DNA from: a virus
Length of the DNA stretch: 64,000 nucleotides
Reading direction: 5' to 3' (one strand)
Virus record (IMG/VR): IMGVR_UViG_3300025133_000030
Location: 62,001 to 126,000 of that record
How positions within the stretch are numbered: position 1 is the first letter of the stretch; each line of letters opens with the position of its first letter. This document shows positions 1 through 64,000 of the stretch, in pieces. A model generated the notes under the pieces. The model saw only the letters and a list, made by a program, of their open reading frames with translations, was not told the origin of the DNA and did no database searches. The translations under genes were made by a program, and so were the position numbers.

Positions 1-191
1 TTCCAGACGAAGGTGGCCAAGAGCTTATGCCCCATCAGGATGCATACCGAATCCGCACCGGTGATGTAGTCTCTGTCAGGTGGCAGAGCGACCCGACTAA
101 GCAGACCACACACGTATTCTACGATGGTCAGGCCGAATCCTTCGTTGATATGTCAGACACTCACATGAACATCACGATTGTAGAACGGTGA
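1..191 (+). CDS. Small SH3-like array protein (5' partial)
   Basis: The open frame from the window edge ends RTGDVVSVRW...ITIVER at a TGA that overlaps the next start by 4 bases (GTGA). The GDVV..RW core matches the array proteins that follow, so this is probably the first visible member. The start lies outside the window and the function is unknown. Confidence 0.6.
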   Translation, partial: PDEGGQELMPHQDAYRIRTGDVVSVRWQSDPTKQTTHVFYDGQAESFVDMSDTHMNITIVER

Positions 192-358
192 AGCCCGGTG
201 ATTTAGTGAGGTATAAGCCTAGCTTATTTAGCTCAAACCCAACTAAAATCTATATAGTGCGAAGAGTCGAGCCATCCAACGATTGGACTTTTGTTCACGG
301 TTCCTCGCCTGTACCGATCCAAATGAGCCTTTTAGAAGTGGTTAGTGAGAAACCCTAA
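188..358 (+). CDS. Small SH3-like array protein
   Basis: 56 residues from a GTG start (VKPGDLVRYKPS) to LLEVVSEKP. It shares the family start KxGDLV and end LEVVSE. The stop TAA shares one base with the next ATG (TAATG). The start has no strong Shine-Dalgarno and is probably coupled to the gene before it. Function unknown. Confidence 0.7.
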   Translation: MKPGDLVRYKPSLFSSNPTKIYIVRRVEPSNDWTFVHGSSPVPIQMSLLEVVSEKP

Positions 359-594
359 TGTGGTCAAATAACAGTACAAACTATCAAGACCCGCCTATAC
401 CTAAAATTGGAGAAGCAGTCCACCACATTGGATATAACCCTGAATTTTATTATGGTCTTGGCCTTGTTCAATCAGTAACTAGGAGAGACGCATTCGGACG
501 CCCGTCTCGCGTCAAGGTTTTGTGGTCAAAATGTAAAACCAACGGTGACATTGACATCCGACAACTTAGACTTGCACATTCAGAAAATACTTGA
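358..594 (+). CDS. Small SH3-like array protein
   Basis: 78 residues, ATG start. The GDLV motif has drifted to IGEAVHHIG, but the body keeps the alternating pattern GLGLVQSV...RVKVLWS seen through the array. Its stop overlaps the promoter at 591-619, so the first transcript segment probably ends its coding part here. Function unknown. Confidence 0.75.
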   Translation: MWSNNSTNYQDPPIPKIGEAVHHIGYNPEFYYGLGLVQSVTRRDAFGRPSRVKVLWSKCKTNGDIDIRQLRLAHSENT

Positions 595-619
595 CTTTTG
601 TTAAGTTATTTGATATTAT
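591..619 (+). promoter_or_regulatory. sigma70-type promoter
   Basis: TTGACT (591-596), 17 bp, TGA-TATTAT (-10 at 614-619). It has the same spacing and extended -10 as the promoters near 3,886, 4,418, 5,568, 7,433 and 7,591. It would drive the main part of the small-gene array. Confidence 0.75.
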
Positions 620-649
620 ATAAGAACAATAAAGGTAAAGAGTTTGCAA

Positions 650-862
650 GTGGAATTGAAAGCTGGAGATATGGTGTACTTCGAGCCACACCTTGCACTT
701 GGCGTCTTGATAGAGAAAAGAGGCGACGACTGGGTTTACTCTCTGAGGTCTCCTCCGCGCAACGATGTTGAGCATTTTATGATTAAGACTGACCAGCATG
801 CTGAAACAGCGTTCATCGCGGATATAGAAAGTGGAAGACTCAAATACTATGCGAGTCGGTGA
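650..862 (+). CDS. Small SH3-like array protein
   Basis: 70 residues from GTG at 650 (VELKAGDMVYFEP) to YYASR. AAAGAG lies 7 bases upstream. TTG at 644 or TTG at 656 are alternative starts, the latter giving the family-like (L)KAGDMV. It is first after the 591-619 promoter. Its last 14 bases (849-862) are the start of the next gene. Function unknown. Confidence 0.7.
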   Translation: MELKAGDMVYFEPHLALGVLIEKRGDDWVYSLRSPPRNDVEHFMIKTDQHAETAFIADIESGRLKYYASR

Positions 863-1061
863 TCTGATTGAGTGCAACAACGACCATCGAGCAATAATCA
901 TGGGCATGCAGATGCTTTATCCGGGCCACCCTCAGTCTCCGGTGCGGAATTATGAGGTATTGTGGCTTAATGAAGCGCCAAAGCACTCGCGAAAGTTTGG
1001 ACAATTTTACATTCTTAGTGCTTTTGCAGTAAAGAGAGTTATTAGTCGTGCAAGTCGGTGA
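849..1061 (+). CDS. Small SH3-like array protein
   Basis: 70 residues from ATG at 849 (MRVGDLIECNN) to ISRASR. The ATG sits inside the end of the previous gene (14-base overlap), with AGTGGAAGA upstream as a possible binding site. An in-frame ATG at 831 is possible, but the family alignment favours 849. Function unknown. Confidence 0.7.
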   Translation: MRVGDLIECNNDHRAIIMGMQMLYPGHPQSPVRNYEVLWLNEAPKHSRKFGQFYILSAFAVKRVISRASR

Positions 1062-1260
1062 TTTAGTGAGGAAGCGTTTCGGGCGCATCGACCCATACCA
1101 ACAGAGTACAGCAGGCGTCATCGTCGGCAAGGAAGTCGAAACTCGGGGTTCAAACCCCATGCTCTGTGGTCAATGGCTTGTCGTTTATTATCCCGGCTCT
1201 GGCCATCGAGCCTATAGATACAGGCCATCGGAATTTGAGGTAATCAGTGAAAGTCGGTGA
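1048..1260 (+). CDS. Small SH3-like array protein
   Basis: 70 residues, GTG start (VQVGDLVRKRFGRIDP), ending FEVISESR. The pattern G-V-I-V-G-K then W-L-V-V-Y-Y suggests a small beta barrel. 14-base overlaps at both ends. AAAGAGAG lies upstream. Function unknown. Confidence 0.75.
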   Translation: MQVGDLVRKRFGRIDPYQQSTAGVIVGKEVETRGSNPMLCGQWLVVYYPGSGHRAYRYRPSEFEVISESR

Positions 1261-1426
1261 TTTGGTTCAGTGGTACACTGAGTACGCAGACACCACCGTG
1301 GTAGATGTTGGTTTCGTCACGCTCAGCGCGATTAATCATGTCTTTATCGTGTGGCAAACTGGTGATGGAAACGGCTGGTTCTGCCCGGGCCATCCAAGCA
1401 TAGGAGTTATCAGTGAAAGTCGGTGA
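1247..1426 (+). CDS. Small SH3-like array protein
   Basis: 59 residues, GTG start (VKVGDLVQWYTEYAD), ending IGVISESR. The GAGGT 6 bases upstream lies within the codons for the previous C-terminus. The body has DVGFVTL...HVFIVWQTGDG. Both ends overlap neighbours by 14 bases. Function unknown. Confidence 0.75.
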   Translation: MKVGDLVQWYTEYADTTVVDVGFVTLSAINHVFIVWQTGDGNGWFCPGHPSIGVISESR

Positions 1427-1589
1427 CTTGGTGTGTTATCTGGATAGGTACTACGGTATCGTCACAGAGTGTGGCATGTACTTTGAATACGGTGATAACG
1501 TCGCAGGTGTCGAAGTTGTCTGGATGGATTCTGGATTCAAATCGTGGGAGTTTGGGAGCTTGCTGGAGGTCATCAGTGAAAATCGGTGA
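1413..1589 (+). CDS. Small SH3-like array protein
   Basis: 58 residues, GTG start (VKVGDLVCYLDRYYG), ending LLEVISENR. The previous gene supplies a GGAG six bases upstream of the start. Core YYGIVTECG...VEVVWMDSG. 14-base overlaps at both ends. Function unknown. Confidence 0.75.
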   Translation: MKVGDLVCYLDRYYGIVTECGMYFEYGDNVAGVEVVWMDSGFKSWEFGSLLEVISENR

Positions 1590-1797
1590 CTTAATTAAGT
1601 ATCGAGGACTGGAAGAGGATGGACATTACCCATACAAAGCAATTGGCCTCTGTCTAAGGAAGCAGACCGATCCACACTACCCTGATCACGGCATGAGAAT
1701 GTTAGTTATGTGGTTTGATGACATGGAATCCACCCACGAAGACCTCGATGTTTGTGAAAAAGACGACTGGATGGAAGTAATCAGTGAAAGTCGGTGA
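1576..1797 (+). CDS. Small SH3-like array protein
   Basis: 73 residues, GTG at 1576 (VKIGDLIKYRGLEED), ending MEVISESR. GGAGGT precedes the start at the usual distance. The same frame is open upstream to 1423, but the family start and binding site place initiation at 1576. Function unknown. Confidence 0.75.
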   Translation: MKIGDLIKYRGLEEDGHYPYKAIGLCLRKQTDPHYPDHGMRMLVMWFDDMESTHEDLDVCEKDDWMEVISESR

Positions 1798-1984
1798 TTT
1801 GGTGAGGTTTAGATTCTCTTCTGATGAAGCGGGAAATCCGTCTTTGGTGGGTTTAATTGTAGATGTAGATACATTTCTTTATTTGGACAAAGCATATGTC
1901 AAGTGGAATCCGACACAGTTGGGTACGAACAAACTTCTGTGGGAAAACGTCGAAGAATTGGAGGTTATCAGTGAAAGTCGGTGA
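1784..1984 (+). CDS. Small SH3-like array protein
   Basis: 66 residues, GTG start (VKVGDLVRFRFSSDE), ending ELEVISESR. GGAAGT lies upstream. Core SLVGLIVDVD...AYVKWNPTQ. 14-base overlaps at both ends. Function unknown. Confidence 0.75.
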   Translation: MKVGDLVRFRFSSDEAGNPSLVGLIVDVDTFLYLDKAYVKWNPTQLGTNKLLWENVEELEVISESR

Positions 1985-2120
1985 TTTGGTTGAAACATAC
2001 GAGTTTGGCGTTGGCATACTCGTAGAGATTATGTTCAACAACTATCGTGTCCTTTACCCAAGTGGCAAATGGTATTGGACCACCAAACCAGATTTGGAGT
2101 TAATCAGTGAAAATCGGTGA
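1971..2120 (+). CDS. Small SH3-like array protein (shortest member)
   Basis: 49 residues, GTG at 1971 (VKVGDLVETYEFGVG), ending LELISENR. This is close to the minimal family core: GDLV, GVGILVEI, YRVLYPSGKWYW, LELISE. GGAGGT lies upstream. The frame is open upstream to 1896 but the junction fixes the start. Function unknown. Confidence 0.75.
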   Translation: MKVGDLVETYEFGVGILVEIMFNNYRVLYPSGKWYWTTKPDLELISENR

Positions 2121-2307
2121 TCTGGTAAGATGTCCGAAAGAAGACCGCTACTGGTGGAGTGAGCAGGTTGGATTGGTTATAGGCTACGGTTATGGTGATC
2201 AGGAAGGTGATGACCGAGATAAGTCTGCCTTGCACATTCTCATCGATGGCAACAAGCATGCAAGGTTCGGAGCCAATTTCTTGGAGTTGGTCAGTGAAAG
2301 TCGGTGA
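2107..2307 (+). CDS. Small SH3-like array protein
   Basis: 66 residues, GTG start (VKIGDLVRCPKEDRY), ending LELVSESR. GGAGTT lies upstream. The core QVGLVIGYGYG is followed by an acidic insert and LHILIDGNKH. Function unknown. Confidence 0.75.
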   Translation: MKIGDLVRCPKEDRYWWSEQVGLVIGYGYGDQEGDDRDKSALHILIDGNKHARFGANFLELVSESR

Positions 2308-2500
2308 TCTTGTTAAATGGAGTGACTTTCAAATTGCGTGGAATTTAGTACACAATTCACATTTAAGAGACTTGACAGGCCAACGCCAGTGTGGTATTAT
2401 AATAGATAATAACCCGATGTATTTTTTTATTCGCTGGGAAAATGGAGAAGTCCTTGCACAGAAAGAAGATGAACTCGCTGTCATCAGCGAAAGTCGGTGA
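2294..2500 (+). CDS. Small SH3-like array protein
   Basis: 68 residues, GTG at 2294 (VKVGDLVKWSDFQIAW), ending LAVISESR. It resembles the member at 3205-3408 (both have LVxWSD, RQxGII, YFxRWxNGExLA), so those two are probably recent relatives. Its C-terminal codons lack the GGAG found in other members. Function unknown. Confidence 0.75.
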   Translation: MKVGDLVKWSDFQIAWNLVHNSHLRDLTGQRQCGIIIDNNPMYFFIRWENGEVLAQKEDELAVISESR

Positions 2501-2687
2501 TCTGGTAAAGATTGAAGGTGGGACGCTCAGGCCAGACTGGTACGGAGCGGTCGGAGTCGTCACTTCTCTAGAAAGCGAATGGGCCTATCGTATTTCAAAC
2601 CATACTTGGTACAAAGTCGCGCTGCCTTCCCATGGAACAAAGATAATTCGCAATGATATGTTGATGGTGTTGAATGAAAGTCGGTGA
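2469..2687 (+). CDS. Small SH3-like array protein with displaced start
   Basis: 72 residues from ATG at 2469 (MNSLSSAKVGDLVKIEGG) to VLNESR. The usual start position (2487) is GCG instead of GTG and the usual upstream GGAG is missing. The ATG at 2469, with AGAAAGAAG directly upstream, restores a start and lengthens the overlap to 32 bases. ATG at 2442 is a further alternative. Function unknown. Confidence 0.65.
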   Translation: MNSLSSAKVGDLVKIEGGTLRPDWYGAVGVVTSLESEWAYRISNHTWYKVALPSHGTKIIRNDMLMVLNESR

Positions 2688-2865
2688 TTTGATTAAAGAT
2701 AAATATGCATCCATTCCCAATTGGGGTCTTATTGTCTACAAGGATGAATACGGTGATGTCAATGCATATCATGTGTTGGTAAGCAATGGTAAGTTAGATT
2801 ATCTTTCAAGAGATTATGTTGAAAACAGATGTGAGGTAGTCAGTGATTGTCGGAAAATTAGTTAA
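2674..2865 (+). CDS. Small SH3-like array protein
   Basis: 63 residues, ATG start at the junction (MKVGDLIKDKYASIP), ending VVSDCRKIS. Changes in the downstream junction removed the usual TGA, so the protein reads 3 residues further to TAA and overlaps the next gene by 23 bases. Function unknown. Confidence 0.75.
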   Translation: MKVGDLIKDKYASIPNWGLIVYKDEYGDVNAYHVLVSNGKLDYLSRDYVENRCEVVSDCRKIS

Positions 2866-3037
2866 GATGTCTTGCCCGACTTCGTTCAGGTTACGTGGCT
2901 ATGGGCTGGTGACGAAGATATCACACTACGATGACATCACTAGGTTGCCAAAAAGAGTGTATGTCCAGTGGCAAAAGCTGGTTGGTGAGCGTAACTGTGG
3001 AGTGATTCATTTGGAGGTTGTCAGTGAAAATCGGTAG
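2843..3037 (+). CDS. Small SH3-like array protein
   Basis: 64 residues, GTG start (VIVGKLVKMSCPTSF), ending LEVVSENR at TAG. The GDLV motif is changed to GKLV by the same substitutions that removed the stop of the gene before. GAGGT lies upstream. Function unknown. Confidence 0.75.
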   Translation: MIVGKLVKMSCPTSFRLRGYGLVTKISHYDDITRLPKRVYVQWQKLVGERNCGVIHLEVVSENR

Positions 3038-3236
3038 TTTAGTGAGGTGGGCCAATCCGGCCGCACCGGGATTTGGCATCGTTGTCGGTGAATATGAGAA
3101 TCTCAGCGCCCTCGACGTCCTCAATGGGCACATTCTAGTCAAATGGTTCGATGGGGTTGGTTCTGGGGTAATCCCTAAAAATCATAAGTATTTGGAGTTG
3201 ATAAGTGAAACCCGGCGATCTAGTCAGGTGGTCTGA
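3024..3236 (+). CDS. Small SH3-like array protein with extended C-terminus
   Basis: 70 residues, GTG at 3024 (VKIGSLVRWANPAAPG). The usual end ISETR continues as RSSQVV because the junction TGA has become CGA, giving a 32-base overlap with the next gene. Core GFGIVVGEYE...ILVKWFDGVG. GGAGGT lies upstream. Function unknown. Confidence 0.75.
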   Translation: MKIGSLVRWANPAAPGFGIVVGEYENLSALDVLNGHILVKWFDGVGSGVIPKNHKYLELISETRRSSQVV

Positions 3237-3408
3237 CTGCATGAGTGCATGGCTTCGCCGCAGTAATTACTTGCACGATATAAGTCACCATCGGCAGCGT
3301 GGAATTATTTATGGTGAGAATCGAAAATACTATTTCGTTCGCTGGGATAACGGAGAGCGGCTTGCAGAAGCACCAGAGAACTTGGAGGTAGTCAGTGAAA
3401 ATCGGTGA
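3205..3408 (+). CDS. Small SH3-like array protein
   Basis: 67 residues, GTG start (VKPGDLVRWSDCMSAW), ending LEVVSENR. GGAGTT lies upstream. Closest in the window to the member at 2294-2500. Function unknown. Confidence 0.75.
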   Translation: MKPGDLVRWSDCMSAWLRRSNYLHDISHHRQRGIIYGENRKYYFVRWDNGERLAEAPENLEVVSENR

Positions 3409-3574
3409 TTTGGTTGCTCATACAATGGACAGTGGTCCACCCGGCGTTGGGTTGGTGGTGGAGTTATCAAAAATAAGGCCCGGATGGGCCATGTGCAAAT
3501 TTATATGCAGGGATCAAGCGTGGTGGTATCCAATGAGTGTCTTGCATATTAAAGGATATAGAGAAAAGAAATGA
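3395..3574 (+). CDS. Small SH3-like array protein (last member)
   Basis: 59 residues, GTG start (VKIGDLVAHTMDSGPP). The C-terminus (LHIKGYREKK) lacks the LEVISESR ending, and the next gene is unrelated, joined by a plain ATGA overlap. This supports the idea that the conserved ending is kept for the gene that follows. Core GVGLVVELSK...WAMCKF. Function unknown. Confidence 0.7.
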   Translation: MKIGDLVAHTMDSGPPGVGLVVELSKIRPGWAMCKFICRDQAWWYPMSVLHIKGYREKK

Positions 3575-3687
3575 AAGAATTTGGTTTATTTTGTGTGGGA
3601 TTCATCACCGGCTGTATTGTCGGCAAGGATTCAGTGTGCGCCCTACTCCACAAACTACAGGCATATGTGATGGGAATGGTGGGATAA
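3571..3687 (+). CDS. Small membrane-type protein, 38 aa
   Basis: MKEFGLFCVGFITGCIVGKDS followed by a mildly hydrophobic tail. A single short apolar segment near the N-terminus suggests a membrane peptide. ATGA overlap with the array's last gene and TAATG overlap with the next. Too short to assign. Confidence 0.55.
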   Translation: MKEFGLFCVGFITGCIVGKDSVCALLHKLQAYVMGMVG

Positions 3688-3857
3688 TGAATAAAGAACA
3701 AGCAAGAATGCTCGCGAGGAAAATCTATAATCTCCCGAAAGGAGAAAGAACTCAAACCCTTGGGGCTTTAGACACGGACTCTAGGATTTTGGTTGTGAAG
3801 GAGTTATACTATTTGAGGGGTGATGCGCCTCCCGGTAAGGCACCAAGCTGCTCCTGA
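3687..3857 (+). CDS. Small hypothetical protein, 56 aa
   Basis: MNKEQARMLARKIYNLPKGERTQTLGAL and so on, basic and mostly helical in character. It starts at the TAATG overlap. The frame extends upstream to 3537 but the coupled ATG is the natural start. No family recognised. Confidence 0.6.
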   Translation: MNKEQARMLARKIYNLPKGERTQTLGALDTDSRILVVKELYYLRGDAPPGKAPSCS

Positions 3858-3885
3858 TTATTCTATAAATGGGGTCACTTTTTTC

Positions 3886-3914
3886 TTGACTCGGCCTTAA
3901 TCTTATGATAGTAT
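3886..3914 (+). promoter_or_regulatory. sigma70-type promoter
   Basis: TTGACT (3886-3891), 17 bp, TGA-TAGTAT (3909-3914). It is preceded by GGGTCACTTTTTTC, which also precedes the promoter at 4418. It would drive 3943-4327. Confidence 0.75.
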
Positions 3915-3942
3915 TATAATACAACGATTGAGGAACAAGCAA

Positions 3943-4137
3943 ATGCCAACGTATAGAGTGCAAGTAGCGCAGATGATTAGAGAATATGCAACGGTCAATA
4001 TCACAGCCGACACCGAAGAGGAAGCAGTTAAGCAAGCCCGCGACCTCGACTGGCAGGACTTCATTGTATATAACCAGATCCGCCAAGACTATCATCACAC
4101 GGAGTTCCTCGAACCCATCGTAGTCGGTGAGCAGTGA
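3943..4137 (+). CDS. Small DpnD/PcfM-like protein
   Basis: 64 residues. YRVQVAQMIREYATVNITADTEEEAVKQA has the beta-strand plus EEAvxxA pattern of small DpnD/PcfM-type domains of unknown function. ATG at 3943 has AGGAAC upstream; an in-frame TTG at 3928 is less likely. First gene after the 3886 promoter. Confidence 0.75.
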   Translation: MPTYRVQVAQMIREYATVNITADTEEEAVKQARDLDWQDFIVYNQIRQDYHHTEFLEPIVVGEQ

Positions 4138-4327
4138 ATTAGAATCGGGCTATCGAGTAAAAAGAGTGCATGTCGTGTGCGGATCCGCCATAACTGACGA
4201 CCTCTGTGCCACCTTTCTCGATTGTCCACCAGATTTCGATGCCAAGTGGCTGCAATGCGTGACTAAACGCAGCATCTTATTGCAGACCTTCGAGCTTAAT
4301 GTCACACTGGGGTTGCTCCCAGAGTGA
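4127..4327 (+). CDS. Small hypothetical protein, 66 aa
   Basis: GTG start inside the end of the preceding gene (11-base overlap), VSSELESGYRVKRVHVV and so on. The surrounding bases (GTCGGTGAGCAGTGAA) recall the array junction. No family recognised. The overlap and open frame are the only support. Confidence 0.45.
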   Translation: MSSELESGYRVKRVHVVCGSAITDDLCATFLDCPPDFDAKWLQCVTKRSILLQTFELNVTLGLLPE

Positions 4328-4417
4328 AGGAAAACGCGGCTAGACAAGCCCCCGATTGGACATGGATGTTCCAACGCTTGGCATCGAATTTATTTTATAA
4401 ATAGGGTCACTTTTTTC

Positions 4418-4446
4418 TTGACCAGCCCATGATATTGTGATAGTAT
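4418..4446 (+). promoter_or_regulatory. sigma70-type promoter
   Basis: TTGACC (4418-4423), 17 bp, TGA-TAGTAT (4441-4446), followed by ACACAAGATGAGGGAAGGG as the leader. The upstream GGGTCACTTTTTTC is shared with the 3886 promoter. Drives 4477-5445. Confidence 0.75.
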
Positions 4447-4476
4447 ATATACACAAGATGAGGGAAGGGTTTTATT

Positions 4477-4722
4477 TTGTTGGAATCGATACGCGAGAAT
4501 TTGCAGCAGCGAGAAGAGTTGATTTCTCAATTGCAGCGCCAATTAGACTTTGAACGTGATTTCGGCATTGTAGCCCACGAGATCCAATCCATCCGAGTTA
4601 GAGGTCGAGGGACCAGTAACCGACAGAGTTGGGTCACTATGAGAGACGGAACCGAGCACCACGTTGTTGGTGTAGATGTTAAATTTGCCTTAGATGGCGT
4701 TGAAGATTGGAGAGTCCAATAA
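4477..4722 (+). CDS. Small coiled-coil protein
   Basis: 81 residues from TTG at 4477 or 4480; GAGGGAAGGG lies 8-10 bases upstream and no ATG fits. The N-terminal third (LESIRENLQQREELISQLQRQL) is a likely coiled coil. The rest has alternating beta-like residues. The stop overlaps the next ATG (TAATG). Function unknown. Confidence 0.7.
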   Translation: MLESIRENLQQREELISQLQRQLDFERDFGIVAHEIQSIRVRGRGTSNRQSWVTMRDGTEHHVVGVDVKFALDGVEDWRVQ

Positions 4723-4967
4723 TGAGTAGAGTTAGAAACGAAGTAGTTGTGCGCCGATGGGCCGCAGGCACCGAAGCAAGCAACCATCAAGGTTCGTTCA
4801 GGACCGATGGCAAGCGGTTGTTTTCTTACGAGTTGCAGATCGGTGATACTACCGATGGCATCAAGGTTTTGCGCGACTATAGCGCAAAGGGGCGGCACGG
4901 ATTCAAATCCATGACCACCAGCCAGCACGTTGGCAAGGCCCGAATGTGGGCCGACATCATCGATTAG
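4722..4967 (+). CDS. Small conserved-looking phage protein
   Basis: 81 residues, ATG at 4722. The layout W-x-x-G-x-x-A-S-N-x-x-x-S-F-R-T-D-G-K-x-L-F-S-Y followed by S-M-T-T-S-Q-H resembles small proteins common in tailed phages. That comparison is from memory; function unknown. Confidence 0.75.
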   Translation: MSRVRNEVVVRRWAAGTEASNHQGSFRTDGKRLFSYELQIGDTTDGIKVLRDYSAKGRHGFKSMTTSQHVGKARMWADIID

Positions 4968-4978
4968 GAGAGTTTATT

Positions 4979-5071
4979 ATGATTCGCTTGAGTTCTTATA
5001 CCGTGAACTATTCAACTCGACGACGACCCCGTTTAAGGCGGCGAGTTCGCCGCGATTTTTTTGGAGTCTGA
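4979..5071 (+). CDS. Arginine-rich microprotein, 30 aa
   Basis: MIRLSSYTVNYSTRRRPRLRR and so on, with 11 Arg in 30 residues. AGGAG lies 8 bases before the ATG. The charge suggests nucleic-acid binding, which is inference. Sits between closely packed genes with good binding sites. Confidence 0.55.
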   Translation: MIRLSSYTVNYSTRRRPRLRRRVRRDFFGV

Positions 5072-5072
5072 A

Positions 5073-5243
5073 ATGCATTGTTGCAGTGTTAATACACTTT
5101 ATCCTTGTTCGTCGTGTCACCGACCGACGAATCGAATGAAATATCTGAAGATGGCCCACCACCGCGGCGTTAGTTCCCCGCTCAAGGCAATGCGGCTTGA
5201 TGGCCGACGTGGCACATCTTCACAGACGACACAGGCTAAGTAA
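5073..5243 (+). CDS. Small Cys-containing protein
   Basis: 56 residues from ATG at 5073, with GGAG 7 bases upstream. MHCC...YPCSSCHRP gives two cysteine pairs that could bind one zinc ion. The C-terminus is basic and flexible. No family assigned. Confidence 0.6.
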   Translation: MHCCSVNTLYPCSSCHRPTNRMKYLKMAHHRGVSSPLKAMRLDGRRGTSSQTTQAK

Positions 5244-5244
5244 G

Positions 5245-5445
5245 GTGACTATTTTGGGATTCTTTGAAGGAATTGGTACGACGTGGCGATACGCACAGAG
5301 GCAGGCCATTGCCGAGATGAGCAGGGCCGAACTGGTTGAGTGGTTGGAGTTCAGGGGCATGGCTTGTTATGATGATGAGTCAACCGAACTGCTTCGAGAG
5401 ACGGCACTCGAAGACTATGATGAAGAGCAGGGTAACACTGCTTAG
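5245..5445 (+). CDS. Small acidic helical protein
   Basis: 66 residues from GTG at 5245, one base after the previous stop. Predicted helices (AIAEMSRAELVEWLEFRG) and an acidic tail (LEDYDEEQGNTA). An upstream ATG at 5197 would overlap the previous gene by 47 bases and is less likely. Confidence 0.55.
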   Translation: MTILGFFEGIGTTWRYAQRQAIAEMSRAELVEWLEFRGMACYDDESTELLRETALEDYDEEQGNTA

Positions 5446-5448
5446 GGC

Positions 5449-5532
5449 GCTCATGGTTGGGGCGTTGCTGGCGCGACCGGTAACGAGTCTGCATGTGGTT
5501 GGTAGGAGATACGCCTCGCGCCAACCATGAGC
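5449..5532 (+). ncRNA. Structured element with 12-bp inverted repeat
   Basis: GCTCATGGTTGG (5449-5460) is exactly complementary to CCAACCATGAGC (5521-5532). Inside it GGCGT (5461-5465) pairs with ACGCC (5511-5515), giving a stem of up to about 17 bp enclosing 45 nt. It lies between the 5445 stop and the 5568 promoter with no T-run, so it is a folded RNA end or processing site rather than a standard terminator. Confidence 0.5.
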
Positions 5533-5567
5533 ATTGAAATTATTTTCACTTTCATGTCGTTTTTTTC

Positions 5568-5596
5568 TTGACATGGGGGTGAAAACCTGATAGTAT
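5568..5596 (+). promoter_or_regulatory. sigma70-type promoter
   Basis: TTGACA (5568-5573), 17 bp, TGA-TAGTAT (5591-5596). The leader ACACAAGATGAGGG matches the 4418 promoter. A 7-bp hairpin in the leader (GGTGCGG 5614-5620 with CCGCACC 5628-5634) could stabilise the 5' end of the mRNA. Confidence 0.8.
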
Positions 5597-5669
5597 TATA
5601 TACACAAGATGAGGGTGCGGGCAAATTCCGCACCAAACCAAACACCAATGAAACCGAAAGGTACTTAGA

Positions 5670-5930
5670 ATGAATCAAGACGAACTAGACTTAATGAAAC
5701 GCATCGCGGAACTGGAAGCAGCCGAAGCCGAACTCAAAGCCCTCAAGAGACGAGCGGCAAAGGTTGTTCGCATGAAGGTTAGCCAGAAGGGTGCAGTTTC
5801 GATCTACGGCATGCGCCGACTCCCGATCACCCTTTACAAGAACGAAATCAACCAGATCCGAGACCTCTTCGACTCGGGTCGCATCGACAACTTCATTGAA
5901 GAGAACAATGCAACTTTAGCGGATCGCTGA
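5670..5930 (+). CDS. Small conserved-looking marine-phage-type protein
   Basis: 86 residues. N-terminal coiled coil (MKRIAELEAAEAELKALKRRAA), then KVSQKGAVSIYGMRRLPITLYKNE, a motif that recurs in small proteins of marine T4-like phages (from memory). AAAGG lies upstream of the ATG. Sole gene of the transcript from 5568 to the terminator at 6023. Confidence 0.8.
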   Translation: MNQDELDLMKRIAELEAAEAELKALKRRAAKVVRMKVSQKGAVSIYGMRRLPITLYKNEINQIRDLFDSGRIDNFIEENNATLADR

Positions 5931-6022
5931 TTGGTGTTTCAGCGACACTTAGGTTTGATCTGTTGCAACATTCCCCGGCAACAGAGGGATTCATCACGAA
6001 GTTTCTAGGGCTACGAGATGAT

Positions 6023-6058
6023 GCGCGAATTCGGTGGGGTTTTCGCGCCATTTTTTAT
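6023..6058 (+). terminator. Intrinsic terminator
   Basis: GCGCGAA (6023-6029) pairs with TTCGCGC (6042-6048), loop of 12, followed by CATTTTTTATTA. It ends the 5670-5930 transcript. The 92 bases between the gene and the hairpin hold nothing recognisable. Confidence 0.8.
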
Positions 6059-6093
6059 TAACTAATAACAAAGCGATTCGAGAGTAAAACATA

Positions 6094-6300
6094 ATGAACA
6101 ACCAATGGTACTATAGATTGGGCAATGAAACAGCCCCTTTCCTTTGGACAGGTCGCATCACGACGACCACACCAATCACCAACAAGCAGGCAAAGCACAT
6201 GATTCGACAGAAGCATCGACTGGCGCGGCTTCCCGGCTCCACACTCGTGGTGCCCAGCAGCACCTTGGAATTCAACGGCGAAGCACGGAGGGTCTGCTAA
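6094..6300 (+). CDS. Small hypothetical protein, 68 aa
   Basis: MNNQWYYRLGNETAPFLWTGRITTTTPITNKQAKHMI and so on; GAGAG lies 9 bases upstream. The stop overlaps the next ATG (TAATG). No family recognised; basic, mixed alpha/beta character. Confidence 0.65.
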   Translation: MNNQWYYRLGNETAPFLWTGRITTTTPITNKQAKHMIRQKHRLARLPGSTLVVPSSTLEFNGEARRVC

Positions 6301-6509
6301 TGTTTGTACAGAGTAAATCAACAACCGTACATGGTGAGCGCAATGGGGTTTGCCTTCGCAGTCGTCGTGGTGGTCAAGAGCTGCTTGTAAAGTGGTCCAA
6401 CGGGCAATGCCGATGGGTCGATTGTGATGACATCAAGGGTGAGATTCGACTCATCGACGCAGAGGGCCGCAACTACGAAAACCAGAACGCGGAGGACTTC
6501 GCACTGTGA
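6300..6509 (+). CDS. Small SH3-like protein (dispersed relative of the array)
   Basis: 69 residues from the TAATG-coupled ATG. GVCLRSRRGGQELLVKWSNGQCRWVDCDDI has the glycine, VKW-x-N-G pattern of the array proteins without the KVGDLV start. The frame is open upstream to 6144 but that part overlaps the previous gene. Function unknown. Confidence 0.65.
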   Translation: MFVQSKSTTVHGERNGVCLRSRRGGQELLVKWSNGQCRWVDCDDIKGEIRLIDAEGRNYENQNAEDFAL

Positions 6510-6571
6510 GCAAGAGATCAACAAAGAAGACGGTACGCAAGACGTGGACAAAAACAAAGAAGCGAGGATAA
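6506..6571 (+). CDS. Very basic microprotein, 21 aa
   Basis: GTG start overlapping the previous stop by GTGA: VSKRSTKKTVRKTWTKTKKRG. Eleven of 21 residues are Lys or Arg. It may be a translated link between 6300-6509 and the next gene rather than a functional protein. Confidence 0.35.
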   Translation: MSKRSTKKTVRKTWTKTKKRG

Positions 6572-6753
6572 AGAAAGGCGACCTTGTAACGTGGGGTCTA
6601 GATCAGAAAGCAGGAATTGTGCTTGGCTTCATCGGAGGAAAACTCTTCGAGGGTGATAATATTATAAAGGTATTAAGCACACACAGCCAGAAGCCCGCGC
6701 TAATCATGGAATCTAGAGCCCGCCCTATTACAGAGAGTGAAGATCCGCGATAG
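6544..6753 (+). CDS. Small SH3-like protein (dispersed relative of the array)
   Basis: 69 residues from GTG at 6544. IKKGDLVTWGLDQKAGIVLGFIGG carries the GDLV and GIV motifs of the array. The start is uncertain: ATA at 6568 would give the family-like IKKGDLV, and ATG at 6424 is far upstream. Function unknown. Confidence 0.6.
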   Translation: MDKNKEARIKKGDLVTWGLDQKAGIVLGFIGGKLFEGDNIIKVLSTHSQKPALIMESRARPITESEDPR

Positions 6754-6871
6754 AATAGAAAAGAAGATTATTCCAGTAGCCATTACAGCTACAGTAGGCA
6801 TAGCGTTAGCAATAGCTGTTCATGCCTTTGTCTTATACTCAGATATAAGAGCCTATAGAGAAGAGAGATAG
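6737..6871 (+). CDS. Small single-pass membrane protein, 44 aa
   Basis: GTG start overlapping the previous gene by 17 bases. VKIRDRIEKK, then IIPVAITATVGIALAIAVHAFVL (one membrane helix), then a charged tail. The size and topology would suit a holin, spanin or accessory membrane peptide, but no lysis gene is beside it. Confidence 0.55.
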   Translation: MKIRDRIEKKIIPVAITATVGIALAIAVHAFVLYSDIRAYREER

Positions 6872-6882
6872 AGAAGAACTAA

Positions 6883-7053
6883 ATGAGCTTTACAAGAAAC
6901 TGGAAGAACTCAACGCTAAGTGTATGCTTTCCCCATAGGTCAGCAAGGCGTTTCGGTTATAGTCATTCAAGGTTTTATGAGTCATGGGACTATTACACGA
7001 GGTTCTGGATTCTGGATCTTTACTTTGTGAGTCTGCTGTTTGGTAGGCCGTGA
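6883..7053 (+). CDS. Small hypothetical protein, 56 aa
   Basis: MSFTRNWKNSTLSVCFPHRSARRFGY and so on, rich in Arg, Ser and aromatic residues, ending WILDLYFVSLLFGRP. GAGAAG upstream is weak. Could be spurious; supported mainly by the lack of any alternative here. Confidence 0.35.
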   Translation: MSFTRNWKNSTLSVCFPHRSARRFGYSHSRFYESWDYYTRFWILDLYFVSLLFGRP

Positions 7054-7056
7054 AGC

Positions 7057-7152
7057 ATTATAGCTATATTAGCCTATGCCCCTTGCATAGTCTATGCAGT
7101 TAGTTTATTAACGGGTTTTTTACTTTTATTAATGGAGGGCGTTAGCTTTTGA
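7057..7152 (+). CDS. Hydrophobic 31-aa ORF lacking a standard start
   Basis: Directly after the TGA at 7051-7053 the same frame reads SIIAILAYAPCIVYAVSLLTG and so on, a convincing membrane helix, to TGA at 7150. Starts would be ATT at 7057 or ATA at 7060, with GGTAGG about 10 bases upstream, or TGA readthrough. Its stop overlaps the next TTG start and contains that gene's GGAGGG site. Confidence 0.35.
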   Translation: MIAILAYAPCIVYAVSLLTGFLLLLMEGVSF

Positions 7153-7355
7153 ACGAGATGGACCTAATACATATACAAGAGCGCCTTGTCAACGATTATT
7201 TATTAACGCTTGCCGATGCTAGGCGTGAACGTGACCGTCATATACTTGACAGCGTTAGGAATGTAACGGCTGCTAAGTGTGCGAGATCATTCAGGTTTCC
7301 TAGGCGCATGCAATACGACGAGACCATGACGGGACTTGAAACGACAATAGATTGA
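7149..7355 (+). CDS. Small helical protein, 68 aa
   Basis: Starts at TTG 7149 (GGAGGG 9 bases upstream) or ATG 7158. LIHIQERLVNDYLLTLADARRERDRHILDSV is long amphipathic helix; the end is basic. No family recognised. Confidence 0.65.
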   Translation: MNEMDLIHIQERLVNDYLLTLADARRERDRHILDSVRNVTAAKCARSFRFPRRMQYDETMTGLETTID

Positions 7356-7363
7356 CGGCTGTT

Positions 7364-7461
7364 TCACGGGCACACTAGCCCGAAAGTGCCGAAAACCTAA
7401 GTGACTGATATCATTAGGGTTTTCATTTTTATTTGATTTAATGCGTTTTTTATGAGATAAT
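7364..7461 (+). promoter_or_regulatory. Regulatory module 1: hairpins plus sigma70 promoter
   Basis: GTTTCACGGGCAC...AGCCC forms a GGGC/GCCC hairpin. A second stem-loop follows (AACCTAA...TTAGGGTT) with a T-rich tail that should end the upstream transcript. Then the promoter TTGATT (7433-7438), 17 bp, GATAAT (7456-7461). The same arrangement repeats at 7520-7619. Confidence 0.6.
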
Positions 7462-7519
7462 ATATATAACAGGTTGAGGGAATGACCAGCAGCCAGTTCT
7501 TTTAAAATCAGGTTCTAAG

Positions 7520-7619
7520 TTTCACGGGCACGGCAGCCCTTAAAAGCCAAAAAGCTAACTACTTGAAATCATTGGCTTTCGTAAATAAACTTGATTTATT
7601 TCAAAAAGAATGATATAAT
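7520..7619 (+). promoter_or_regulatory. Regulatory module 2: hairpins plus sigma70 promoter
   Basis: GTTTCACGGGCACGGCAGCCC repeats the module 1 hairpin. AAAGCCAA pairs with TTGGCTTT around 7543-7580. The promoter is TTGATT (7591-7596), 17 bp, TGA-TATAAT (7614-7619). The leader GTGAGGGAAGGG leads to the gene at 7697. Confidence 0.7.
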
Positions 7620-7696
7620 ATATAAAGAAAGTGAGGGAAGGGTTTCCTCGCTACTAAACACCATGCCCACAAGGGCAAAACAAAAAGGGGTCCATC

Positions 7697-7930
7697 ATGG
7701 CCATTTCACGACACACATCAAACATCATCAATTTGGGTTTCGTCTGCATGAGCGAAGACGACAAGGCCGGAGTAGAAATCAATCAGAGCATCGTTAACGG
7801 TTGCTCCGCTGGGGTTTCTGTCCGCACCATCAACGGAGCGCGTAAGAGCGCCAGCATCCGCTTGGATGATCAGGCTGCGCGTGACTTGCACGCATGCTTG
7901 TCTGAGATGTTGGAAAACTTGGATAGCTAA
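7697..7930 (+). CDS. Small hypothetical protein, 77 aa
   Basis: MAISRHTSNIINLGFVCMSEDDKAGVEINQS and so on, ending DLHACLSEMLENLDS. AAGGGG precedes the ATG. It looks like a compact alpha/beta domain with a C-terminal helix. It is a single-gene transcript from the 7591 promoter to the terminator at 7956; its 77-nt leader has small hairpins (GCCCACAAGGGC). Function unknown. Confidence 0.75.
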   Translation: MAISRHTSNIINLGFVCMSEDDKAGVEINQSIVNGCSAGVSVRTINGARKSASIRLDDQAARDLHACLSEMLENLDS

Positions 7931-7955
7931 ACCGTCAAAATCCCAACGCATTGAG

Positions 7956-7986
7956 ACCCGGCCATCGTGCCGGGTTTCTTTTTATC
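7956..7986 (+). terminator. Intrinsic terminator
   Basis: ACCCGGC (7956-7962), loop CATCGT, GCCGGGT (7969-7975), then TTCTTTTTATCT. A textbook terminator ending the 7697-7930 transcript. Confidence 0.9.
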
Positions 7987-7997
7987 TAAATTCAACC

Positions 7998-8078
7998 GTC
8001 AATAATATGACGCTGTCAAACCAATGACACCGCCAGAACTATGACGCGCCAAGCAATTGACACCGTCAAAGCTTTGAC
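7998..8078 (+). repeat. Iteron-like array of 16-17-bp repeats with inner dyad
   Basis: Five consecutive units start at 7998, 8015, 8032, 8048 and 8065. Each fits GYCA-N6-TGAC plus 2-3 bases (GTCAATAATATGAC, GTCAAACCAATGAC, GCCAGAACTATGAC, GCCAAGCAATTGAC, GTCAAAGCTTTGAC). A sixth, isolated GTCA-N6-TGAC is at 8192-8205. The rest of the 356-nt gene-free stretch holds a C-rich tract (8149-8170) and a promoter. Confidence 0.75.
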
Positions 8079-8240
8079 ATTCGCGATAATAAAAGAAAAG
8101 AACCCAAAAAGAACAAACGTTTTTCTCTAATAAAATCAAACACTTAGGGGTCTCCCCCTCCCCCCTACCCGAATGTATGTCCCTCCGGAGCGTCAATCCC
8201 TTGACGGTGGCTAAGTACACGCGATATAGCTCCAAGAAAT

Positions 8241-8269
8241 TTCACAGATTTGATTAAGTCCAGCATAAT
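8241..8269 (+). promoter_or_regulatory. Probable sigma70 promoter
   Basis: TTCACA (8241-8246), 17 bp, CATAAT (8264-8269); each hexamer is one mismatch from consensus. It lies just upstream of the gene at 8287 and downstream of the iteron-like array. Confidence 0.5.
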
Positions 8270-8286
8270 TATACCGAGGAGAAAAA

Positions 8287-8556
8287 ATGGAACTTTTCAA
8301 ATATACAGTTTGGTCGGTTAATACAAAGTTGGATAAGCCGCTATGGAAGATGGCTACCTATAAGGGGCGTGAGAAGGCGATAGACCACGCTGAGCGCATT
8401 GTTCGAGAGGCAGGTGGAGCTAACCCCAAGTTTCGCGAAATCAAGTATCCAGAGGCCCCGGAGAGCATGCAACAAGTTGAAGCCATTCTTTGTGAGGATA
8501 GTGATTCAGTAGTTGGAGCACTTATTGAAGGCCTTAAACTTACAATAAAGCTATAA
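8287..8556 (+). CDS. Small hypothetical protein, 89 aa
   Basis: MELFKYTVWSVNTKLDKPLWKMATYKGREKAIDHAERIVREAGG and so on. GAGGAG precedes the ATG. The beta-beta-alpha opening resembles small phage proteins of unknown role. First gene after the iteron-like region. Confidence 0.75.
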   Translation: MELFKYTVWSVNTKLDKPLWKMATYKGREKAIDHAERIVREAGGANPKFREIKYPEAPESMQQVEAILCEDSDSVVGALIEGLKLTIKL

Positions 8557-8687
8557 CTCCGGCAGAAAAACAAGCAAACACAACAGTGAGCGAAAAGGCC
8601 TAGGCGAAGCGCGTTGATTTTTGATTGAATACGTAAAAAACCCCAAGAAAAAAAGTAGATATTGGCCAATGCCGGCATAGTTAGTAT

Positions 8688-9116
8688 ATGAGAAGGTTAA
8701 AAATAGCACTGATGGTAATGCTTTGCGCGTTCCTAACGCAGTGCTCCGCTCCGCAAAAGACCCGCAGCGACGTTCTAAGAGTCGTAGAGTATCAAGGGTA
8801 TGTCTCAGAAGGTTCATTAAAAGAGTTAGTTAGGTATAATACCGAAGCCGGTGAGGATATAGTTCTCATATTCGCTGCCGATTGGTGTAAAGCATGTCAA
8901 GGATTAAGGCAGCTTATGGATACCGGTGGTATTAGTGCAAGTTCAAGTTCGATTGTGTTTGTCAATGTTGATGAAAGTTGGGCAGCTCACCTAGCACAAG
9001 TACTGGGGGTACTTCAGATACCCGCCATGATCCATTTTAATTCAGAAGGTGATGTCCGCAAGATAAGTTTTGGTCAGTATAAGATATTAGTTTATCTGTT
9101 AGCGCATTTTCGTTAA
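8688..9116 (+). CDS. Lipoprotein with thioredoxin fold
   Basis: 142 residues. MRRLKIALMVMLCAFLTQC is a lipoprotein signal with the lipid-bearing Cys at 19. FAADWCKAC (Cys 67 and 70) is a thioredoxin-type active site and IPA at 111-113 supplies the cis-proline. Probably a membrane-anchored thiol-disulfide enzyme in the host periplasm. No clear binding site precedes the ATG, but the signal peptide fixes the start. Confidence 0.8.
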   Translation: MRRLKIALMVMLCAFLTQCSAPQKTRSDVLRVVEYQGYVSEGSLKELVRYNTEAGEDIVLIFAADWCKACQGLRQLMDTGGISASSSSIVFVNVDESWAAHLAQVLGVLQIPAMIHFNSEGDVRKISFGQYKILVYLLAHFR

Positions 9117-9183
9117 AGTTGGTGTAAGTTTGAATAAAATTTAGTTTAATAAGTTCATAATAGAACCTTAGGAGGTTTTATAG

Positions 9184-9423
9184 ATGATATTGAGAGCAAT
9201 ACTTTTGGTGATAATATGTGCACCTTTAAGCGCGTGGGCAGATAGCAACGCAAAAACTAAGTTTTATAATTTCGATGAATTGCTTATTGACGGCAAGATT
9301 CAAAGACCTAAGGTTCTTTGGACGGATACTCGTCAAAAAGCAAAGTTCGAAAAATTACTTAAGCTTCGCAAAGATTTAATACCAAGACTGAAAGCGACCG
9401 CAAGAGATCCTGCATTAAGGTAG
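9184..9423 (+). CDS. Small secreted protein, 79 aa
   Basis: MILRAILLVIICAPLSAWADS is a standard signal peptide with cleavage after AWA. The mature part (about 59 residues) is basic: FDELLIDGKIQRPKVLW, then a Lys/Leu-rich helix. AGGAGGT precedes the ATG. Follows the thioredoxin lipoprotein, so both may act in the periplasm. Family not recognised. Confidence 0.75.
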   Translation: MILRAILLVIICAPLSAWADSNAKTKFYNFDELLIDGKIQRPKVLWTDTRQKAKFEKLLKLRKDLIPRLKATARDPALR

Positions 9424-9554
9424 TAAGGTAGTCGCTACGTTTTGTTGATAATTGCTAGCAACTAGCAGTCGACTGGGTAAGTAAAAAAAATCCCGTCGCA
9501 AAAGAAAAAATTTTCGGCCGAAAGGCACTACTTACTGATATACGAGGAGTGCAT

Positions 9555-10040
9555 ATGAAAGTTTCAAAAAACCAAATTATCCAAATCATAAAAGAAGAAG
9601 CCGCGGCTTATGTCTGGGGTGTTAAGAGCCCGGGCCGTGTTGCTAACATCTATTCTGTCGATCCCGCCAAACAAGTTATCAAGGAAGATCATGATAATGT
9701 AACCATGGCTCGAATGTCTGGCCCTGCTGGGGTTAACCCTGCCGGTGACGAGGACTCTGAAGCCAGAGCAGTTGTTGCTCAATCGTTGCGAGATATGCAA
9801 GTTCCTGTTCCCCCTCCTGTTGAAAAGATGCATGCCTTGTGGTATCAACTTAATCTTGTGCTGAATCGAAACCATGGCTTGGAAGACCTCAAACAGATTA
9901 TGCAACAGATATCAAGGGATCCTGACGCTGCTTTCCCAGAAGAGGAGGAAGTTCCCGCGGATACTGGACTTCATCATCCACAAATGGGGCTTCGGAACCA
10001 TCCACAGCCGGGCGTATATTTTGAAAAGAAAGAAAAATGA
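9555..10040 (+). CDS. Probable virion or head-associated protein
   Basis: 161 residues from ATG at 9555; GAGGAG is 6 bases upstream (GTG at 9549 is the alternative). MKVSKNQIIQIIKEE resembles the N-terminal motif (ITKxQLxxIIxEE) on many structural or head-associated proteins of marine T4-like phages (from memory). The middle is Pro/Gly-rich. The stop overlaps the next ATG (ATGA). Confidence 0.7.
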   Translation: MKVSKNQIIQIIKEEAAAYVWGVKSPGRVANIYSVDPAKQVIKEDHDNVTMARMSGPAGVNPAGDEDSEARAVVAQSLRDMQVPVPPPVEKMHALWYQLNLVLNRNHGLEDLKQIMQQISRDPDAAFPEEEEVPADTGLHHPQMGLRNHPQPGVYFEKKEK

Positions 10041-10411
10041 AACTTTTTCGACCTTCAGAGTGGAAGCCTTTTTTTATTGAAAACTCTCGTGTTCCTCTTT
10101 TCTTGGAGAAGTTTGCCCCAATAAAGATTGCTGCTATTACAATTGGGCCCCTTGTTTTTTGTCGAGGAAAAGTTAACGAATCAAATATTCGACATGAAAC
10201 TGTCCATTTTCAACAACAGTTGGAAACATTGTTTGTTGGCTTTTTATTATTGTATATATATGACTACCTTATTGCTCTCTATATTAGAAAACTTACAGGC
10301 CGGCATGCATACCTCGCAATTCGAGCAGAAGTTGAAGCTCGACAATCCGGATGGAAGCCGGGGTACCTAAAAACCCGAAAACGGTATCGGTGGATTTTGA
10401 ATTTTATTTAA
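10037..10411 (+). CDS. Membrane zincin-like protein
   Basis: 124 residues. IRHETVHFQQQ contains an HExxH motif (His 53, Glu 54, His 57), the zinc-binding signature of metallopeptidases, beside an apolar segment (LFVGFLLLYIYDYLIALYI). A Glu in the later RAEVEARQ could be the third ligand. Protease activity is inferred from the motif alone. Followed by a strong hairpin. Confidence 0.65.
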   Translation: MKLFRPSEWKPFFIENSRVPLFLEKFAPIKIAAITIGPLVFCRGKVNESNIRHETVHFQQQLETLFVGFLLLYIYDYLIALYIRKLTGRHAYLAIRAEVEARQSGWKPGYLKTRKRYRWILNFI

Positions 10412-10413
10412 AC

Positions 10414-10438
10414 TTAAGGCGGCCATGTGCCGCCTTAA
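10414..10438 (+). terminator. Perfect 10-bp hairpin after 10411
   Basis: TTAAGGCGGC (10414-10423), loop CATGT, GCCGCCTTAA (10429-10438), directly after the stop of the zincin gene. No long T-run follows on the + strand (AATATATAAGG), so termination may be partial, or the stem may protect the 3' end. Confidence 0.6.
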
Positions 10439-10475
10439 ATATATAAGGACAATCTGATATGATCGTTTATAGGAT

Positions 10476-10961
10476 ATGAACAATTTTATTGAAAATAATT
10501 GGCACTCAGGTTCTGAGCGGCCTGTCAAGTTTAGCGAAATAGTGCTTCAAATTAAGAATTGTGTCCAAAATGGTGGCAAAGTCTTTATTGGTTCAGATTC
10601 CTTTATCAGCAAAAGAAAAGTTACTTTTGCTACAGCCATATGTCTTCATGGGGATCGAAAAGGAGGAAGGTATTTTTTTACAAAAGATTACTCCCCGATT
10701 AGTCACTATACGGTATTGGTATCCAGAATGACCGAGGAAGTAAGAAGATCTGTTGAGTTAGCAGAGCACGTAATGGAGGAATATAATATCGATCCAAACT
10801 TTTTCGAACTTCATGTCGATGTCTCCCCGTTTGAGTTAAAGATGGCCACTTCTAAATTTTCAGATATGTTAAGTGGTTATGTCTCGGGTGCTGGTTTCGA
10901 GTGTCGTATAAAACCAAATGCTTGGGCTAGCCAAACTGTAGCAGATAAACACTCCAAATGA
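10476..10961 (+). CDS. YkuK-like RNase H-fold protein (DUF458)
   Basis: 161 residues. VFIGSDSFISKRKVTFATAICLHGDRKGGRYFF, then a helical stretch and LHVDVSPFELKMATSKFSDML...GFECRIKPNAWASQTVADKHSK. The IGSDS start, the GGRYF strand and the KPxAxAxxxVADxxxK end match the YkuK/DUF458 family, predicted to have an RNase H fold. Acidic residues in IGSDS and HVD could bind metal. Substrate unknown. Confidence 0.75.
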   Translation: MNNFIENNWHSGSERPVKFSEIVLQIKNCVQNGGKVFIGSDSFISKRKVTFATAICLHGDRKGGRYFFTKDYSPISHYTVLVSRMTEEVRRSVELAEHVMEEYNIDPNFFELHVDVSPFELKMATSKFSDMLSGYVSGAGFECRIKPNAWASQTVADKHSK

Positions 10962-11272
10962 AAGAAAATCAGTTAACCCTAGATCACGTATGTTACGCGG
11001 TTTCTTTTCGAGATCTTGTCGAGTCGTGGATTGATTTATTTCATAGAGATTCTCACTTGATGGTAATTTTCGACCCAATCAAGCATATAAAACTGCTTTC
11101 CAAGTTGGGTTTCTCCGGCGAGTCCAAATATTATGAAAGTAAGATTTTGATATCAGAAATGGATTCACTTGATTCTGTCATGTTATTGAGCAGAATGATT
11201 TCTTCAGATACCGGGCCGTATATCCAAATATGGTCCTTGGGCCACTACATTACCGATAATATCGATAAATAG
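10958..11272 (+). CDS. Hypothetical protein, 104 aa
   Basis: ATGA overlap with the YkuK-like gene, so probably co-translated. MKENQLTLDHVCYAVSFRDLVESWIDLF and so on; mixed alpha/beta with no recognised motif. The stop runs into an AT-rich hairpin (GCTATTTTT/AAAAATAGC, 11272-11290). Confidence 0.65.
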   Translation: MKENQLTLDHVCYAVSFRDLVESWIDLFHRDSHLMVIFDPIKHIKLLSKLGFSGESKYYESKILISEMDSLDSVMLLSRMISSDTGPYIQIWSLGHYITDNIDK

Positions 11273-11290
11273 CTATTTTTTAAAAATAGC
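11272..11290 (+). terminator. AT-rich hairpin after 11272
   Basis: GCTATTTTT and AAAAATAGC form a perfect 9-bp inverted repeat around one base, immediately after a stop codon. The stem is AT-rich and has T-runs on both strands, so it may be a weak two-way terminator. Confidence 0.4.
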
Positions 11291-11331
11291 ATACTTACTC
11301 TTTATACAACGAACCTAAGAGGTAATTCCCC

Positions 11332-11409
11332 ATGGATTCTATTAGCTTATATTTTATTATACTCTCAACTGCAGCGATTATTGTGGGATTAACTCTTCGT
11401 AAAAGGTAG
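11332..11409 (+). CDS. Single-pass membrane microprotein, 25 aa
   Basis: MDSISLYFIILSTAAIIVGLT ending RKR: one membrane helix with a basic end. AGAGGT lies upstream of the ATG. Function unknown; it may modulate a membrane complex. Confidence 0.5.
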   Translation: MDSISLYFIILSTAAIIVGLTLRKR

Positions 11410-11452
11410 ATAGTTGATGTGTACCAACTAGTTAAAATAGGAGGTGCGCAAA

Positions 11453-11623
11453 ATGAGTAATTATTTAATACCGATCGAGTTGTTGATACGAGAACTAGAG
11501 AAAATGAAGGATGAATCAGAATGGGCACCGGTTCCGTTGCATCTAGAACTTGAGCTTCCGCGAGAAGAAGACGACGTCGTTGTTAATGATTCAAGGAAAA
11601 CTGTTATCATAATCGATATTTAG
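11453..11623 (+). CDS. Small acidic protein, 56 aa
   Basis: A perfect AGGAGG precedes the ATG. MSNYLIPIELLIRELEKMKDESE and so on, an acidic middle (PREEDDVVV), and an end RKTVIIIDI. This layout occurs in small proteins of marine phages (from memory). Function unknown. Confidence 0.65.
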   Translation: MSNYLIPIELLIRELEKMKDESEWAPVPLHLELELPREEDDVVVNDSRKTVIIIDI

Positions 11624-11638
11624 TGACTAATTAATAGT

Positions 11639-11803
11639 ATGAAAATAGAAATACCTATTTTAATCACTATTCTCGGCGCGGCAATTACCTTCGGTGGGTT
11701 TTACTATTCTACCAGTCATAGGCTTGGTGCGTTGGAGACTCAAATCGAATCAATCGACAAGAGAATCAACAAACTAAAGCGCCTTAAAAACAACAGGAAT
11801 TGA
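11639..11803 (+). CDS. Small membrane protein with coiled-coil tail, 54 aa
   Basis: MKIEIPILITILGAAITFGGF is a membrane helix; LGALETQIESIDKRINKLKRLK is a heptad-like coiled coil. No clear binding site. The shape recalls spanin-type or accessory membrane peptides; role unknown. Confidence 0.6.
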   Translation: MKIEIPILITILGAAITFGGFYYSTSHRLGALETQIESIDKRINKLKRLKNNRN

Positions 11804-11805
11804 AC

Positions 11806-12132
11806 ATGAAAGATTTTAAATTACTCACAGAAAATTGGAGAACATTCGTCAACGAAGAAGATAGTCAAAAAGTTGACGCAACGGCTCAAGCACTTAGCAT
11901 GAAATCTGATGATGTAAGAAGGATGAACAATATCGCAGCCAGATTGGCAGAAAAAGGCGTAACTTCTGACGATATATATGATGGACAGCACGGTGAGATA
12001 CAACATATTCGAAAACTTCTACCTTTGGTCGGTATAGAGGAAGACCAACTTTACGATAGGGATTTAGAAGCAATACAAATGGCGTTCCCGATTCCTGATG
12101 ATTATTATGACCTCACTCTTGACGAAGAATGA
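11806..12132 (+). CDS. Acidic protein with head-targeting-like N-terminus
   Basis: 108 residues from ATG at 11806 (AGGA upstream; TTG at 11800 possible). MKDFKLLTENWRTFVNEEDS has the F...W..F..E pattern shared with other proteins here and resembling the cleaved N-termini of T4 internal proteins. The rest is helical and acidic. Probably packaged or structural (inference). Confidence 0.7.
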   Translation: MKDFKLLTENWRTFVNEEDSQKVDATAQALSMKSDDVRRMNNIAARLAEKGVTSDDIYDGQHGEIQHIRKLLPLVGIEEDQLYDRDLEAIQMAFPIPDDYYDLTLDEE

Positions 12133-12150
12133 TCAAAAGATGGCGATGAA

Positions 12151-12339
12151 ATGTGTATAATTTGTATAGAACTGCAAAAAGAAAAATTAACACTGCTTGA
12201 AGCTAGAAGAAACTTCTTCGAGATGTCAGAAGGTTTAGGCTCTCATGCAAGAGAAGTGGATGAAATACTTTCTAAAAGAGAGTTTGAAAAAATGCTGGAG
12301 CAATTTATCGAAGAAATAGAGTTTTGGGTTACTGATTGA
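12151..12339 (+). CDS. Small helical protein with N-terminal CxxC
   Basis: 62 residues. MCIICIELQKEKLTLLEARRNFFEM opens with a Cys pair, then two long helices with an acidic face. GGCGATGA serves as the binding site; the next gene has the similar GGCGGTAA. Function unknown. Confidence 0.65.
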   Translation: MCIICIELQKEKLTLLEARRNFFEMSEGLGSHAREVDEILSKREFEKMLEQFIEEIEFWVTD

Positions 12340-12354
12340 AAAAATGGCGGTAAA

Positions 12355-13182
12355 ATGAACAACTTTAATAAAAAATGGACTAATTTTCTCGAAGAAGCTG
12401 AATTTGATACTTCAAATTTGCAAATAAAAGATGAACTTCATCCCGATTTCTGGAGAGCCGGCCATCTTGATGAAGAGATCCTGCAAAAACTACAAGAAAT
12501 AGCGGAAGATGCGTACAACAGCCTCGAATTAGATGACGAAATGAGCGATCTGATCGTAACAGGGTCGATTTCAGGCTATAATTGGCACAAAAAATCCGAT
12601 ATTGATCTTCATATTTTGCTAGATTTTACAAACATAGACAAAAATTATGATCTAGTGAAGAAATTTCTTGATTCCAAGAAAACACAATGGAATAAAGCTC
12701 ATAAAATCATGATTCATGGCCACGAAGTTGAAATATATTTTCAAGATATTAATGAAGAACACGTATCTTTGAGCGTTTATTCCCTCATTACTGATGAGTG
12801 GCTTGTCAGGCCAATTAAAGTCGATCCAGAAATTGATATAAAAGCAGTAGAAAAAAAGGCTGCTGGTGTAGCAGTTGAAATTGATCACCTTCAAGAGCTT
12901 ATGAGCGACAACAAATACAAAGAAGCTTACGATTACTCCCAAAAAATTAAAGAAAAGGTCAAAAAATTAAGATCATCTGGCTTAGAGGGAGATGGCGTGT
13001 TCTCAGTTGAAAATTTAGCATTCAAGTTATTGAGAAATGACGATTATCTGAGTACCTTAATGTCTATTAAGACTCTTTCTTACGATAAGATGATGTCTGT
13101 GGGTTCGAGTAGCAACCAAGACAAACAACTCAAAGTCAAAATCATGGAAAATTGGCTTAAATTTAGTCGCGATGGTGTATAA
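12355..13182 (+). CDS. Nucleotidyltransferase-fold protein
   Basis: 275 residues. LIVTGSISGYNWHKKSDIDLHILL (Gly 70, Ser 71, Asp 82, Asp 84) is the GS...DxD signature of the polymerase-beta-type nucleotidyltransferases; the substrate cannot be told. MNNFNKKWTNFLEEAEFD matches the F..W..F..E N-terminus of the 11806 protein. The C-terminal third is helical and Lys-rich. Confidence 0.75.
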   Translation: MNNFNKKWTNFLEEAEFDTSNLQIKDELHPDFWRAGHLDEEILQKLQEIAEDAYNSLELDDEMSDLIVTGSISGYNWHKKSDIDLHILLDFTNIDKNYDLVKKFLDSKKTQWNKAHKIMIHGHEVEIYFQDINEEHVSLSVYSLITDEWLVRPIKVDPEIDIKAVEKKAAGVAVEIDHLQELMSDNKYKEAYDYSQKIKEKVKKLRSSGLEGDGVFSVENLAFKLLRNDDYLSTLMSIKTLSYDKMMSVGSSSNQDKQLKVKIMENWLKFSRDGV

Positions 13183-13222
13183 GAGCCTTCCGGCAACTAA
13201 TTAATGAAGGGTTTGTCAAAAT

Positions 13223-15895
13223 ATGAAAAATGATTTCTATAAATTGGTCCTTGAACAAGTTGAGGAAGCAACACGGCACAAGAAAGCCGGCGTCGAGCTT
13301 CCGAGCCAAGTCGAAGAGCTGGAAACTTACGTTCAAAATCCTGCAAAATACTTTATTACCTTTACTTCCGACTTGAGCACCAAATTAAAGAAGACAAATG
13401 AAATAAAAGGCCGAAGAAAGAGAAAAAAACACCCTGAGCGGAGTGGTTTGCCGTGGTGGAAAAAGATACCCGGGTCAACAAAGGGCCAAAAATCCCCAAC
13501 AATACCAAAACTGGGTATAAATCCGGCATCGGCCTATAATACCCCCAACGGAATATATAGTTACCCCTTAAATAGAAAAATATTTCAGCAATTACGACAA
13601 GGTCAGCTGCCATTTGCTCAAGATAAGCCTTATTTTTCTATTTTTGAAATAAGAGAAGGTAAAAATATAATAACCATTAACGATGATGGCCAAGTTGACG
13701 GACTCGGTGAACAAGAGTATCAAAATTACCTAGATAAGATAATATCAGATGACTTTTTTGACAAAATATCCCAAAAACGTATCCAAGGCCAGAAAGATTC
13801 TCAAAATTCCGAAGATTTTTGGAAAAATTACAAAAAAGCGCTTGATGCATCAAAAAATGTGGATTATTCTAATATTAAAGATGGATTTGGTGGGGAGTTC
13901 GTTAAGAAATATTTAAAACCAAGAATCGAAAGCATGGCGAGCTACCACAGAGTACATACAGCAAACTTAAGCAAAACAGGTCAAGTATATTTAGAGTTAA
14001 GTCGATTGCTCGACGAAGAATATGAAGGAACGCCGGATGATGTGGGAACAGATCGATATCAATACTTAGATAATTTCGAAATTTTCATAGAAGACTTGTC
14101 TGCTTTGTTGTTTGATTGGAATCTTACAACCAGAAAAGAGGAGGAGTCTGATCTTAGGCGCTCTGGGCTCGATTTGTTAGGCGCAAGAATATTCAAGAAA
14201 TCAGAAGACTGGAAGAATTTAAAGGGTATTGATGAGTGGTCAGAAAAAATAAAGAAAATTTCGGAAGAATCAGACCATTGGCTGGAACAAAAAACATATC
14301 CTCAACTGACAGAATTTGATATCCGGGCTGTGAGATCCGTATTTCAAGCCTATCAAGATTATATAGAAGAAGATGGTAGCGACTTACTGCCTGAAAGATT
14401 AATGCCACTATTAATCAGCACAGTGATTGCTGAAGTTCTTACTGTAAACAGCGAATTAGACGGTACGGGAACACAACCTAAAAAAGGAAAAATAGAAGAT
14501 TTTTTAGATCTTGAGGCACATGATAGAATTCATCCAAAAGATACCGATTTTATAAAAAATATAGAGAACTTAGCACTTATAGATACACCTTTTGGAAAGT
14601 TATGGGCAATAACTAGGATTTTGGCCGATACCGAAGCTGATCCTATGAGTACCAACAAATGGGCTAGGATTTGGAGAAACCTAGGAATAGACGGAATAAT
14701 AGACCTCGGCAGGGGACTGATTCACAGTAGCGAACCAAGTCAGGCTCTGTTTTTCAGTAGAAGCACAGTAAGAGAGGTCAAGTCATTCGACAATAAATCA
14801 ACTCCAGATAAACTTAGGCTTTACGGCGTTCACAAGAGGCTCCAAGGTCAATTGCGCGGTAACCTGTTCGCCATCGCTAGAAAAAATTATGGATCTTCAT
14901 CTTTACCAAAAGAATATTTTCAATTCTTACACGGACTTGTAAAATCTACTGCAATGAGAGGCAATATGGGATTAGAAAATCTTCATGCTATGATAATCAG
15001 GAACATGAATCACTTTCCAGCAACAAATGAAGATCTAAAGGCCCGACTCGAAGATAAAAATTACAAAAGAGGCAAGCCCGAACAAGACGATAGGCTAATA
15101 GACGGCTTTAGTTTGGGTAAGCTGGCTGTCAACGATATTGAAAGGGTGTATAATCTTGGGTTTTTGCCGCTTTTGTCTCCTGAGTATATAAATATGTTTT
15201 CTATTCGAGCCAAGAGCTACAATCATTGGATAAGACTTGGCCGGGAAAAGCGAGAATTGACAGGAGAATTTAATAAGGCAAACGCCCAGTTCTTCGGCGC
15301 TTTAAAAAAAGCAAAAGAAGAGGGAAATAATAAAGCCGTAGAAATAGCTAGAGGAATGTCAAGCGAAGTTCTCAATAGACTACAACTAGATGGGCCCACG
15401 TGGAGCACTATCAAGGGATACATAAAAGCTGCACAAACAGAGGGGATAAAAACTTTTAACTTGCTGAATATAGTAGGCAACCTTTCAAAACTAGATATGA
15501 CTCTAGAATCAGCAAAAGCCCTATATGAAGAAATAGGAGAATCAACGAGAGACATATCTGAAATAGAACAAACTGATGGCGCTGTAGTAGCACATATGTC
15601 TCTAAAGGAGAGGTACAAGACATTGTCTTCTCTCGTTGACTCTTTGCTTGGTGGAAATTTAAACGATAGTGCTTCTTTGTTGAAAATACAAAAAAGAGCT
15701 TTTCCTTGGAACCCTGATGGTTCATCCAAAGTCACCAAAGAACCAACGACGCCACCTTGGTTCTCCGAAGCCCGAGACGAAGAAGTGGGCATATATTTAG
15801 AGTCTAAGAGTAGCGTCAAAACAAAGAAAATAATCATGGCTGCAGAGGATATGGTAAATCCAGATATTCCAGCTCCATGGGAGATTAAGAAATGA
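13223..15895 (+). CDS. Large probable virion protein, 890 aa
   Basis: Opens MKNDFYKLVLEQVEEA, like the head-targeted proteins nearby. Residues 40-140 contain YFITFTSDL, INPASAYNTPNGIYSYPL and FAQDKPYFSIFEI, which recall toxin-type domains such as ADP-ribosyltransferases in phage polyvalent proteins, but no catalytic set can be named. The rest is long, helical and charged. It ends in an ATGA overlap. Possibly an injected protein; function unresolved. Confidence 0.7.
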   Translation: MKNDFYKLVLEQVEEATRHKKAGVELPSQVEELETYVQNPAKYFITFTSDLSTKLKKTNEIKGRRKRKKHPERSGLPWWKKIPGSTKGQKSPTIPKLGINPASAYNTPNGIYSYPLNRKIFQQLRQGQLPFAQDKPYFSIFEIREGKNIITINDDGQVDGLGEQEYQNYLDKIISDDFFDKISQKRIQGQKDSQNSEDFWKNYKKALDASKNVDYSNIKDGFGGEFVKKYLKPRIESMASYHRVHTANLSKTGQVYLELSRLLDEEYEGTPDDVGTDRYQYLDNFEIFIEDLSALLFDWNLTTRKEEESDLRRSGLDLLGARIFKKSEDWKNLKGIDEWSEKIKKISEESDHWLEQKTYPQLTEFDIRAVRSVFQAYQDYIEEDGSDLLPERLMPLLISTVIAEVLTVNSELDGTGTQPKKGKIEDFLDLEAHDRIHPKDTDFIKNIENLALIDTPFGKLWAITRILADTEADPMSTNKWARIWRNLGIDGIIDLGRGLIHSSEPSQALFFSRSTVREVKSFDNKSTPDKLRLYGVHKRLQGQLRGNLFAIARKNYGSSSLPKEYFQFLHGLVKSTAMRGNMGLENLHAMIIRNMNHFPATNEDLKARLEDKNYKRGKPEQDDRLIDGFSLGKLAVNDIERVYNLGFLPLLSPEYINMFSIRAKSYNHWIRLGREKRELTGEFNKANAQFFGALKKAKEEGNNKAVEIARGMSSEVLNRLQLDGPTWSTIKGYIKAAQTEGIKTFNLLNIVGNLSKLDMTLESAKALYEEIGESTRDISEIEQTDGAVVAHMSLKERYKTLSSLVDSLLGGNLNDSASLLKIQKRAFPWNPDGSSKVTKEPTTPPWFSEARDEEVGIYLESKSSVKTKKIIMAAEDMVNPDIPAPWEIKK

Positions 15896-16083
15896 TATTG
15901 GAGTTTATTATGTTAGAATTTATAGTTATGAGTTTTGCCATAAACTTATTTGGACTTATCGGGCTGCATTTAGTCCAGAGTAAAATAAGGGAACAAATAC
16001 GTAGGGATATTTATCTTGCATCGCCGAGTGCAGTGAGAAAAAAGCTACGCGTCAGACAAGAATATAAAAAATTAACAAAATAA
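15892..16083 (+). CDS. Small membrane protein, 63 aa
   Basis: One apolar segment (MLEFIVMSFAINLFGLIGLHL) and a basic tail. ATG at 15892 overlaps the previous stop, with GGGAG upstream. ATG at 15910 (GGAG 8 bases upstream) is equally good. Confidence 0.6.
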   Translation: MILEFIMLEFIVMSFAINLFGLIGLHLVQSKIREQIRRDIYLASPSAVRKKLRVRQEYKKLTK

Positions 16084-16326
16084 ATGATAACAGGAAGTTA
16101 TAGCCCCGTAGGCGCACAAGAAGTGATGAATTACTTTTTTGGCATCGGGTCTTCTTCTATAGAACCAGCGTCGGAGGAAGAGCAGCTAACATTTAGTTCT
16201 CTACTTGACGCGGCGCCCCCGTTAGCTGTAGATTTTTTAAATTGTTGGCTTATATTAAAAAATAAACCCCGACTTCCTAGGAATTATTTAATGAATCCTC
16301 AGGAAGATGATATAATCCACAAATAA
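16084..16326 (+). CDS. Hypothetical protein, 80 aa
   Basis: ATG directly follows the previous stop, so it is probably coupled. MITGSYSPVGAQEVMNYFFGIGSSSIEPASEEEQL and so on; no motif recognised. Confidence 0.6.
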   Translation: MITGSYSPVGAQEVMNYFFGIGSSSIEPASEEEQLTFSSLLDAAPPLAVDFLNCWLILKNKPRLPRNYLMNPQEDDIIHK

Positions 16327-16353
16327 CCAATACTATTCATCAAGGGGTACAAA

Positions 16354-17352
16354 ATGAATGCTGATATTATTGTAGATCTTCAATATGGCGATTGCGGAAA
16401 GGGCAAAGTCGCTCACCATCTTTGCAAGTCTGGAAAATATACACATGTTGTACGCTATAACGGCGGCTGTAACGCTGGTCACACCATTTATCATGAGGGT
16501 AAAAAATTTGTTACGCATCACATTCCTTGTGGCGTCTTTTTTGGAATAAGATCGATCATCGGACCCGGGTGTGTCGTTAATGTTGATCAATTTTTCAAAG
16601 AAATAAAAGAATTAGAAGCTGCAGGTATAAACACCGCCGGTCTTGTTAAGATTGCAGCCAATACTCATGTCATTACAGACTTTCATATAAAACAAGATCA
16701 AAAAGATGAAGAAATAGGCACCACAAAAAGAGGAAACGGCCCTGCATATAGAGATAAATATGCTAGAAAGGGAGTACAAGCTCTGGAAGTGCCTGAACTT
16801 GACGAATATTTGATAGATATGTACGAGGAATTATACCACAACGATGATGTGAAAGAGGTCAATATACTATTTGAAGGAGCCCAAGGGTTTGGTCTTGACG
16901 TTGATTGGGGAGATTACCCCTATGTTACATCGAGCCACTGCACAGTCGGGGGAGCGATATTGAACGGAGTGCCGCCCAAATCAATAGAAGATGTATGGGG
17001 TGTTGCTAAAATATATGAAACTTATGTCGGAGCGAAACTGTTCGAAGGTATAGATGTTGCATTTGAAAAAATAAGAAATTATGGTGAAGAATATGGTGCA
17101 ACGACGGGAAGACCTAGACAGATTAATTGGATGGACTGGAGGTTGTTAAACCAAGCTATTGATATAAACGGAGTAAATAAGCTGATTATCAACAAACTTG
17201 ATGTGCTAGAAAAGGTTGGAGTATATAAAATATACGACGGCATAGAATTACTAGAATTTGACTCGATTGGCGATATGGAGTATTGGATTGCTGATAATTT
17301 AAAGTCTAAAGATGTTGAGATAATATTTTCACGAAACAAAGACGGTTTCTGA
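16354..17352 (+). CDS. purA: Adenylosuccinate synthetase homologue (PurA/PurZ family)
   Basis: 332 residues, short like archaeal PurA. GDCGKGK at 12-18 keeps the catalytic Asp 13; NAGHT (40-44) keeps the catalytic His. IGTTKRGNGPAY, FEGAQG, VTSSHCTVGG and GATTGRPR (248-255) are further GTP and nucleotide-binding motifs. PurA joins aspartate to IMP on the AMP pathway. Phage PurZ, which makes 2-amino-adenine precursors, usually lacks this Asp, so the PurA reaction is favoured. No other diaminopurine gene is visible. Confidence 0.85.
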   Translation: MNADIIVDLQYGDCGKGKVAHHLCKSGKYTHVVRYNGGCNAGHTIYHEGKKFVTHHIPCGVFFGIRSIIGPGCVVNVDQFFKEIKELEAAGINTAGLVKIAANTHVITDFHIKQDQKDEEIGTTKRGNGPAYRDKYARKGVQALEVPELDEYLIDMYEELYHNDDVKEVNILFEGAQGFGLDVDWGDYPYVTSSHCTVGGAILNGVPPKSIEDVWGVAKIYETYVGAKLFEGIDVAFEKIRNYGEEYGATTGRPRQINWMDWRLLNQAIDINGVNKLIINKLDVLEKVGVYKIYDGIELLEFDSIGDMEYWIADNLKSKDVEIIFSRNKDGF

Positions 17353-17395
17353 ACTAGTTATGTGAGTACTGGTGTATCTTTTTTGGGGGACTCAT

Positions 17396-18223
17396 ATGTC
17401 AACTTACCGAACTATTTTTGAAATTTTTGATAATTTTGTCAAAACCGAAGAACTTAAAGAAATAGAGAGAAGAGGAAGAAGAGAAAGAGGAAAAAAAACT
17501 CAAGGCCTTGAAGTCCTCGATGATATTGCTGGATCTAAATTAGGTTCGCCGGTGGCGGATCATCCAGATTGGAAAGATTTGTGGGCGGATATTTACACAT
17601 TAGCAGATAATGACCCTGTTGCAACAGACGGTGAAAAAGAAGAAGTAGCAAACCTTGCGGTAGCACATGCGCTGACCAAAGATATATCCCCAGAAGAATA
17701 TAAGAAGGAATATGTTAGCGCGCCCTCACCTAAAATGAATGATTTTACCAGCCAGCCCGGGACGGTCTCAGGATATGTCGACTCTCTTAAGAGTATATTA
17801 GCTTCTGGTGAAAATGACCTAGCAGCTACTGAAGATGAGCCTGAAGATGGAGACGTTGTTCCAGATTTCGACGACCCTCGATTTGACGGGGGAGAATCAG
17901 AAAGAGAACCAGAATCAGAGTCACCTTCGAGAGTGTCTGTACAGAACGATATATTAGATCCTCTTTCCAAGTCTTACCCGGGAGTATACGATCATTATTC
18001 CAACCTTATGCGTATGACAGGTAAAAAAGTGGTAGAGCCAACTGATGGCACCATCAGCACTAGAGATCTCGCGAATATTATCGGAAAGATTGCATCGCCA
18101 GAAGATACTGAAAAAATCGTAAAACTAGCAACGAACAAGAAGATCGTCGCCGAGCAAGCATTAAAAACTTATATAGAAATAATTTTGGAGAAGACACTCC
18201 GTGAGCGCAATAAAAACACTTAA
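17396..18223 (+). CDS. Acidic structural or scaffold-like protein
   Basis: 275 residues from ATG at 17396 with GGGGGA upstream (GTG 17372 is poorer). MSTYRTIFEIFDNFVKTEELKEI again resembles head-targeting N-termini. The centre is highly acidic and Ser/Pro-rich; the C-terminus is helical. The composition suits a scaffold or internal head protein, but no homologue is recognised. Overlaps the next gene by 23 bases. Confidence 0.65.
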   Translation: MSTYRTIFEIFDNFVKTEELKEIERRGRRERGKKTQGLEVLDDIAGSKLGSPVADHPDWKDLWADIYTLADNDPVATDGEKEEVANLAVAHALTKDISPEEYKKEYVSAPSPKMNDFTSQPGTVSGYVDSLKSILASGENDLAATEDEPEDGDVVPDFDDPRFDGGESEREPESESPSRVSVQNDILDPLSKSYPGVYDHYSNLMRMTGKKVVEPTDGTISTRDLANIIGKIASPEDTEKIVKLATNKKIVAEQALKTYIEIILEKTLRERNKNT

Positions 18224-20834
18224 ATACCTAAAAGATAGTCTCTTATCTCATTGTCAAGAACAATTGAACATCAAAGAGGTGCCTCACATTTCTTTTGTTG
18301 AGGATATTAATAATGCAGAAAATATATTAGGGAAAACTGCCTACTATGATCCAAACAATAGCGAAATAACAGTATTTGTAACCAACAGGCACCCAAAAGA
18401 TATCTTCAGATCTGTTGCTCACGAGATAGTTCACCATGAACAAAACGAAAGAGGCGAAATGGACCCAGAGCTTGTCGGAGAGTATGGAGAAGGATATGCT
18501 CAAACTAATAAACATCTTAGAAACCTAGAAAAGGAAGCTTATTTAGTTGGTAATATACTGTTTAGAGACTGGGAAGATAAAATAAAAAAGGACAACCACA
18601 CAGCTATGAGAGAGACCCCGATGGTTAACCCAAAAAATCTTTTAATGGAAGGCGGAGCTGCAGGGCATATGAGGCACCCTTTTGATTTACCGTCTGTGAA
18701 GACTGGTCAAGATCTTATCGAATTTTTCGAAAAAGCCGCAAACTACGTAAAAGAAAACCCAGCTAGTGTTAAAATTGATGGTGTCAATGTCAGCTTTAAA
18801 CTCGTGGAGGGCCCTTCCGGCAAGGAATTCGCAGTTGATCGAGGGAGTTTGAAACCAATCGACATAGAGGGAATAACTTTAGATAGATTGGGGGAGAGAT
18901 TTCCAGAAGGTCACGGTATGCGTGACGCTGTGGGGACTCTTTTATCTATATTCAATAAGGCAATACCGGATATACAAAGAGAGTTAAAAGAATTAGGAAT
19001 GTGGGATGATCCCACAAGATTTTTCAATACTGAGTATGTATCAAAAACGACCAATGTTACAGAATATGATCACAATTTCTTAGCTATTCATGGTATTAAT
19101 CAATTTTACCAAAAGAAGCATTCAAGATCTGGAGCCGTTCGGCCGGGACTACACAGGCCAGATGGATTAAAGGACCCATCAACTGAAGTGGAATATTCTC
19201 CCGATGTGTTGAGTAGATTAATAAGCAAAGTTGCTCCCATTGCTAAATCTGCAGATTTTGAAGTATATAGTGATATACCAACATCTGCAATAGAAGACGA
19301 AAAAATTGATATGTCATCCGGACTAAAAGACGCGCTTAATCAAAATTTCTCTATAATAGGTCGCGATAATGCATACGAGAACAGTCTCGGAACTTGGCTG
19401 GCTTCTGCAGAGAATCCCGTTGATGAAAAAGTTATGTTAAAAGATGGTCGCAAAGTCGGAGCCTTATCTAAGTTAGTTTATACTGAAGTCTTGGGTGGTA
19501 CATCATTATTTGATTTATTGGCTGACGAGGATGATGTCAAATCAGCTATTGACGGTGCAGTCTTTTACCATGCCACAAGGATGTTGGGAAATGTGATTTT
19601 AAGGGCCCTAACAAGCGCTCTGGGGGACGTTGTCGACCACGAGGGGGTAGTACTAAGGGACGTCTCCTTATTTGGTCCAGCGCCTGTTAAAATCACTGGT
19701 GAATTTATACTCGGAGGCATGGCAACGGGATTCAGAGAATCTTTGGAGCTTAACGAGGCATTAAGCCCTCCGGTTGAACCGAAAATATCTGGCCACATAC
19801 TGATGATACCCGGAGGATTCAAGCCGCCCCATAAAGGCCACCTAAGCATGATCCAGCAAGCTATCGATTCGGCAGACCCAAATCCATCCAAAGTTGTTAT
19901 ATTTACAGGTGAGAGCGCGCGTGGGAATTTTACACTTCAACAGACCCTTAAGGTTTTGCCTATCTTTTTTGAAGCAGCAGGAATGAAAGGGTTTGATATA
20001 TCGGTTGTACCGGTTGGCGAAGAAACAATGGAAGACATGTATGGCCAACCTAAGGTGTATGCCTCAAACAAGGCGAATATAAAGAAAGGCCGTGTAGGAA
20101 AGCCAATGACAACTCCTAGCCCAATGAATGCGATGATAAAATATGCATTGAATCCTAGAGAAGTTCCTGACAACTATAAGGTCTCTGTAGCTTTTAGTGC
20201 TGACGACCCCCAACACGGAAATACTGTAGAGGTGATTAAGAATTTCGCAGAAGCCAGAGGCAGAATGATTCATTCTCAAGCCATCGTATTGGACCGCGTT
20301 GCTGATGAAGAATTAACAAAAGTTTCTGGGAAGCTGCAAAAAGTTAGCTCTAGTAGTCTTCGGCCGGCAATTGAAAACGGAGATTTTGAAAAATTTAAAA
20401 CTTTCATGCCTAGAGAGCTTGAAGAAGAAGATATAGAATATATCTGGACTGATATTTATGGTAAAGATATGCCCGAACCAGAGGAGGATTCCGCTCCCTT
20501 GACTTTTGAGGGTCTTTTTGGTTTGGTGGGTTCATTGTTAGAAGAAGATTTTCAATCAAAAATGAAAAAAAGACTAAAAAAAGCTCACGAAGACCTGCTC
20601 GATGGTGGACCCCAAAAAAAGGGAAACTACGGAGAAAAAAGAGGCGGATATCCCACATCTAACGCCTTCGTAGCAAAGGAAAATCAAGATCAAGACGAGG
20701 AAACAGTCGAAGAAACTAGCTCAATGGGCGGCGGCAATGTTCATATTGGCGCTGGGTCTTTTATTGAGTTTACTGATAAAGATAACGAAGAGCACAAAAA
20801 GACTGTTCAAAAGAAAAATAAGAAAACTAATTAA
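18201..20834 (+). CDS. Zincin / ligase-like / cytidylyltransferase-like fusion
   Basis: 877 residues, GTG start. Residues 1-130: zincin with VAHEIVHHE (His 74, Glu 75, His 78). Residues 150-510: covalent nucleotidyltransferase of the DNA/RNA ligase type, with motif I KIDG (Lys 191), motif IV-like HEGVVLRD (480-488) and motif V-like VKIT (496-499). Residues 532-740: HxGH nucleotidyltransferase, GGFKPPHKGHL (His 544, His 547). The acidic and Lys-rich C-terminus looks disordered. Could combine protein cleavage with nucleotide or RNA-end chemistry; the joint role is unknown. Confidence 0.8.
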   Translation: MSAIKTLKYLKDSLLSHCQEQLNIKEVPHISFVEDINNAENILGKTAYYDPNNSEITVFVTNRHPKDIFRSVAHEIVHHEQNERGEMDPELVGEYGEGYAQTNKHLRNLEKEAYLVGNILFRDWEDKIKKDNHTAMRETPMVNPKNLLMEGGAAGHMRHPFDLPSVKTGQDLIEFFEKAANYVKENPASVKIDGVNVSFKLVEGPSGKEFAVDRGSLKPIDIEGITLDRLGERFPEGHGMRDAVGTLLSIFNKAIPDIQRELKELGMWDDPTRFFNTEYVSKTTNVTEYDHNFLAIHGINQFYQKKHSRSGAVRPGLHRPDGLKDPSTEVEYSPDVLSRLISKVAPIAKSADFEVYSDIPTSAIEDEKIDMSSGLKDALNQNFSIIGRDNAYENSLGTWLASAENPVDEKVMLKDGRKVGALSKLVYTEVLGGTSLFDLLADEDDVKSAIDGAVFYHATRMLGNVILRALTSALGDVVDHEGVVLRDVSLFGPAPVKITGEFILGGMATGFRESLELNEALSPPVEPKISGHILMIPGGFKPPHKGHLSMIQQAIDSADPNPSKVVIFTGESARGNFTLQQTLKVLPIFFEAAGMKGFDISVVPVGEETMEDMYGQPKVYASNKANIKKGRVGKPMTTPSPMNAMIKYALNPREVPDNYKVSVAFSADDPQHGNTVEVIKNFAEARGRMIHSQAIVLDRVADEELTKVSGKLQKVSSSSLRPAIENGDFEKFKTFMPRELEEEDIEYIWTDIYGKDMPEPEEDSAPLTFEGLFGLVGSLLEEDFQSKMKKRLKKAHEDLLDGGPQKKGNYGEKRGGYPTSNAFVAKENQDQDEETVEETSSMGGGNVHIGAGSFIEFTDKDNEEHKKTVQKKNKKTN

Positions 20835-20856
20835 ACTAGAATTTGGAGATGAATAT

Positions 20857-21819
20857 ATGTCGTCTAGAGAACAATTTGCCGACGAAATAGCCCTCAGGGA
20901 AAACATACGTAAAATCATTGGCATTTCAAGAAATCGTAAAAACAAAGCCACGAGAGATATTATAATCAGTGAATTAAATCTTCGTTGCGCATTGCAGGAT
21001 CTCATCTTCCAAGAAACGGTAGGATTACTAAAAGAGGGTGATAAGAAATTATACCCAAATACTGGTTTAAATAAATTATCTGATGCTTTTGCTCTAACAA
21101 TTGAGAAGATTGGTGATAAATATAAAGCACTTCAAACTAATGACATACAGAGGAGAGCTTTCGTGGTACATTTGGAAGCAGCTTTTTCCAACCTTGAAAG
21201 TCAATTAATCAATCAAGATGCTGCAGCTGATGAAGCCGAGCAAGATCTACAAGAAGAGGACGAAATGACTGTCAAGGTTGAAAAGGAGCCATTCCTTTTC
21301 AACAAAGCGGAAGAAGAGCCAGATCCAGAACCGGAAGAGACCTCTCCTTCTATTGATGGCAAAAGAGGGCCTGAACTCAAGAAAGAGATTCAAAAGTTCT
21401 TTCAAGAAGTCTCACCCACAGGTGAAAATATTGACGATTGGCAAGAAGGTAGAGAAAGAGCTGAGGAAGCTTGGGCTGAAAACGGTTGGGCTTTTGCTGA
21501 GTATTTTCCTAGATCAAAAGATGACCAAAGCATGTTTATAAAGTGGCGCAAAGAAAACTTCAAGGAGTTTTACAAGACATGGGAAGACGAAATAGCCGGC
21601 CCTGAAACTGTTGGATTAGATATAGATAACAGCACACCAGAGCCTGAAATTTCATCAGAGCTGCCTCCAGCAGGCCTCGGTGATCAAGAAGTTTTCTCTG
21701 AGGATGGGATAGGATCAATGCCATCTCCCATATATGATGATACCGAATTCCGAGAAGATGTAGAGGCCTTCATAGCAGAGGAGGAGGACTTCGATTCCTT
21801 CTTATCGAGAATCTTTTAA
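20857..21819 (+). CDS. Acidic structural-type protein, 320 aa
   Basis: ATG at 20857 with TTTGGAGAT upstream; the open frame upstream overlaps the previous gene and is ignored. Helical N-terminus (REQFADEIALRENIRKII), then strongly acidic linkers (EEEPDPEPEETSP) and a DDTEFREDVEAFIAEEEDFDSF end. Possible scaffold or internal head protein. Precedes the 21828 promoter. Confidence 0.7.
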   Translation: MSSREQFADEIALRENIRKIIGISRNRKNKATRDIIISELNLRCALQDLIFQETVGLLKEGDKKLYPNTGLNKLSDAFALTIEKIGDKYKALQTNDIQRRAFVVHLEAAFSNLESQLINQDAAADEAEQDLQEEDEMTVKVEKEPFLFNKAEEEPDPEPEETSPSIDGKRGPELKKEIQKFFQEVSPTGENIDDWQEGRERAEEAWAENGWAFAEYFPRSKDDQSMFIKWRKENFKEFYKTWEDEIAGPETVGLDIDNSTPEPEISSELPPAGLGDQEVFSEDGIGSMPSPIYDDTEFREDVEAFIAEEEDFDSFLSRIF

Positions 21820-21827
21820 AAAATATC

Positions 21828-21856
21828 TTGAATTCATAATCGATATATGATATGTT
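21828..21856 (+). promoter_or_regulatory. sigma70-type promoter
   Basis: TTGAAT (21828-21833), 17 bp, TGA-TATGTT (21851-21856). It starts a transcript with the HTH protein and the two microproteins before the tmRNA. Confidence 0.65.
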
Positions 21857-21873
21857 ATATACCTGAAGTATGA

Positions 21874-22236
21874 ATGGTTATGATCAAAAAGAAGATTCCA
21901 GACTATAATAAAGGTAGAAACCACTACCAAAGTATATCTAAAAAACTAAGAAAAGAAAAAAAGATAGATACAAACTTTGAAGTTAAATTTTCTAGTCTAA
22001 CATTAGAAGAAATTATAGCTCTTAAGTTAGAATTGTCTGCCAGCATGGTAAGAGGTAAATTGTTTGGCCTACCTATAGCTTCAAATATCAATACCCTAAT
22101 TAAAGATTCCTTAATTAAATTTGCCCTCTCAGCTACAAATTCCCATAAAGAGGCCGCTAATCTTTTAGGTTTATCAGTTAGAGAATTAAAGCGCTTTATA
22201 AAAAAATATAAAGTAAATGAATATTTAGATCCCTAA
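21874..22236 (+). CDS. Fis-type helix-turn-helix protein
   Basis: 120 residues. The C-terminal LIKFALSATNSHKEAANLLGLSVRELKRFIKKYKV fits the Fis/HTH_8 domain (A-A-x-x-L-G-[LI]-S-x-x-x-L-x-R-x-[LI]-K-K). The N-terminus is basic (IKKKIPDYNKGRNHY). Probably a DNA-binding regulator or organiser. ATG 21874 or 21880. Confidence 0.75.
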   Translation: MVMIKKKIPDYNKGRNHYQSISKKLRKEKKIDTNFEVKFSSLTLEEIIALKLELSASMVRGKLFGLPIASNINTLIKDSLIKFALSATNSHKEAANLLGLSVRELKRFIKKYKVNEYLDP

Positions 22237-22264
22237 TTATAGTTATACTTAGGAGAGATTCATT

Positions 22265-22360
22265 ATGAAAAAATTAATACATAAATCAGTTACATTGTTA
22301 GATTCAGAGCATTGCTGCAGCTGTTGCGGATGTTGTGCATGCGAAAGTGGCTGCTGTTAA
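22265..22360 (+). CDS. Cysteine-rich microprotein, 31 aa
   Basis: MKKLIHKSVTLLDSEH then CCSCCGCCACESGCC: nine Cys in the last fifteen residues. AGGAGA lies upstream of the ATG. The density suggests a metallothionein-like metal binder; a modified peptide precursor is another option, but no maturase is near. Lies between the HTH gene and the tmRNA. Confidence 0.7.
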   Translation: MKKLIHKSVTLLDSEHCCSCCGCCACESGCC

Positions 22361-22371
22361 AGGAGAAGAAG

Positions 22372-22488
22372 ATGCCAAAATTTTATGGACAAAATAAAAA
22401 ACGAATAGATCCAAGGTATTTCTTAAATGAAACGCAAACCATCAAGCCATTGATAAACCGCCGCAACCTTGCTGGACCACGAAGGTAA
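22372..22488 (+). CDS. Small basic protein, 38 aa
   Basis: MPKFYGQNKKRIDPRYFLNETQ and so on, ending AGPRR. AGGAGAAGAAG precedes the ATG. Small proteins starting like this occur in marine phages (from memory). The gene runs into the GC-rich palindromic segment. Confidence 0.65.
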   Translation: MPKFYGQNKKRIDPRYFLNETQTIKPLINRRNLAGPRR

Positions 22489-22498
22489 TTTTCCGCGA

Positions 22499-22591
22499 GA
22501 CCGGTCATGGACAAGTCCGTCGACTGCCACCGCGGTGGGTCAAGATTTCGAGGCGCCTCGCCCTAGGTTGCCCCGATCGGGATTCCTCGAC
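22499..22591. repeat. GC-rich cluster of perfect palindromes
   Basis: Perfect palindromes in about 90 bases: GACCGGTC (22499), CCACCGCGGTGG (22527), CGAGGCGCCTCG (22549), CCTAGG (22562) and CCCGATCGGG (22572); also GGAC-AA-GTCC (22509). TCGAGG (22548) can pair with CCTCGA (22585). The stretch is far more GC-rich than its surroundings and non-coding. It ends just before the tmRNA promoter. Confidence 0.65.
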
Positions 22592-22599
22592 TAAAACTC

Positions 22600-22628
22600 T
22601 TGATCAATAAAGATTTTTATGCTATATT
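22600..22628 (+). promoter_or_regulatory. tmRNA promoter
   Basis: TTGATC (22600-22605), 17 bp, TGC-TATATT (22623-22628), placing the start about 10 bases before the tmRNA 5' end at 22640. Confidence 0.75.
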
Positions 22629-22639
22629 TAAAAAATAAT

Positions 22640-22943
22640 GGGGGTGAACAGGTATCGACAGGGTAAGGATAATAATACGTGCAAGGCTGTGTGAGTGAGG
22701 ACACAGTAAAAACACTCAAAACTATAAATGCCAATGATAACATTGAAATTTTCGAGGACTTTGCGCTTGCCGCATAGTTCTTGAGGAGGTTTCCAGATAC
22801 CTTCTTAATCGAACATCTGGATTTGTTATATTTTGTGATATATTTGGTGCTCAATGGCTGTCTAGGGCCAGATCTAGACTAATCTTGTGAATGACGTGTT
22901 ATTTGAGATGTTCTGGACGCGGGTTCGACTCCCGCCACCTCCA
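22640..22943 (+). ncRNA. ssrA: Transfer-messenger RNA (tmRNA)
   Basis: 5' GGGGGTG (22640-22646) pairs with CACCTCC (22936-22942); discriminator A at 22943. GAACAGGTATCGACAGGG resembles the conserved tmRNA 5' domain, and GCGGG-TTCGACT-CCCGC is the T arm. The tag frame (22730-22777) encodes ANDNIEIFEDFALAA then TAG; the ALAA end is the usual protease signal. CCA is not encoded (CTA follows). It should rescue stalled ribosomes with a phage-specific tag. Confidence 0.92.
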
Positions 22944-23059
22944 CTAGTTTTAAAACTCCAAAAAATGTTCCGTTACCATACGTGTCAAATAGTTTTGGTT
23001 GCATATACGTTCTTCGATCTGTTTTTGTTTCTGAGGGAGATTAAATTATACAGTATATA

Positions 23060-23377
23060 ATGATACAATTGAATATGATCAATATATTATTAAGCATTAT
23101 GCTACTTGCTCCCGTGACCGCAACTTACCAATCGACCAAAGCCAAGGTTGTGCAAAACAAGAAACAAAAACAAAAACCTCGCCGATTAAAGAAGCGCTCT
23201 TATTACAAGAAATATAAGAATCGCAAACACAAAACAAGAAAAGTTTATCATCGAGCAAAGCCAAAACCCAAAGCAGTCAAACCAAAGCAGATCAAGAAAG
23301 CAATAAAAAGAAAACCCAATGAATACAATCGCATGATTGATCTCTGGGTGATTGATGTACTCAACAATAAATTGTAG
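23060..23377 (+). CDS. Secreted, highly basic small protein
   Basis: 105 residues from ATG 23060, or 100 from ATG 23075 (MINILLSIMLLAPVTATYQS, a signal peptide). The mature chain is dominated by Lys, Arg and Tyr (RRLKKRSYYKKYKNRKHK). No good binding site is near either ATG; GAGGGAGA is about 20 bases upstream. A polycation exported to the periplasm; target unknown. Confidence 0.6.
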   Translation: MIQLNMINILLSIMLLAPVTATYQSTKAKVVQNKKQKQKPRRLKKRSYYKKYKNRKHKTRKVYHRAKPKPKAVKPKQIKKAIKRKPNEYNRMIDLWVIDVLNNKL

Positions 23378-23452
23378 CTTCTATTACTCCACCTCCATCA
23401 AATTATCACACAACTGTTACGTATTTATGGGAAGAGTATATCTACATATAAT

Positions 23453-23743
23453 ATGAAACAGTTTTTGTTTATATTGTTGCTGCTCTTTTCTATTCCTGCA
23501 GCCAGTCATCCAAAATTTTGGTTTTCTAATAAAGCCGAGATAGGTTTTGGTAAAGTTTTTATCAACGAGACTGTGACTGTAAAAGAGGGTATTTTCACAA
23601 AAAATAGACTCGCGACCGGCCTAAAATTTAAAGTGTCTGATACTATCAGATATAAAACCTTCTATCTTCTAGAAAATAAACGGAAAAATAACTGGGCAAA
23701 AGACCACTTCCTAGGGGCTATGCTTGAGTTTAGACTTAAATGA
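23453..23743 (+). CDS. Secreted protein resembling a DUF2490 fragment
   Basis: 96 residues. MKQFLFILLLLFSIPAASHP is a signal peptide. RLATGLKFKVSDTIRYKTFYLLENKRKNNW...FLGAMLEFRLK has the alternating pattern of outer-membrane beta strands as in DUF2490 proteins, but at less than half their length. Periplasm or outer membrane likely. Weak binding site. Confidence 0.6.
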   Translation: MKQFLFILLLLFSIPAASHPKFWFSNKAEIGFGKVFINETVTVKEGIFTKNRLATGLKFKVSDTIRYKTFYLLENKRKNNWAKDHFLGAMLEFRLK

Positions 23744-23789
23744 GCGACCACAGTTAGGTTTTTTTCATTCTTTGGTGACTAATTAAGGT

Positions 23790-25478
23790 ATGTCAAGATC
23801 ACATATACATGGCAAACAGATAAAAGATGATTCAATTGGGTCGGCGGATATAGCCACCGGATCTATTAAGGCTAGCGAACTACACGCAGAAGCCATTTCT
23901 GGCCAAACAATCATAACATCAACAGACACTTCGAATGATTATCTTTTAATTTTTGATGCAACGGACAGTACACTAAAAAAAGTGGCTGTGACTCATCTAG
24001 GTTTGGGAGGAAGTGGAATTTCACACGATGGCAGCACAGCAGACGGCGTTCTTACATATAAAGATTCGGACGAAGCCACCGTTGAATCTAATCTTACCTT
24101 TGATGGTTCTACCTTAACAGTTGCTGGTGATATATTGGTCAATCAATATATCAAACACGGCGGCGATGAAAATACGCTCATCAATTTTGCTGATGATAAA
24201 ATAATCCTCAAGGCGGGTGGTAAGGCATTCCTTACCTTAGAGGAAAAAGGTTCTGCACCCCACGAAATTACACTTAATGACGGAGCCAACAATATTGACT
24301 TTGTTATTAAGGGGAATGGTTCCAATGCAGGCAACCCCGGGGTGATGTTTGATGCATCTAATAACAGGCTAGGAATCAATGGAGTAGGTACTCCCTCTTA
24401 TGAACTAGATGTTGCTGGTGATATTGGACTTAATGAGTATATTTACCATAAAGGTGATGATGACACTTTTGTTCGATTTGAAACCAACAATATTAGTCTA
24501 TCAGCCGGCGGCACCGCAATGACTTATGATGGAACAGACTTAACTGTTCCGGGTGCTAGCAGTATTTATGTAGACAAAATAAGACGAGCATCAGATAGTA
24601 GTACTACTACAAAGATACTTCTCAATGACGAAGCAATTAAGTTATATGCCGGGCACTCATCAGACAACATCTGCACTATAGATTCCACTGGGCTAAAAAT
24701 AGACAATGGTAGTTTAGAGACGGCGACGATAGATTACACAGATGGCGACCTGTCTATGACCATCGCCGATGGGGGCAAGGTTACGTTTGCAGCCGGCTTT
24801 GACGTCGGATCCGATGCCGCTGGTGATATATTGTATCACAACGGCACCAGCTATGTTCGACTAGCTAAAGGTTCAGCAGATCAGGTATTAACTATGAATG
24901 ATGCAGCTACAGCGCCCAATTGGGAAACCACGTCCGGTGGTTCTTCAAACGAATATTTTCATTTTCACATTTCTGGCAGAGTTAAAAACTCTTCAACTAC
25001 GGGCCCCGTTGGGCATCTCGCCTACCCTTATAGTGCAAACGAATCAGATTGGTCTTATTCGATGGCTTCAATTATTTCAAGTTATTCGGACGGAGATGCA
25101 ACTTTTGTAGGCAGCTATGTTAATGCGATGTTGTATTGGACTATTGGTGTTGCTCCTGCGGCGATGGCTTTGACGTCTGCCCGCGTTGCTTATTATATGG
25201 CTAACGATAATATGACGGATGATTATATATGGGAGATTTGGAAAGCCACGCCTACAGATGGAACTTCATATAGCACGACTTTGACTTGGACCAGAATCGG
25301 CTCTTTAGATCATGGCGGAGATCCTGCTGCCACAACATTTTATGCAGCCAATGATACTTTTTCATCTGGAAACGACGTGGCTGCAGGGGACTTAATTGGC
25401 TTGACCGTTAGAAACGGCGATAGTTATACTAACAAATATCACGGATTCCACTTAGCAATGAGATTTACATATTCATGA
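23790..25478 (+). CDS. Tail fibre or virion surface protein
   Basis: 562 residues. MSRSHIHGKQIKDDSIGSADIATGSI is typical of phage fibre N-termini. Repeated units follow: FDGSTLTVAGDILVNQYIKHGGDENTLINFADDKIILKAGG is echoed by DVAGDIGLNEYIYHKGDDDTFVRFETNNISLSAGG about 110 residues later. The C-terminal domain is Ser/Thr/Tyr/Trp-rich and may bind the receptor. Confidence 0.8.
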   Translation: MSRSHIHGKQIKDDSIGSADIATGSIKASELHAEAISGQTIITSTDTSNDYLLIFDATDSTLKKVAVTHLGLGGSGISHDGSTADGVLTYKDSDEATVESNLTFDGSTLTVAGDILVNQYIKHGGDENTLINFADDKIILKAGGKAFLTLEEKGSAPHEITLNDGANNIDFVIKGNGSNAGNPGVMFDASNNRLGINGVGTPSYELDVAGDIGLNEYIYHKGDDDTFVRFETNNISLSAGGTAMTYDGTDLTVPGASSIYVDKIRRASDSSTTTKILLNDEAIKLYAGHSSDNICTIDSTGLKIDNGSLETATIDYTDGDLSMTIADGGKVTFAAGFDVGSDAAGDILYHNGTSYVRLAKGSADQVLTMNDAATAPNWETTSGGSSNEYFHFHISGRVKNSSTTGPVGHLAYPYSANESDWSYSMASIISSYSDGDATFVGSYVNAMLYWTIGVAPAAMALTSARVAYYMANDNMTDDYIWEIWKATPTDGTSYSTTLTWTRIGSLDHGGDPAATTFYAANDTFSSGNDVAAGDLIGLTVRNGDSYTNKYHGFHLAMRFTYS

Positions 25479-25494
25479 GAGGGTTGACTTAATA

Positions 25495-25740
25495 ATGATT
25501 ACTGGCAAGATTTATTCTAATGGATATTGGGACGGCCTCGAAGCTATATTTTTAAAAGACGACCCATCCCATCCCGGCTGGGTTTATGTTTTGGCCATGG
25601 AGCTACCTGACAGTTCAATATCTATAAATCATGCAATCGGTTCGAGAACTCTTTGTTTTCATGCTAAAATCGAAGCAGATACTCCAACTATACCTGAACT
25701 TGAAAACATTTCGTATATGGTTTATGTGAAAAAAACCTGA
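25495..25740 (+). CDS. Hypothetical protein next to the fibre gene, 81 aa
   Basis: MITGKIYSNGYWDGLEAIFLKDDPSHPGWVYVLAMELPDSSIS and so on. Mostly beta in character. It may be a fibre accessory or structural protein judging by position; family not recognised. Confidence 0.6.
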   Translation: MITGKIYSNGYWDGLEAIFLKDDPSHPGWVYVLAMELPDSSISINHAIGSRTLCFHAKIEADTPTIPELENISYMVYVKKT

Positions 25741-25773
25741 AAATGGACGAAGAATTTAAAAATTTGTTGAACA

Positions 25774-26382
25774 ATGATAAGAATAATCGGAAAAATACCG
25801 CACCGTATAACAGTGGCATGCTCTGGGGGAATCGACTCCATGGTAATATTACATTTTCTAATGCAGTCTCGCCGCCAAATCGACGTAGCCTTCTTTAATC
25901 ATGATACCAGTCACTCGAAAAAAGCGCAGAACTTTGTAAAAAAGTTCTGCGCTGAGCATAAACTTATTTTGACCATAGGTCGAGTCAAAGGAATGAAAGG
26001 GAAACGATCACTTGAAGAGTTTTGGCGAAATGAAAGGTACGCCTTCTTTGACAGTCTCGGAAGCGACTTTGTCATCACATGTCATCACTTAGACGACGTG
26101 CTTGAGACTTGGTTGATGTCTTCTTTCCATGGTACTCCAAAGGTAATTCCATACAACCGCAACCCAAATATTTATCGTCCGTTTTTACTAACAGAAAAGA
26201 GAAGTCTGATTTCTTATTGTGAAAAACACAAAATAGAATGGATAGACGACCCCTCAAACAAATCGGTAATACACGCTCGAAATCGAGTCCGCCACAATAT
26301 AATACCTGAAGTTTTAAAAGTGAATCCGGGAATTAGAAAAGTTATTCGTAAAAAACTCGTACAAATATATGATAAAGTCTGA
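25774..26382 (+). CDS. tilS: tRNA(Ile)-lysidine synthetase
   Basis: 202 residues, roughly the catalytic N-terminal domain only. PP-loop SGGIDS (17-22); ITCHHLDDVLETWLM (101-115); RPFLLTEKRSLISYC; DDPSNKSVIHARNRVRHNIIPEV (158-180) are all TilS signatures. TilS attaches lysine to C34 of tRNA-Ile(CAU) so that it reads AUA rather than AUG. A CAU tRNA follows 15 bases after the stop, its probable substrate. The C-terminal domains of bacterial TilS are absent. Confidence 0.9.
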   Translation: MIRIIGKIPHRITVACSGGIDSMVILHFLMQSRRQIDVAFFNHDTSHSKKAQNFVKKFCAEHKLILTIGRVKGMKGKRSLEEFWRNERYAFFDSLGSDFVITCHHLDDVLETWLMSSFHGTPKVIPYNRNPNIYRPFLLTEKRSLISYCEKHKIEWIDDPSNKSVIHARNRVRHNIIPEVLKVNPGIRKVIRKKLVQIYDKV

Positions 26383-26388
26383 TATTAT
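26383..26388 (+). promoter_or_regulatory. Extended -10 element before the tRNA
   Basis: TGA-TATTAT ends 9 bases before the tRNA. The -35 position (TACAAA, 26360-26365) is weak. The tRNA may be transcribed from here or with tilS. Confidence 0.4.
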
Positions 26389-26397
26389 ATAAACAAT

Positions 26398-26472
26398 GGG
26401 CCTTTAGCTCAATCAGGTTAGAGCATTCGACTCATAATCGACAGGTTCTCGGTTCAAATCCGAGAGGGCCCA
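26398..26472 (+). tRNA. tRNA with CAU anticodon, probably tRNA-Ile2
   Basis: 75 nt. Acceptor GGGCCTT/AGGGCCC, D arm GCTC...GAGC, anticodon loop CTCATAA, T arm CTCGG-TTCAAAT-CCGAG, discriminator A. CGACTCATAATCG in the anticodon arm matches E. coli tRNA-Ile2 as I recall it. C4-G69 and C5-G68, known TilS recognition pairs, are present. With tilS adjacent, Ile (AUA) is more likely than Met. CCA is not encoded (CTA follows). Confidence 0.9.
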
Positions 26473-26492
26473 CTAAATAAACAGGAGTTAAG

Positions 26493-27140
26493 ATGAGAGA
26501 TTATTTTTGGGGTTCGCAAGAAGAGATGATTTTTGAAGAACAATCACCAGAGCGAACTAAAAGCAGTTATTTTCCTTTTGAGAATAATACGTCAGAGGAT
26601 TTCAATAAAGTAGAATTTACCAGCAATCGGGTTTATTTTTATTCTAGTGTATCAAGGCCTAAAATCCTTCGCCTAAACAAGGCAATCACTAATTTAAACT
26701 CCAATCTACAGGCTAGGCAAATGGTCTACGGAGGAAGCGAGCCTGAGCCTATTAAGTTGCACATAAATAGCTATGGTGGATCAGTTTTTGCCGGCTTGTC
26801 TGCTGTTGATTATATTTTAACATCGAAAGTGCCTATACATACAATAATTGACGGCTGCGCTGCGTCTTCTGCAACTTTGATGTCCGTTGTTGGTTCACGA
26901 AGGTTTATGCATAGAAATGCATGCATGTTAATCCATCAATTATCGGGCCACATGTGGGGAAAATACCAAGACATGCAAGATGACATGAAAAACTCAGAAA
27001 TGTTAATGGATAAGATTAGGTCAATATACAAGACATACACAAGGGTACCCGAAAAGGAACTTGATGAAATGCTGAAGCATGATTTGTGGTGGAATGCAGA
27101 AACATGTTTGAAGTATGGTTTGGTCGACGAAATAATCTAA
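26493..27140 (+). CDS. clpP: ClpP-like serine protease
   Basis: 215 residues. KLHINSYGGSVFAGLSAVDYI and DGCAASSATLM place the catalytic Ser near 125; MLIHQLSG gives His 148; KHDLWWNAETCLKYGLVDEI supplies the Asp region. The N-terminal 40 residues are extra and not ClpP-like. Probably forms a ClpP-type barrel or modifies the host one; prohead maturation is an alternative role. AGGAG precedes the ATG. Confidence 0.88.
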   Translation: MRDYFWGSQEEMIFEEQSPERTKSSYFPFENNTSEDFNKVEFTSNRVYFYSSVSRPKILRLNKAITNLNSNLQARQMVYGGSEPEPIKLHINSYGGSVFAGLSAVDYILTSKVPIHTIIDGCAASSATLMSVVGSRRFMHRNACMLIHQLSGHMWGKYQDMQDDMKNSEMLMDKIRSIYKTYTRVPEKELDEMLKHDLWWNAETCLKYGLVDEII

Positions 27141-27142
27141 GT

Positions 27143-27334
27143 ATGCCTATATATCGTTGTAAATGTAGAAGTTGCAACTTTGAAGACGAAGTGCTGCTAT
27201 CTATGAAACAAAAGAGTCTTACTAAAGATGTAAGACAGTGCCCAAGATGCAATAAGGATGAGTTTAGATTTGTACTGGGTAAATCGTCCTTTAGATTAAA
27301 AGGTGAAGGCTGGTACAAAGATGGCTACACATGA
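27143..27334 (+). CDS. FmdB-like zinc-ribbon protein
   Basis: 63 residues from ATG at 27143. MPIYRCKCRSCNFEDEV and RQCPRCNKDEFRF give two CxxC knuckles; SSFRLKGEGWYKDGYT is the usual FmdB/Zn-ribbon_8 ending. Members are small putative regulators. A second such protein is at 48932. Confidence 0.8.
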   Translation: MPIYRCKCRSCNFEDEVLLSMKQKSLTKDVRQCPRCNKDEFRFVLGKSSFRLKGEGWYKDGYT

Positions 27335-27352
27335 GTGAAAAAGGAAAATAAA

Positions 27353-27631
27353 ATGATAACAATCGAAAAATCAGAGTCAATTTTAAGAGAAGTCTTTTCT
27401 GAAGAAGCTGAATTTATAGGTATAGAGTGGGATAACCATAGAGAATCACCATTTTTAGAAAATACGTTCCAAGTAACGTCAAGGATCTTATCAATTGACT
27501 CTTTAGTTAGGTTGCTGGAGCATCCAGACGTGAAAAACGCATATTTTCAACCTAGATATGCCCCACCAGACCCCCAGAAGCGCTTCGCCGCCGTCACCCT
27601 TCAATATCGATTATATATTCAATACAACTGA
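27353..27631 (+). CDS. Hypothetical protein, 92 aa
   Basis: ATG at 27353 with AAGGA upstream; GTG at 27335 is the alternative. MITIEKSESILREVFSEEAEFIGIEWDNHRE and so on, ending VTLQYRLYIQYN. No motif recognised. Confidence 0.6.
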   Translation: MITIEKSESILREVFSEEAEFIGIEWDNHRESPFLENTFQVTSRILSIDSLVRLLEHPDVKNAYFQPRYAPPDPQKRFAAVTLQYRLYIQYN

Positions 27632-27638
27632 AAACAAA

Positions 27639-27806
27639 ATGAAAAAAAAAGATAATAGCATCGACGAATTAAAGTTGATTATAGAAGAATTAGAAAAAGA
27701 TATATATTTAGCACAAGTATCTGGAAAGCCTTTTTTTGCGTCTAGACTGGCGATTATACGAGACAGGAAGCAGAAAAAGCTAGATTCTTGGATAAATCAA
27801 AATTAA
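27639..27806 (+). CDS. Small helical protein, 55 aa
   Basis: MKKKDNSIDELKLIIEELEKDIYLAQVSGKPFFASRLAIIRDRKQKKLDSWINQN: two helices, coiled-coil-like. No clear binding site. Faces the - strand protease gene tail to tail. Confidence 0.55.
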   Translation: MKKKDNSIDELKLIIEELEKDIYLAQVSGKPFFASRLAIIRDRKQKKLDSWINQN

Positions 27807-27815
27807 GTTTGAAAG

Positions 27816-28589
27816 TTATTCTGAATATTTTTTATTTAGCATCGTTTCATACCCCTCTTCGATGAAGGACATTGTTTCGTAATAATTTGAAATCAATGAT
27901 ACGTGGTTGAATTTCTGAGCCGTCGCGTACAATATCCCAACGAGAGCCATTTTTTCGTTGAGCACTCCACTACCAGAACTGCCTCCAATTGCAGGGATTG
28001 TCGTCATTGCATTCGGTCCACCGGGAATCATTCCACTGAACAGTCCCATTAGAATAGGAAAGGTTGGTGGGTGAAATATACCAACCGGAGCAGATAAGGA
28101 AATCACTTCTTCGCCAACTTTGGGAGGCCTTGAGGATATTTTCACTCCTTTGGTTTTGAGATTTGGTACATATAACATACAGAGGTCACGAGGGTCCATA
28201 TCCCCAGACGTCATAGAAATCACACTTCCAGTTTCAATTTCTCCTAAAATATTTTCAGCCTTTAATACTTTCTGAGCGCTTTCAATCGTCACAGCATATT
28301 TTCTATTCATAGAGACATAACACATATGTCCAGCAGTTAATATCACAGACCCTCCTTTATGCATTCCTATTGAAATTCCACTCCCAACAGAGGTAAAGGT
28401 GCTAATTTTACAGATGGTGTCTTTTTTACACTTATCTATTGAAAACATTCTGTGTATTTTTACGAAAGATTTGGTTGGTATTATTCTTTTTGTTTTTATT
28501 GGGCTATTATTATGCTTGTTATTCTTTATTGTGCAACTTGATAAAGAAATACATGCAAAAAACAGCACAAAGATTAGTAATTTATTCAT
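27816..28589 (-). CDS. Lipoprotein trypsin-like serine protease
   Basis: 257 residues and the only clear gene on the - strand. MNKLLIFVLFFACISLSSC is a lipoprotein signal (Cys 19). TAGHM (His 88), DPRDLCML (Asp 135) and IGGSSGSGVL (Ser 205) are the chymotrypsin-fold triad. An intact AGGAG precedes the ATG. Opposite orientation, own promoter and export signal suggest an independently acquired gene acting at the host envelope, perhaps altering receptors. Confidence 0.85.
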   Translation of the reverse strand: MNKLLIFVLFFACISLSSCTIKNNKHNNSPIKTKRIIPTKSFVKIHRMFSIDKCKKDTICKISTFTSVGSGISIGMHKGGSVILTAGHMCYVSMNRKYAVTIESAQKVLKAENILGEIETGSVISMTSGDMDPRDLCMLYVPNLKTKGVKISSRPPKVGEEVISLSAPVGIFHPPTFPILMGLFSGMIPGGPNAMTTIPAIGGSSGSGVLNEKMALVGILYATAQKFNHVSLISNYYETMSFIEEGYETMLNKKYSE

Positions 28590-28601
28590 GGATGCTCCTA
28601 T

Positions 28602-28660
28602 ATAATAACTATAGGAATACAGTTGTTTTTTTGTAAAAAACTATTCTCAATCTGTATGAT
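28602..28660. promoter_or_regulatory. Divergent promoters
   Basis: On +, TTGTAA (28631-28636), 18 bp, TATGAT (28655-28660) faces the 28673 gene. On -, a TTTACA-like -35 and TATAGT -10 with 18 bp spacing face the protease. Both are reasonable sigma70 matches in a short AT-rich gap. Confidence 0.5.
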
Positions 28661-28672
28661 CAAGGAAAAGTA

Positions 28673-28903
28673 ATGAAGACTCTTATAACAATTTTTGTTT
28701 TCTCTGCAGCAGGAAGCATAACAAACCAGACATCGAAACCAAACAATAACCCAGTCCAGATTGTTTCTCCAAGTGAAATTTCAATTCTAAAAAAGCAATT
28801 TTCATTCGAAGGCCAACTAAAAGTGACTCCGCACAACGAAGGTCAAGTAAAACCCGGTTCACAGTTTTATAACGTACCTACTGAGTGGGTAAAAGTAAAG
28901 TAG
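28673..28903 (+). CDS. Small secreted protein, 76 aa
   Basis: MKTLITIFVFSAAGSITNQTS is a weak signal peptide, followed by a Pro/Ser/Asn-rich linker and a beta-like end (FEGQLKVTPHNEGQVKPGSQF). AAGGAAA precedes the ATG. Divergent from the exported protease, so a possible partner. Confidence 0.55.
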   Translation: MKTLITIFVFSAAGSITNQTSKPNNNPVQIVSPSEISILKKQFSFEGQLKVTPHNEGQVKPGSQFYNVPTEWVKVK

Positions 28904-28937
28904 AAGCCTAGTTACTCTATAAGAAAGAGAGTTTAAC

Positions 28938-30260
28938 TTGGTTAAGAAAACATACGTCCTAGATACTAGCGTTTACCTCACAGATTCGAAATCCTTAGAA
29001 TCTTATGGAAATAATGATATTGTTATTCCACTGAAGGTTTTAGACGAAATAGATAAACACAAAAAAAGACAAGACCCCGTAGGAACTCAAGCTAGAGCTA
29101 CTATAAGAAAGCTAGACGCCCTTCGCGAAAGAGGTAACTTATGCAAAGGTATGCGAATAGACAAAGGCAAGGGTATTCTTGTAGTTAAGAGTTATGATCC
29201 CTTTGTTATGCCAGATGATTTAGACCTAGAAGATCCAGATAATCAAATAATTGCCACTGCACTCACAGAGAGGAGTAAAAATCCAAAAAGAAAAGTAGTG
29301 GTGGTTTCAAGGGATATTAATATGAGAGTCAAGTGTGATTCTCTAGGGTTAATATCAGAAGATTATTCTCTAGAACATGTCATAGACGATGCTGGTGGGT
29401 TGTTTTCAGGGTATATAGAGCACCTAGTGGACGATCAGATTATAGAATCGTTCTATGTAGACGAGCCAACTTACTTAGATCGCGCCGAGATAGTTGTGCA
29501 TCCAAACCAGTTTGTTATGTTGGTCTCCAACTCTAACGATAAAAAAACAGCCTTAGCTAGATTTATAAACTACGAAACGCCCCTTAGTAAGATTCCAAAT
29601 TTCAAAAGAGGTATCTGGGGAGTTAAAGCAAGAAACAAAGAGCAGAGCTTCGCAATAGATCTATTGATGGATCCAGCCGTCCCAGTGGTCAGCCTAGTGG
29701 GAAAAGCCGGATCAGGTAAAACACTATTGGCTCTTGCTGCAGCCTTAGAACAAACATTTGGCTCAGACGGCAAAGCACGCACATATAACAAGATAGTAGT
29801 AACGAAACCAGTCGAGCCGGTAGGTAAAGATATAGGCTTTTTACCCGGGTCTTTAGAAGAAAAAATGATGCCATGGCTAGCCCCGATACAAGATAACTTG
29901 CAAAATCTATTCGGAAATGATAGAATGACATTAGATCAACACGTTCACGAAGGAAGAATAGAAATTGAAGCAATGACTTATATAAGAGGGCGTTCTATTG
30001 CTAACTCGATAATAATAATCGACGAAGTTCAGAATATGACACAACATGAGATAAAAACAGTCCTCACTAGAGTAGGGGAAGGTACTAAAATTATACTTAC
30101 TGGAGATGTGGAACAGATAGACAACGTATATATAGATTCCACTAATAACGGGCTAGCATATGTCGTTGAAAAATTAAAATCTGAATCGATTTCTGGACAT
30201 ATTACCCTGCAAAAAGGCGAACGCTCAAAAGTTGCTACAATTTCTGCAAAATTACTATAA
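28938..30260 (+). CDS. phoH: PIN-PhoH ATPase/nuclease
   Basis: 440 residues, TTG start with AAAGAGAG upstream. PIN domain first (VLDTSVYLTD at 7-16, DNQIIATAL, VVSRDINMRVK), then PhoH: Walker A GKAGSGKT (about 254-261), Walker B SIIIIDEVQNM, and an ILTGDVEQIDN switch. PIN-PhoH proteins are linked to RNA unwinding and cleavage; phoH genes are common in marine phages. Confidence 0.9.
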   Translation: MVKKTYVLDTSVYLTDSKSLESYGNNDIVIPLKVLDEIDKHKKRQDPVGTQARATIRKLDALRERGNLCKGMRIDKGKGILVVKSYDPFVMPDDLDLEDPDNQIIATALTERSKNPKRKVVVVSRDINMRVKCDSLGLISEDYSLEHVIDDAGGLFSGYIEHLVDDQIIESFYVDEPTYLDRAEIVVHPNQFVMLVSNSNDKKTALARFINYETPLSKIPNFKRGIWGVKARNKEQSFAIDLLMDPAVPVVSLVGKAGSGKTLLALAAALEQTFGSDGKARTYNKIVVTKPVEPVGKDIGFLPGSLEEKMMPWLAPIQDNLQNLFGNDRMTLDQHVHEGRIEIEAMTYIRGRSIANSIIIIDEVQNMTQHEIKTVLTRVGEGTKIILTGDVEQIDNVYIDSTNNGLAYVVEKLKSESISGHITLQKGERSKVATISAKLL

Positions 30261-30262
30261 AA

Positions 30263-30940
30263 ATGAAAGAATATATTAAAAAATCATCCCAAAAGAGGGT
30301 GGGTGAGTTTCCAATTGTGGGTTGGGGAATCAATTTGGTCGTTGCGGACCCCATCACAAATAACGTCTCGCCAACTTCAGTCATAGAAAGACTTAAAGCT
30401 AAGATACCTCACAAATATATAGAAAACATCGATGCTATATACGTGGGAAAATTTAAACACCTAGAGAAAATGGACCACAACGCAAGCTATATGGATGGAG
30501 TAATATATGTAACAAGCGAACAAGACTCAGAATATGATATGCTTGACGACATTGTTCACGAAATTGGCCACGCAGTCGAAGAGTTGTACGGTATGTCCAT
30601 GTATGCAGATAAGAAAATCGAAAGGGAATTTCTAGGTAAACGCCATCGATTATATGATTTGCTAGCTTCGGAAGGATATGACGTGGAACCTTATCAGGTA
30701 GATTTTTTGTCTCCTGATTATAATCAAAGATTGGATTCTTTTTTTTATATGGAGGTTGGATATCCCTTTATGGAGATGTTGTCTTCTACTTTATTTTATA
30801 GTCCGTACGGCGCAACCAGCTTAAGAGAATACTTCGCAAACGGGTTTGAGTCTATTTATTTTTCAAACAACGGTAATCGACTAAAAAAAATAAGCCCCAT
30901 ATTGTATAATAAGATAAAATCAATAGAAGGGAATGAATAA
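30263..30940 (+). CDS. Zincin-type metalloprotease
   Basis: 225 residues. DDIVHEIGHAVEELYG (His 99, Glu 100, His 103) is the zinc site; LREYFANGFESIYF supplies a downstream Glu, a layout seen in anthrax lethal-factor-type zincins. No signal peptide, so it acts in the cytoplasm or is packaged. Ends in a TAATG overlap. Confidence 0.8.
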   Translation: MKEYIKKSSQKRVGEFPIVGWGINLVVADPITNNVSPTSVIERLKAKIPHKYIENIDAIYVGKFKHLEKMDHNASYMDGVIYVTSEQDSEYDMLDDIVHEIGHAVEELYGMSMYADKKIEREFLGKRHRLYDLLASEGYDVEPYQVDFLSPDYNQRLDSFFYMEVGYPFMEMLSSTLFYSPYGATSLREYFANGFESIYFSNNGNRLKKISPILYNKIKSIEGNE

Positions 30941-31305
30941 TGATTGAAATTAAGACAGAAAACAACTCTATCACTGTTAGTGTGGAATTGGAAAAGAGAA
31001 CTTATGCGAAAGATGAGATAACATCATTTTCTAATTCTCAAATTAGGAATATGTTGGTTGATTTGGGTCATAATTTGGATTTTTTTGAGATGACCAAGCA
31101 AGGATATGTGTCAAATAGGACTGACAGGCAATTGTCCGATAGTTGGGTTTTTGTAAAGAAAAACTTGCAAACTTCTGATGTTTCTGATATAATAGAAACA
31201 AAGAAAGAAGTAAAAAATGTCAAACCAAAACCAAAACCAAAATCAAGGACTACTACAAATAGAAGAGCCTCGCGTACCCGAAAAACAAAAAAAACCACCG
31301 ATTAA
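30940..31305 (+). CDS. Hypothetical protein with basic repetitive tail
   Basis: 121 residues. An N-terminal domain (IEIKTENNSITVSVELEKRTYAKDEI) with alternating strands, then a KPKPKPK and Arg/Thr/Lys-rich tail. The tail's codons overlap the next gene for 89 bases. The tail could bind nucleic acid. Confidence 0.65.
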   Translation: MIEIKTENNSITVSVELEKRTYAKDEITSFSNSQIRNMLVDLGHNLDFFEMTKQGYVSNRTDRQLSDSWVFVKKNLQTSDVSDIIETKKEVKNVKPKPKPKSRTTTNRRASRTRKTKKTTD

Positions 31306-32077
31306 AGAGCATGTAAGTTTTTCTGAACTGAAGAACTGGATGACATGTTCATATTATCACAAAGTCGTATACATCGATGGAAATAAGTTTTTTATGGGTA
31401 ACGAGTATACTGCTTTTGGTACAGCTCTACATTCCTTATGTGAAGCGTGGGTGGAAGATAGGTTAGATACGACGCCTGAGAAATTCTTTGTTAAAGAATT
31501 TGTAAAAGAGATTAAGGGTCTTCCTGATTCTCTAGAATTGAATAAAAAACTTTTGCTAGATATGAAAATACAAGGCGAAGTATTGGCTCCAATGACCATT
31601 CCATATTTGAAAAATCACTTTGGTGAGTTTGAATTGGTATCCGTCGAAGAAAAACTCATGGAGCCAATCACGGAGTATAAAGCTTCAGATTATAAATTTA
31701 AAGGCTTCATCGACCTCGTAATAAAAGACGCCAAAGGGACATATCACATTATAGACTGGAAATCCTGCACATGGGGCTGGAACGCGAAGAAACGCTCTGA
31801 TCCAGCAGTAACATACCAGTTAACGTATTACAAAAACTATTTTGCAAAAAAGCACAATATCGATCCATCAGATATAAAGACTCACTTTGCATTGTTGAAA
31901 AGAACCCCAAAAAGTAACCAAGTAGAAATATTTGAAGTTACTTCCGGACCAGTAAGAACTAAAAATGCTGTTAAATTACTTAAAGATATGCTTTATAATG
32001 TAACAGAAGGCATCGTTGTGAAGAATCGACTTTCTTGTGAACGATGCGATATATATAAAACTGAATATTGCATTTAA
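31217..32077 (+). CDS. PD-(D/E)XK nuclease of the RecB/Cas4 type
   Basis: 286 residues from ATG at 31217. VSFSELKNWMTCSYYHK is the family opening. FKGFIDLVIKDAKGTYHIIDWKSC holds the D...DxK catalytic set, and CERCDIYKTEYC at the end could hold an iron-sulfur cluster as in Cas4 (a first Cys is at MTC). The first 35 residues (NQNQNQNQ) lie in the overlap with the previous gene. Probably DNA end-processing. Confidence 0.82.
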   Translation: MSNQNQNQNQGLLQIEEPRVPEKQKKPPIKEHVSFSELKNWMTCSYYHKVVYIDGNKFFMGNEYTAFGTALHSLCEAWVEDRLDTTPEKFFVKEFVKEIKGLPDSLELNKKLLLDMKIQGEVLAPMTIPYLKNHFGEFELVSVEEKLMEPITEYKASDYKFKGFIDLVIKDAKGTYHIIDWKSCTWGWNAKKRSDPAVTYQLTYYKNYFAKKHNIDPSDIKTHFALLKRTPKSNQVEIFEVTSGPVRTKNAVKLLKDMLYNVTEGIVVKNRLSCERCDIYKTEYCI

Positions 32078-32089
32078 CAGGTATACAAC

Positions 32090-33352
32090 ATGTCTAAAAC
32101 TAAAAAAACCGTGATTACGATAAGTGACCACCCGTTTTCACCTAGCGGAGTGGGAACGCAAACTAAGCACTTCATTGAATCTATGCTTGAAACTGGAGAA
32201 TACCGGTTTTTGAGTTTGGGTGGTGCCATCCGTCATAATGATTATACGCCATCGAAAACTGAGAAATGGGGGGAGGACTGGGTAGTAGTGCCCGTCGACG
32301 GATACGGAACAAAGGAATTCATAAGGCACTTGCTGGCAGCAGAGAAGCCAGATGCTTTGTGGATTATGACAGACCCTAGATTTTGGGGTTGGCTCTGGGC
32401 CATGGACAATGAAATAAGAACAAACGTTCCAATTATATACTATCATGTTTGGGATAATTACCCATTTCCTACTTTCAATAAGAAATACTATGAATCCAAT
32501 GATTATATTGCAACAATATCTAAAGTAACTGACGACATTGTAGCGAATGTAGCACCTTCTGTAAAGAGGAAATATATCCCCCACTCAGTCGATTCTGATA
32601 TTTTTTGCACCCTTTCAGAAAAGGAGACGAAAGAGTTTAGGAAAGTTTCTTTTGGCGATGAGAAAAAGAAATTCACAGTACTTTGGAATAACCGGAATGC
32701 AAGAAGAAAGCAGTCCGGATCTTTAATTTTCTGGTTTAAGGAATTCCTTGATATTGTTGGTCATGACAATGCTAGATTGATTATGCACACGGAGCCCAGT
32801 GATCCCAACGGTCAGGATCTGATGGCTATCATGAAGAACTTAGACCTTTTAAATGGTCAAGTTATGCTTTCTACGGAAAAGATGCCCCAGCCATCGTTGG
32901 CCAGAATGTACAACATTGCTGATGTGACAATTAATGTCTCTGATGCAGAGGGTTTTGGTCTTGCAACTTTGGAATCACTATCTTGCGGCACTCCAATTAT
33001 AGTGACAATGACAGGGGGCCTTCAGGAGCAGGTCACTGATGGTAAGAGCTGGTTTGGAATTGGCATTGAGCCCTCGTCTAAGGCTATTATCGGATCCCAA
33101 GAGGTTCCTTGGATATACGAAGATAGAATCAATAAGAAAGATGTTGTTGATTCGCTTGTTAAGATGTACAACATGACAGATAAGGAAAGGATTGAACTTG
33201 GGTCTAAGGGTCGTGAGCATGTTCTTAAGAACTATAATCCCGAAGTCTGCAAACAGAAGTGGATTGATTTAATGAACGAAGTAGCTGAAGATATGGGCTC
33301 TTGGGAGAATAGAAAAGGCTATGACAACTGGACAATGGAGAAAATAGCGTGA
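32090..33352 (+). CDS. Family 4-type glycosyltransferase
   Basis: 420 residues. An N-terminal GT-B domain opens HPFSPSGVGTQTKHFIESM. The C-terminal domain has VSDAEGFGLATLESLSCGTPII, the E-x7-E motif of retaining GT4 enzymes. First gene of the sugar cluster; overlaps the next start by GTGA. Sugar and acceptor unknown. Confidence 0.85.
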   Translation: MSKTKKTVITISDHPFSPSGVGTQTKHFIESMLETGEYRFLSLGGAIRHNDYTPSKTEKWGEDWVVVPVDGYGTKEFIRHLLAAEKPDALWIMTDPRFWGWLWAMDNEIRTNVPIIYYHVWDNYPFPTFNKKYYESNDYIATISKVTDDIVANVAPSVKRKYIPHSVDSDIFCTLSEKETKEFRKVSFGDEKKKFTVLWNNRNARRKQSGSLIFWFKEFLDIVGHDNARLIMHTEPSDPNGQDLMAIMKNLDLLNGQVMLSTEKMPQPSLARMYNIADVTINVSDAEGFGLATLESLSCGTPIIVTMTGGLQEQVTDGKSWFGIGIEPSSKAIIGSQEVPWIYEDRINKKDVVDSLVKMYNMTDKERIELGSKGREHVLKNYNPEVCKQKWIDLMNEVAEDMGSWENRKGYDNWTMEKIA

Positions 33353-34638
33353 TCAAGTTACTGGTAAGAGGACCGGCACTAAGCCGCTCAGGATATGGCG
33401 AGCAGACAAGGTTTGCAATGAAAGCCCTTCGAGAAGAAGAGCACAAGTATGATATATATCTGGAAAACGTTGGCTGGGGCCAAACCGGAGTCGTTGCTGA
33501 AGACACAGATGAAAAGAGGTGGTTGGAGTCTTTAGTCGCCAAGACCGCAGCCTATAAACAGTCCGGCGGCAAGTACGATATTTCTTTACAAGTGACTATT
33601 CCAAACGAATGGGAAAAATTGGCCCCTATTAATGTTGGGTACACTGCTGGCATTGAGGTCGACCGAATATCACACGTGTGGATCGAGAAAGCAAAAATAA
33701 TGGATAGAATTATTGTAATTTCAAACCACGCAAAAGACACCTTTAATAGCACTAAATATGATATGCTTGACAACGATCGGAACCCGATCGGCACCTTAGA
33801 AAATAAAACTAGAATAGATGTAGTAAACTACCCAGTAAGGACATGCTCCCCCGGTGCACCACTTGAGCTTGATTTGGAGCACGACACTAATTTTCTGGCT
33901 GTAGCACAATGGTGCCCTCGAAAGAATTTTGAAAACACTGTTCGCTGGTTTTTAGATGAGTTTAGGAACGACGAAGTTGGGCTTGTTCTAAAAACCAATA
34001 TTATGAACAATTGTAACATAGATAAAGAGCACACGAGAGATAGACTCAGAGCCTTACTCGATTCCTACAAAGATAGGAAGTGTTCGGTACACCTCATTCA
34101 CGGAGATATGTCAGAACAGGAGATGGCCTCATTGTACACTCACCCTAAAATTTCAGCACTTATTACGCTAACTCATGGCGAAGGGTTTGGCCTGCCTATT
34201 TTTGAGGCAGTATGTAATGAGTTGCCAGTGATCGCACCAGACTGGAGCGGTCAAGTCGATTTCTTATATGGTGAAGTCAAAGAAAGAAAAAAGGTTCGGA
34301 AAAAGGTTGTTACAAAAAATAAGAAAAAGGCACTATTTCTTCCTGTCTCCTATAAGCTCGCCCCGGTCGCACCTGAGTCGGTTTGGGATGGGGTTATTGA
34401 AGCTGGTTCTCACTGGTGTTATGCAGATAAAACCTCTTATATGGGCTGCTTGCGAAAGTTTACAAAAAATAAAAAACTCTACCAATCATGGGCCAAGAAG
34501 TTGAAAGAATATGTATTTGAGCATTTCTCCGAAGAAAAGCTCAACACTATGATGAGGGAGTCAATTCTCCTCGACCACCCCGGCTTGGCGAATTACAATG
34601 AAAATGTAGCAGATACAAGGATTCGGGTATTCAACTAA
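33349..34638 (+). CDS. Family 4-like glycosyltransferase
   Basis: 429 residues, GTG start overlapping the previous stop. VRGPALSRSGYGEQTRFAM matches the GT-B opening; LTHGEGFGLPIFEAVCNELPVIAP is the donor-binding E-x7-E segment. A Lys-rich insert (VKERKKVRKKVVTKNKKK) is unusual. Confidence 0.83.
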   Translation: MIKLLVRGPALSRSGYGEQTRFAMKALREEEHKYDIYLENVGWGQTGVVAEDTDEKRWLESLVAKTAAYKQSGGKYDISLQVTIPNEWEKLAPINVGYTAGIEVDRISHVWIEKAKIMDRIIVISNHAKDTFNSTKYDMLDNDRNPIGTLENKTRIDVVNYPVRTCSPGAPLELDLEHDTNFLAVAQWCPRKNFENTVRWFLDEFRNDEVGLVLKTNIMNNCNIDKEHTRDRLRALLDSYKDRKCSVHLIHGDMSEQEMASLYTHPKISALITLTHGEGFGLPIFEAVCNELPVIAPDWSGQVDFLYGEVKERKKVRKKVVTKNKKKALFLPVSYKLAPVAPESVWDGVIEAGSHWCYADKTSYMGCLRKFTKNKKLYQSWAKKLKEYVFEHFSEEKLNTMMRESILLDHPGLANYNENVADTRIRVFN

Positions 34639-36249
34639 ATGGATATTGTATTTGTTTCTGATTTTTTCTTAAGGCAGGTAACTGGTGGGGCCGAATTGGC
34701 CGACGATTGTCTTATTAAGTATTTGGTAAATTTTAACAATAATGTTGAACTATGCTCAGCAAGAAACACCAAGTTTCTTTTCGAAACCATCAAATCAGAA
34801 AAAGAATACTATTATATAGTTTCTAATTTTACCAGCCTGTCGGAGGAGTCAAAACAGGCATTAATGACTCAGAAGTATTCTATATACGAACACGATCACA
34901 AATACCTACAAGAGCGAAACCCGTCCATATATAAAGATTTTCTGGCTCCTGAAAATCGAATAATAAATAGAAGGTTCTACAAGAACGCTCACCATGTGTT
35001 TTGTCAATCTAAGCTGCATGCCGAGGTTGTTGAAAAGAACTTAAAAATAGAAAATGTCGTAAATCTTGGATGCAGCATTTGGCACGAGCAGCACTTAAAT
35101 TCACTAAGAAACGCTATCGGCACAGAGAAGGTTGCCAAAGCTTGTATTCTTGATTCTGAAAATTCAATAAAAGGAAAAACACAAGCGATAGGTTATTGTA
35201 AAGACAATAAAGTGGAGTATGATTTAATTGGCTCCAGCAATTTCGACGAGTTCGTCGGCCAAATGGCGAAGTACGAAAGTCTGGTGTTCTTCCCTCAAGT
35301 GTTGGAGAGTTTCTGTAGATTGGCTATAGAAGCTAGGATTTTAGGCTGCAAGCTTGTCACGAATGAATTACTGGGGTGCACTTCTGAAGAATGGTTTCCG
35401 GAATATAAAGGCGAAGAGCTTCTTGATTTTATACAAAACAAACAGCTTGAAGTGGTATCTAGGTTTGTAGAATTAATCAAAAGTGATGTCGTCCGAAAAT
35501 CCGAGGTCGCCGATTTGACAGTTGTGTTGAATTCTTACCGCAGGCCATATAATTTGAAAATGCAGATAGAAGCCATTAATAGACAAACAGTAAGACCTAA
35601 ACAAATTTGGCTGTGGGTCAACGCCCATGAGGATAATGAGGGATTTGACTACAGTGAGTTAGGTGTAGATAGGATTTTCAACAACGACTATAATTGGAAG
35701 TTTTACGGTAGGTTTGCTGGAGCGTTGCTGGCAGATACTGAATATTTAGCAATTTTTGATGATGATACGATCCCCGGTGAGCGGTGGCTCGAAAACTGCT
35801 TAGAGACAATGGAAACTAATGAAGGTATTCTTGGTTCAGCCGGCATAATCCTCAACGACAAGTTCTATATTCAGCACGACCGCTGTGGTTGGCCCACACA
35901 AAACAGTGAAATAACAAGAGTAGACTTGGTAGGCCACGCTTGGTTTTTCAAACGAGAGTGGCTGTCTCACTTGTGGAGAGAAAAACCAACAACTTGGGAT
36001 AACGGCGAAGATATCCAATTCTCTTATTTGGCTCAGAAATACGGAAATATCCAAACCTACTGCCCTCCACACCCACCAGAAGATAAAAGCCTTCATGGAT
36101 CTGTTTTGGGCAACGAGTTGGGTATTGATATAAAAGCAACCTCAACTAACCAAGCGATATCACATCAGCGCTTTTTCAACGAAAGAGATATCTGTATTCA
36201 GACAGCGATCAAAGGTGGTTGGAAAACTGTGAAAGCAATTAAAGCATGA
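34639..36249 (+). CDS. Two-domain glycosyltransferase (GT-B-like plus GT2-type)
   Basis: 536 residues. Residues 1-285 look like a GT-B protein (SDFFLRQVTGGAELADD; FPQVLESFCRLAIEARILGC). Residues 292-536 are GT-A: LTVVLNSYRRPYNLKMQIEAI and YLAIFDDDTIPGERWLENCL (DDD metal site), then TWDNGEDIQFSYLAQ as the ED acceptor motif. One protein may add two sugars in succession. Confidence 0.8.
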   Translation: MDIVFVSDFFLRQVTGGAELADDCLIKYLVNFNNNVELCSARNTKFLFETIKSEKEYYYIVSNFTSLSEESKQALMTQKYSIYEHDHKYLQERNPSIYKDFLAPENRIINRRFYKNAHHVFCQSKLHAEVVEKNLKIENVVNLGCSIWHEQHLNSLRNAIGTEKVAKACILDSENSIKGKTQAIGYCKDNKVEYDLIGSSNFDEFVGQMAKYESLVFFPQVLESFCRLAIEARILGCKLVTNELLGCTSEEWFPEYKGEELLDFIQNKQLEVVSRFVELIKSDVVRKSEVADLTVVLNSYRRPYNLKMQIEAINRQTVRPKQIWLWVNAHEDNEGFDYSELGVDRIFNNDYNWKFYGRFAGALLADTEYLAIFDDDTIPGERWLENCLETMETNEGILGSAGIILNDKFYIQHDRCGWPTQNSEITRVDLVGHAWFFKREWLSHLWREKPTTWDNGEDIQFSYLAQKYGNIQTYCPPHPPEDKSLHGSVLGNELGIDIKATSTNQAISHQRFFNERDICIQTAIKGGWKTVKAIKA

Positions 36250-36307
36250 CTTTTGATAATTTTAAAAACTTGCACAATGTTTTATTAATCAACAGGAATA
36301 TAAAATA

Positions 36308-37297
36308 ATGATTTTATTAAGTTTCGGAACCCGCCCAGAATTTATCAAGATAAAACCGGTAATAGAAAATTTAGAGATACCATACAAATTGTTGTTTACA
36401 GGTCAACATGAAGACTTGCTAAGTAATATAGAGGAAGAAGTGATCAAGCTTACCATCGACTCAGGCCAAAACCGGCTTGACTCTATAGTCTGTTCTATCT
36501 TAAACAAGGACGATATATTTGAAGGAGTAGATGCAGTAATGGTTCAAGGGGATACAACTTCCGCCTTTTCTGTTGCTCTCGCTGCTTATCATAGGGGAAT
36601 TAAAATAATTCACCTTGAAGCTGGGTTGAGATCGTTCAATAACAAGCACCCATTCCCGGAGGAGTTCAATCGAAGATCAATATCGTGCATGACCGATATA
36701 CACCTGTGTCCGACTAAGCATTCTGCGAAAAACTTAAGAGCAGAAAGTATAGATGGAATCATATATAACGTCGGTAACACTGCCTTAGATAATATAAAAG
36801 ATCTAAACAAAGTATACGGCCAGAAGATTCTAGTAACATTACATCGACGAGAGAACTTTCCGATAATAGAAGAGTGGTTTACTGAGATTAACCGATTAGC
36901 CGAAGAGCATCCTGAACTGGAATTCATCTTACCGATCCACCCAAACCCCTCTGTCAAGAGGCACGTTGGCCTATTGAAGAGCGTCAAGGTCGTAGAGCCA
37001 ATGGCCCACAGGGAGTTTCTGGAGCTTTTGGCCTCGTGTAAATTCGTGATAACTGATAGTGGTGGCCTGCAGGAAGAAAGCTCGTTTCTCAGGAAAAAGT
37101 GCATAGTGTGTAGAGAGACCACAGAACGTCCAGAGGGCGTACATAAGTTTGCTTGGTTAGCCAATCCTAAAAATCTTGAGAAGGTTTTCAACAGAGTCAA
37201 TAGGGACTTTGTTCCTCATTCTGTCTGTCCGTATGGAAACGGAAGGTCTGGACCGAAGATAAACAAAGTTTTGAAAAAGGAATTAGGTTATGAGTAA
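36308..37297 (+). CDS. wecB: UDP-N-acetylglucosamine 2-epimerase-like
   Basis: 329 residues, a little shorter than usual. LSFGTRPEFIKIKPVI, MVQGDTTSAFSVALAAYHRGIKIIHLEAGLRSFNNKHPFPEEFNRR and DSGGLQEESSFLRKKCIVCRETTERPEG are WecB/MnaA signatures. Would supply UDP-ManNAc or a related 2-epimer. Overlaps the next gene by 8 bases. Confidence 0.88.
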   Translation: MILLSFGTRPEFIKIKPVIENLEIPYKLLFTGQHEDLLSNIEEEVIKLTIDSGQNRLDSIVCSILNKDDIFEGVDAVMVQGDTTSAFSVALAAYHRGIKIIHLEAGLRSFNNKHPFPEEFNRRSISCMTDIHLCPTKHSAKNLRAESIDGIIYNVGNTALDNIKDLNKVYGQKILVTLHRRENFPIIEEWFTEINRLAEEHPELEFILPIHPNPSVKRHVGLLKSVKVVEPMAHREFLELLASCKFVITDSGGLQEESSFLRKKCIVCRETTERPEGVHKFAWLANPKNLEKVFNRVNRDFVPHSVCPYGNGRSGPKINKVLKKELGYE

Positions 37298-38078
37298 GGA
37301 TTTTACAGAAGAGTTCGACAAATTGTTGGATAAATTGAAGACTGGTGAAAATTTTGCATTTGTTAGATTCTCTGATGGGGAAATGTTTATAATGCAGAAT
37401 AAGCAGGTCACTTTAGCGGAAAACCACTTTGTAACTGGCGACAGAAAAGGCGCAGGCAGATACCCTGCAGAGGAACAAAAGGAGTTTCTACCAGAAAAGC
37501 ATCAATTTTATAGAGAAAAATTAATAGATGCTTTAAAATTCTCAAAAGAGAATTATTTGAAGGGAATCTGCTGTAGGCAGGACGTAGGCGAAGAGGCATT
37601 TCAATGGCAAAAGGATCTCGCCGGCGGAAACGAGGAAAATTTAACTTTTGCAAACCTACTCATAAACAACAACTATAAAAGATTTGTTGAAGAGTTGGTT
37701 CCACTTTTGAGAGACAGGAAAGTTTTATATGTCGCTAACGAGGCAGCTGACACTGATCGGTTACCATTTGAGGTGAAAGAGGTTTTCTCTATTGGTTCTA
37801 ATTGTATGATAGATGACTATCATGTAGTAGAAGAGGTAAAGGAATATATCGAAAAGAACAATATCAAAGACCACGTTATATTGTGTTCCGCGGCCAGTCT
37901 CAGTAACTACATCATTCATGAGTGCTTCAAGGAGAACTCGGAAAACACCTTTCTAGATATAGGCAGTTGTTTAAATCCCTATCTTGGATTAGAGGGGTGG
38001 AAATATACGAGAGGATACTTGACACACTACTGGTTAAATAGCGGAAGTCCATATGGAACACAAATCGATACATGGTAG
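37290..38078 (+). CDS. GT-D-type glycosyltransferase-like (DUF1792-like)
   Basis: 262 residues. FAFVRFSDGEMFIM resembles the RFGDGE motif of GT-D fold glycosyltransferases. CSAASLSNYIIHECFKENSENTFLDIGSCLNPYLG fits the later part of that fold. Assignment from motif memory; acceptor unknown. Confidence 0.65.
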   Translation: MSKDFTEEFDKLLDKLKTGENFAFVRFSDGEMFIMQNKQVTLAENHFVTGDRKGAGRYPAEEQKEFLPEKHQFYREKLIDALKFSKENYLKGICCRQDVGEEAFQWQKDLAGGNEENLTFANLLINNNYKRFVEELVPLLRDRKVLYVANEAADTDRLPFEVKEVFSIGSNCMIDDYHVVEEVKEYIEKNNIKDHVILCSAASLSNYIIHECFKENSENTFLDIGSCLNPYLGLEGWKYTRGYLTHYWLNSGSPYGTQIDTW

Positions 38079-38475
38079 TCGTCTAACTCTCGTACCAAAC
38101 GAGGAAAAGTATTACTCATTCATACTAAATCTCAGGAACAACCCTGAAGTAAAACAGGGCTTTATAAATCAAGATCACATAGATATAGAATCTCATTTTA
38201 CATTTATGAAAAACTATGGTAGTATGTATTACATATGCTTGCTCGACGGAACACCTGCTGGGTTTGTCGGTCAAATAGATAAAGATATAAGAATCGCAAC
38301 ACACCCGGATTTTCAAGGCCGAGGTGTAGCGAGATTTATGATTGTAGAACTTATGAAGCTCCATCCTGACTCTATTGCTAAAGTAAAAGTGAAAAACCAA
38401 GCTAGCTTAAGGTTGTTTGAATCTTGTGGGTTTAAAAAGAGATATTTTATATTAGAGAAAGACAATGCTTCATAA
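38053..38475 (+). CDS. GNAT acetyltransferase
   Basis: 140 residues overlapping the previous gene by 26 bases. IATHPDFQGRGVARFMIVELMK is the acetyl-CoA loop (Q-x-x-G-x-G/A) and NQASLRLFESCGFKKR the usual end. Probably N-acetylates an amino sugar made with the next gene's aminotransferase. Confidence 0.8.
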   Translation: MEHKSIHGSRLTLVPNEEKYYSFILNLRNNPEVKQGFINQDHIDIESHFTFMKNYGSMYYICLLDGTPAGFVGQIDKDIRIATHPDFQGRGVARFMIVELMKLHPDSIAKVKVKNQASLRLFESCGFKKRYFILEKDNAS

Positions 38476-39085
38476 TCCGTACAAAATAGTCAAAATGTTT
38501 GAAGAGGAAGTAGCTCACTATACTGGTGCACCATATGCTGTCTCTGTTAATAGTTGCACCAACGCGCTGTTTTTGGCCTGTATGTACGAAGAAGTACAAG
38601 GAAAAGAAGTAACAATACCTCAAAGAACATACATCTCAGTTCCACAATCGATAATATTAGCTGGTGGTAATCTCTCTTTTGAAGATTCCGAATGGAGGGG
38701 CATATATCAACTGAAGCCGTTTCCCATTTTCGACGCGGCCAAAAGATTCACTTCTAACATGTATATTCCCGGCACTCACATGTGCTTATCCTTTCATATA
38801 AAAAAGCATTTAAAGATAGGCAAAGGTGGAATGATCTTGACAGATAATCCCGAGGCGGTAAAGTGGCTTAAGAAAGCACGATATGAGGGCCGTACAGAGG
38901 GTGTAAGGTACCAAGAGGATAATATTGATATGATGGGGTGGAATATGTATATGACTCCGATACAGGCCGCCCATGGGCTGTCCCTCATGCAAAACTATCC
39001 GCAAGATGTACCTGACATACTAGAAGAGCCGCCATATCCAGATCTAAAAAAATTCCAGCTATTTAAGGACGTACCAGTAAGATGA
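38465..39085 (+). CDS. Short DegT-type sugar aminotransferase
   Basis: 206 residues against about 370 for the family. VSVNSCTNALFLAC, PIFDAAKRF and LSFHIKKHLKIGKGGMILTD (PLP lysine) are present; much of the small domain is gone. The end MTPIQAAHGLSLMQNYP keeps the dimer helix. May be active in compact form or act with a partner. Overlaps both neighbours. Confidence 0.75.
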   Translation: MLHNPYKIVKMFEEEVAHYTGAPYAVSVNSCTNALFLACMYEEVQGKEVTIPQRTYISVPQSIILAGGNLSFEDSEWRGIYQLKPFPIFDAAKRFTSNMYIPGTHMCLSFHIKKHLKIGKGGMILTDNPEAVKWLKKARYEGRTEGVRYQEDNIDMMGWNMYMTPIQAAHGLSLMQNYPQDVPDILEEPPYPDLKKFQLFKDVPVR

Positions 39086-39780
39086 GTAAATTAATATTTG
39101 ATATAGGATGTAATCTAGGAGAATTCTTCGAAGCGTGTGTTCGAAAGTTTGGCCGAGACAATAGGTTTGTGGTTGTTGATGCAAACAAACAAATACTAGA
39201 CTATTGGTCTGCCCCGGGCATCGATGTGGTCAAAGTTAACGCAGTCGTCGCCAATGAGAGCGAAAGATCTGTACCATTTTTTATATCAATGGAGGATGGC
39301 ATATCCACAGCATCAGAAGATTTCATGCGCAATTCAAGATTTGCAAAAGGAAGTAAAAATCTTCCATTTGTTTCCAGATGGTGTGACCCTGTTTACGTGC
39401 CAACAATCACCATAGATAAACTAATAGAACTGCACGGCACCCCAGATATAATTAAGCTTGATATAGAAGGTTATGAACTTCAAGCCCTTCTTGGCCTCAC
39501 TAAAAAAGTAAATATGATATGTTTTGAGTGGAGTGAGGAGTTCCTCCCTGATTTAAAAAAGTGTATAAAGCACTTATCATCACTTGGGTACGAGAAGTTT
39601 GGAACAATAGGGTACTTCGACGAATTGCCAAATGATCTACCTTTGACGCACCATGACGCAGGAGATCCGTACTTGGTGGAGCCAGACAACTACGTATCAG
39701 CTGCAACATTGGTTGAATCTCTTGAATCCGTATGTAATATAGATAGGAGAGTAAATTACGGAATGTGTTTTTGTAAATGA
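39082..39780 (+). CDS. FkbM-type methyltransferase
   Basis: 232 residues. FDIGCNLGEFFEACVRKF is the SAM-binding loop; DIIKLDIEGYELQALLGL is the FkbM signature. Probably O-methylates a sugar of the cluster product. ATGA overlaps at both ends. Confidence 0.83.
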   Translation: MSKLIFDIGCNLGEFFEACVRKFGRDNRFVVVDANKQILDYWSAPGIDVVKVNAVVANESERSVPFFISMEDGISTASEDFMRNSRFAKGSKNLPFVSRWCDPVYVPTITIDKLIELHGTPDIIKLDIEGYELQALLGLTKKVNMICFEWSEEFLPDLKKCIKHLSSLGYEKFGTIGYFDELPNDLPLTHHDAGDPYLVEPDNYVSAATLVESLESVCNIDRRVNYGMCFCK

Positions 39781-40664
39781 TTACTTTTTCTGAATTGGGA
39801 AGATATGGGAGGCTGGGAAATCAGTTATTCCAATATGCTGCAGTAAGGTCCTTGTCTTTGCAGAATGGTTATGAGTTGAAGATACCAGACCCATCAATGA
39901 TGCACTGGCATGGCCAACCGTGTCTATTGGGAGAATTTTCCATACCATGCGGATTCTTAGAAAAGACAGACGTTTCAAAAATAAAATATTTTTACGATGA
40001 GTCAGATCATATGAAGTATGATTTTAACTTCTATAAAATCCCAGACGCTACCAACGTCCGAGGCTTCTTTCAAAGTATGAAATATTTTGTAAAAAACGAA
40101 GATCAAATAAAAAAAGAATTAACCCCGAAAAAGAATCATCTTGATGCAGCAAAACAAAAATTAAAATCATACAAGGACAAATACCCAGATCACAAAATAG
40201 TAAGTGTTCATCTCCGCCGCGGCGATAACACCAACCACACAAACCCCAGCAAAGAACTGAACAACATGTATGGAACAAGCCAGATGGATGAAGACTCCTT
40301 TTACGGCGCCTATTTGAAAAAAGCATTTTCTGTATTTGCAAATCAGAATGTTAAGTATCTGATATTCTCAGGAGGTTCACGAGCTGAAGGCAATGATAAC
40401 TCCAGCGACCTAGAATGGTGCAAACAAAATATCACAGGTGAAAATATCTTGATAGCAGATCCTGCATCGACTATAGAAGATTTTAGTCTAATTACTTCAT
40501 GTGATCACAACATTATATCACCAATTAGTAGTTTTGGTTGGTGGGCCGCATATGTAAACAACAACGAAAACAAGATAGTGGTAGCGCCTGAGCGCTACCA
40601 CCCAGACATTCCAAATTACACACACAGAGAGGGTTTCTACCCGGAAACTTGGAGATTATTGTAA
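39777..40664 (+). CDS. Family 11 alpha-1,2-fucosyltransferase-like
   Basis: 295 residues. GRYGRLGNQLFQYAAVRSLS, KIVSVHLRRGDN and ISPISSFGWWAAYVNNN are the GT11 motifs, HxRRGD being the GDP-sugar binding core. Uses GDP-fucose or a GDP-6-deoxy sugar, which the epimerases at 42357-44320 could provide. Confidence 0.85.
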   Translation: MITFSELGRYGRLGNQLFQYAAVRSLSLQNGYELKIPDPSMMHWHGQPCLLGEFSIPCGFLEKTDVSKIKYFYDESDHMKYDFNFYKIPDATNVRGFFQSMKYFVKNEDQIKKELTPKKNHLDAAKQKLKSYKDKYPDHKIVSVHLRRGDNTNHTNPSKELNNMYGTSQMDEDSFYGAYLKKAFSVFANQNVKYLIFSGGSRAEGNDNSSDLEWCKQNITGENILIADPASTIEDFSLITSCDHNIISPISSFGWWAAYVNNNENKIVVAPERYHPDIPNYTHREGFYPETWRLL

Positions 40665-40665
40665 A

Positions 40666-42303
40666 ATGAGAGCAGCAGAAGTTAAAAAACCAGTAAGAAT
40701 AGTCGGTTTTCATTCCGGCCATGATTGTGCATACTGTATATTGGAGGATGGAATTCCTATCATCCATGAAGAATATGAGAGAATCTCAAGAATAAAAGAA
40801 GGTAACGGCGACGCTTTAAAGCTATATTGGGAGAGACAAGAAGATCCTAAAGATATTCATTTTGCGCATGTAATGCACCAACCCGGTGGAGCAAAATCGA
40901 TATATCCAGAATCATGGAACGCAATGAAGAAAATAGTTGAAACCAGCGGTGGTCTCTATTCTGAGCCGGGGCACCATCAAGCCCACGCTGCCAATGCGTT
41001 CTTTACTAGTGATTTTGACAAGTCTCTAATAATAACTTTTGATGCTGGAGGTTGGGATTATACCCACTACGTTTCTTCAAAACTCTACGGGGCAATTATG
41101 GATGAGAAAAAGCCAGTAATCGTAACGACCTCAGCTTGGAGAGGGAAAGACAACATAATCTCACCAGTAATTTTGGAGCCGTGGACGGGTGTGAATATAG
41201 GGCACCTGTGGCACGATATTTTAAATCCCGTGTTTGGATTGTCTAGCGGCTCCCCAAAGGGAAATCAGGCGGGCACGCTCATGGCCATGGCATCGGTTGG
41301 AGACAAGTCCAAGTATCGCGATTTATTTAGGGACAATTTTCACCCAAATTATATATCGAATCATTTTGATTTCCTAAAGAAAGAACATGAGAATACAGAA
41401 CAAGCCAAGTATGATATCGCAGCAGCGCTTCAAGATGTAACAGAAGAGGTAATAAAAACTTTTATATCTGATCATATCTCGCCTGAAGACAAAAATATTT
41501 GTTTGGCAGGTGGGGTTTCTCTGAATTCTGTAGCTATAGGTAAAATATATGAGTGGTTTCCCCAAATTGAAAACATTTTCGTCCCACCAGCGCCATATGA
41601 CGCAGGTCTGGCCATCGGAGCAGCACAGTTTATGTACCATCAATTGATGGGATATCCTAGAATAAAGAATGGAGCTAACGCTTCTCCATATTTAGGGAAG
41701 ACATATAGCGAAAAAGATATATTGGAAGCGATAAATGACACGCAAGTAGAAATACAGAGCGTGGACTCCTCCGTAGACGACCTAGTAGAAAAACTTGCAG
41801 ACGGGAAAATAGTATCAGTATTTGCCAGTGGATCTGAATCAGGACGCCGAGCATTGGGTAATAGAAGTATTCTAGCAGATCCAAGAAGACCAGACATGAA
41901 AGATAAGATCAATGAAAAGGTTAAACACCGACAATGGTTCAGGCCATTTGCACCTAGCATTTTAGCTGAAGAGGTTAAGAATTGGTTTGTAAGAGACGTA
42001 GATAGCCCTTACATGTCTGTCGTTATACCTTTCAAAGAAGACGTTGTAGACAAGGTACCTGCAGTTGTTCATTTGGATGGGACTGGACGCCTACAAACAG
42101 TCACAGATAAAACTAATCCTTGGTATTATTCTTTCCTGAAAAAGTGGCACGGTCATTCTGGTGTGCCTATAATACTTAATACCAGTTTTAATGATAGGGA
42201 GCCAATTGTCGAAACTCCTCGTAACGCAATTGATTGTTTTCTCAAAACCAACATAGATTATCTATATTTTGTTGATTCTAAATTGATGATATCTAAAAAA
42301 TAA
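40666..42303 (+). CDS. Carbamoyltransferase (NodU/CmcH type)
   Basis: 545 residues. IVGFHSGHDCAYCILEDG, EPGHHQAHAANAFFTSDF (metal-binding histidines), LAGGVSLNSVAIGK, and the C-terminal GRRALGNRSILADPRRP...RQWFRPFAPSIL...NTSFNDREPIV match the whole family. Transfers carbamoyl from carbamoyl phosphate to a sugar hydroxyl. Confidence 0.9.
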   Translation: MRAAEVKKPVRIVGFHSGHDCAYCILEDGIPIIHEEYERISRIKEGNGDALKLYWERQEDPKDIHFAHVMHQPGGAKSIYPESWNAMKKIVETSGGLYSEPGHHQAHAANAFFTSDFDKSLIITFDAGGWDYTHYVSSKLYGAIMDEKKPVIVTTSAWRGKDNIISPVILEPWTGVNIGHLWHDILNPVFGLSSGSPKGNQAGTLMAMASVGDKSKYRDLFRDNFHPNYISNHFDFLKKEHENTEQAKYDIAAALQDVTEEVIKTFISDHISPEDKNICLAGGVSLNSVAIGKIYEWFPQIENIFVPPAPYDAGLAIGAAQFMYHQLMGYPRIKNGANASPYLGKTYSEKDILEAINDTQVEIQSVDSSVDDLVEKLADGKIVSVFASGSESGRRALGNRSILADPRRPDMKDKINEKVKHRQWFRPFAPSILAEEVKNWFVRDVDSPYMSVVIPFKEDVVDKVPAVVHLDGTGRLQTVTDKTNPWYYSFLKKWHGHSGVPIILNTSFNDREPIVETPRNAIDCFLKTNIDYLYFVDSKLMISKK

Positions 42304-42304
42304 T

Positions 42305-42333
42305 TTGTATATCCGCGCAACTTGTGCTATAAT
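42305..42333 (+). promoter_or_regulatory. sigma70-type promoter inside the sugar cluster
   Basis: TTGTAT (42305-42310), 17 bp, TGC-TATAAT (42328-42333), 24 bases before the ATG at 42357. It would give the epimerase/heptose half its own transcript. Confidence 0.7.
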
Positions 42334-42356
42334 GATTTCAACAATGAGGTCTTAAC

Positions 42357-43312
42357 ATGAGTATATTTTGGAAAAATAAAAAAGTATTGGTAACTGGTGC
42401 CCATGGCTTTGTGGGTAAGAATTTAGTCGAACTTTTACTAGAGAAGAAAAAAGCAGTCGATTTCGAGTTGCTTATGCCGACGCACGAAGAGTTAGATCTT
42501 ACAAGAGAGATCGAGGTTAATTCTTATTTTGAATTAAATAAGCCAAACATTGTGTTGCACTTAGCAGGCAAGGTCGGAGGAATTGGAATAAACAAAGCCA
42601 AACCTGCCGAGTTCTTTTATGATAACATCATGATGGGCACCTTGGTCATGGACCAGTCCTGTAAGCATGGTGTTGAGAAGGTGGTGGCTCTCGCCGCCGG
42701 ATGTGGTTACCCAAAGATGCTAGAAGTGCCCTACACAGAAGAGGACTTTTGGCGCGATCTTCCTGATGAAAATTCAATTGGATACTCTATGGCCAAGAAG
42801 AATTTAATCATACAGTCTTGGACGTATAGAGAGCAATACGGGTTCAATTCAGTTGTATTACTTCCCGCTAATTTATATGGCCCACATGATAATTTTAATT
42901 TGGAGACTTCTCATGTCGTCCCAGCATTAATTAGAAAGTTTGTTGAAGCAGAAGAATCCGGAAATGATGTTGTTAGTGTTTGGGGCACCGGAGAGGCTTC
43001 GAGGGAATTCTTGTATTCTAAAGATACTGCGCAAGCAATATTGGATATCGCTGAGCGGGTTCATGAATCTGGGCCATTTAATTTGGGCACCGGTACAGAG
43101 ACGAGTATAAGAGATTTAGTACTCTCAATAAAGAAGGTTACTGGATATACGGGAAATATTGCTTGGGATTCGTCTAGGCCAGACGGCCAGCCCCGGAGAT
43201 TTTACGACATGTCTAAATTTAAAAAAGCCTTGGGGTACGTGCCAGACACTTCCGTAGAGGATGGCCTAACTAAGACCGTAAAGTGGTTTAAGGAAAATAG
43301 AGATAAAATAAA

Positions 43313-43316
<4 letters not shown>
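42357..43316 (+). CDS. fcl: GDP-L-fucose synthase-like
   Basis: 319 residues. NAD(P) loop VTGAHGFVGKNL, VGGIGINKAKPAEFFYDN, the YPK segment, catalytic Y-x-x-x-K in GYSMAKK, YGPHDNFNLETSHVVPALIRKF and DSSRPDGQPRRFYDMSK are characteristic of Fcl. Reduces a GDP-4-keto-6-deoxy sugar. The matching 4,6-dehydratase (Gmd) is not seen. Confidence 0.85.
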
Positions 43317-45555
<2,239 letters not shown>

Positions 45556-45578
<23 letters not shown>

Positions 45579-45915
45579 GCACGTAGATAAAGGGTGGGGC
45601 TATGAAAAATGGATAGTAAACAAGCCAGAGTATTGCGGAAAGTTGTTGTTTTTTAGCGCTGGAAAAAAGTGTTCTTGGCATTTTCACAAACTTAAAGATG
45701 AAGTTTTTTATATACAATCTGGAAAGATTTTGGTAAAATATAGTGATCACGACGATATAAGCGAAGCCAAAGAGATAATACTAAATCCGGGAGACAATTT
45801 TCATGTGTATGTTGGATTGAGACACCAAATGGTTGCGTTAGAAGATACAGAGTTGTTCGAGTTTTCAACACAACATTTTGACGCAGATAGTCACAGAATT
45901 CAAAAGGGGGACTAA
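45556..45915 (+). CDS. Cupin (phosphomannose isomerase-like)
   Basis: 119 residues from ATG at 45556, with AGGGG upstream and a 23-base overlap with the HAD gene. GWGYEKWIVN...CSWHFHKLKDEVFYIQSGKILV is the metal-binding cupin motif; NPGDNFHVYVGLRHQMVA is the second. Sugar isomerase or epimerase role likely. Confidence 0.78.
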
Positions 45916-46317
45916 GTGAGAAAATACCTACCAACTCTATCAGAATTGATAGATAGATTATCAATAGCACAACTCAAGGAGGTGTTCATAATAGATCACA
46001 AGGATGAATACTCCCAAGAGATATCAGACATTTGCCACGACATCGACCTGATATTATCAGACTCAGAGGAAGTCACAGCAGATACTATCCGTGCAATAGT
46101 GGTTTTGTCTCAAATGAACCTGCACATCTGGCATAATGAATCAAATTACAGAAAAGGCATCAAAGATGGCAACAACCTTGAACTAACTCACGGGTTAAAT
46201 GGAATTAGAAATACAGCTAAAAATAAAATTCAAGAAGTTGTCGGAGGGCGAAAAGATTACAAGATTGATTGTCTTGCAGCAGAATTCAAAGATTGGGAAA
46301 TAAGTTGGAAAAAATAA
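45916..46317 (+). CDS. Helical protein of the sugar cluster, 133 aa
   Basis: GTG start directly after the cupin stop. LPTLSELIDRLSIAQLKEVFIIDHKDEYSQEI and so on, all helical. Similar proteins sit in sugar clusters of other phages (from memory). Function unknown. Confidence 0.7.
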   Translation: MRKYLPTLSELIDRLSIAQLKEVFIIDHKDEYSQEISDICHDIDLILSDSEEVTADTIRAIVVLSQMNLHIWHNESNYRKGIKDGNNLELTHGLNGIRNTAKNKIQEVVGGRKDYKIDCLAAEFKDWEISWKK

Positions 46318-46601
46318 CACTTAAGGAATATTATAAATATTATTTAACCCTTCACGATAATCATATGTGTCGAAGAATGCATTTTATAGGCCAACTTGCA
46401 ACAATAATTTATATAATAGTGGCGATCCCGCAGAGTTTATTTCTGTTGCTTTTAGCTCCTTTTGTAGTTTATCCATTTGCATGGTATGGCCACTTTCGTT
46501 ATATGGGCAATACTCCAGCAGCCTTCACCGACCCAATTAAGGCAAAAATCTGCGATTGGATTATGTTCAGAGACATTATAACAGGAAAGTTGTCAGTATA
46601 A
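46305..46601 (+). CDS. DUF962/Mpo1-like membrane protein
   Basis: 98 residues from TTG at 46305 (GGGA upstream, 13-base overlap). EYYKYYLTLHDNHMCRRMHFIGQL, two membrane segments (IIYIIVAIPQSLFLLLLAPFVVYPF), then YGHFRYMGNTPAAFTDP...WIMFRDIITGKL match the DUF962 layout. Relatives include a fatty-acid dioxygenase; role here unknown. Confidence 0.72.
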   Translation: MEKITLKEYYKYYLTLHDNHMCRRMHFIGQLATIIYIIVAIPQSLFLLLLAPFVVYPFAWYGHFRYMGNTPAAFTDPIKAKICDWIMFRDIITGKLSV

Positions 46602-46602
46602 G

Positions 46603-47346
46603 ATGAGAGTATTGGTTATAGGCGATAGTTGTCTGGATGTATATAAATATGGAGAGTGCGATAGGTTATGTCCTGCTGCTCCTGTGCCTGTGTTTGTGCC
46701 TCTGAATGAGAAGAGGAATTACGGCATGGCAGGGAATGTCTACAATAACTTAGAATCCTTAGGAGTAGCGTGCGACTTGGTTACAAATCAAGAGCAAGTA
46801 CTTAAAACCAGATTTGTCGATATATCATCAAACCACATGATAATGAGGATGGATCTAGGAGAGTCAGAAGTCAAACGAGTCTCAAATCTTCACAGGAGGT
46901 CGCTGAGTACCTTTGGTACAATAATAATATCAGATTATGATAAAGGTTTTTTAACCAGAGACGATATTAAGTTCATATGCGAAAATAACTCAAATGTTTT
47001 TATTGATACAAAGAAGATATTAGGCAATTGGTGCAGGGATGCTAGGTTTATAAAAATAAACCACCACGAATATAAAAGATCTATTCATTTTATAGAGGAA
47101 AATGATTGGGTACAAGAAAAGTTAATAATAACAAGAGGCTCTTCCGGTGCGGAACATAGGAATGAAACTTTTCCTGTAGAAAAGGTCGAAATTAAAGACC
47201 TTACAGGAGCAGGAGACACTTTCCTAGCAGGGTTAGTCTGTCAATTTGTCAAAACAGAAGACATAAGTGGATCTATAATTTTTGCGAATGAGTGTGCAAC
47301 AAAAGTAGTACAACAAAAGGGGGTTAACATATGTGGCGCAAAATAG
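46603..47346 (+). CDS. hldA: Heptose 7-phosphate kinase (HldE N-terminal type)
   Basis: 247 residues, PfkB fold. [26 protein letters not shown] and [14 protein letters not shown] are HldE-type; [13 protein letters not shown] carries the catalytic Asp. Shorter than the usual 310-residue domain. Phosphorylates heptose 7-phosphate at C1. Overlaps the adenylyltransferase gene by 16 bases. Confidence 0.83.
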
Positions 47347-47735
47347 AAGAGAAGAATGTCTGGGTAAACGGATGTTTTGATGTTCTCCATCGCGGCCACA
47401 TAGAAATGCTTAAATACGCGAAAAGTCTTGGAACTCATTTGACAGTCGGCATAGACTCTGATAATAGAGTTAAGTTAGCAAAAGGGCCCAACAGACCTTT
47501 TAATACTGAAGAAGATAGAAAATATATGTTAGAATCTATAAGCTGCGTAAATAAAGTTGTCGTTTTTGACACCGATGAAGAACTTAAGGAAAATATAAGA
47601 GAGAGCAATTCTTCCCTTATGATCGTAGGTTCGGATTGGCAAGGAAAAAAAGTGATAGGCGAAGAACTAGTAGAAAGCGTTTCTTTTTTCGATAGAGTTG
47701 GAGACTATTCCACTACAAAGATATTAGAATCATGA
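47331..47735 (+). CDS. hldC: Heptose 1-phosphate nucleotidyltransferase (HldE C-terminal type)
   Basis: 134 residues. [24 protein letters not shown] has the HxGH motif; [19 protein letters not shown] and [10 protein letters not shown] complete the fold. Bacteria often fuse this domain to the kinase; here the two are separate overlapping genes. Product ADP- or GDP-heptose. Confidence 0.85.
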
Positions 47736-48682
47736 AATTGATAGTAGTAACAGGTTGCTTAGGGTTTATTGGGTCTCAAATCACTAGAGATTGCTTATCT
47801 AGGGGTTGGCGAGTTTATGGCATAGATAAGTTAACATACGCTGCAAACACAACATTATTAGACGAATTTTCGGAAAATGAAAACTTTTCCTTTGAGTTGA
47901 AGGATATTTGTGAATTAAAAAGCATACCAGATTGCGACTACGTGATCAATACCGCAGCAGAAACCCATGTAGGTAACAGTATTATTGATAGCACTGAGTT
48001 CACAAAATCCAATGTAGAGGGAACCAGAAATATTCTAGATATAATAAGAGCAAAGCCAAGCAACATATCAGAAAAGCCAGTTTTGTTACATTTTAGCACT
48101 GATGAGGTATACGGGGACATAACCTCAGGTGCTCACACCGAGAAAGATCTGTTAAATCCAAGTAATCCGTATTCTGCTTCAAAGGCTGCAGCAGATCTCA
48201 TGATAACTGCATGGTCAAGAACATATGGTTTAGATTATGTAATCGTCAGGCCCACAAATAATTATGGGAATTATCAATACCCTGAAAAATTGATCCCTCT
48301 ATCTGTTAAACACCTGCAACGGGGGAAAAAAATACAACTTCACGAAGCAGGAGAGCCAGTAAGAAACTGGCTACATGTGGAAGACACGTCAGCAGCTATA
48401 TTGCAAATAATAGATAGCAACCAGAGAAACCAAATATTTAATATCTCAGGCGGATTCGAGCAAAAAAATGCAGAAACTGTTAGAAAGATAATTAATTCCT
48501 TTTTTGAGAGTAAAGTCAAATGGAAGCGGTATGTCGACCTAGAGCACACTCGTTTGGGTCAAGACGTGAGGTACTCTTTAGACGATTCTAAAATAAGATC
48601 AATTGGCTGGTCACCAGTTAAGAAATTCGACCAAGAAATAGTAAAAATAGTTAACTTTTACAAAGAAAATTTCAGATGGTAA
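47732..48682 (+). CDS. rfbB: dTDP-glucose 4,6-dehydratase-like SDR
   Basis: 316 residues. [58 protein letters not shown] (Y-x-x-x-K) and [18 protein letters not shown] are RmlB signatures, with the Asp-Glu dehydratase pair in TDEVYG. Makes a nucleotide 4-keto-6-deoxy sugar. Last gene of the sugar cluster. Confidence 0.87.
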
Positions 48683-48701
48683 AACTAACAAAGGAGTTAA
48701 A

Positions 48702-48932
48702 ATGAAACTTTCAAATCAAGCAATAGGAGCACTTATGATGGCTCTTCAGAAGTGCATCATGGAACAGATCGACATCGTGGAAATCTTACAGGATTTTGAA
48801 TTGGACACAAATGCAGATAACCAGATAGTGGTAAGTAATTCTCCACTTATCTCAGCACCAACAACCACAGATTTAAAAGAGCAAGCATCAGCGTTTGCCG
48901 ATGAGACCAACAGTACTGTTGGTTCAGATTGA
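48702..48932 (+). CDS. Small helical phage protein, 76 aa
   Basis: MKLSNQAIGALMMALQKCIMEQIDIVEILQDFEL and so on, then an acidic flexible tail. AAAGGAG precedes the ATG. Such proteins occur beside late-gene regulators in marine T4-like phages (from memory). Function unknown. TGATG overlap with the next gene. Confidence 0.75.
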   Translation: MKLSNQAIGALMMALQKCIMEQIDIVEILQDFELDTNADNQIVVSNSPLISAPTTTDLKEQASAFADETNSTVGSD

Positions 48933-49186
48933 TGCCGAAGTATTTCTATCGGTGTAGTTCATGTGAAAATGAATTAGAAGTTTACCACTCTATGAGTGAA
49001 AAGCTTAAAGATTGCAAGGAGTGTGAGACATCCGGGTCTCTAGTCCGTGTGCCATCGCTAGCTGGCACGACAAAGTTTGTAAAATCTTCACCCACCAAAG
49101 CCGGCGCAGTCGTACGCCAGTTTATAGAAGACGCTAAGGCAGACCTTAAATATCAAAAGAAAGAAGCAAAAAAGGAGGGCTTGTAA
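48932..49186 (+). CDS. FmdB-like zinc-ribbon protein
   Basis: 84 residues. MPKYFYRCSSCENELEVYHSMSEKLKDCKEC has two CxxC pairs of an FmdB-type ribbon. The C-terminal half is helical and basic (AKADLKYQKKEAKKEGL). Second such protein in the window. Role unknown. Confidence 0.78.
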   Translation: MPKYFYRCSSCENELEVYHSMSEKLKDCKECETSGSLVRVPSLAGTTKFVKSSPTKAGAVVRQFIEDAKADLKYQKKEAKKEGL

Positions 49187-49503
49187 TGTTATACGTCATG
49201 TTGGGTATATCTTTGGTAGCTAATATTGGATTTATATTATATTTAAAGGTTGTATTACAGAAATTATACTTTGTGTCTGAAAATATATCAACCTTGTTAT
49301 CGATGGTATCACAATACGGCTCACACCTAGGTATAATTAGTGAATCTGAAATGTACTATGGAGACGAAAGTTTGCAGGCCCTTCAGGATCACACTAAGAT
49401 GATATTAGAGGAAATTGAAGAGTACAAGGAAATATATTCTCTCTTTGACAGTGATATAGATATAGAAGCAGAACAGTCAGAACAGGAGAGTCCAGATGCC
49501 TAG
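49186..49503 (+). CDS. Membrane protein with acidic tail, 105 aa
   Basis: MLYVMLGISLVANIGFILYL is a membrane anchor; the rest is helical and acidic, ending EAEQSEQESPDA. TAATG coupling at the start and 8-base overlap with the sigma factor gene. Role unknown. Confidence 0.72.
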   Translation: MLYVMLGISLVANIGFILYLKVVLQKLYFVSENISTLLSMVSQYGSHLGIISESEMYYGDESLQALQDHTKMILEEIEEYKEIYSLFDSDIDIEAEQSEQESPDA

Positions 49504-50182
49504 AAAGAAAAAGAAGAATTATTATTTTACACAAGTCCACGAAGATGCAATAGCAGAGTATATCTTATCTGAGGATCACTCACACAGGTCAGACCTTTAT
49601 GTAAAGGTAATTGGACCGGCTCTAAATGAAATGGTTGATAAAATAATTTATACTTACAAATTTACGACTCTTCCAAATATAGATTCACTAAGAGACGAAT
49701 GCAAAGTGTGGTTAACAACGGTAATAGATAAGTATGATCCGAACAAGGGATCAAAAGCATTCTCCTATTTCAGCGTTATAACCAAGAATTGGTTTATTCA
49801 TAAAGTTAAGAAAAATTCAAAAAAGACAAGAATCGAAGTAGGTTATGAAGATCTTCCAAAAGAATTAGAAATGATTCATATGTCGGCCCAAAACACCTAT
49901 GTACAAGACCGCGAAAAGTTAGAATTCATGAATCTACTGAAAAGAGAAATGGATTCGTGGGACACGGGCAAGCTTAAGGAAAACGAAAAAAAGGTATTAG
50001 AAGCTGTTAAAATACTCATGACTGACGCTGAGGATATCGAGATTTTCAACAAAAAGGCTATTTATTTATATATAAGAGAAATCACTGGATTAAAAACAAA
50101 ACAAGTAGTCAACAACCTTAATAAGATGAGATCTCGATATAAGATTTTTGTCAGGCGTTGGCACGAGGGTAGCATTAGATGA
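49496..50182 (+). CDS. Late-transcription sigma factor (T4 gp55-like)
   Basis: 228 residues. VIDKYDPNKGSKAFSYFSVITKNWFIHKVKKNSKKTR aligns with the T4 gp55 region around HNFD...AYITQACFNAFVQRIKKE, the sigma region 2-like core. The C-terminal part (LYIREITGLKTKQVVNNLNKMRSRYK) could be an HTH. Would direct host RNA polymerase to phage late promoters. ATGA overlap with the next gene. Confidence 0.8.
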   Translation: MPRKKKKNYYFTQVHEDAIAEYILSEDHSHRSDLYVKVIGPALNEMVDKIIYTYKFTTLPNIDSLRDECKVWLTTVIDKYDPNKGSKAFSYFSVITKNWFIHKVKKNSKKTRIEVGYEDLPKELEMIHMSAQNTYVQDREKLEFMNLLKREMDSWDTGKLKENEKKVLEAVKILMTDAEDIEIFNKKAIYLYIREITGLKTKQVVNNLNKMRSRYKIFVRRWHEGSIR

Positions 50183-50469
50183 AGAGTTTCGATGAATTTG
50201 TGGAAGAGGCGTTGAGAAATATAAATGAAGACAGGGCTGCAGCCAAGAGTTTGCTAACAGATGTTATGCTTTATATTAAGAAATCTGACGATAGACAGAG
50301 AGAATTTGGCCTCATCGCCGCAAAATACCTCGAAACCCTCCAGAGGTCAAATGAGCAAATGGTCAAATTGACTTCTATAATGCATCGTCGAGATGATACT
50401 TCTACTGAATTATCCGAGGAGGATAAGCAGAATGTTTTTGATATTATAAACGAAGAGGAGAAATCTTAA
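50179..50469 (+). CDS. Small helical protein, possible gp16- or gp33-like
   Basis: 96 residues. MKSFDEFVEEALRNINEDRAAAKSLLTDVMLYIKK...GLIAAKYLETLQRSNEQMVKLTSIMHRR is all helix with heptad character. Position after gp55 could suggest the gp33 co-activator; the coiled coil fits a small terminase subunit. The first 11 residues resemble the cleaved T4 internal-protein N-terminus (MKTYQEFIAEA). Confidence 0.7.
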   Translation: MKSFDEFVEEALRNINEDRAAAKSLLTDVMLYIKKSDDRQREFGLIAAKYLETLQRSNEQMVKLTSIMHRRDDTSTELSEEDKQNVFDIINEEEKS

Positions 50470-50470
50470 A

Positions 50471-51898
50471 GTGGTTAAGGTTTTGCCACAGGCATCTAGA
50501 TTTTCGGGCACCAAGCGAAAAGATAATGCGATTCTCAAGAATGTTCAAACAGACCTTGCTAGAAAGCTAGCCGAGCAGGCTCTTTTAGAGCAAAGCTTTT
50601 ATTCAAATAAATATTATTACGGGATCGTTGTCGCCCTTGAGCGAGTCAACCAGTCGACACCTAGGAACAAGACACCAGCAGACGAAGAAGCCTCAGCCGG
50701 CGGAGCTAATTTTGGTGATCTAACACCCATCGACGGTGGCGACCTAAATCATTACTCTGCAAGGATACATGTCCCTAGGGCATCCTCTGTTCCTTCTCCT
50801 AGGGCTGTTATTGAACTCGAAAAGGATCCAAAAAACAGAGACATGCATGATGCTCACATGTATCCGATAGCAAGAGGGCAAGTACCCGGAACTCTTAGTC
50901 CCGGAGACGTTGTAAAAGTCCGACTAGTTCCAGATACAGATGAATTTTTTATTATTGCTGCTTTTGAGTCTACTGGTTTGACTCCTTGTGATTTGTTAAG
51001 TGAAAATTTTGATGGAACCGAGCCGCACATCGATGCCGAAAGAGCTGAAAGCAGAGACGACACAGAACGAAAACAGGTTCCAGCGCCTGCAACATGCGAC
51101 GAGCACGTAAAGGTGGGAGATGATGAAGGCACCGCCGCAAAAGTCTGGGATTTTCGGTCCCCAATCAAAGACACTACATGGGCAAATAATAAATCTAGAT
51201 GCTTCTATTCATCTCGTGGAAAAGGTGTGACTCACTATGGTATAGACTTGGGGACTACGATGGGCGAAGAAGTCTTTGCATGCGGCTACGGGGAGATAAG
51301 GACTGTACGCCCTTATCATGTATACCAATCAGCAGTTAAAGCAGTGTATGAGTACCTGAGAAGCAGAACAGATCTGAACCCCGATGGATTTATGCCGGCA
51401 TTTAGTACCTTACTAGCTTCAGAGGGCTCGGACCCTGCCCGCGGCGCTATAACCAATAAAGTCTTTTCAGACTTCATCAAGAAACGTCTCTATCTTGAGT
51501 CCGAGCACGAGCAGATCCGGAGAAAAGTGAGTACTTATCGTGCCGGAACATTTCTTGAGATTAAACACATCGGTGCCCCTGCAAAGTTGGTTAGTCGTTA
51601 TATACATGTAGCTCCCCTAGCCGGGTTAAGTGCCGGCGACATCGTCAAAGCCGGCGACCTAATCGGCCACGTTACAAAGACTGGAATTATCAACGGCCGT
51701 CCACATGTTCATTTTGAGTTAGTAACCGACAATGATACTGTCTGGGCTCCATATGGCGTTCGACCCGGTCCGAAACAATCTGGATATAGGAAATTTGCCG
51801 TTAACCCCGGAGCGCTGATTCCCGGCCTCGAAGCATGGATTCACAATTGCCCAGAAATGACCCCCCATGGCGGCGTCACTTGGACAAACTGCAATTAG
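50471..51898 (+). CDS. Tail-associated M23 endopeptidase
   Basis: 475 residues, GTG start. Residues 1-170 look structural. The M23 domain has HYGID (His 255, Asp 259), YIHV (His 379) and HVHFE (His 412, 414), the zinc and catalytic residues. About 80 extra residues (275-357) interrupt the fold. Cleaves cell-wall peptides during entry, probably as part of the baseplate or tail tip. Confidence 0.85.
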   Translation: MVKVLPQASRFSGTKRKDNAILKNVQTDLARKLAEQALLEQSFYSNKYYYGIVVALERVNQSTPRNKTPADEEASAGGANFGDLTPIDGGDLNHYSARIHVPRASSVPSPRAVIELEKDPKNRDMHDAHMYPIARGQVPGTLSPGDVVKVRLVPDTDEFFIIAAFESTGLTPCDLLSENFDGTEPHIDAERAESRDDTERKQVPAPATCDEHVKVGDDEGTAAKVWDFRSPIKDTTWANNKSRCFYSSRGKGVTHYGIDLGTTMGEEVFACGYGEIRTVRPYHVYQSAVKAVYEYLRSRTDLNPDGFMPAFSTLLASEGSDPARGAITNKVFSDFIKKRLYLESEHEQIRRKVSTYRAGTFLEIKHIGAPAKLVSRYIHVAPLAGLSAGDIVKAGDLIGHVTKTGIINGRPHVHFELVTDNDTVWAPYGVRPGPKQSGYRKFAVNPGALIPGLEAWIHNCPEMTPHGGVTWTNCN

Positions 51899-51913
51899 CA
51901 TAAGGAAGGTACG

Positions 51914-52933
51914 ATGTCAGGAAAGAACTCTCTACAAACAAAACTACCGGTAGAATCTCGCGGCCGAAGACATAATAGTCAATATTTGACCCCGAAGCAA
52001 ATAAGGCAAAACAAGGGAAAGCCCGAAGAAGAAGCAGGCCTTTTTTGCGACATCAATAATTTTGATCCTATACCGTTATATAGAAAGGCTCCGGGCGAGA
52101 CCGTCGTCGGTTACGCAAATAACGCAATAATTGTAATAGGTCACGATCGACCTGCAGGTTTTGATAGCGGTTATGGCGGGAAGGGATTCAACGCGGCATC
52201 TGACATCTTTTTATGTGCCGGCCTAAATGGTACTGACCCAAAGGCATATTTCGACGGATCTAAAGTGGAAGTGGATAGAAGCCCCCACAATGATTCCGCT
52301 TTCATTCATATAAGTCAAATGAGCGACGTGGATGAAAATTTGGGCCTAGGAACGACGTTCTTGGGCACACCAGACGAATATATACATTCAGCAGGTAAAT
52401 CCTCTATATCCCTCAAAGCTGATCATTTAAGGATTGTAGGGAGAGAGGGCGTCGTGATTATGGGCCGCGGCACAGATTCTAGAAACTCCCAAGGTGGGGG
52501 GATAATTGGCATTCCCGGGGTTCACTTGGTCGGCAACTGGGAAAACGAGGCGATGATGGGACAACAAGAGCCGCTAGTCAAGGGAACTAAACTAGTACAG
52601 TTTTTGGAAGAGTTCATGAGCGAAATGCAAGAGTTTGTCGACACGTTTAACAAATTTCTCAATTTCCAGATGAAATTCAATGAGGCCATCGCGTCTCATA
52701 GTCACATCGGGTTTATGGGTGTCAATGTGATGCCTTCGATAAAGTTGCAGCTTCAAGGTATAGAAACACAGTTTAAATCTTTTGACGTAGCTCTCGACAC
52801 CCTGAAGGGCGACTATAGCTCGCAAGGTATGTCCTTTCAGTATCTCGGCGGCGCAGACCCTAAGACAGGAATTAAATCTGAACCCGGCCTTCTTTCTGAT
52901 CATATTTTGAGTAAACATAATACAACAAATTAA
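51914..52933 (+). CDS. Baseplate or tail-spike-like protein
   Basis: 339 residues. KSSISLKADHLRIVGREGVVIMGRG has the repeated strands of tail spikes and hub needles; QFLEEFMSEMQEFVDTFNKFLNFQMKFNEAIASHSH is a trimer-type helix followed by a His pair. Placed between the M23 lysin and the giant gene, so baseplate role is likely. AAGGAAGG precedes the ATG. Confidence 0.72.
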   Translation: MSGKNSLQTKLPVESRGRRHNSQYLTPKQIRQNKGKPEEEAGLFCDINNFDPIPLYRKAPGETVVGYANNAIIVIGHDRPAGFDSGYGGKGFNAASDIFLCAGLNGTDPKAYFDGSKVEVDRSPHNDSAFIHISQMSDVDENLGLGTTFLGTPDEYIHSAGKSSISLKADHLRIVGREGVVIMGRGTDSRNSQGGGIIGIPGVHLVGNWENEAMMGQQEPLVKGTKLVQFLEEFMSEMQEFVDTFNKFLNFQMKFNEAIASHSHIGFMGVNVMPSIKLQLQGIETQFKSFDVALDTLKGDYSSQGMSFQYLGGADPKTGIKSEPGLLSDHILSKHNTTN

Positions 52934-52968
52934 TTAATTTTCTAATTAGGTACATAAAGGCTTAAAAT

Positions 52969-55900
52969 ATGGCAAGAATACCCGGAACAGCAGTAACCCA
53001 AAGATCCCCCATGACCCAAGCTCAACGCGAGCTTGAGAATTCATACGACTGGAGAACTCTAGAAGAGCCCAAGTACGTCCCGAATGAGGCGGCATACGTC
53101 GTTAATATAAAGACTCCATACGCTTCATCTCGCGGCGGAGGTATCGGAGTTGATGAATCTCAATTAGCTGATATAAAAGCATGGGCCCGAACTCAGGCCA
53201 TAAAGAAGATCTTCGACTTTTATGATAAAAAGTGTGTATTCTTGTCTGGTGGCAACCCGGAACCGCACGATTCTTGGAGACAGAGATATCCGGGACTGGG
53301 TGAGGGCATACACGAATCTTGGAGAAACTATCTAATAGAGAGTAATCCTCCAGCCAGTGGAGAGAGATCTGTTGACGGGTTCACGTGGAATTCTAGAGAA
53401 TTAGCAGGGATTCTAGGAATTACCTTTGAAGAGATAACTATAGAAGATTATTATAATGAACCATCTTTCGGTGACCCAACTGATTGGTTCATTTCCAGTC
53501 GCCCCGGATCAACAATACAAGTTAAGGTGCTTTTTGCAGCAGACTATGTAGACGCAATTCCTCAAAATATAGAAGGGTACACTGGCTCTGGAGGCCTTTC
53601 TCGTAACGCCAAAAAAAGTCTCATAGCGAAAATGGCAACATACCCTCTCTTCGGGACACCAGAAGAGACAAGAAGAGGAAGAACAATAATAGATCCCGGC
53701 TCAGCCCGGGCAAGAGATTATTCAGACGTCAGAAGAAACGTAGGAACTCTAGATGCTGCGCTTTCAGGCGACGAAACCGCGAAAGACACTATTAGAAAAT
53801 CAGCCCAGCGAGGGTTCGAGCAAAGCAGAACAAAGAGGGAGTTCGATTATTATAATAGAAAGTTCAAACTAAAGGGTCCGTATCGCCAAGACCAAGATCC
53901 CTTTAGTGCACCAGATAATCAATCGTTTACTAGCGCTATAGCATCGGCAAGAGACCAAGGCGCTTTGGTCGGGGCGAAAGTTTTAGCTAGAGAGTTAGCA
54001 GTAAACGAAGGAAAGAATTACTTAAAATCTTCAATGAAGCAAGGTGCCAATGCTGCCTATGACAAATCTGCAAGAAAAGCCGCCGTCGCCGCAGCAAAGT
54101 CCAACAACAAGAAGGGTGAAGATTTAGCTAATATTGATAGTCCAGTCGTGACTAGGAGATATGAAACTAGAAACTTTTTGGAGAAAATTGAATTTGTAGC
54201 AAAGTCTCTAGAGGAATTTGACAAAGATGTTAAAAAATTCAGGGAGAGCGGTGGAGAAATTTACTTCTCGTTTCTTGCACCATTCGAAGGGGAAGCAGAG
54301 GAAATAAAAAGACAACAAAAAGAAGCTCAAGAGAAAATTTATTCTGATAAGAGAAAAGGTGTTTACGGTACCGGCCCTGAGCGCCATGACAAGGCAGCAC
54401 GAGCCGTCGAAAAGTCAGATGAAGAGGTAATCGCTCGTATCCATTCCCAGAGCATGCAGAAATTAAATCTAAAGAGGGAGGCAAATAGCCTAAGGCAAAT
54501 AGCGAATAGCCTTGCAGGGTTTTTATCAGACAATACGGAAGTATACAAGAAGGATCACAAGGAAAGGTGGAAAGCTGGCTCTGGCATACCCATGTCGCCG
54601 TTTAATCAGGGTTTCGCAGGGCAAGGTCCATTTTTGGATATCAATTTCCACATATTAAACAAACAAACTGAACCACTGATTGACATTGATTTCCCGACAG
54701 GCACTGCCCTGACCGCGGCTATGGATTATCATGGCCCCGGAAGACACAAGAAATTCCCAACAGCAGACGCTATAGACGAAGAATTGTCTCAATATATTGA
54801 GGAGGTGGGCATCAGTGGTCGACTCGCCAGTGTTACATATATCGACAAAGGATTTGTCGAGTATCCCTGCCTCTATAATGTCGGTGCATTCATGAAATCG
54901 GGAGGCTTCACTAACCCGGTATCTGTTGGGTATCTTTTCCAACTAGACACGATGTATGATGAGCTTATGGCACTAAACAGTTGCCGCGAGATTGGCGCTG
55001 GCATACCATCATTTCCGTTCATATTTAGATTTACGTATCCGGGACTTCAAATAAAGCCAGCAAAACCAACGGCTAAAGCTAAATTTAAGCTAGGAAGCTC
55101 TGTAAAGACTGAAGCCGAAGGTATAAAAGAAGACGCAATATATAGCAGCAAGATGGCAAAACGCGATGCTGGCGGCGCTCTCAAGGGTGCTTCGAATTAT
55201 GTAGCGCAAAAACTACCGTACGGCAACATATGCACGCTCAAGGAGCTTCATCAAAAATTCCTGAAAAAGTTCAGCCTTAGTAAAATCTTGTGTGATCTTT
55301 ACGCCTGTTTTCAGCTTCCCGGAATTCCAGACATAAGCTTGTGGCAGCCGAAGTTCTCGATGCCCAAATTTAAGAAGTCTAAAACCGGCTGGCCAAAGAT
55401 AAATCTCAAAGACGCATTGAAAGAGATGATCGTGAGGTTTCTTTGCGGATTAATTACAGAATTGATAAATGCAGTCAATTCCCCTGATTGCGATGCTTGG
55501 AAGGAATTTGCAGGAGATCTTATTGGAGGCATAATAGAGGATATAAAGGCAGAATTGAATCAGGCACTCGAAAATATAGTTCCGGGCCTAGGTCAAGCAG
55601 CTTTCGGTCTACCGGAACTAGAAAGAGAAGATGCCTGCCCAGATCTTGGAGGTGTTACTCCGACACCCAATAGATTAGGTACGCAAAACCAACAGTTACT
55701 GTCTGCTTCGTCTGTGTCCGACTTGGTTGAAAAGCTTTCTCACGCTCTCCGTCCAAGTGAATTTTGCTCTCTCTTGGCTGGCGAGCCTGACGAAATGACG
55801 TTGCAAGTAGTAAACGTCATGATAGATTCTAGATATCCCGCGCTTAGAACTATTTTTACTACAAATGACATCATAATGAGTGTTTTTTCAGCCCTTGGAT

Positions 55901-58900
55901 CAACTATTATTGGACAAGATCTGTGTCAGTTGATGTTGGGTGCTGTATCAGGACCCAGCGGCCCAGATGCTCTGTGCGATGTGGACGCATTCAGACAAAG
56001 AGTTTTAGCAAACAGAGTTTCGAAAGATGAATTAGACGAACAGGTCGAAGCCGATAAGCGCCGGCGAAATAGGCTCTACAACAAACTCAAGAGACTAGCC
56101 GATTCACAAAACATTTTATCTGGAGTCGTTCCAGACAACATCGTTGGTGGTACACCAGATTCTGACAACCCTGCTTTGGTGCCGTTGTATGTCCCGGGAA
56201 GTAGAGTCGACGCTGCTGCGGACATAGCAATAAGGACAGTCTTTAATGCAATAACAGCGCCCTATGACGTGGAAGTAAAATCATTCAAAAATCGGATGAG
56301 AGGCCCCGCGCTCGGGCAGGCATCTGCAGGCTCAGCTCCAAGCGAACCCCCAATTGATGCACTTAGATTCAGAGCTTTGATGGACAACCCAGATAGTGTT
56401 TTTTATAACCCGACTGGGATACAGCCAGATTGGTATACCGGGCAAAACTTGATGGACGATACAGAGTTGTTGTCTAGAATGTTCGAAGCATGGCAGAATT
56501 ATAACAAGACTCTGAATCCTGACCCACAAGGGGAGACGGAAGCTGTATTTGCTGAGAAACTCATCATGCTGTTGAGAGATTTTAAGTCAATAGAGCGAGT
56601 ACAAACAGAAGATAGGGTCGCCAAATTCAAACTACTTGTAGAACCAGATGAGTCTCCGGATGATGATATGGGTGTTGAAATAGAATATTCTCACAAGCCT
56701 AGTACTTTTTGTATAACAGACACATACAATTTGAAAGACACTTATTCTGTTTCTATATCTGGCGAAGGCATGCAGCATGAAATATCATTCGATGGCAGCT
56801 CAGAAGTTGATATTGAAGGAGAGGCCATAAGGGAACAGATTTCCGACTACGATATTAAAGAATTTAGAAGAGAAGATGGACTACCCATACAGCAGCAAAT
56901 ATATGCATTCTTCGCCGCCGATATTTGGTCCGAATATTTCGGCCATGGATTCAAGTTCAATAATCATAATTCTGGCTACGGTTCTCCATTTTTCTCATAC
57001 ATGGCCAGCAACCAATTTTACACTGTAATAGAATCAATTTTGCAGACAATAGCAAAAAGGATAGCAGAGTCAGATTTGATAACCAAGGACGAGTTTGGTC
57101 GATACGGCCTTGAAAATATTGATCTGAATCCTGTGTTTGATAGCGACGGTTGTCGCCTAGATGGTTTAATTTCCATAAACTCGGCGATCCAATCAGTTAA
57201 ACAGCACTTTTATGGCTTAATGGGGCAAGAAGATCAAGATTATGACCCCGGTCCATTACCGCTGTCTATGGCCTCCAAGGGTGTCACATCCATTCTTGTT
57301 AGGTTGATGATTGTTCAAGTTGTCTTAGAGGGTATTGTATCCTTTAAAGAATTTGGAATAAACACATTATATGAAGATGAGATGTTAGTCCACTATATGA
57401 TGAAACGCTTCGACACAATGCTGCAAAACTTCGATTCGCCAGCAGACTATACAGGTAATGGCGACTACAGCAATTTCTTTAAGATGTTTCAGCTTCTTTT
57501 AATTTTTTCTGAGAGGGAGCAAGTCACAACAGACGAAGTGAGCAATCTGTCTGCAGCATTGGTGACCTTATCTGCCCCTTCAACCACCATGGATGAGGAG
57601 GAATTCGAAGCTCGACATCCTGATCTTTTTAGCGAGATTGAATACCAAGCAGCACTAAAGAAATCTATAATCTCTAACAGTATGCTTGTGGCTGACTCCG
57701 TAAGGACAATAATAGGTGCAGCCACTAGAGACATCTTTCTGGCATATGCCAACAACTTAGACGTCATGGACGTTGCAGCAAGCCGTCATAAAATTGACGG
57801 CTGGGAAGATATATATGGCACCGCCGACACCGGAGGCCGCTTGGGTCATTCATCCCTCGCCGAACTCGAATATAACGACGAATTAAGACACGAAGACGGG
57901 TTTAGACGACATATCGAGCAGGTAATAGGGCCCTTTCCTTACAACCCAGAAGAGAAGAATAGGTTTTATAATCCGGACGGAACGCTAAAGGCAGGCATGG
58001 AATCTTTCACCGATGGAGGATTCGTGCTGGAAAAATTCATAAAGATCCAAGAAGTAAATTGGAACGACGAAGTATTCAGAGGGTACTCCAATGGAGTCTT
58101 GAACGCTAGAGATGAGCAAAGAGTTCTAGTTCGACATCCTGAAATCACAGAAGCTCCAGCAGGAAACTTAATCCCCGTTGAGAGCTTCAAGGAATGGGTA
58201 TTTGAGATGGTCGGCAGACCACCAACACAAAGAGGGGATGAAGATTGGTTCGGAGCCTATTTCGACTGCTCTAACACATTTTATGGTACAGCGACAGCAT
58301 GTGAGGAGAGACTTTCAGATGAAGATGGATACGGACCAAACGATGTCGGATACGATGAAACAAAAGATCTCTATGGATTAACCCCAGCATATCTTCCAAA
58401 TGGACACCATGACTTTGGCGACGACGGTAATGGCCATTACCACGAAAAAACAGATCAAAACGGAGGATCAGATAGTAATATTTTATTTACAACTGGAAAA
58501 TTGCCTATACACACAGGGGACACTTGGGGCCCAGACAATGGAATTTCCATAAGAGGTTACGCTACACCACAAGGCCGCTCAGCAACTGACACCGGCCCGA
58601 ACGCCATCGACAAGCAGATAGAAAGATATCTTCTGGATCCTGCAAGTTCCCAGAACCCATGGGTACCGCTTAGGTTTGAAAAAATAAGGTTCATGTACAC
58701 AGAGGATCAACGAACGTCGGATAAAAATCCATTCTTAAGAACGAAGCTGGATACATTCAGAAGAAGATCTCCATCACTTTCTCCATCTCGATATATCGAG
58801 GATTTCACCAATGACGGCTTATTGGGCATGTCAACAACTGAGACTGATAATTCTATTGAGCCAAAACATAATGACACTTGTGGCACAAAATATGTAATAT

Positions 58901-61900
58901 ATTTCGTTGATGCAAATGCTTTATTTGCGGATTTTCCTAGAGATTCTTGGAGAAGAAACCCCGCAACCGGAAGATATGAATTAATAGACCAAGCGTCAGC
59001 TGCGACTTTACCGAAATCACTACAAAGCTTGAACCCAATCGCACCACCAAAGTCACTAATGGCAAACAAGCTTCAAGGTGCTATGGATTATGAAAATTAC
59101 ACCGACAAGAATAAAGTAAGGCTGACTGTAGTCGATAAAGAGACTTGGACAAGTTTACATAAAATCTGGGCCGGTACAACAAGTCAGAAGCTATCAAGCG
59201 GAGCAACAGTCGAAGACCTAATAACTAGAAGTAGGAATGTGCAGGTATCACGTGATGACGTGGCATCTATAGCTGCAATCAAAGAAAGGGAAGTGTTTTG
59301 GGAAACAACATATAAGACGTGCTTATATAGTACTCCCGAGGAAGAGCACCTACACAAGGGTATAGCAAAATCGATTGGCCAAGACGTAACTGGAAAATCG
59401 ACCGTAGATGAAAAAGGCAACATGACGGGTAATAGATTTTCGATATCTGGCCGGCAAATAACTGTGAGAGCAGTTCCTCCTGAAAAAGGCGGCTCATATG
59501 CAGAGCAGCAAGCATACACATACGTATCCAGAGGGCGATACCTAGGCAAAGCCCCAGAAAGAACCGAAACATTCGGTGAAGCAGCAGAAAACTGGTGGGA
59601 TGAATATGGAGATTATGTAACAGCAGTCGGCGCGGGAATAGCAATCGGCGCTTTGGCCGCGGCCACCGGTGGCGCAGGCCTAGGTGCACTAGCTGCAGGT
59701 GTTGGCGGTGCCGGCGGTGCCGGCGGAGGTGCATTAGCTGGCGCAGCAGCAGTTGCTGGTGCCGGTGCCGTCGCTGGTGCTGCCGTCGGCGCTGCCGGCG
59801 GCGCTGTTGCGGCCGGGGTAATGGCTATTGAAGATGCTTTAGAGACCGAAGCAGGAATAACATCTACCGTCAACACTTTGCGAAGCGATGCAATTGCAAG
59901 AAGACAAGAAGGTTTTCTAAAAGAAGAGAAAAATGCCACGTCTGTATTCCAAGGAAATGGAATCCAAATGGGCGATCTTGTAACTGTTTGGGCCGACGTC
60001 GACTGGCGCGATTATCTATCGACGCAGGATTCTGGCCGAAGTCGCTTTGGTTGGTTTACTGACAACTGTTATCGTTATGGGTTCGATCGACAAATAGAAG
60101 CCAACGACCCTACTATCGAAGGGCCATGGAGTCGGAGAAACGATACCAGTTTGCCGTATTGGTATGACCGAGCAGGGGGGTGGTTTTTTACATGCGGTAC
60201 CGCAGTTAATTACGCAGTCGAGCCATATTGGACCAGTGATCCGGGCGCCCGTCACCCTGCAGATTTCCAGTCTAATTCCGACTCTCCGTTGAACGTGGCA
60301 ACTAATATGTCTGCAGACTTGCCGAATAACCTTGCACTTCGTGATTACTTGGAATCAAATAAAGCCATCGAGCGCCATATGGGGTTAGATTTTGAGTCTG
60401 GATTGAGCGTCGACGGCAACGCTCATCACACAATGTTTAAGAACTGGCCAGTCTACTCTACTGGTCGACCCGGATATCAATATGTTGGGTGGTTGAGTAG
60501 TGATATTAGAGTAAATGGCAACACGACCATCACAAATCCCGAGGACCCAATTCTTACAACAGAGATGGAAACCACACCAGCAGAAGACTCAGTGACAACG
60601 CTTAGTTCAATTATTTCAGGAAAATCCACATATATTCACTCAAGTGGGAAATCAATTAGAGACAATAACTTGTCCGCCGGATTTATAAACCTAAATGAAT
60701 CTTTGCTTACTGCAGCTGACTATAACAATTGGGCCGACGTAGTTCGGCAAGGCGGAGACCCAACACTAGTTCACACATTAGAGCAGAGCAAAATTGCACT
60801 CGAAAACGAATTGGCAGCACTGCCGGCAATTACTTTAAGGGCAAATAGTCCTGAACTATTAGAGAGGAGGGAGATAGAACAACGCATCAACGACCAGATA
60901 GCATTTATCGAATCTGTACTAGATCCAATCGGATCCTTTGGCGATATCGGAGCGTACGAGTTTCTGTCTGCAATCCACGGCCGCACCAAATGGTACGGGT
61001 CCATGCCGGTAAGATTATCGGAAAGGTCAGAATTTCTAGCCTTGGGTATTGATGCGAACGGGGTATATCTTGATCAAAACAACGACAGCAGTAAATTCAA
61101 CCCAGACGAAGAAAGACTTTCTTTTGCTTCAACGCGTGGCATGTACACAAAAAGGGAAGCAAATCCATACTTCTGGATGCCCAGTTCCATGTTCTTTTTA
61201 GGTGGACTAGGAAACCAAGGATATAGAGTAGAGAACACCTCTGAGTTCGGAGCAGAATGGCAAGCCGGCGGCGGTGCACGAGACCAGCCTTCTAATGCAG
61301 AAGCTGAAAACCCAGCTTTATGTAGAGAATATTATATACCATCTCCATTTGGCATACACCCTAACTTGGGTTATGATACTCGTGGCACTGGCGGCGTACG
61401 CTCCGGTGATCCGGTTTCATGGAATAGGCTCGGTTATAAAGACAAAATGAGCCTGCATGATATCTACCAGTCCGATTTCCCGGGATCTGACGCGAGTCTT
61501 CACAACGCCGGCTTCACCTACGCCCGGGATTCGAAAGCGCCGGCATACTACTGCGAGCCGGGACACACTTTAGGCATGGATTTCCCCGGAGAAAAAGATC
61601 CAGATGAGTTAGGTCAGAATGTTATTAGGGACTTGATGACTTATGGTATTTATAACGACGATAGTAACTTTGATGATATTATAAACTCAATCGCCAACGG
61701 TACCGGAGAAATATCGTACAGAGACTGGTGGTTCACCAGCGGTAGATTTGCCCATGAACACGATACGCAAGATTACCCCTTGCCGAGAATCACCCGAGAG
61801 GAAGGCGAATCCGATGATGAATTCGAACGAAGAAAAACCTCAGAGCAAACTGCATGGAGATCCGCCCGAAACGCCGACATTAAAAAATGGTTCAGTTCTG

Positions 61901-64000
61901 GCGGCCGCAATAAGCGCAACGCCAAGAGTCACAGTAACATCAATAGGGGAAATTCATCGCAAGATACATTAGACATTACTGATCACCACCTATTAAGGGC
62001 TTTCAGTTACGTTAGAACAGTAGGAGCAAAACGTTACTTGTTTCAATTGGAGATACTTTATCGTGCCACCTCAACAAACACGACAAGGACGGGAGACAGG
62101 ATCTACTTATCTCCAACAAATTTGAGGTCGTACCAAGCCGATCGTAGTAAGATCTTGGGCAGGGATTATTTTTATGAACCATCCGGCCACAACAAAAGAC
62201 GACACTCGGATTCTCCAAACCAAGCAAGGTATAATACAAATTATTATAGGCTTTTCTCCACCACTCAAGGCCGCGACCACAATAGCGATTATAATTATAA
62301 GGTCGAATCTGTTCTGCGAGCATATGATTTGTCTGCCATCATGTCCGAACATGGAACCTATCGTGAGACTGCCGGCATGCCGACAGGCTTCCCGGACCTA
62401 CCCCCAGACGAGCTAGAAAGAATAGAACTAGCTTTGGAAACTCTGGCACAAGACTATCTAACGGACTTGAAAGAAAATAAGCCTATCTCTGTACCTTATG
62501 AAGCTCCCGGAGGAAAAACGAAATATATGATCCGTGATGCTAAATCATATTTAAGAGACGGCGAGGGCTGGGCATATGATCCTTCCCAATTTGCTCTTAA
62601 AAAGTGGTGGACGGGACGAAGAAAAGCCCGCGGCGACAAAATCGAAGCTGCATCTGTGGATACTTGGTACGACATCGCACTTCGAATAAACCTTCCGGGT
62701 AAGACATATGTTATGAAGAGGGTATTTCTGGCGAACAATACTGCGAAAATTAATACTACTGATGTTTACAACGTTGACTTGATGACCGGCATTGATTTAC
62801 CGGGCGACATAGATGAGATATTAGAGTCAACAGAACTTAACTTCGCGATTACCCCCGAGAAGAGACTAAGACTTAAAGCTCACGAAATTGAAAACTGCTA
62901 CAATTTTGTCCGCGGAATCCGACAACCAGCCTCTTTTATCAATTGGATTGAGAGCTATCGAGAATGGGCAGAAGACGGACAAGCTATATTGGAAGAGTTA
63001 AATGGCCAATTGAATAAGTGTAATATGGAATTTGGAATGAGATTGACTTACGTCAACGCTCTAGATGATGAATTTTCAAACAGTGAAGTCTCAGAGACCA
63101 ACGAGAGATTTCATAATGTGGAGTTTCCTACGGAGGCGCCAGATGTAGTGGAGGAGCCCGAAAGCCCATTTTCGTCGATCCCAAGTACTTCAACTATCCA
63201 GAGAACGAGGATGCCTCCTAGAACGAGTCCCGACCCAGAAGCGCTACTTACGGAGTTGGACCCTAACATAGAGCCAGTGGGATTTGGAAGAGGTCGAGAT
63301 GATAGGGTATATTCTCAAAAGAAGTTTAGAACGACAGAGAATTTTTATGCTCCACCTAATACTCGGGACGAAGAAATGTTGCGACACAAATATATATATT
63401 CTATGCCAATCATAGAAAAGACGGTACCGTTTAAGTTATCTAACATATTGACAATAGAGAGACAGGACTTTTCAGAGGTTGCTATGGATGCACTTCGCGC
63501 CGCCGACAACGCAGCTATCCCACTAACAGGAGAAGTCCGAGATCAGCTCAACGAAATGGCCAACACCGCTGATGATCCGAGTTCTGCCGCGGGATCTTAT
63601 GGAAATGAAGCTATTTATGACGCCCCACAACCTATAGGGGCCCCTGAGAGAGAATCGGGGCATTCTCCAGAAGACCCAACGTTTATAAATGTAGTTCAAT
63701 ATACAGAAGGATTGTCACCAGAAGAGTTCCTCGCAGGCCAATTCGCGACTATAGACACAGGAAATCTCGATGTGCAGGGATATTTAAAAAACAAAATAAT
63801 AAGCTCAGATGAATTTAATATTTTCTTTAAATATTTATTTCCGATAAAGAGGTTTTCGTCTGTGATGGCAATTTACAACGTCCACGCCACTTCAGCAAAT
63901 TATGATTTAGACAAGATGTTTGATCGTACCAGAGGCCTCACAATGTTAATAGCAAAAAATATGATGGTCTCAGACTGGAGAGGAATTCAGGTTGATGCAA
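52969..64000 (+). CDS. Giant virion-associated protein (3' partial, at least 3,677 aa)
   Basis: One frame runs from ATG 52969 (MARIPGTAVTQRS) to the window end; I read many lines across it and met no stop. Helical regions (AIASARDQGALVGAKVLAREL) alternate with Tyr/Trp/Pro-rich beta regions. Residues about 2218-2285 are almost only Gly, Ala and Val. No enzyme motif recognised. Being after the lysin and baseplate genes, it is probably a tail or baseplate protein. The many - strand frames here are its shadows. Confidence 0.88.
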   Translation, partial: MARIPGTAVTQRSPMTQAQRELENSYDWRTLEEPKYVPNEAAYVVNIKTPYASSRGGGIGVDESQLADIKAWARTQAIKKIFDFYDKKCVFLSGGNPEPHDSWRQRYPGLGEGIHESWRNYLIESNPPASGERSVDGFTWNSRELAGILGITFEEITIEDYYNEPSFGDPTDWFISSRPGSTIQVKVLFAADYVDAIPQNIEGYTGSGGLSRNAKKSLIAKMATYPLFGTPEETRRGRTIIDPGSARARDYSDVRRNVGTLDAALSGDETAKDTIRKSAQRGFEQSRTKREFDYYNRKFKLKGPYRQDQDPFSAPDNQSFTSAIASARDQGALVGAKVLARELAVNEGKNYLKSSMKQGANAAYDKSARKAAVAAAKSNNKKGEDLANIDSPVVTRRYETRNFLEKIEFVAKSLEEFDKDVKKFRESGGEIYFSFLAPFEGEAEEIKRQQKEAQEKIYSDKRKGVYGTGPERHDKAARAVEKSDEEVIARIHSQSMQKLNLKREANSLRQIANSLAGFLSDNTEVYKKDHKERWKAGSGIPMSPFNQGFAGQGPFLDINFHILNKQTEPLIDIDFPTGTALTAAMDYHGPGRHKKFPTADAIDEELSQYIEEVGISGRLASVTYIDKGFVEYPCLYNVGAFMKSGGFTNPVSVGYLFQLDTMYDELMALNSCREIGAGIPSFPFIFRFTYPGLQIKPAKPTAKAKFKLGSSVKTEAEGIKEDAIYSSKMAKRDAGGALKGASNYVAQKLPYGNICTLKELHQKFLKKFSLSKILCDLYACFQLPGIPDISLWQPKFSMPKFKKSKTGWPKINLKDALKEMIVRFLCGLITELINAVNSPDCDAWKEFAGDLIGGIIEDIKAELNQALENIVPGLGQAAFGLPELEREDACPDLGGVTPTPNRLGTQNQQLLSASSVSDLVEKLSHALRPSEFCSLLAGEPDEMTLQVVNVMIDSRYPALRTIFTTNDIIMSVFSALGSTIIGQDLCQLMLGAVSGPSGPDALCDVDAFRQRVLANRVSKDELDEQVEADKRRRNRLYNKLKRLADSQNILSGVVPDNIVGGTPDSDNPALVPLYVPGSRVDAAADIAIRTVFNAITAPYDVEVKSFKNRMRGPALGQASAGSAPSEPPIDALRFRALMDNPDSVFYNPTGIQPDWYTGQNLMDDTELLSRMFEAWQNYNKTLNPDPQGETEAVFAEKLIMLLRDFKSIERVQTEDRVAKFKLLVEPDESPDDDMGVEIEYSHKPSTFCITDTYNLKDTYSVSISGEGMQHEISFDGSSEVDIEGEAIREQISDYDIKEFRREDGLPIQQQIYAFFAADIWSEYFGHGFKFNNHNSGYGSPFFSYMASNQFYTVIESILQTIAKRIAESDLITKDEFGRYGLENIDLNPVFDSDGCRLDGLISINSAIQSVKQHFYGLMGQEDQDYDPGPLPLSMASKGVTSILVRLMIVQVVLEGIVSFKEFGINTLYEDEMLVHYMMKRFDTMLQNFDSPADYTGNGDYSNFFKMFQLLLIFSEREQVTTDEVSNLSAALVTLSAPSTTMDEEEFEARHPDLFSEIEYQAALKKSIISNSMLVADSVRTIIGAATRDIFLAYANNLDVMDVAASRHKIDGWEDIYGTADTGGRLGHSSLAELEYNDELRHEDGFRRHIEQVIGPFPYNPEEKNRFYNPDGTLKAGMESFTDGGFVLEKFIKIQEVNWNDEVFRGYSNGVLNARDEQRVLVRHPEITEAPAGNLIPVESFKEWVFEMVGRPPTQRGDEDWFGAYFDCSNTFYGTATACEERLSDEDGYGPNDVGYDETKDLYGLTPAYLPNGHHDFGDDGNGHYHEKTDQNGGSDSNILFTTGKLPIHTGDTWGPDNGISIRGYATPQGRSATDTGPNAIDKQIERYLLDPASSQNPWVPLRFEKIRFMYTEDQRTSDKNPFLRTKLDTFRRRSPSLSPSRYIEDFTNDGLLGMSTTETDNSIEPKHNDTCGTKYVIYFVDANALFADFPRDSWRRNPATGRYELIDQASAATLPKSLQSLNPIAPPKSLMANKLQGAMDYENYTDKNKVRLTVVDKETWTSLHKIWAGTTSQKLSSGATVEDLITRSRNVQVSRDDVASIAAIKEREVFWETTYKTCLYSTPEEEHLHKGIAKSIGQDVTGKSTVDEKGNMTGNRFSISGRQITVRAVPPEKGGSYAEQQAYTYVSRGRYLGKAPERTETFGEAAENWWDEYGDYVTAVGAGIAIGALAAATGGAGLGALAAGVGGAGGAGGGALAGAAAVAGAGAVAGAAVGAAGGAVAAGVMAIEDALETEAGITSTVNTLRSDAIARRQEGFLKEEKNATSVFQGNGIQMGDLVTVWADVDWRDYLSTQDSGRSRFGWFTDNCYRYGFDRQIEANDPTIEGPWSRRNDTSLPYWYDRAGGWFFTCGTAVNYAVEPYWTSDPGARHPADFQSNSDSPLNVATNMSADLPNNLALRDYLESNKAIERHMGLDFESGLSVDGNAHHTMFKNWPVYSTGRPGYQYVGWLSSDIRVNGNTTITNPEDPILTTEMETTPAEDSVTTLSSIISGKSTYIHSSGKSIRDNNLSAGFINLNESLLTAADYNNWADVVRQGGDPTLVHTLEQSKIALENELAALPAITLRANSPELLERREIEQRINDQIAFIESVLDPIGSFGDIGAYEFLSAIHGRTKWYGSMPVRLSERSEFLALGIDANGVYLDQNNDSSKFNPDEERLSFASTRGMYTKREANPYFWMPSSMFFLGGLGNQGYRVENTSEFGAEWQAGGGARDQPSNAEAENPALCREYYIPSPFGIHPNLGYDTRGTGGVRSGDPVSWNRLGYKDKMSLHDIYQSDFPGSDASLHNAGFTYARDSKAPAYYCEPGHTLGMDFPGEKDPDELGQNVIRDLMTYGIYNDDSNFDDIINSIANGTGEISYRDWWFTSGRFAHEHDTQDYPLPRITREEGESDDEFERRKTSEQTAWRSARNADIKKWFSSGGRNKRNAKSHSNINRGNSSQDTLDITDHHLLRAFSYVRTVGAKRYLFQLEILYRATSTNTTRTGDRIYLSPTNLRSYQADRSKILGRDYFYEPSGHNKRRHSDSPNQARYNTNYYRLFSTTQGRDHNSDYNYKVESVLRAYDLSAIMSEHGTYRETAGMPTGFPDLPPDELERIELALETLAQDYLTDLKENKPISVPYEAPGGKTKYMIRDAKSYLRDGEGWAYDPSQFALKKWWTGRRKARGDKIEAASVDTWYDIALRINLPGKTYVMKRVFLANNTAKINTTDVYNVDLMTGIDLPGDIDEILESTELNFAITPEKRLRLKAHEIENCYNFVRGIRQPASFINWIESYREWAEDGQAILEELNGQLNKCNMEFGMRLTYVNALDDEFSNSEVSETNERFHNVEFPTEAPDVVEEPESPFSSIPSTSTIQRTRMPPRTSPDPEALLTELDPNIEPVGFGRGRDDRVYSQKKFRTTENFYAPPNTRDEEMLRHKYIYSMPIIEKTVPFKLSNILTIERQDFSEVAMDALRAADNAAIPLTGEVRDQLNEMANTADDPSSAAGSYGNEAIYDAPQPIGAPERESGHSPEDPTFINVVQYTEGLSPEEFLAGQFATIDTGNLDVQGYLKNKIISSDEFNIFFKYLFPIKRFSSVMAIYNVHATSANYDLDKMFDRTRGLTMLIAKNMMVSDWRGIQVDA

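Follow-up and report, generated by a model that had tools for sequence, protein, structure and literature searches.

A phage gene for a tRNA(Ile)-lysidine synthetase (TilS) reduced to its catalytic domain lies directly upstream of a CAU tRNA that we assign to tRNA-Ile2, and the two likely form a cassette for decoding AUA, in which the enzyme would convert C34 of the tRNA to lysidine. The pair is located in a 64,000-nt stretch of an uncultured phage genome record of 153,803 bp (here termed the window; positions 62,001 to 126,000 of the record), and the phage is large and probably of marine origin. All features listed here are in window coordinates.

25774–26382, plus strand: tilS, tRNA(Ile)-lysidine synthetase, N-terminal catalytic domain only; ATG start, 202 aa plus stop
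25822–25839, plus strand: PP-loop ATP-binding motif SGGIDS, TilS residues 17–22, conserved in the homologue alignment
26083–26109, plus strand: HHLDDVLET motif, TilS residues 104–112, containing D108 (Aquifex D137)
26278–26295, plus strand: RNRVRH motif, TilS residues 169–174, containing R173 (Aquifex R205)
26398–26472, plus strand: tRNA-Ile2 (Rfam RF00005), anticodon CAU at 26433–26435, A73 at 26472

Recurrent linkage of tilS and the CAU tRNA

The tilS stop codon and the tRNA start are separated by 15 nt on the same strand, exactly the spacing originally noted. Among the nearest viral relatives of the window TilS (n = 28, 55–67% identity), a CAU tRNA follows the tilS stop codon after 9–25 nt in 27 and after 633 nt in the other. 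In this clade the whole block of tilS, tRNA, clpP, and PhoH is conserved, and much of the adjacency there therefore reflects shared ancestry. The clpP match begins 111 to 910 nt after tilS in these relatives; inserts between tRNA and clpP differ in length, with almost none in some and several hundred bases in others, but the gap between tilS and tRNA stays short.

Beyond the nearest clade, CAU tRNAs are found 0–82 nt downstream or 15–90 nt upstream of tilS. For this comparison, clustering of the TilS proteins at 65% identity gave 36 clusters, and a CAU tRNA lies within 100 nt of tilS in 16 of them. Of the 22 clusters with any tRNA within that distance, the nearest one has the CAU anticodon in 15, in both gene orders, compared with a background CAU share of 29/183 (16%) among tRNAs farther from tilS. 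The tree requires 16 switches between adjacency and its absence, and well-supported branches alone account for at least six changes of the ‘not adjacent’ label. A strict search pattern for CAU tRNAs, in which the T-arm was fixed, missed real tRNAs (as in L216), and a looser pattern was used afterwards. The linkage of short TilS and CAU tRNA is real and recurrent. The records of several relatives contain no tRNA besides the CAU tRNA, or only a few others. Such conserved adjacency makes the CAU tRNA the likely substrate of the phage TilS, in keeping with the original prediction.

An alternative that we regard as unlikely is that the phage enzyme mainly serves the tRNA-Ile2 (or tRNA-Met) of the host, raising AUA decoding in general, and that the neighboring tRNA is an independent codon-usage gene. 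It would fit the 49 of 79 tree representatives that have no CAU tRNA within 100 nt, and two large records without a CAU tRNA (G001, 249,606 bp; G052, 278,435 bp), but records may be fragments, and the tRNA cluster of G001 sits at a contig end. Several TilS-positive phages without an adjacent tRNA carry an Ile2-like CAU tRNA elsewhere in the record. Host modification of phage tRNAs, which is documented (PMC13191261), would fit this alternative as well; against it, chloroviruses also encode TilS, but the target proposed there is tRNA-Met (PMC7589089). The enrichment near tilS, specific for CAU and recurring in both orders, also speaks against it.

Identity of the CAU tRNA

The tRNA scores 68.5 bits against the Rfam tRNA model (cut-off 29; E = 8e-13) and has a fold z-score of −3.75. 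By position it contains C4–G69, C5–G68, U12–A23, C29–G41, A37, A38, and A73, with CUCAUAA as anticodon loop; both acceptor pairs and the CGACTCATAATCG arm are thus where they had been described. The identity features of E. coli tRNA-Ile, which we take to be C4–G69, U12–A23, C29–G41, A37, A38, and A73, are all present (6/6 features for E. coli IleRS). Of the E. coli genes with RefSeq labels, tRNA-Ile2 likewise has 6/6 and both acceptor pairs, and elongator tRNA-Met has 4/6 and neither pair; initiator tRNAs also lack C4–G69 and C5–G68. Structural-position identity points the same way, at 0.77 to E. coli tRNA-Ile2 versus 0.60 to the elongator tRNA-Met. Most cellular Ile2-type genes fall between 0.70 and 0.80 (Sulfurovum 0.80, Pelagibacter 0.77; one Enterococcus CAU tRNA 0.65), and Met and initiator genes reach at most 0.60, initiators at most 0.52. 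The phage tRNA has neither a Met acceptor stem nor a GGG/CCC anticodon stem with an open 1–72 position. Its CCA end is not encoded, although several relatives do encode one.

On these features we classify the tRNA as tRNA-Ile2. An elongator or initiator tRNA-Met, whose nearness to tilS would be meaningless, is highly improbable: ARAGORN does label the gene tRNA-Met, as had been anticipated of annotators, but it names tRNAs by anticodon alone, and both the features and the position identities refute the Met assignment.

The catalytic-domain-only TilS and its partner tRNAs

The 202-aa phage protein exceeds the cut-off of TIGR02432, the NCBI model of the TilS catalytic domain (133.8 versus 93.6 bits), and matches PF01171 with an E-value of 2.8e-37; all 30 members of set A1 also match TIGR02432. 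The closest solved structures by sequence are the TilS proteins of Aquifex, Geobacillus, and E. coli, and the best Foldseek matches of an AlphaFold model (pLDDT 92.7, pTM 0.88) are the Aquifex TilS structures 2e21, 1wy5, and 2e89, with TM-scores of 0.82–0.84. The catalytic motifs are complete, as first proposed, with SGGIDS, HHLDDVLET, and RNRVRH all found. In the alignment, the catalytic residues of Aquifex TilS, D36, D137, and R205, correspond to phage D21, D108, and R173, respectively. Across 290 sequences, the PP-loop, H104, D108, E111, D159, N162, R169, and R173 are almost invariant: S17, G19, D21, and S22 are unchanged in the 288 phage homologues in which the column is filled (G18 in 285), H104, D108, and E111 in all 290 (H105 in 282, T112 in 267), R169 in 290/290, and R173 in 289/290. 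The short TilS family is therefore under selection as an enzyme. A different PP-loop tRNA enzyme with another target, such as a TtcA-like thiolase, can be practically dismissed, since TtcA, although of the same superfamily, matches weakly (37.5 bits against the 272 needed for the equivalog), while the TIGR02432 equivalog-domain cut-off is exceeded, TilS structures lead the Foldseek matches, and the TilS-type RNxxRH motif is conserved.

In descriptions of known TilS enzymes, the C-terminal domains are required for locating and modifying tRNA-Ile2. The phage chain ends at residue 202, and the C-terminal tRNA-binding domains CTD1 and CTD2 are absent. Bacterial TilS proteins are of type I, with CTD1 and CTD2, or type II, with CTD1 only, and the C-terminal domains make tRNA contacts (PMC12514573). 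Because both are missing, the short phage TilS is classed, from its domain content, as a domain-truncated variant of neither type. It shares fold, ATP motif, and D36/D137/R205 with the type II enzyme of Aquifex aeolicus (29% identity), which however is about 317 aa long and has a C-terminal tRNA-binding domain; type I enzymes (E. coli 1ni5, Geobacillus 3a2k) contain the same catalytic domain together with the two domains that the phage protein lacks. In type I TilS, CTD2 residues are essential for activity (PMC12514573), so that the catalytic domain by itself might have low activity or depend on a partner.

The catalytic-domain-only layout is found in essentially all of 205 non-identical homologues, nearly all from uncultured phages. 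Their length from the domain start is 190–229 aa, apart from two shorter ones, versus 280–464 aa for clear cellular TilS matches in the same search, and a long N-terminal extension occurs in one cellular protein only. In the tree, the 18 sampled cellular TilS split from all 79 other representatives (SH-aLRT 99). Three short cellular sequences match the phage family, of which two (L088 and L090) are phage-like by phrog matches and tRNAs. The third, L089 (442–1734), which is counted among the 79, comes from Kiritimatiellae and is 430 aa long; in it an unassigned 222-aa N-terminal part precedes a phage-type TilS domain, and its gene adjoins a purL-like gene. With this possible cellular cousin, the short-TilS clade is phage-dominated but not strictly phage-only.

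The missing domains also bear on how the tRNA is recognized. C4–G69 and C5–G68 have been reported as TilS determinants, although such determinants in the stems do not hold for bacteria in general (PMC12069591), and CTD2 contacts the acceptor stem in type I TilS (PMC12514573). As the bacterial domain that reads them is absent here, the acceptor pairs support tRNA-Ile2 identity, as the original prediction had it, more strongly than they support recognition by this enzyme. Compared with the gamma-proteobacterial determinants, the window tRNA has both acceptor pairs and a U–C mismatch in place of G27–U43. The mismatch is shared by many relatives, and 27–43 is G–C or C–G in just 4 of 45 tRNAs lying close to tilS. 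C4–G69 is invariant and C5–G68 nearly so in the nearest clade; both are frequently missing from other clades, and the CUCAUAA loop is nearly always retained. Loss of the acceptor pairs would be expected if the enzyme has no domain to read them, and we infer that the phage TilS may read the anticodon arm, with retained acceptor pairs serving IleRS or host TilS.

Altered partner tRNAs, with a long variable arm or an A-U-rich D-stem, were observed in some clades. CAU tRNAs near tilS have a variable arm of 11–15 nt in L031, L181, L186, L261, and L353, and an AAUC/GAUU D-stem in L037 and L178; these are possibly not charged as ordinary tRNA-Ile. More tentatively, the phage proteins could represent a third TilS architecture, in which a stand-alone catalytic domain chooses its tRNA by the anticodon arm, with no reading of the acceptor stem, and through co-evolution with the linked tRNA-Ile2 forms an AUA-decoding pair independent of host TilS; altered partner tRNAs might then escape recognition by the host enzyme.

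AUA use and the proposed cassette

In 119 long ORFs, AUA is used 27.7 times per 1000 codons and is the commonest Ile codon of the phage (43%). This proportion (0.43) slightly exceeds the 0.38 predicted by A/C/T use at fourfold sites, and similar or higher shares are found in nearest-clade relatives. The proposal that AUA is frequent in an AT-rich genome thus stands as to frequency, but at 42% GC the genome is only moderately AT-rich. The median observed/expected ratio for AUA is 0.99 in phages with an adjacent tRNA versus 0.63 in those without; once phylogeny was controlled, independent tree pairs showed no association between AUA use and adjacency, and the difference was discarded as evidence. 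One gene departs from this codon use.

L083, 16751–18319: phage GroEL chaperonin

This gene nearly avoids AUA (3 of 44 Ile codons), which suggests that the codon may still be slow or costly. A candidate second AUA reader, a tRNA-Ile(UAU) outside the window (record positions 46069–46143; L084, 6069–6143), was set aside: ARAGORN calls it tRNA-Ile and it folds as a full cloverleaf, but Rfam gave no significant tRNA match for it, and a search of 21 other records yielded no counterpart. Were it functional, it could decode AUA with no need for lysidine.

In the proposed cassette, tilS and the tRNA would probably be transcribed together, and the host would trim the tRNA and add CCA. The phage TilS would then use ATP and lysine to convert C34 of the linked tRNA to lysidine; the modified tRNA would no longer be a substrate for Met charging, and would be charged by host IleRS and read AUA. 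In this way the phage would probably provide itself with a tRNA that reads an otherwise rare codon. Because tilS is present in nearly all bacteria, the phage gene may become important once host tRNA-Ile2 or host TilS runs short, sustaining AUA translation, or the shortened enzyme may suit the phage tRNA better. Enzyme and likely substrate are both phage-borne, but the earlier description of a self-contained unit overstated the case: the host would supply IleRS, CCA addition, RNase processing, lysine, and ATP, and would nearly always have its own TilS.

Phage TilS and phage tRNA-Ile2 are each already known. The former has been reported, in the text available to us, from pelagimyophages (PMC7029224), Pseudomonas phages MIJ3 and PA5oct (PMC6892783), and Ralstonia phage RsoM2USA (PMC8504454), and these portions mention neither domain loss nor linkage to tRNA-Ile2. 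The PA5oct protein (203 aa) belongs to the same family and lies about 7 kb from the nearest CAU tRNA, while that of RsoM2USA is given as longer, at 349 aa (PMC8504454, available portion). T4-like phages (PMC1524935) and a vibriophage (PMC13191261) also carry CAU tRNAs of Ile2 type, often mis-called Met; the accessible sections of both sources do not mention a phage tilS. Lysidine was measured on the tRNA(CAU) of the T4-like vibriophage, and its formation credited to the host (PMC13191261, accessible section). Chlorovirus TilS is viral too and was put forward as an answer to the heavy AUA use of these viruses, but these viruses have eukaryotic-algal hosts, and the part of PMC7589089 at hand reports no linked tRNA-Ile2. 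None of the openly accessible literature searched described a catalytic-domain-only phage TilS, or its recurrent pairing with tRNA-Ile2.

If a large phage TilS family works without the C-terminal domains, it would represent the minimal enzyme for switching a tRNA in codon as well as amino-acid identity, and would account for continued AUA decoding by phages when host resources fail. The linked pairs provide natural enzyme–substrate sets for recognition tests and for orthogonal AUA decoding, and many phage ‘tRNA-Met’ calls are in fact tRNA-Ile2.

Several other features were observed nearby. A tmRNA (window 22640–22944, plus strand; tag ANDNIEIFEDFALAA; Rfam 119 bits) is 81–93% identical to the tmRNAs of six loci from related phages (L005, L013, L015, L169, L170, and L171); no close cellular match was found among 16 genomes, and no smpB in the record. 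Directly after the tRNA, and kept there in most near relatives, is a ClpP-like protease (26493–27140, plus strand), which could form a protein-tagging and degradation set with the nearby tmRNA or, following PHROGs, act as a head maturation protease. A Nol-like carbamoyltransferase is encoded at 40666–42303 (plus strand). Finally, a 225-aa protein (30263–30940, plus strand) matches a metalloprotease-type Pfam domain below threshold (HEIGH motif), and is conserved downstream of PhoH in relatives.
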